From positions 1 through 17,172 of the forward strand of contig JAFTMU010000359.1 in assembly GCA_017452215.1 (NCBI GenBank): 17,172 nucleotides of DNA, in the 5' to 3' direction. The DNA is from Clostridia bacterium. Its GTDB lineage: Bacteria > Bacillota > Clostridia > Oscillospirales > CAG-272. Numbering within the stretch: the stretch's first letter is position 1; every line of letters starts with the position of its first letter. Shown here piece after piece: positions 1 to 17,172 of the stretch. The notes beneath the pieces were generated by a model that searched no databases, was not told the origin of the DNA, and saw only the letters and a list, made by a program, of their open reading frames with translations. The translations under genes and the position numbers were made by a program.

Positions 1-75
1 ACCTTTATTGCGGGACTCTTCCCCTCGGGCTTTGCTGCAAAGCGCAATCCCGTAGAGGCGCTGAGAAGCGAATAA
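1..75 (+). CDS. ABC transporter permease, C-terminal end only
   Basis: Only the last 24 codons and the TAA stop are in the window, read in the first frame. The peptide ends GLFPSGFAAKRNPVEALRSE. A final hydrophobic helix followed by a small-residue turn, a basic AAK/R step and then NPVEALR-E is the typical ending of FtsX/MacB-family permeases, which pair with an ATP-binding protein to drive lipoprotein, peptide or antibiotic export. The substrate and the rest of the protein cannot be judged. A strong terminator follows 16 nt after the stop, so this closes its own transcript. Confidence 0.6.
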   Translation, partial: TFIAGLFPSGFAAKRNPVEALRSE

Positions 76-91
76 TTCAATAAGCTCTTGT

Positions 92-126
92 GCCGTCACA
101 GTTAATTTTGCTGTGACGGCATTTTT
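92..126 (+). terminator. Rho-independent terminator of the upstream permease transcript
   Basis: A perfect 10-bp stem, GCCGTCACAG (92-101) with CTGTGACGGC (111-120), encloses a 9-nt AT-rich loop and is followed by ATTTTT. It separates the permease transcript from the tRNA promoter that starts at 159. Confidence 0.92.
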
Positions 127-158
127 AAAAAAACTTTTGAAAAAATTACAAAAAGGGG

Positions 159-187
159 TTGACAATCCCTGTGGATTGTGGTATAAT
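159..187 (+). promoter_or_regulatory. Consensus sigma-A promoter for tRNA-Ser
   Basis: A perfect -35 TTGACA (159-164) and a perfect -10 TATAAT (182-187) are separated by exactly 17 bp. The start point would lie near 194, a few bases before the mature tRNA. Such a full-consensus promoter is expected for a stable RNA gene. Confidence 0.93.
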
Positions 188-201
188 ACACGGGTCGGCA
201 C

Positions 202-293
202 GGAGAGATGGCTGAGCTGGTCTAAGGCGCACGACTGGAATTCGTGTTTAGGCTAATACCCTAACGAGGGTTCGAATCCCTCTCTCTCCGCCA
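202..293 (+). tRNA. tRNA-Ser(GGA): tRNA-Ser(GGA), CCA encoded
   Basis: A complete class II tRNA of 92 nt. The 7-bp acceptor stem pairs GGAGAGA (202-208) with TCTCTCC (283-289); the discriminator is G290 and the CCA is encoded (291-293). The anticodon stem CACGA/TCGTG (230-234/242-246) encloses loop CTGGAAT, giving anticodon GGA at 237-239, which reads UCC and UCU. A long variable arm (TTAGG/CCTAA) is the serine identity feature. The T arm has GAGGG-TTCGAAT-CCCTC. The acceptor strand also takes part in a longer inverted repeat with downstream sequence. Confidence 0.96.
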
Positions 294-330
294 CGCAAAA
301 GGCACACAGCAGGGTGCCTTTTTTGCGTGG
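291..330 (+). terminator. Bidirectional terminator after tRNA-Ser
   Basis: GGCAC (301-305) pairs with GTGCC (314-318) and is followed by six T. The pairing extends outwards: CCACGCAAAA (291-300) against TTTTTTGCGTGG (319-330), with two extra T on the right. On the minus strand the same hairpin is followed by TTTTGCG, so it can also stop transcription arriving from the DUF6809-like gene. Confidence 0.85.
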
Positions 331-400
331 CGGAGAGAGAGCCTCGGGAGACACTGCCTTGCACAGCAAGGCGAGGGTTCGCATTCGCCGCACGGAGACA
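331..400 (+). pseudogene. Degenerate tRNA-like sequence resembling tRNA-Ser
   Basis: It starts CGGAGAGA, identical to tRNA-Ser 201-208. It later carries CGAGGGTTCG (372-381), identical to the tRNA-Ser T-arm start (264-273), and ends GACA where the tRNA has GCCA. Between these, GCCTTG/CAAGGC forms an anticodon-arm-like hairpin. The acceptor strands no longer pair, the T stem has mismatches and the loop lacks a usable anticodon with U33. It reads as a decayed duplicate of the tRNA rather than a working gene, but chance similarity of the middle part cannot be excluded. Confidence 0.35.
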
Positions 401-405
401 GGCGG

Positions 406-684
406 TTATTCCTCTGCTGTGGGTAGCATTACTTCAAGCATAATTTTTGCTCCGAGCCGAAACGCATATACGAATATTTCCCGTTCGTTGATCTCCGTCA
501 GTTCAGCGTAGCAATCATTGAACTTTTCAAGTATTTCCTTTTGCTTGTCTGTAAGCGTTGCCCACAGGTTGTCATAATGGTCAGCAATATACCCCATCAG
601 CTCCTTGGTTTCTTTCGTTAGCTTTTGCCGGTCTGTGCCGGGGCAAACATTGCCGTACCACAGCTCTTCAAGAATCTTTTTCAT
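406..684 (-). CDS. Small DUF6809-like protein, function unknown
   Basis: This 92-residue protein starts MKKILEELWYGNVCPG and contains an acidic helical middle and a closing FRLGAKIMLEVML segment. The N-terminal 'ILEELWYGN..P' signature, the length and the C-terminal 'F..GFRLGA..M' pattern match, from memory, the DUF6809 family, found widely in Clostridia and often near mobile or accessory genes. No catalytic motif, signal peptide or membrane segment is visible. The start is supported by AGGAG (complement of 692-696) 7 nt upstream and by an extended -10 promoter further up. It stands alone between tRNA-Ser and a dispersed repeat, and its transcript would run into the bidirectional terminator at 291-330. 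Function is unknown. Confidence 0.75.
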   Translation of the reverse strand: MKKILEELWYGNVCPGTDRQKLTKETKELMGYIADHYDNLWATLTDKQKEILEKFNDCYAELTEINEREIFVYAFRLGAKIMLEVMLPTAEE

Positions 685-770
685 TACTCTACTCCTTTTT
701 GTAATTTATTCTTTTTTTCTCTTAAATCTTTGATTCTCATACTTTCCCGTCCTATCTCTTGTTAAAACAC

Positions 771-779
771 ATTATATCA
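771..779 (-). promoter_or_regulatory. Extended -10 promoter for the DUF6809-like gene
   Basis: On the minus strand TATAAT (complement of 771-776) is preceded by TGA, giving the extended -10 form TGN-TATAAT. No good -35 lies 16-18 bp upstream, as is usual for extended -10 promoters. It is about 85 nt upstream of the start codon. The surrounding 700-890 stretch is very AT-rich and holds no other supported gene. Confidence 0.5.
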
Positions 780-934
780 TATCAAATTTCAACATATCGA
801 CTTTTATCTCAAAATGTGATACAAAAAAATGAAAACCGATAAAAAATCGATATTTTTGAATTTAATACTCATATCAAAATTATCTTTTATCCACGCAAAG
901 GCACCCTACTGGGTACTTCAGACGACTGACTAAC

Positions 935-1157
935 CCTGTTATAAAAGTACAGTTCTCAAAATGTATAAACTTTTTAGCCGCTTTTTCTTTGCAGAAAAGA
1001 GGCGCAAAGAAAAAGCTAACAAAAAGAAACGCCGTAAGGGGAATTTCGCCCGTTGCGACGGGCGAGGAGGGCTCTGCGCCCTCCACCGCACCGCCTTTTG
1101 AAAAAGGCGGGCGAAAACTTTTGGTCATTTTGATGGCGCCGGCACCTTTGTCAGCGA
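935..1157. repeat. Dispersed structured intergenic repeat, copy 1
   Basis: This non-coding stretch matches 4692-4955 along most of its length. It holds four hairpins in order: a perfect 13-bp stem GCTTTTTCTTTGC/GCAAAGAAAAAGC (980-992/1004-1016); TCGCCCGT/ACGGGCGA (1046-1053/1058-1065); GGAGGGC/GCCCTCC (1066-1072/1078-1084); and CCGCCTTTT/AAAAGGCGG (1091-1099/1102-1110). The last stem differs from copy 2 by paired substitutions. It carries no protein-coding signal and no transposase, so it resembles a non-autonomous mobile element or a structured-RNA repeat. Imperfect direct repeats flank it at about 902-920 and 1163-1181. Confidence 0.85.
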
Positions 1158-1294
1158 TCTGAGGCACCCAATAGGGCGCTTTTGTGCATAACGGTGTTGG
1201 GGTGGGAGTCTGCGGTTGGCTATATCTGTCGGATCGGGGGGAGTTTTGTCGAGCGAAATGTGGGGGTGGCGGGGACAAAATTTTCAAAATGCTC

Positions 1295-1323
1295 TATACA
1301 AAAAAGATTTTTCGTGTTATAAT
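1295..1323 (+). promoter_or_regulatory. Promoter of rlmB
   Basis: A perfect -10 TATAAT (1318-1323) is preceded by TGT, making an extended -10. With a 17-bp spacer the -35 is TATACA (1295-1300), 4 of 6 to consensus. It lies about 57 bp before the rlmB start chosen here, which argues against the longer reading frame that opens at 1216. Confidence 0.75.
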
Positions 1324-1380
1324 TATTGTAGGTATTTTTTTCGTCGATGCTTCGACACCGAGAAAGGACATGATACATCC

Positions 1381-2298
1381 ATGGAAAACAAAAAGTATTC
1401 TTCCTCTCGCCGTGCTGCGGGAGATAAAAAGAGATCCTTCCCCGAAGGAGGGGCTCGCTCCTTTGAAAAAAGAGAGCGCAACCTTGGCGGTGGGACTCGT
1501 CCCCTGGGAAAGGAGCGTTCCCTTCCCGTTGACGGTTCCTCTGAGGAGGGCATTCACGGGGAGATGGAAAGTGGCGCTGTGATCGGCAGAAACGCTGTGC
1601 GTGAGTTGCTGAAATCCGAGCGTTCCATCGACAAGCTCCTGGTGCAAAAGGGAGAGCGGACAGGCTCTATCGTTGCCCTGGTTGCTGAGGCGATTGAAAG
1701 AAAGATCCCTGTGATCGAAACCGAAAAAGCGAAGCTGGATTCCCTTGCGGGCTTTGCGCCCCACCAGGGTGTGATCGCCTTTGCCGCTGAAAAGGAATAC
1801 TGCTCGGTGGAGGACATTCTTGCCATTGCCAAGGAGCGAGGTGAAGCACCCCTGATCGTGATTTGCGACGGGATCACCGACCCTTACAATCTTGGCGCCA
1901 TCATTCGCTGCGCCGAGTGCTGCGGTGCGCACGGTCTGATCATTCCCAAGCGCCGTGCCGTGGGGCTCACTCCCCTTGTGACCAAGGCATCTGCCGGTGC
2001 CATTGAGCATCTTGCCATTGCAAAGGTTGCGAACATTGCCTCGACCGTTGAAGAATTGAAAAAGGCAGGGGTCTGGACCTATGCCGCCGAGGCGGGTGGG
2101 GAGAGTGTTTACTCCACGGATCTGCGTGGTCCTTGCGCCTTGATCCTTGGAAGCGAGGGCAACGGGGTCTCTCAGCTGGTGCAAAGAACGGCAGACGCTG
2201 TGATCTCCATTCCCATGTATGGGCAGGTCAACTCCTTTAACGTCTCCACAGCTGCGGCGATTCTCTTGGCGGAGGCCGCAAGACAGCATCATCTTTAA
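1381..2298 (+). CDS. rlmB: 23S rRNA (guanosine-2'-O-)-methyltransferase RlmB (TrmH/SpoU family)
   Basis: This SPOUT methyltransferase family transfers a methyl group from S-adenosylmethionine to a ribose 2'-OH; RlmB members modify a conserved guanosine in the 23S rRNA peptidyl-transferase region. With start ATG 1381 the product has 305 residues. The L30e-like substrate-binding domain begins near residue 66 (VIGRNAVRELL). The SpoU motifs follow: motif 1 DPYNLGAIIRCAE (168-180), motif 2 ILGSEGNGV (255-263) and motif 3 IPMYGQVNSFNVSTAAAILL (277-296). Residues 1-62 are a low-complexity Arg/Lys/Gly/Ser tail absent from the core family. An internal ATG at 1564 would give a core-only protein of 244 residues, preceded by GAGGAG. 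I prefer 1381 because AAGGA lies upstream and the promoter is at 1295-1323. Assignment to RlmB rather than another TrmH-type paralogue is by similarity. Confidence 0.88.
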   Translation: MENKKYSSSRRAAGDKKRSFPEGGARSFEKRERNLGGGTRPLGKERSLPVDGSSEEGIHGEMESGAVIGRNAVRELLKSERSIDKLLVQKGERTGSIVALVAEAIERKIPVIETEKAKLDSLAGFAPHQGVIAFAAEKEYCSVEDILAIAKERGEAPLIVICDGITDPYNLGAIIRCAECCGAHGLIIPKRRAVGLTPLVTKASAGAIEHLAIAKVANIASTVEELKKAGVWTYAAEAGGESVYSTDLRGPCALILGSEGNGVSQLVQRTADAVISIPMYGQVNSFNVSTAAAILLAEAARQHHL

Positions 2299-2313
2299 TC
2301 AATCTTTACCATA

Positions 2314-2338
2314 CCTTTGGAATTTTCCAAAAAGGAGG
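2314..2338 (+). promoter_or_regulatory. Small hairpin overlapping the Shine-Dalgarno of the 2343 gene
   Basis: TTTGGAA (2316-2322) pairs with TTCCAAA (2325-2331) over a 2-nt loop. The flanking CC (2314-2315) can pair with GG inside the AAGGAGG ribosome binding site (2332-2338). It could modulate translation of the membrane protein but has no T-tract and is not a terminator, so rlmB and the next gene can be cotranscribed. Confidence 0.4.
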
Positions 2339-2342
2339 ATTC

Positions 2343-4664
2343 ATGAAACAAAATCAAACGTCCGAATCGAACAACAAGGAACGGACTCCCGGATCCGACG
2401 GCGCTGTTACCGAGAAGGAAAAGGGACGGGCGAGCGTGTCCCTTCCCCGCTCTCACGGAGCTCCGGATTTTTTGAAAAAAGAAAGCGCCGACAAGGCGGC
2501 TGCCCCCGCTATAAAAAAGAAGGTTCGCAGGGTGCGTCAGATTCCTGTTTCTCAATTGCCCGAGGACATTGAGCTGGACGAGGAGCTGGACGAGCTTTTG
2601 GAGGACGGCGCAGATATGGAGGAGATCCCCATTGACGCCCCCGAGGAGGTCACGGCGCAAGGGCAAAGATCCAATCCTCTCCTCTCCCGCATCAGAGAAC
2701 GTCGGGAAAGGCAAGCCGAGGAGAATCTGAGCGCCTTGGAGCTGATTCGCAAGAAGAGCGGCTTTTCGGAGGACGACATTGCCATGATGCTGGAGCTTGG
2801 CTATGAGAGTGAGCTTGGCAGAGTGGTGGGATACGACAATCTCAAGCGTCTGAAAAACGATCATAAAAACAAAATGCATTCTCACTCCCACAAGCAATAT
2901 CAGCTGACGGCCCTTGGCCTTTGCGGTGAGGAAAATGCCAACGCCCGCACAAAGGCTCGCATTATTGCCGCCTATGCACGGGACAGAAAGTACTTGATCC
3001 TGCGAACGCTTCTGACTGCTCTTGCCACGATCCTGCTTTTGTTCCTGGATCTGCCCTTGCTGATCGGAAGTGAATTTGCCGCAGGGCTGGGAGCCTATCC
3101 GCTCCTCCTTCCCATTGTATCGGCTTGTGTGTTCGTTTTGGCATCGGCGCTCTCCTATCGGCAGCTGATCGCAGGGCTGAAAAGTGCTTTTGCGCTTCAT
3201 CCGTCCCCCTACTCTCTGCCTGCGCTTCTCTTTCCCTTATGCTTTTGCTACGACGTCACCTGTCTGATTGCGGGTGGGGCGACGATTCGTATCAACTTTA
3301 TCTATGCGGCTCTTTTGTTGCTCTATGCGATCTGTGACGTGCTCCGTTTGCTTTGCGAGATGCGGGTATTCCGCTTGGTCGCCACGGACTCGGTCAAAAC
3401 TGTATTGGAGTCAACGGTGCCCCGTAAGAAAAAGCTCAGGCAAGGAAAGAAGCTGGTCAAGATCATCAACGACGATATTGACGAGAGCTTTTACCGTGTA
3501 CATCACGCCGAGGAGACCGAGGGCTTTTTCCGCCGCTTTAACACCTTCTCCTCTGTCAGCCGACACATTTACGTGCTTTTGGGTGTGATGCTTGGCTCTG
3601 CTTTTACCGTCTCCTTTGTATATCTCATTGCACGTGCCGATCCTATGGGAGCGCTTTCTGCCTTTGCGACGGTGCTGTTTGCCTCTGCTCCCGTGGTTTC
3701 CGCCGTTGCCTGGTTCTATCCTCTATGCCGTGCGAACAAGCTCCTGTCCGAGCGCAACTGCGCTTTGGTGGGAGATGAAGCCGTGGAGGAATACAGCCAC
3801 TCCAAAACCGTAATATTCAACGATTCCATGCTCTACAATGCAGAAAAATGCACGCATATTGCCGTGCGTGAGAGCGAGGATATGCAAAAAGACATGAAGC
3901 TTGCGGGGATCCTGTTCCGCAAGATCGGAGGAGCGCTGGAATCGGTGGGACGGATCAATGCTACCAAAGCGCCCGATCCCTCGGTCGCCTTTGTGCGCAT
4001 TGCAGACAGAGGCGTTGAGGCGATCGTAGACAATCAATACCACATGATTGCGGGACACGCAGAGTTCTTGAAAAAATGTGGGATCCGTATTCCGAAGGAG
4101 ACCTCGGACAAGGCGCTCCGACGGGGAGAGAACACGGGGCTGATGTACGTTTCCATTGACGGCGTATTGAAGCTTCGGTATGAGATCGAATACTCGGTCA
4201 AGCCCTCCTTTGAGCGCATAGCGTGCGATCTCTCGGACATTGACACCACGGTGGCGCTGCAATCCTACGATCCCAACCTCAACGAGGCATTTTTGCAGCT
4301 GAACCGCAGCGGCGGTGCGGCTCCGATCCGCATCATCAAGCCCGGAAGATATGAATCCGACTCGGTGTTGAAGGTTTCGGACACGGGCGCTGTGGCTCTT
4401 GGCGATACCACGGATATTGTCTACCCTCTCCACGCCGCCAAGGGTGCCGCCGCCTCGAAGCACTTTGCAATGAGGCTGCAGCTCTTTTCTACCGCACTGG
4501 GAATTGCGGGCGGAGCGATCCTCGCCTTCCTCTCGCTCCCTCTGCATTTGGTTTCCCTGTCTGTTGCCCTTTATCACGGCGGTTGTATTCTTGTTTCCGT
4601 GATTGCAACCCATATCAACTTGAACAAGCGTAAGCTCCATATGAATAAAAAAAGGAAGCGCTGA
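2343..4664 (+). CDS. Heavy-metal P-type ATPase-like membrane protein lacking the catalytic motifs (pseudoenzyme)
   Basis: The 773-residue product has a cytosolic N-terminal region (1-215) with a very acidic patch (72-102) and a His-rich bit (HSHSHK, 179-184). Membrane segments lie near 217-243, 251-275, 289-312, 317-340, 408-430, 437-462, 711-733 and 735-757. This 4+2+2 layout is that of P1B (CPx) ATPases. Residues 446-498 align with the region running from the CPC helix to the phosphorylation loop, but CPC is replaced by SAP and FDKTGTLT by FNDSMLYN, so the phosphorylated Asp is Asn493. A remnant nucleotide-domain segment (HAEFLKKCGI, 572-581), SYD in place of TGD (641-643), no DGxND motif, and a short 341-405 loop without TGE complete the picture. 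The last helix keeps the family's YHGGCILVSV pattern. It is unlikely to pump ions by ATP hydrolysis; role unknown. AAGGAGG lies 4 nt before the start. The gene is 44 bp after rlmB. Confidence 0.8.
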   Translation: MKQNQTSESNNKERTPGSDGAVTEKEKGRASVSLPRSHGAPDFLKKESADKAAAPAIKKKVRRVRQIPVSQLPEDIELDEELDELLEDGADMEEIPIDAPEEVTAQGQRSNPLLSRIRERRERQAEENLSALELIRKKSGFSEDDIAMMLELGYESELGRVVGYDNLKRLKNDHKNKMHSHSHKQYQLTALGLCGEENANARTKARIIAAYARDRKYLILRTLLTALATILLLFLDLPLLIGSEFAAGLGAYPLLLPIVSACVFVLASALSYRQLIAGLKSAFALHPSPYSLPALLFPLCFCYDVTCLIAGGATIRINFIYAALLLLYAICDVLRLLCEMRVFRLVATDSVKTVLESTVPRKKKLRQGKKLVKIINDDIDESFYRVHHAEETEGFFRRFNTFSSVSRHIYVLLGVMLGSAFTVSFVYLIARADPMGALSAFATVLFASAPVVSAVAWFYPLCRANKLLSERNCALVGDEAVEEYSHSKTVIFNDSMLYNAEKCTHIAVRESEDMQKDMKLAGILFRKIGGALESVGRINATKAPDPSVAFVRIADRGVEAIVDNQYHMIAGHAEFLKKCGIRIPKETSDKALRRGENTGLMYVSIDGVLKLRYEIEYSVKPSFERIACDLSDIDTTVALQSYDPNLNEAFLQLNRSGGAAPIRIIKPGRYESDSVLKVSDTGAVALGDTTDIVYPLHAAKGAAASKHFAMRLQLFSTALGIAGGAILAFLSLPLHLVSLSVALYHGGCILVSVIATHINLNKRKLHMNKKRKR

Positions 4665-4676
4665 CAGGGCGCTCTC
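4654..4676 (+). repeat. Direct repeat (left) flanking repeat copy 2
   Basis: A 23-bp sequence matches 4958-4980 with one difference (C/T). It contains a small hairpin AGCGC-TGACAGG-GCGCT and overlaps the stop codon of the preceding gene (4662-4664). It brackets the dispersed repeat with its partner, like a target-site duplication or a duplicated terminator-like hairpin. Confidence 0.85.
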
Positions 4677-4691
4677 AACCTACTGAAAAAA

Positions 4692-4955
4692 CCTGCTATA
4701 AAAAGAACAACTCATCAAAAGGCATAAACTTTTTAGCCGCTTTTTCTTTGCAGAAAAGAGGCGCAAAATGAAATAGGCTTCGCAAGCTCAGCCGCAATTG
4801 CAAGCAATTGCAGCTAACAAAAAGAAACGCCGCAAGGGGATTTCGCCCGTTGCGACGGGCGAGGAGGGCTACTTGCCCTCCACCCCGCAAGCTTTTGAAA
4901 AAGCTTGACCAAAACTTTTCGTCAAAATGACAGTGCTGACTCCTATGTCAGCAAG
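4692..4955. repeat. Dispersed structured intergenic repeat, copy 2
   Basis: This is the second copy of the 935-1157 repeat and occupies nearly all of the 344-bp gap between the P-type ATPase-like gene and the radical SAM gene. The left part (GCATAAACTTTTTAGCCGC and following) is nearly identical to copy 1. The right arm of the first hairpin is replaced by a stretch of roughly 45 nt (about 4769-4811) ending in two palindromes GCAATTGC (4794-4801, 4804-4811). Hairpins TCGCCCGT/ACGGGCGA (4843-4862), GGAGGGC/GCCCTCC with a changed loop, and CAAGCTTTT/AAAAGCTTG (4888-4907) follow. A terminal hairpin GCTGAC/GTCAGC lies near 4935-4952. No coding function is seen. Confidence 0.85.
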
Positions 4956-4957
4956 TC

Positions 4958-4980
4958 GGAAGCGCTGACAGGGTGCTCTC
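4958..4980 (+). repeat. Direct repeat (right) flanking repeat copy 2
   Basis: Partner of 4654-4676, one mismatch in 23. Its hairpin AGCGC-TGACAGG-GTGCT keeps pairing through a G-T wobble and is followed by CTCCTTTTTCT, which resembles a terminator. This suggests the original terminator of the upstream gene now sits beyond the inserted element. Confidence 0.8.
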
Positions 4981-5008
4981 CTTTTTCTACAGAAAGGCTT
5001 GATACCGA

Positions 5009-7633
5009 ATGAACGTAATAAAAGAAAACCGACCCAACAGTACCATCTTGAAATCCGTGTCCAAGCCCGGCAGGTACGCCGGCGGCGAATACGGACAGAT
5101 CATCAAGGATAAAGCGGCTGTTAAAGCTCGCTTTGCCTTCTGCTTCCCCGATACCTACGAGATCGGAATGTCCAATCTGGGAATGCGCCTGCTTTACGGC
5201 GTCTTGAACCGGCACCCCGATATCTGGTGTGAGCGAGTTTTCGACCCCTGGGTGGATATGCAGGAGGTCATGCGCAAGCACGACCTGCCCCTGACTGCTT
5301 TGGAAAGCGGAGATCCCCTTCGGGAATTTGATTTCGTTGGCTTTACGCTCCAATACGAAATGAGCTACACGAACGTGCTCAATATGCTGGAGCTCGGGCA
5401 CATTCCCCTGCGCTCCGTGGAAAGAGGCGAGGACGATCCCTTGGTCATCGGCGGCGGTCCCTGTGCCTACAATCCCGAGCCGATTGCAGATTTCTTTGAT
5501 CTTTTTAACATCGGCGAGGGAGAGGATATGCTCCCCGAGATCGTCCGTCTTTACATCAAAATGAAAGAGGAGGGACGGTACTCCAGAAGTGCCTTTTTGC
5601 ACGAGGCGGCAAGAACCATTCAGGGAGTGTACGTGCCCTCTCTGTACACGGTCACCTATCATCCCGATGGGACGATCGATGCCTATACCCCCATCTATGA
5701 CGACATTCCCAAGAGGGTAACCAAGCAGATCATCAAGAATCTGGATCAAGTGTATTTCCCCGACAAGGTGGTAATGCCCTACATTGAAACGGTACACGAC
5801 CGCATTATGTTAGAGGTCTACCGTGGCTGCATCAGAGGCTGCCGCTTTTGTCAGGCGGGAATGATCTACCGTCCTGTGCGGGAGAAGAGCCACGACGTGC
5901 TTGATGCACAAGCAAAGGCACTCTACGACAGCACGGGATATGAGGAGATCTCTCTTTCCTCTCTCTCCATCAGTGATTACACCGAATTGGAGCCTCTTTG
6001 CGACAAGCTCCTCTCCTGGACGGACGACAACATGGTGAGCCTTTCTCTCCCCTCGCTCCGTGTGGACAGCTTTAACAAGGATCTGATGCGGCGGATCGAA
6101 TCGGTGCGCTCCTCCTCCCTCACCTTTGCCCCCGAGGCGGGCACCCAGCGCTTGCGTGACGTGATCAACAAAAATGTGCGTGAGGAGGACGTGATGCGTG
6201 CGGTAAACGTCGCCTTTGACGCCCGCAAAAATGCAGTCAAGCTCTATTTTATGAACGGTCTTCCTACGGAGACGCTTGAGGATATTGAAGGGATCGCTAC
6301 CCTGGCGGAGCACGTGGTGGACGCCTACTATCAGAATCCCAATCGGAACAAAGCCCGTCCCGTACAGGTGACGGTGAGCGTTTCCTGCTTTATTCCCAAG
6401 CCCTTTACTCCCTTCCAGTGGGAGGCGCAGGACACCATGGAGATGCTTGCGGAAAAGCAGGAATATCTGAAAACCAAGATCAAAAACAAGCACGTGCGCT
6501 ATCAGCACCACGATGCAAAGGTCTCCCGAATCGAGGCGGTCTTAGCCCGTGGGGACAGACGCCTTTCCGATGCGTTGGAGCTTGCCGTGAAGGAGGGCTT
6601 TTGCTTTGATGCGTGGGACGAGTATTTCGACTATGACAAGTGGCTCTCGGTATTTGAACGCACGGGAATTGATCCTGTCTTTTATGCCAACCGTGCCTTT
6701 GGCACGGACGAGGTCCTGCCTTGGGACATCATTGATTGCGGTGTGACGAAGGAATTCTTTTTGAAGGAACGCCAAAGGGCGTATGCCGGCGCTACTACGC
6801 CCAACTGCCGTGAAAAGTGCTCTGCCTGCGGTGCCAACGCCCTGGGCGGTGTGCGTGCCGTTTGCCCCGGGTGCAAAAGCGCTCCTCAAGAAGAGAAAAA
6901 GGCGGACGTGGATCCGCTCAAAAAGGATGCCACCGCTTGGCCTTTGTTGGAGCCCTATAAGACGGTGCGGATCAAATTCCGCAAGGTAGGGGATCTTCAA
7001 TACATCTCCCACTTGGATCTGCAACGGACCATTGCAAGAGTTTTGGTACGGGCAGATATTCCCATGTGGTACACCCAGGGGTTCAATCCCCATGCCAAGG
7101 TGATCTTCGGGCTTCCCCTTTCGGTGGGGACTGAAAGCGAATGCGAGTTCATCGATCTGCGCATCGCCCGTGACATACCCCTGACACTAGTGAAGGAGCA
7201 GCTCAATCGGGAATTGACCGAGGAGATGCAGGTGCTGGACGCCTACGAGCCAAGTTCGAAATTCTCGGACATTGCCTGGGCGGACTACGAGATCGTTCTG
7301 CATCTTGAAAACGCCACAAAGAAGCTTTGCGAACAGTTGCTCTCTCTTTACACCACCGCTCCCCTTTTGATGACGAAGAAGTCCAAATCGGGAGAAAAAG
7401 AGGTGGATCTAATCCCCATGATCCGTCGCATTGGCGTTTGCTTGGAGGAGAACGGTGATATCCGTCTGTCGGCGCAGCTACGTGCGGGAAGCACCGAACA
7501 TCTCAACCCCGAAATGCTGATCACGGCGGCAAAGGAGAGGTGTGGAATCCTCTCGGGAGATCCTGCCAAGGAGAGCTATTCGATTTTGAGAACCCACGTC
7601 TACGTTGATGACGGAATAACCGAATTTGTGTGA
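5009..7633 (+). CDS. B12-binding-type radical SAM protein (TIGR03960-like) fused to a DUF2344 (TIGR03936-like) domain
   Basis: The product has 874 residues. The N-terminal part has a cobalamin-binding-like fold region (about 40-240, including GGGPCAYNPEP at 148-158), then a radical SAM core from about 262 with the cluster motif RGCIRGCRFC; Cys274, Cys278 and Cys281 would hold the [4Fe-4S] cluster that cleaves S-adenosylmethionine. A Cys-rich patch follows (Cys600, 604, 607, 619, 622), a possible extra metal site. From about 651 (YKTVRIKFRKVGDLQYISHL) to the end lies a DUF2344 domain. In Clostridia these two families are adjacent or fused. The substrate is unknown; an RNA or ribosomal target has been suspected from neighbourhood but is not shown here. 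AAAGG lies 11 nt upstream. The next gene begins 10 nt after its stop, suggesting cotranscription. Confidence 0.9.
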   Translation: MNVIKENRPNSTILKSVSKPGRYAGGEYGQIIKDKAAVKARFAFCFPDTYEIGMSNLGMRLLYGVLNRHPDIWCERVFDPWVDMQEVMRKHDLPLTALESGDPLREFDFVGFTLQYEMSYTNVLNMLELGHIPLRSVERGEDDPLVIGGGPCAYNPEPIADFFDLFNIGEGEDMLPEIVRLYIKMKEEGRYSRSAFLHEAARTIQGVYVPSLYTVTYHPDGTIDAYTPIYDDIPKRVTKQIIKNLDQVYFPDKVVMPYIETVHDRIMLEVYRGCIRGCRFCQAGMIYRPVREKSHDVLDAQAKALYDSTGYEEISLSSLSISDYTELEPLCDKLLSWTDDNMVSLSLPSLRVDSFNKDLMRRIESVRSSSLTFAPEAGTQRLRDVINKNVREEDVMRAVNVAFDARKNAVKLYFMNGLPTETLEDIEGIATLAEHVVDAYYQNPNRNKARPVQVTVSVSCFIPKPFTPFQWEAQDTMEMLAEKQEYLKTKIKNKHVRYQHHDAKVSRIEAVLARGDRRLSDALELAVKEGFCFDAWDEYFDYDKWLSVFERTGIDPVFYANRAFGTDEVLPWDIIDCGVTKEFFLKERQRAYAGATTPNCREKCSACGANALGGVRAVCPGCKSAPQEEKKADVDPLKKDATAWPLLEPYKTVRIKFRKVGDLQYISHLDLQRTIARVLVRADIPMWYTQGFNPHAKVIFGLPLSVGTESECEFIDLRIARDIPLTLVKEQLNRELTEEMQVLDAYEPSSKFSDIAWADYEIVLHLENATKKLCEQLLSLYTTAPLLMTKKSKSGEKEVDLIPMIRRIGVCLEENGDIRLSAQLRAGSTEHLNPEMLITAAKERCGILSGDPAKESYSILRTHVYVDDGITEFV

Positions 7634-7643
7634 GGAAAAGGCC

Positions 7644-8564
7644 ATGATCGATACGGATATTCAACTGACGGGCGGCGGATATATCGCTGATATTTCCAGC
7701 CGCTTGGGCGGTATTTGCTACCGCCTGGTGCACTCTGTCACGGGGGCAGATCTTTTGCGGACACCCAAGGACGAAGCGCACCTTTTAGAAAACGTTTACC
7801 TTTTTGGAAATCCTCCCCTCTTTCCCCCAAATCGCATCCTTGGAGGACGGTTTGTTTTTGAGGGAAAAGAATACCTCTTACCGCTGAACGAGCCGTCAAC
7901 GGGATGCCATATTCATGGGGCGTTGTACAAGATGCCCTTTGTGATCGAGAAGTTGGAAGAAAGCCGTGTGCGTTTGGTTTTTGAGGAAAAAGCGGGAGAA
8001 TACATCTGCTTTCCTCATGCCTTTCTCTTTGTAAGAGAGTATCTCTTGGACGAGAACGGATTATTGGAAAGAGATACGGTGACCAATCTCTCTCCCTCGG
8101 TGATGCCCTTTATGCTGGCATACCACACCACGTTTAACATTCCCTTTATCAATGGATCGGCGCCATGGGAGCATCGCATTCGCCTTGATACGGGGCGGGA
8201 GGAACTGCGAACCGAGAAATTTATTCCCACGGGGGAATTCCGTGACGTGGGAGAGAGAGAAGAAAAATTCCGTTGCGGCGAATACGTCCCCTTTGGAGAG
8301 CATCTTTCCGCCTTTTACGAGGCGTCGGGGGAGATGGTGATGCGTGACGTCAATAGCGGGGTGGAATTGTTTTACGATGCGGATCGGGAGGCGTTCCCTT
8401 ACCGCATGCTCTTTCAAACGGTGGAGGGCTCCTTCTTCGTTTGTGAGCCCCAAACCACGGCTATTGATTGCTTTCATCTGCCGCCCGCAAAGGGAGACTA
8501 CGGGCTTGTCCGCATCTCTCCCGGGGAACAAAAGACCTATTGGACCCGTATGGGAGTAAGATAA
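7644..8564 (+). CDS. Aldose 1-epimerase (mutarotase) family protein
   Basis: The 306-residue product belongs to the galactose-mutarotase-like fold, which interconverts alpha and beta anomers of hexoses. Catalytic positions are visible: GCHIHG (His89/His91) in the first substrate loop, YHTTFNI (His161, the usual general acid) and CEPQTTAIDCFH (Glu268, the usual general base). I start at ATG 7644 because AGGAAAAGG sits just upstream; an in-frame TTG at 7626 lacks a ribosome binding site and overlaps the previous gene. The true sugar is uncertain because this branch includes poorly characterised homologues of GalM. It closes the plus-strand operon and is followed directly by a strong terminator. 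Confidence 0.87.
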   Translation: MIDTDIQLTGGGYIADISSRLGGICYRLVHSVTGADLLRTPKDEAHLLENVYLFGNPPLFPPNRILGGRFVFEGKEYLLPLNEPSTGCHIHGALYKMPFVIEKLEESRVRLVFEEKAGEYICFPHAFLFVREYLLDENGLLERDTVTNLSPSVMPFMLAYHTTFNIPFINGSAPWEHRIRLDTGREELRTEKFIPTGEFRDVGEREEKFRCGEYVPFGEHLSAFYEASGEMVMRDVNSGVELFYDADREAFPYRMLFQTVEGSFFVCEPQTTAIDCFHLPPAKGDYGLVRISPGEQKTYWTRMGVR

Positions 8565-8568
8565 AAAA

Positions 8569-8618
8569 GGGGGTGTCTCAAATGCGTTTCGCATTTGGTC
8601 GACACCCCCCTGGTTTTT
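8569..8618 (+). terminator. Terminator of the radical SAM-mutarotase transcript
   Basis: GGGGGTGTC (8569-8577) pairs with GACACCCCC (8601-8609). Inside it, CAAATGCG (8579-8586) pairs with CGCATTTG (8590-8597) over a TTT loop. TTTTT follows at about 8614-8618. The inner hairpin sequence recurs in the cca terminator at 8889-8916. Confidence 0.88.
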
Positions 8619-8621
8619 GCT

Positions 8622-8640
8622 TTGCGGCTTGACGCCGCAA
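8622..8640. repeat. Inverted repeat in the convergent intergenic region
   Basis: TTGCGGC (8622-8628) and GCCGCAA (8634-8640) form a 7-bp stem with loop TTGAC, followed by TTTTC. It may be a back-up terminator after the one at 8569-8618. Confidence 0.6.
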
Positions 8641-8704
8641 TTTTCGTCCGTAATTTGACCGTATTTGATCGTACTTGCAAACGAAAAACGCAAATTCCCA
8701 GCAC

Positions 8705-8730
8705 AAAAAAGCCTACCATCGGCTTTTTTT
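8705..8730. terminator. Symmetrical A/T-flanked hairpin, possible bidirectional terminator
   Basis: AGCC and GGCT with a 7-nt loop are flanked by six A on the left and eight T on the right, so either strand shows a stem followed by a T-tract. The GC stem is short, so strength is uncertain. Confidence 0.55.
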
Positions 8731-8736
8731 GCGCAA

Positions 8737-8771
8737 GAGGCTGTCTCAAATTTGCAATTTGAGACAGCCTC
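8737..8771. repeat. Perfect 16-bp inverted repeat
   Basis: GAGGCTGTCTCAAATT (8737-8752) and its exact complement (8756-8771) enclose a 3-nt loop TGC. Its TGTCTCAAAT core matches the outer part of the 8569-8610 terminator, suggesting a common origin. No T-tract follows on the plus strand. Confidence 0.9.
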
Positions 8772-8772
8772 G

Positions 8773-8859
8773 ATGAATTGCAACCCGGCGGTTGCATGAA
8801 TTGAGCACAAGTGCTCATGAATTGGCTTCGCCATGAATTGCGCCAAGGCGCATGAGGTG
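8773..8859 (+). repeat. Modular array: ATGAATTG units alternating with different hairpins
   Basis: ATGAATTG occurs at 8773, 8796, 8817 and 8833, with a decayed fifth copy ATGAGGTG at 8852. Between the copies are four unrelated short inverted repeats that share only their closing G: GCAACC/GGTTGC, GAGCAC/GTGCTC, GGC/GCC and GCGCC/GGCGC. The constant unit plus a variable stem gives a string of small hairpins on fixed linkers. The unit is far shorter than a CRISPR repeat and the intervening pieces are palindromic, so this is not CRISPR. The outer ends (GAATTGCAAC at 8775-8784 and GTTGTAATTC at 8859-8868) can pair 9 of 10 and would enclose the array. Confidence 0.85.
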
Positions 8860-8876
8860 TTGTAATTCAATCCATT

Positions 8877-8916
8877 AAAAAATTTTGACGACCAAATGCG
8901 AAATCGCATTTGGTCG
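8877..8916 (-). terminator. Terminator of the folT-folC-queT-cca transcript
   Basis: CGACCAAATGCGA (8889-8901) and TCGCATTTGGTCG (8904-8916) form a perfect 13-bp stem with a 2-nt loop. On the minus strand it is followed by TCAAAATTTTTT, and on the plus strand by CCACTCTTTTTT, so it may work in both directions. It begins 10 bp beyond the cca stop codon. Confidence 0.8.
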
Positions 8917-8926
8917 CCACTCTTTT

Positions 8927-10276
8927 TTATTGCTGATCAAAGGTGAGCTGCTTTGCGTAGGAAAGAAGCGCTTCCCTTTCGTTGGCAAGGCGTTCTTCGA
9001 TGACGGCATCCAAAAGAAGGTTCAGAATCTCGCCCATGCCCTTGCCTGCGGGAATTCCGATGGCAAGCAGGTCTCCCCCCTTGACTGCCAGATCGGCAAG
9101 GGTCAGGCAGGCTGCTTCCTCACGGATTTGCTGCATGATCTCAGGGACCCGAAAGATCTCGGGCGGCACCTCTCTGAAAAAGGAGGCATGCGCCAAGCGG
9201 TCGCAACGTTTGAGCTCTAACAAGCGGTAGATATCCTCGTCGGACAGCTTTTGCATCAAGCGCTTGACGCTCTTTCTTTGCGGTGCAATGGGAAGATCGT
9301 GCAATTCTACCAAGAGCTTCATTCTTGCTACTGTATCGTTATCAAAGCGCAGGCGGCGCAGGATCTGCTCGGTCAGATCCACGCCGATAGGAGCGTGCCC
9401 CTTGAAATGTCCGCCGTTTTCATCCTCGGTATAGCAATGGGGCTTGCCGATATCGTGAAAAAGAATGGACAGTCGGGTAAGGAGATCGTCGGTCTCGCAT
9501 TCGTCCAGCGCATAGAGGGTGTGGTCAAGCACGTCATAGCAATGGTACTTGGTGTTTTGATCAAAGCCTTGGCACAGGGCAAGCTCGGGGAGAAAAACAG
9601 AGATGACATCCATATACTCTCTTATAATCCGTACCGCTCCCACTCCTGTGAGCAGCTTGCAGAATTCCTCCCGAATGCGCTCGGCGGCAATGCCGGAGAG
9701 CAGAGAGGAATGAGAGTGGATCGCCCTTGCGGTTTCCTCCTCCACTCTGAAGTTTAAAACAGATGCGAAGCGGATGGCACGGAGAATGCGAAGTCCGTCC
9801 TCCTCGAAGCGTTTTTCCGCTTGTCCGACACAACGGATCACTCGGTTTGAAAGATCCCGTCTACCATCAAAGAGATCGATCAGACCGTGCTTTGGGTGAT
9901 ATGCCATAGCGTTGACGGTAAAATCCCTGCGGGAAAGATCGTCACGGATATTTTTTGAGAAGGTAACGCTGGCAGGATGGCGGTTATCGAGGTATTCCCC
10001 ATCGGAACGATAGGTGGTGATCTCGATCTGCTGTCCCTCAACGATCACTGCCACCGTACCGTGCTTAATGCCCGTTTCGATGACTCGGTGATCGAAAAAG
10101 GTCTCGATGATCTGGGTGGGAAGCGCAGAGGTGGTAACATCCCAATCGTTGGGAGTGCGGTCAAGGAGGCTGTCACGGACGCATCCGCCGACAATATACG
10201 CTTCGTGACCGTTTGCTTCCAAGCGGTCGAGCACTTTTTGTATCTCATTTGGTACAGAGATGCGGATCTGCTCCAT
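8927..10276 (-). CDS. cca: CCA tRNA nucleotidyltransferase with HD domain
   Basis: This 449-residue class II nucleotidyltransferase adds or repairs the 3'-terminal CCA of tRNAs. Visible motifs: the active-site GGCVRD (30-35) and metal-binding DWD (44-46); RRDFTVNAMAY (116-126); and EDGLRILRAIRFA (159-171) of the neck and nucleotide-recognition region. A C-terminal HD domain has LFHDIGKPH (272-280). HD-containing forms usually carry phosphohydrolase activity as well, by family knowledge. A strong AAGGAGG lies 6 nt upstream of the ATG. It is the last gene of the folT operon, 21 bp after queT. The neighbouring tRNA-Ser already encodes CCA, so the enzyme may serve mainly repair for that tRNA. Confidence 0.95.
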   Translation of the reverse strand: MEQIRISVPNEIQKVLDRLEANGHEAYIVGGCVRDSLLDRTPNDWDVTTSALPTQIIETFFDHRVIETGIKHGTVAVIVEGQQIEITTYRSDGEYLDNRHPASVTFSKNIRDDLSRRDFTVNAMAYHPKHGLIDLFDGRRDLSNRVIRCVGQAEKRFEEDGLRILRAIRFASVLNFRVEEETARAIHSHSSLLSGIAAERIREEFCKLLTGVGAVRIIREYMDVISVFLPELALCQGFDQNTKYHCYDVLDHTLYALDECETDDLLTRLSILFHDIGKPHCYTEDENGGHFKGHAPIGVDLTEQILRRLRFDNDTVARMKLLVELHDLPIAPQRKSVKRLMQKLSDEDIYRLLELKRCDRLAHASFFREVPPEIFRVPEIMQQIREEAACLTLADLAVKGGDLLAIGIPAGKGMGEILNLLLDAVIEERLANEREALLSYAKQLTFDQQ

Positions 10277-10297
10277 GGTTTTCCTCCTTTTTTGATT

Positions 10298-10795
10298 TTA
10301 TTTAAAGATTTTATTTGCGTGCTTCTTGAGGGACGCATATAAAAGCAGTCCCAATACGTATGCGCTGATGATCTCCCCGATTCCCACGGTGAGCATCAAA
10401 AACGGGATCCCCTCCTCGGCACCATAGGCATAGCAAAGGACAAAGGGAACGGTGACAGTGTTGGCGATGACGGTGGGCAGTGGGGTCAATGCAGGATGCT
10501 TGCGCAACAGGTATGCGCCAAGCGCTCCCAAAAGCGTTGCCAACGTGCCAAACAGGACGTCCTGCCACAGACACCCTGTGAGAAGATTGGAGATCAGGCA
10601 CCCAAGCGTCACGCCGGGGATCGCTGCAGAAGTAAAAATCGGAAGCACGCAGAGTGCCTCCGATATTCGGCACTGGATCGCTGCGTTGCCAAGGGGACCG
10701 ATGAGGACGGTGATGGCAGTGTACAATGCGCCAATCACGCCTGCTTGGCAAATGAAAATCAACGTACGCCGATTTGTTTTGGTTTTGGTGTTCAT
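10298..10795 (-). CDS. queT: QueT-family ECF transporter S component (queuosine precursor uptake)
   Basis: This 165-residue hydrophobic protein has about five or six membrane segments. The stretch ISEALCVLPIFTSAAIPGVT (45-64) is the hallmark of the QueT family. QueT proteins are the substrate-binding subunits of energy-coupling factor transporters for queuosine precursors such as preQ0 or preQ1. No ATPase or EcfT subunit lies in this window, so it probably shares a group II ECF module with FolT. A preQ1-I riboswitch directly precedes it and contains its ribosome binding site (AAGGAG, 9 nt before the ATG), which independently supports the substrate. It lies 60 bp after folC and 21 bp before cca. 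Confidence 0.92.
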   Translation of the reverse strand: MNTKTKTNRRTLIFICQAGVIGALYTAITVLIGPLGNAAIQCRISEALCVLPIFTSAAIPGVTLGCLISNLLTGCLWQDVLFGTLATLLGALGAYLLRKHPALTPLPTVIANTVTVPFVLCYAYGAEEGIPFLMLTVGIGEIISAYVLGLLLYASLKKHANKIFK

Positions 10796-10804
10796 AACGG
10801 TATG

Positions 10805-10846
10805 CTCCTTAGTTTTGTTTTGCGTGAGGATGGTTTCGAACTCACG
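10805..10846 (-). promoter_or_regulatory. preQ1-I riboswitch controlling queT
   Basis: On the minus strand, stem P1 CGTGAG (complement of 10841-10846) pairs with CTCACG (complement of 10823-10828). The loop TTCGAAACCATC fits the class I pattern TTC-N4-CCA-N-C. An A-rich tail follows and ends ACTAAGGAG, where ACTAA is the conserved pseudoknot strand and AAGGAG is the queT Shine-Dalgarno. Ligand binding would hide the ribosome binding site, giving translational shut-off when preQ1 is plentiful. It sits entirely in the 60-bp folC-queT gap, so it would control queT within an operon rather than the whole transcript. Confidence 0.85.
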
Positions 10847-10855
10847 GGATAAAAT

Positions 10856-12136
10856 TTATCCTATATACTCGGCTATTGCCGTAGATACCTCTTTATAAAG
10901 ATACAGAGATCCGAGACAGATCAAGGGGGTGTGTTCCCTTTTGCATTCCTCGATGGCTGCGCTCACAGCCGCCTCGATGCTTTCGTACGCCACGGCGTTG
11001 AGCTTGTGTCTTTGGCAATGCTCGGCATATTCCTTTGCCGTAAGAGCACGGGGATTTTGCGGGGTGACGGTAAAGATCTTGTTTGCTACGGGCTTGAGCG
11101 CCTCGATCATAGCATCGAAATCCTTATCAATCATAACGCCGCTGAGTATATTGACCTGCTCCTCGGGGAAATACGCCTGAATGCTCTTGACAGCGGAATT
11201 GACGCCCTGGGGATTGTGTCCCCCGTCATAAATAATGATAGGATCCTTGGAAAGAAGCTCAAAGCGTGCCTGCCAGGTAACGCTTTTCAGTCCCTCTCGG
11301 ACGGCGTTCTCGGGAATTACAAAGCCGTGCTCCGTTTTTAAAATCTCTAACGCCGTGAGAACGACGGTTGCGTTATAGGGCTGGTAGGTACCCAAGAGGG
11401 AGAGCTCCAAGCCTTCATATTCTCCAAAATCGAACACGGTACCGTCAAGGGTCGCCTCCCTTTGGCGGAAGGTGGAGCGGTCAACGGTGTGGAAAACGGC
11501 ATGGCGCAGATCCGCAAAGGAGCGAATAGTTCGACAAGCGGCGTTTTCCTCGCCCCCGTACAATACAGGGCAGTCCTCCTTGATGATCCCCGCCTTTTCG
11601 GCGGCGATGGACTGAATGGTATTGCCCAAAAGAGCAGTATGGTCAAAATCGATGCCTGTAATGATGGAAAGCAAGGGCTTATTGATAACATTGGTGGGGT
11701 CAAAGCGTCCGCCCAAGCCTACCTCCAACACCACCACGTCCACGTTCTGGCTATTGAAATAGGCAAAGCCGATGGCGGTGATCAGCTCAAACTCGGTGAA
11801 GGGCTCATCCATCTCCCGTGTGATCTGTAAGATACGCTCAGTCCATTCGGCAAGGGCGTTCTCCCCTACCGGCTCTCCGTCGATGCGAATGCGCTCACGG
11901 AAGTCTTGAATATAGGGAGAGGTGAAAAGTCCCACACGGTAACCTGCCGCCCGCAGAACGGAATGCAGCATGGCGCAGGTACTGCCCTTTCCGTTAGTAC
12001 CTGCTACGTGAACGTATTTAAGGTTTTGTTGCGGATTTCCCAAGCGCTCCAAAAGATTGGAAATACGGGAAAGCCCCGGGGTAGCTTGGTTAGATCCTCC
12101 CGAATGGATCAGTTGGATCGCTTCTTCACAATTCAT
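10856..12136 (-). CDS. folC: Bifunctional folylpolyglutamate synthase / dihydrofolate synthase
   Basis: The 426-residue Mur-ligase-family enzyme adds glutamates to folates, trapping them in the cell; many bacterial forms also make dihydrofolate from dihydropteroate. Visible motifs: P-loop GTNGKGS (46-52), the FTSPYIQDFRERIRIDG folate-binding region (71-87), ITGIDFDHTALLG with the metal and Mg-binding residues, AAEKAGIIK carrying the usually carbamylated Lys, and YDGGHNPQG in the C-terminal domain. It starts 12 bp after folT stops, and its AAGGA site overlaps the folT stop codon, so the two are translationally close. With the FolT importer next door and no folate-biosynthesis genes in view, salvage followed by polyglutamylation is the likely role here. 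Confidence 0.95.
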   Translation of the reverse strand: MNCEEAIQLIHSGGSNQATPGLSRISNLLERLGNPQQNLKYVHVAGTNGKGSTCAMLHSVLRAAGYRVGLFTSPYIQDFRERIRIDGEPVGENALAEWTERILQITREMDEPFTEFELITAIGFAYFNSQNVDVVVLEVGLGGRFDPTNVINKPLLSIITGIDFDHTALLGNTIQSIAAEKAGIIKEDCPVLYGGEENAACRTIRSFADLRHAVFHTVDRSTFRQREATLDGTVFDFGEYEGLELSLLGTYQPYNATVVLTALEILKTEHGFVIPENAVREGLKSVTWQARFELLSKDPIIIYDGGHNPQGVNSAVKSIQAYFPEEQVNILSGVMIDKDFDAMIEALKPVANKIFTVTPQNPRALTAKEYAEHCQRHKLNAVAYESIEAAVSAAIEECKREHTPLICLGSLYLYKEVSTAIAEYIG

Positions 12137-12148
12137 AAATAACCATCC

Positions 12149-12739
12149 TTAATTCGTTGTTGAAGAATATCGTGGGGAGAGCTTTGCGATTGCCCGTCTC
12201 AGAGGCGGCAGTAAAAGCGGAATGGATACGGAAGATATGACGGCTCTTGCCAAGGCATTGAGCAGTCTTGCAGGCAGCAATAGGTGCAATGCCTTGACGG
12301 AATAGCCCAGGATCGCTCCGTCGATATAAAGAGCTGCCGTGTTGAGTGCGGTGAGCAAAAGCTCACAGACTGCAATGGTGATGACCGTGAGGATCAGCTT
12401 TGCTTTTTTGGAAGGCAGTCTGCACAGGTACATTGCCGACAAGGAAGCGCACAATGCCATCACCGTGCCCGGGACAAGCCACATGGGAAGCGTGACAAAG
12501 CCGTAGGGCGAGGGATCAATGACCTGCTCCACAAAGGTGCCGAGCAGTGCCACGCCTACCGCATCCAAAGGGCGGAACAAAAAGGCACTGAGCAGGATCG
12601 GGATCGTCGAAAAGGAGATCTGGATCGCTCCCGGGATCTTGAAGGACGCAAAGGTGCTCAGCACCACGTACAGAGCCACAAACAGAGCGTCAAGGGTCAT
12701 GCGGTAAACGTTGGACCGTGCAGAAAATGAGTTGTGCAT
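12149..12739 (-). CDS. folT: Folate-family ECF transporter S component FolT
   Basis: With start ATG at 12739 the protein has 196 residues, about six membrane segments and the pattern ASFKIPGAIQISFSTIPILL, followed by a FVEQVIDPSPYGF-type loop typical of the folate family of ECF S components. It captures folates for import and depends on shared EcfA/EcfA'/EcfT subunits not encoded here. The start is fixed by AAGGAGG 7 nt upstream; a longer frame reaching 12904 runs through the riboswitch and is not real. A THF riboswitch, intrinsic terminator and consensus promoter lie upstream, and folC follows at 12 bp. Context and riboswitch together make the folate assignment firm. Confidence 0.9.
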   Translation of the reverse strand: MHNSFSARSNVYRMTLDALFVALYVVLSTFASFKIPGAIQISFSTIPILLSAFLFRPLDAVGVALLGTFVEQVIDPSPYGFVTLPMWLVPGTVMALCASLSAMYLCRLPSKKAKLILTVITIAVCELLLTALNTAALYIDGAILGYSVKALHLLLPARLLNALARAVISSVSIPLLLPPLRRAIAKLSPRYSSTTN

Positions 12740-12769
12740 AAAAATTCCTCCTTTTCCACCCATAATGGC

Positions 12770-12796
12770 AAAAAGGAGAAATGCTTTGCTCATTTC
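12770..12796 (-). terminator. Leader terminator of the THF riboswitch
   Basis: On the minus strand GAAATG (complement of 12791-12796) pairs with CATTTC (complement of 12778-12783), followed by TCC and five T. The terminator's left strand overlaps ATGAA, which could instead pair with TTCAT of the riboswitch P1 3' strand. That gives a plausible antiterminator when ligand is absent. The stem is short, so this is a moderate call. Confidence 0.6.
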
Positions 12797-12811
12797 ATCA
12801 TTCAAGCCTTT

Positions 12812-12926
12812 ATGAAGCGGGATGCAAAACACAGACCGCAAAAGCCTCGCTTTTTTCGTCCTGCCGACAACTCCCCGTTCGGCAAGCACTCCGGATCTCT
12901 CCAACGCCCGTGTTTTTACTCTTCAT
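12812..12926 (-). promoter_or_regulatory. Tetrahydrofolate (THF-I) riboswitch upstream of folT
   Basis: Read on the minus strand, the folT leader matches the THF-I layout. P1 is ATGAAG/CTTCAT. Conserved AGUA follows, then P2 AAAACACGGGC pairing over 11 bp (with wobbles) with GGUCUGUGUUUU. Next come conserved GCGUU, GUG, P3 CUUGCCGA/UCGGCAGG around loop ACGGGGAGUUG (family ACGGGAUGUUG), conserved ACGAA, a P4 AAAAGC/GCUUUU, CGGU and finally GCAUCC before P1 closes. Two departures are described under findings: an extra mini-hairpin after GCGUU and an altered pseudoknot loop. It should reduce folT-folC expression when reduced folates are abundant. Confidence 0.82.
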
Positions 12927-12933
12927 TCATTCT

Positions 12934-12952
12934 TCGCCTTATAAAAAGGCGA
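12934..12952 (-). other. 5'-terminal hairpin of the folT leader
   Basis: TCGCCTT and AAGGCGA form a 7-bp stem with loop TTTAT, starting about 10 nt after the likely transcription start. It precedes the riboswitch aptamer and may protect the 5' end of the transcript. Confidence 0.55.
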
Positions 12953-12968
12953 TTTACCTTCATCGTAT

Positions 12969-12997
12969 ATTATATTCCCCAAAATAGGGCTTGTCAA
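12969..12997 (-). promoter_or_regulatory. Consensus sigma-A promoter of the folT operon
   Basis: On the minus strand a perfect -35 TTGACA (complement of 12992-12997) and perfect -10 TATAAT (complement of 12969-12974) are 17 bp apart. The leader to the folT start is about 220 nt long and holds the THF riboswitch and a terminator. Confidence 0.93.
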
Positions 12998-13044
12998 GAC
13001 GGGAAAATGACAATCCTTTGATTATTTGGCTTCTTTTTCTTGGT

Positions 13045-13100
13045 AATAATGACATGAGATGGGGCGAGTCAAAGACTTAGCCCCATCTCATGTCATTATT
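13045..13100. repeat. 21-bp perfect inverted repeat over the end of ftsH
   Basis: Positions 13045-13065 and 13080-13100 are exact reverse complements (AATAATGACATGAG... and its partner). The 14-nt loop itself can form AGTC-AAA-GACT. The right arm covers the ftsH stop codon (13096-13098). Neither strand has a following T-tract, so it is not a typical intrinsic terminator. It may protect the ftsH mRNA 3' end or act as an RNase III substrate. Confidence 0.9.
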
Positions 13101-15177
13101 GATCCTCTTCCTCGTTGGAAGAAACCGATTCCTCAGGCTTCTCTTCCTCCTCGGAAGAATCGATGCTTTGAACAAACTCACTCTCCATAGGGGTACCGTT
13201 TCCGTTGCCCTCGGATGCATTTGCCTGATCCTTTGCCAATTGTTCTGCCTTTTCGGCTGCCTGCTTGGCGGCTCTTTCCTCGTTATCACGACGGCTTTGC
13301 TCCGCCTTTTCGGCAGCGATGGCATCCAGCTCCTCCTCGGTAGCGCCCTCCTTCATGGCGGCGGCAAACTGATCGCCGTCCATGCTCTCGTGCTTCAACA
13401 GATATCCTGCAACAAAGTGCAATTTATCGATGTGATCGGAGAGGATCTTCTTTGCCTCTGCATAAGAGTCACCGATGATGCGTTGGATCTCGGCATCGAT
13501 CTCGGCAGCGGTCTGCTCGGAATAGTTCTTGCCCGAACCGTAGTCACGTCCCAAGAACACCTCGCTGCTGGTATGCTCGTTACCATAGAGAACCGTGCCC
13601 AGCTTATCGCTCATACCGTATCGGGTGACCATATCACGTGCCACTCGGGTTGCCTGCTGGATATCCCCCGATGCGCCGGTGGAGATGTCGCCCATGACCA
13701 GCTCCTCGGCAATGCGACCGCCCAAGCTCATGCGGATATTATCCAACATGGAGTTGCGGGTCTGATAGGAAACGTCCTCCAAGGGAACACTGACGGTGAC
13801 GCCGCCTGCACGGCCTGCGGGAATGATGGTAATATGCTTGACGGGATCCGTATTCTCGCAATAGTAGGAAACTACGGCATGACCTGCCTCGTGATATGCG
13901 GTAAGCTTATTATCCTGCTCACGGCGGACACGGGACTTCTTCTGAGGACCTAAAAGCTCCTTCATATAGGATTCCTCAATATCGTCCATGCCGATGAGAG
14001 ATTTGTTCTTCTTCGCCGCCAGGAGCGCTGCCTCGTTGAGAAGGTTTGCAAGGTCAGCACCCGTAAAGCCAACGGTACTCTGCGCTACCTTGTGGAAATC
14101 CACACCCGACTCCAAGGGCTTGTTGCGTGCGTGGACCTTTAAGATCTCCTCTCTGCCCTTCATATCGGGATAGTTGACGGTGACCTGACGGTCAAAGCGT
14201 CCCGGACGGAGCAGAGCGGGGTCGAGGATATCGGGGCGGTTGGTTGCCGCCATGACGATGATGCCGTCGTGGGAGCCGAAGCCGTCCATCTCCACCAGCA
14301 ATTGATTCAGTGTTTGCTCTCTTTCGTCGTGTCCGCCACCGAGGCCTGCGCCTCTGTGGCGTCCCACGGCGTCGATCTCATCAATGAAGATGATGGCTGC
14401 GGGGGATTTGCGTGCGGTATCAAACAGGTCTCTGACACGGGACGCACCGACGCCCACGTACATTTCCACGAAATCCGAGCCCGAAATGGAATAGAAGGGC
14501 ACGCCTGCCTCGCCTGCCACTGCCTTTGCAAGCAGGGTCTTACCCGTACCGGGAGGGCCCATCAGCAATACGCCGTGGGGAATCTTTGCGCCAAGGCGGG
14601 TGAACTTTGCGGGATCACGGAGAAATTCAACGATCTCCACCAGCTCCTCCTTCTCCTCGTCTGCACCTGCCACATCGTGGAAGAACACTCGGCTCTTTTC
14701 GTCTACCGAGGGGGTCTTGACCTTTGCTTTTCCAAAGGAGTTGAACTTTCCGCCACCGCCTGAGAGCTTATTGACGGAAACAAAATAGATGACCACGAAC
14801 AAAATGATGATAAAGAGCGTGGGCAAAAGGCTTACCCACCAAGGAAGGGTGGTGGCGGGTTGGTAATCGATGGGGATTCCCTTATCCTTGATCTCCTCTG
14901 CAAAATCCTCGTAAAAGAAGGAGACGTATGCCAGGGTATGGGTCTTTACCTCTCCGTTTTCCATGGTGAGGGTGACCTTGTTATCGTTACCTACGTATAT
15001 AGATTTGATGTTTTTATTGTTTTCCCTATCGTAGCTCTCAATCAAATCTCCCATTTCGCTATACGAGATCGCAGTGCTTGCCGTATCCTGATACAACAGG
15101 GACGAGAGCATAACGATAATGATAGCGAAAATCACTACGTAAAACAATATCTCCCGAACGAAGCTTCGTTTTTTCAT
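13096..15177 (-). CDS. ftsH: ATP-dependent zinc metalloprotease FtsH
   Basis: The 693-residue membrane-anchored AAA+ protease degrades misfolded and regulatory membrane and cytosolic proteins. Membrane segments lie at about 9-29 and 113-135, enclosing an extracytoplasmic domain. The AAA domain has Walker A GPPGTGKT (207-214), pore loop [10 protein letters not shown] (236-245), Walker B IIFIDEID (262-269) and the second region of homology [20 protein letters not shown] (312-331). The zinc site HEAGH (429-433) with the later acidic ligand in GASGDIQQA (Asp505) is intact. The tail after about 600 is Ala/Glu-rich and ends in a run of acidic residues. A GGAGG site lies 12 nt upstream, a little far. 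It follows hpt by 34 bp in the classic Firmicute tilS-hpt-ftsH order. Confidence 0.97.
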
Positions 15178-15211
15178 TGGGTTTTTCTTCCTCCGTTATT
15201 GGCTTGCGCCG

Positions 15212-15766
15212 TTATTTTTGATACACTGACGGTTTGAGAATGCCGACGTAGGGTAAATTGCGATACTTTTCGTCAAAGTCCAAGCCGTAACCGACTACGA
15301 ATTCGTCCGGAATGACCGTGCCTACGTAATCTACCTGCATTTCCACCTGTCTGCGGTCGGGCTTATCCAACAGTGTGCAGCATTTGACGCTGTTTGCGCC
15401 CTTGTCCTCTAACAGGTGCTTTAATTTTTGCAGGGTTCTGCCACTGTCGATGATATCCTCAATGATGATCACATCGGCGCCGGTAATATCCCGTTTGAGA
15501 TCCAGATGTACCTGAATGAAGCCCGAGGTGGACGTGCCTGAGCCGTAAGACGACACCTTCATAAACTCCAATCCGCAAGGAAGCGGAATGCGACGGATCA
15601 GATCGGTGGCGAAAAACACAGAGCCCTTGAGCACGGTAACAAGGATCAGCTCTCTGTTGCTGTCCCGATGGTCTTGGGTGATCTTTGCCGCCAGACGGTC
15701 GCAAATATCGGAAATTGTGTTTTCGTCGACTAAAATCGATTGGATATCGTCTCTCATTTGATACAT
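15212..15766 (-). CDS. hpt: Hypoxanthine phosphoribosyltransferase
   Basis: This 184-residue purine-salvage enzyme joins PRPP to hypoxanthine (and usually guanine) to give IMP or GMP. It shows VLKGS (45-49) of the pyrophosphate loop, the flexible-loop SSYGSGT (72-78), the PRPP-binding VIIIEDIIDSGRTL (99-112) and FVVGYGLDFDEKYRNLPYVG (156-175) with the purine-binding residues. The start at 15766 is supported by AAAGGA 7 nt upstream; the frame continues upstream to 16021 only as a shadow of tilS. The start overlaps the 3' end of tilS by 13 bp, so the two are translationally coupled. Confidence 0.96.
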   Translation of the reverse strand: MYQMRDDIQSILVDENTISDICDRLAAKITQDHRDSNRELILVTVLKGSVFFATDLIRRIPLPCGLEFMKVSSYGSGTSTSGFIQVHLDLKRDITGADVIIIEDIIDSGRTLQKLKHLLEDKGANSVKCCTLLDKPDRRQVEMQVDYVGTVIPDEFVVGYGLDFDEKYRNLPYVGILKPSVYQK

Positions 15767-17169
15767 ATCATTGTCCTTTCGTGCATGAAGTCCTCGGGAA
15801 GATGAACCTGTAAGAGCCACGAGGGGGTCTGTTGTGCAAAAGCAGGAGTCCACCCGTCCTTGCAGCCGATCAAGGGTGCCCAAACGACGCCCTCCCCGTT
15901 GCAAAGCAGGGGGATCTGATCCCTGTACTTGGGGTCGATGCCTGCCTCGGCGTAAAGACGCCGCAGCTTGCGGTGCATTCCTCTTACGGCAAGGGTCTCC
16001 CCTTCCTTTTTGGATCGCCAATGCAAATCTTTTTTTATTATATCAAAATCCCCTTTTAAAATTATATACGGGGCTGTTGATAAATTGTGAATTTTTATCT
16101 CTTTTTCAAGCTTTTCCACGACAATACGGATCCCCGTACCGTCAAGGACGGTTTCGCCCAAGCAAAGCGGAAGCTCGAAGGGCTTGCCCTTTTCTATTTG
16201 TGTTGTAAACAAGCGAAGCTCTCCGCCCTGTATACGGGCAAAAAAGCCTCCCGGCATGGCGACTTCGCCGTCGCTGTTTTTCGCCGACACCATTTGCATC
16301 AGCGCATTGACGTGCACCGCTTCGGGCATCGCCTTGCAGCCCTCGCTCGCCCACTCGATCAGCGCTCGCTTACAAATGGGTCTTGGAAGCGTTTGTAAAT
16401 GGTGGATGGGAAGTCCTGTTTTTGTCTGTTGCTCCTGCAAAAACGCTCTTGTAAGTCCCGACAGGTATTCCTCGTCCTCTCTTACACTATCCGAAAGCTG
16501 CCCGACCCGTTGGCGCAAATGGGGGAAAATCTCCGCCATTGCGGGGATCAGCTCATGGCGAATGCGGTTTCGGGTATACGCAGTGTCCTCATTGGTGCGG
16601 TCGGTGACATACTCGAAGCCGTTTTCTTGGCAATAGGTCAGAAGCTCCTCTTTGGAATACGGAAGGAGCGGACGGATCAGAAGTCCTCCCCCAAAGGAGC
16701 GGACGGGTAAGATCCCCGAGAGTCCTCGGCTTCCCGTTCCCCGTAACAGGCGGAACAGGACGGTTTCCAGCTGATCGTCGGCGTGATGCGCCGTGACAAG
16801 AATGGGAATGCTGCGCTCCTGCATGAGCCTTTGAAAATAGGCGTAACGCACCTCTCTTGCCGCAGATTCCAGGCTTTTTCCCTGTTCCTTTGCAACGGTG
16901 GGAACGTCGGCGTACAGAACGCAGATCTCCAAGCCGAGGCGCTTTGCCTCCTTCATGCAAAAATCACGGTCTCTTATCGCTTCCTCGCCTCGAATGCCGT
17001 GATTGACTTGTGCAAGAAGAAGCGGAAAGCCTTCCCTTTTTTGAGCATCTAACAAAAGATGCAACAGCGCCGTGGAATCGGCGCCGCCCGAAAAAGCCAA
17101 AAGCACCGAGGTGCTTGGCGGCAGAGCGGTCAGTGCGGAAACGGAAATGCTCTTCACGCCGTCTCTCAT
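15754..17169 (-). CDS. tilS: tRNA(Ile)-lysidine synthetase
   Basis: The 471-residue ATP-dependent enzyme converts the wobble cytidine of tRNA-Ile(CAU) to lysidine, changing both its codon and amino-acid identity. The N-type PP-loop SGGADS (27-32), VNHGIRGEE (55-63), TAHHADDQLETVLFRLLRG (126-144) and TDRTNEDTAYTRNRIRHELIP (189-209) are all present. The C-terminal TilS domain is recognised by MHRKLRRLYAEAGI and the WAPLIGC strand. The ATG at 17167-17169 lies three bases from the window edge, so the true start may be further upstream and no ribosome binding site can be checked. It is the first gene in view of tilS-hpt-ftsH. Confidence 0.94.
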   Translation of the reverse strand: MRDGVKSISVSALTALPPSTSVLLAFSGGADSTALLHLLLDAQKREGFPLLLAQVNHGIRGEEAIRDRDFCMKEAKRLGLEICVLYADVPTVAKEQGKSLESAAREVRYAYFQRLMQERSIPILVTAHHADDQLETVLFRLLRGTGSRGLSGILPVRSFGGGLLIRPLLPYSKEELLTYCQENGFEYVTDRTNEDTAYTRNRIRHELIPAMAEIFPHLRQRVGQLSDSVREDEEYLSGLTRAFLQEQQTKTGLPIHHLQTLPRPICKRALIEWASEGCKAMPEAVHVNALMQMVSAKNSDGEVAMPGGFFARIQGGELRLFTTQIEKGKPFELPLCLGETVLDGTGIRIVVEKLEKEIKIHNLSTAPYIILKGDFDIIKKDLHWRSKKEGETLAVRGMHRKLRRLYAEAGIDPKYRDQIPLLCNGEGVVWAPLIGCKDGWTPAFAQQTPSWLLQVHLPEDFMHERTMICIK

Positions 17170-17172
17170 CCG

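Follow-up and report, generated by a model that had tools for sequence, protein, structure and literature searches.

The catalytic cycle of P-type pumps requires the very motifs whose loss is described below. The P1B-1 copper ATPases (CopA, 3rfu/4bbj; ATP7B; HMA4) have the same fold and domain order as the pseudo-P1B-ATPase family that is the subject of this report. A second point of comparison is human TMEM94/ERMA, a eukaryotic protein with ten helices, closest to SPCA, which has a P-type-ATPase-like architecture without TGES but keeps D417 at the proposed site, for which no ATPase activity was found and which showed one conformation under six conditions (PMC12134183). Another report presents TMEM94 as a Mg2+ ATPase (PMC13322241), so that its status is disputed. 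In the literature covered, most of it outside subscription journals, we found no bacterial pseudo-P-type ATPase and no report of rlmB together with a P-type ATPase.

The window (the whole stretch of Oscillospirales DNA analysed, 17,172 nucleotides) holds such a gene, which starts 44 nt past the stop codon of rlmB (Table 1). An earlier note, made from the letters alone, had described it as a long open frame without disruption, and so it is: 773 aa. The radical SAM gene that follows it (TIGR03960/TIGR03936) is also directly downstream in 18 of the 21 other near-clade rows. Between them lies one of two copies of a dispersed repeat (4681-4955; the other is at 925-1155), bordered by a 23-nt direct repeat (4654-4676 and 4958-4980); the stretch 4655-4985 has 21 matching rows in its own genome, counting itself. 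Further along, on the minus strand, the window has a gene for a QueT transporter (10298-10795; PF06177, E 1.6e-40; no NCBIfam match at 1e-5) and a THF riboswitch (RF01831, 73.7 bits, 12813-12925) at the start of a gene that resembles folate-family ECF S components below the model cut-off.

Table 1. Features of the pseudo-P1B-ATPase gene and its immediate neighbours (positions in the window; residues of the window protein)
Feature	Position	Strand	Remarks
rlmB, conserved upstream neighbour	1216..2298	+	TIGR00186 match 1576-2286; start codon uncertain
Shine-Dalgarno AGGAGG	2333..2338	+	4 nt ahead of ATG 2343
Pseudo-P1B-ATPase gene	2343..4664	+	773 aa, no internal stop
N-terminal tail, residues 1-106	2343..2660	+	mostly predicted disordered; pLDDT <50 at 1-76 and 85-106
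Helices 1-4, residues 201-346	2943..3380	+	predicted structure
Shrunken actuator-like loop, residues 347-402	3381..3548	+	56 residues, four strands, without TGE
Helices 5-6, residues 403-469	3549..3749	+	P450 (codon 3690-3692) in the CPC column
VIFNDSMLY, replaced phosphorylation motif, residues 490-498	3810..3836	+	N493 in the phospho-Asp column, D494 adjacent
N-domain fold, residues 498-618	3834..4196	+	
SYDPN instead of TGDN, residues 641-645	4263..4277	+	
KPGRYE, residues 666-671	4338..4355	+	near-clade conserved; GDGxND segment missing nearby
Helices 7-8, residues 689-759	4407..4619	+	predicted structure
Radical SAM gene, next downstream	5009..7633	+	TIGR03960/TIGR03936

A Pfam scan of the protein yields nothing credible, the NCBIfam model for heavy-metal P-type ATPases (TIGR01525) matches at E 0.0019 with 17.2 bits, where the cut-off is 346, and a single-sequence search against the sequences of solved structures returns one irrelevant match. 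The protein searches gave 173 and 174 matches, with 120 of each listed; the window protein, run against 5.8 billion proteins, has 173 at E <= 0.001, and among the 120 of these listed every one with a source name is "hypothetical". TMEM94 is not among the 50 matches listed in the fold comparisons, and the viral contigs searched gave no relative. A profile of 17 distant members gathers 31 proteins, the last two of which (E 3.6e-4 and 3.7e-4) are P-type ATPases with PF00122 and PF00702.

By fold and descent the window protein belongs to the P1B-type ATPases. Profile-profile alignment (hhalign) with 13 pump sequences gives 99.7% and E 9.4e-26 over 532 columns, a likeness to P1B pumps that is beyond chance, and the predicted structure (mean pLDDT 85.1, pTM 0.80) has the 4+2+2 helix layout that the earlier note had recognized, together with a P domain, an N domain and a reduced A domain. 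The model's helices span residues 201-236, 255-283, 291-310 and 318-346, then 403-431 and 434-469, and finally 689-730 and 734-759; helix 6 is broken near P450. The actuator loop is indeed shrunken and without TGE, if somewhat shorter than the 65 or so residues first estimated.

The losses of the phospho-Asp, CPC, TGD, DGxND and TGE that had been read from the letters are borne out by the profile alignment and by string counts. In the alignment with the 13 pumps, N493 falls on the phospho-Asp, APV (449-451) on CPC, SYD (641-643) on TGD and GA (530-531) on HP, and the GDGxND segment has no counterpart; the window protein contains no TGE string. For the family at large, 61 members (the window protein, 21 further near-clade rows and 39 others; 21 of the 23 near loci are represented, L010 and L025 having dropped out when a longer overlapping frame was taken) were aligned beside 11 P1B pumps, and since identity in this alignment is low, its single-column counts are approximate. 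DKTGT, GDGxND, CP[CHS], [ST]PC and SEHP are each missing from all 61, TGD stands in its own column in none of them, TGE[SA] occurs somewhere along the sequence in two, and Cys at 449 in one. No Pfam P-type match above cut-off appears in the 51 members scanned. To judge by sequence, the known pump chemistry is gone from this family.

Other residues have become conserved. N493, which was to be examined for fixation across a clade, is not fixed: among 74 near homologues its column holds N in 35, R in 15, D in 6, A in 5, S in 4, H and P in 3 each, and others, and D occupies it in 14 of the 61 aligned members across the order. By these counts the column drifts, N being just one of its states, and it is D494 (K in 11/11 pumps) that is conserved, in 71 of the 74 and 51 of the 61. 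Also kept among the 61 are D643 (57), N645 (53), Y617 (58; D in 11/11 pumps), G557 (60; the second Gly of GxG in the N domain) and P450 (52, and 74/74 near homologues); Trp at column 748 is found in 52, with Cys in the window. K666 and P667 are each present in 72 of the 74 near homologues and E671 in 70.

A pump or transporter of altered chemistry, with D494 or an Asp in a neighbouring column as a shifted phosphoacceptor, could draw on these aspartates at 493, 494 and 643 and on P and N domains that retain their folds. It is unlikely, because none of the 61 rows has a K or a G at the corresponding positions of DKTGT, its second T is left in 3/61, GDGxND and the SEHP His are lost (the Pro beside that His remains in 21/61), and the Asp shifts column between lineages. 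Some nucleotide or phosphate chemistry may remain all the same, given the 14 members with Asp in the phospho-Asp column and the nearly invariant second Gly of GxG. D494-x-D/E496 resembles HAD motif I, with D or E at 496 in 49/61, so that another enzyme on the HAD fold, a phosphatase for example, might be considered; but the motif IV segment is missing, the window protein has Met at 496 and 10/61 have no Asp at 494, which makes an enzyme of this kind very improbable.

Purifying selection acts on the family. Ratios of dN to dS were obtained for 15 pairs, 14 of them with finite dS (the pairs share members, none includes the window, and domain borders are approximate), and range over 0.026-0.220 for the core, 0.003-0.134 for the cytosolic P/N part and 0.047-0.328 for the N-terminal tails; the P/N part is more constrained than the core in 12/14 pairs. 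The proposal of a P1B-type relative kept by selection without its pump motifs is thus upheld by dN/dS, cytosolic domains included, and by the column counts, and the contrary picture of intact pumps in close relatives beside a lone decaying copy is not what is found (DKTGT in 0/61). A decaying pump relic, to which the lost catalytic motifs might otherwise point, has a negligible probability in view of the newly conserved residues, and low dN/dS and order-wide presence contradict it. A passive channel or facilitator retaining the membrane part of the pump would fit the conserved P450, at which helix 6 is still broken. It would not need a P/N part that is held more tightly than the core, and the CPC cysteines are lost; we give it little chance.

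The family's own order consists mostly of uncultured gut bacteria; there it is spread order-wide and its place behind rlmB is fixed. The near-clade profile (A1) has matches in 52/147 genomes of the order and the wider profile (A2) in 393/395 genomes; weak A2 matches may be true pumps, and loci were therefore checked one by one. Of the two genomes without an A2 match, one (G027) has a contig that ends 422 bases after rlmB and the other (G090) has no rlmB match above cut-off (best 2.8e-31), so both absences may be assembly gaps. As the earlier note had thought worth checking, orthologues follow rlmB: it is directly upstream on the same strand at 42 of 44 loci (with 907 nt before the called start in L018 and 1151 nt in L021), and in 53/53 genomes with both positions taken the pseudo gene is behind it on one contig and strand. 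These 53 were scored by place: from the rlmB match to the start of the pseudo-gene match there are 54-2748 nt, a distance that includes the unaligned tail. For 16 of the 53 the ORFs were read as well. Of 20 weak-match genomes, one has a contig that ends and the other 19 carry a P-type-like ORF (544-1056 aa) downstream of rlmB, in every case lacking DKTGT. Together the 72 genomes represent 23 of the order's 26 observed family codes, the 53 and the 20 having been picked from the rows listed for the 147 and forming a sample, not a full census. Outside the order but in the same class, A2 finds a match in 273/371 genomes, none stronger than E 1.2e-19, and the ten best of these matches (L098, L100-L108) all have DKTGT and GDGxND. 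At 20 rlmB loci from 12 families outside the order, some on short contigs, there is no pseudo member. Proximity to rlmB may also reflect an operon frozen in place, with no link in function between the two genes.

True P1B pumps are also widespread in the order, with a match at 1e-60 in 146/147 genomes (144 above cut-off) and two pumps above cut-off in the window's own genome, so that a role beside a pump is possible. (The second of these two, L003 at G000:C295, has DKTGP for DKTGT and scores 559.5 bits to TIGR01525.) That the pseudo-ATPase serves these pumps as a subunit, or acts on them as an inhibitor, is nevertheless rather unlikely: its gene adjoins rlmB, not a pump, and genome G100 has the pseudo gene and no P1B match at 1e-60, although at 94% completeness this is no proof.

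Three of the 20 rlmB loci outside the order, all from one family (f40), have a CopA-type pump of 736-740 aa, and of the 14 f40 genomes in which rlmB was located, five have an intact pump of this type that starts 17-36 nt beyond the rlmB match (rlmB-linked loci L149-L151 and L169-L173). All five carry DKTGT, GDGxND, TGD, TGE, CPx and SEHP, two that were scanned have PF00122, PF00702 and a metal-binding HMA domain, and the five form one clade (100/98). The pseudo family likewise forms a single clade (100/100), whose stem is about 3 changes per column long. The best tree puts all copper pumps together (93/69) with the pseudo family outside; p-AU is 0.0995 when the family is held with the linked CopA and 0.156 when it is held with unlinked copper pumps. 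Synteny suggests that the pseudo family may descend from an rlmB-linked CopA such as that of f40. In the RlmB tree, f40 groups with f41, f33 and f70 (97/95), away from the order, and its rlmB-pump linkage may therefore be independent, but a constraint joining f40 to the order is not rejected (p-AU 0.216).

The N-terminal region had been called acidic and His-rich. Acidic tails are common: 82 of 104 non-identical frames have a net negative one (median length 341 aa; some genes enter more than once, as frames of different length). That of the window protein, however, is close to neutral, with a net charge of -1 in 227 residues, and the median His content of the 104 tails is 1.1%. A metal-binding regulator, one of the roles first offered, is not supported: CP[CHS] and [ST]PC are absent from all 61 members, no metal-binding Pfam domain appears at E 0.01 in the 41 + 10 members scanned, and the His-rich stretch is not conserved. 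Some tails have a short motif like [YF].[LI]D[DE]ILAE (YALDDILAEF, FSLEDILAEF and YTLDEILAEA are examples). A strict expression for it, written after the tails had been inspected, matches 13 of the 39 members that lie beyond the near clade (L119-L123, L125, L126, L129, L140, L141, L143, L144 and L146) and none of the 22 near-clade rows (window included), 13 pump sequences or 200 shuffles. A degenerate DNA pattern of the motif has eight matches in ten genomes, three of them in the pseudo-ATPase family, four elsewhere and one in the tail of an ABC-2 transporter protein (PF01061; L188:235-1557, minus strand). The motif on both kinds of membrane protein could possibly be a common docking peptide.

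Strong constraint and other conserved residues argue for a retained, probably non-pumping function, and the pump-like build, kept behind rlmB throughout the order without its catalytic motifs, suggests that the fold itself has been kept for such a job. On balance we favour a protein with the fold of the pump and without its chemistry that serves as a membrane-anchored scaffold or regulator; the sensor or scaffold role of the earlier note likewise stays an inference. Anchored in the membrane, it would bind partners through the altered face of its P and N domains (494, 496, 617, 643 and 645) and through its long N-terminal tail, where one in three of the other lineages has a motif like the one above. 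Its level would be set by expression together with rlmB. Much more tentatively, a copper-pump fold may have changed a single time, at the base of the order or earlier, into a near-universal, rlmB-tied, non-transporting hub that recruits partners by a disordered tail, the motif of which also occurs on another membrane protein. What a pump fold does without pumping becomes directly testable here, in a family that comes in many natural variants, has a fixed position in the genome and, in another order, has intact pumps as counterparts in that same position.

Set beside the P1B-1 copper pumps, the family shares the Pro of CPC (P450, 52/61), the second Gly of GxG (60/61) and the Asp of TGD (Asp643, 57/61), and with CopA it also shares the place behind rlmB, by way of the five f40 genomes. 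Unlike those pumps it is without DKTGT, GDGxND, the CPC cysteines and SEHP (the window protein also without TGE), has no detected metal-binding domain, conserves other residues and carries a long, mostly disordered N-terminal tail. Of the proteins described in the literature covered, the disputed TMEM94 is the nearest parallel, with its P-type-ATPase-like build and its lack of TGES.
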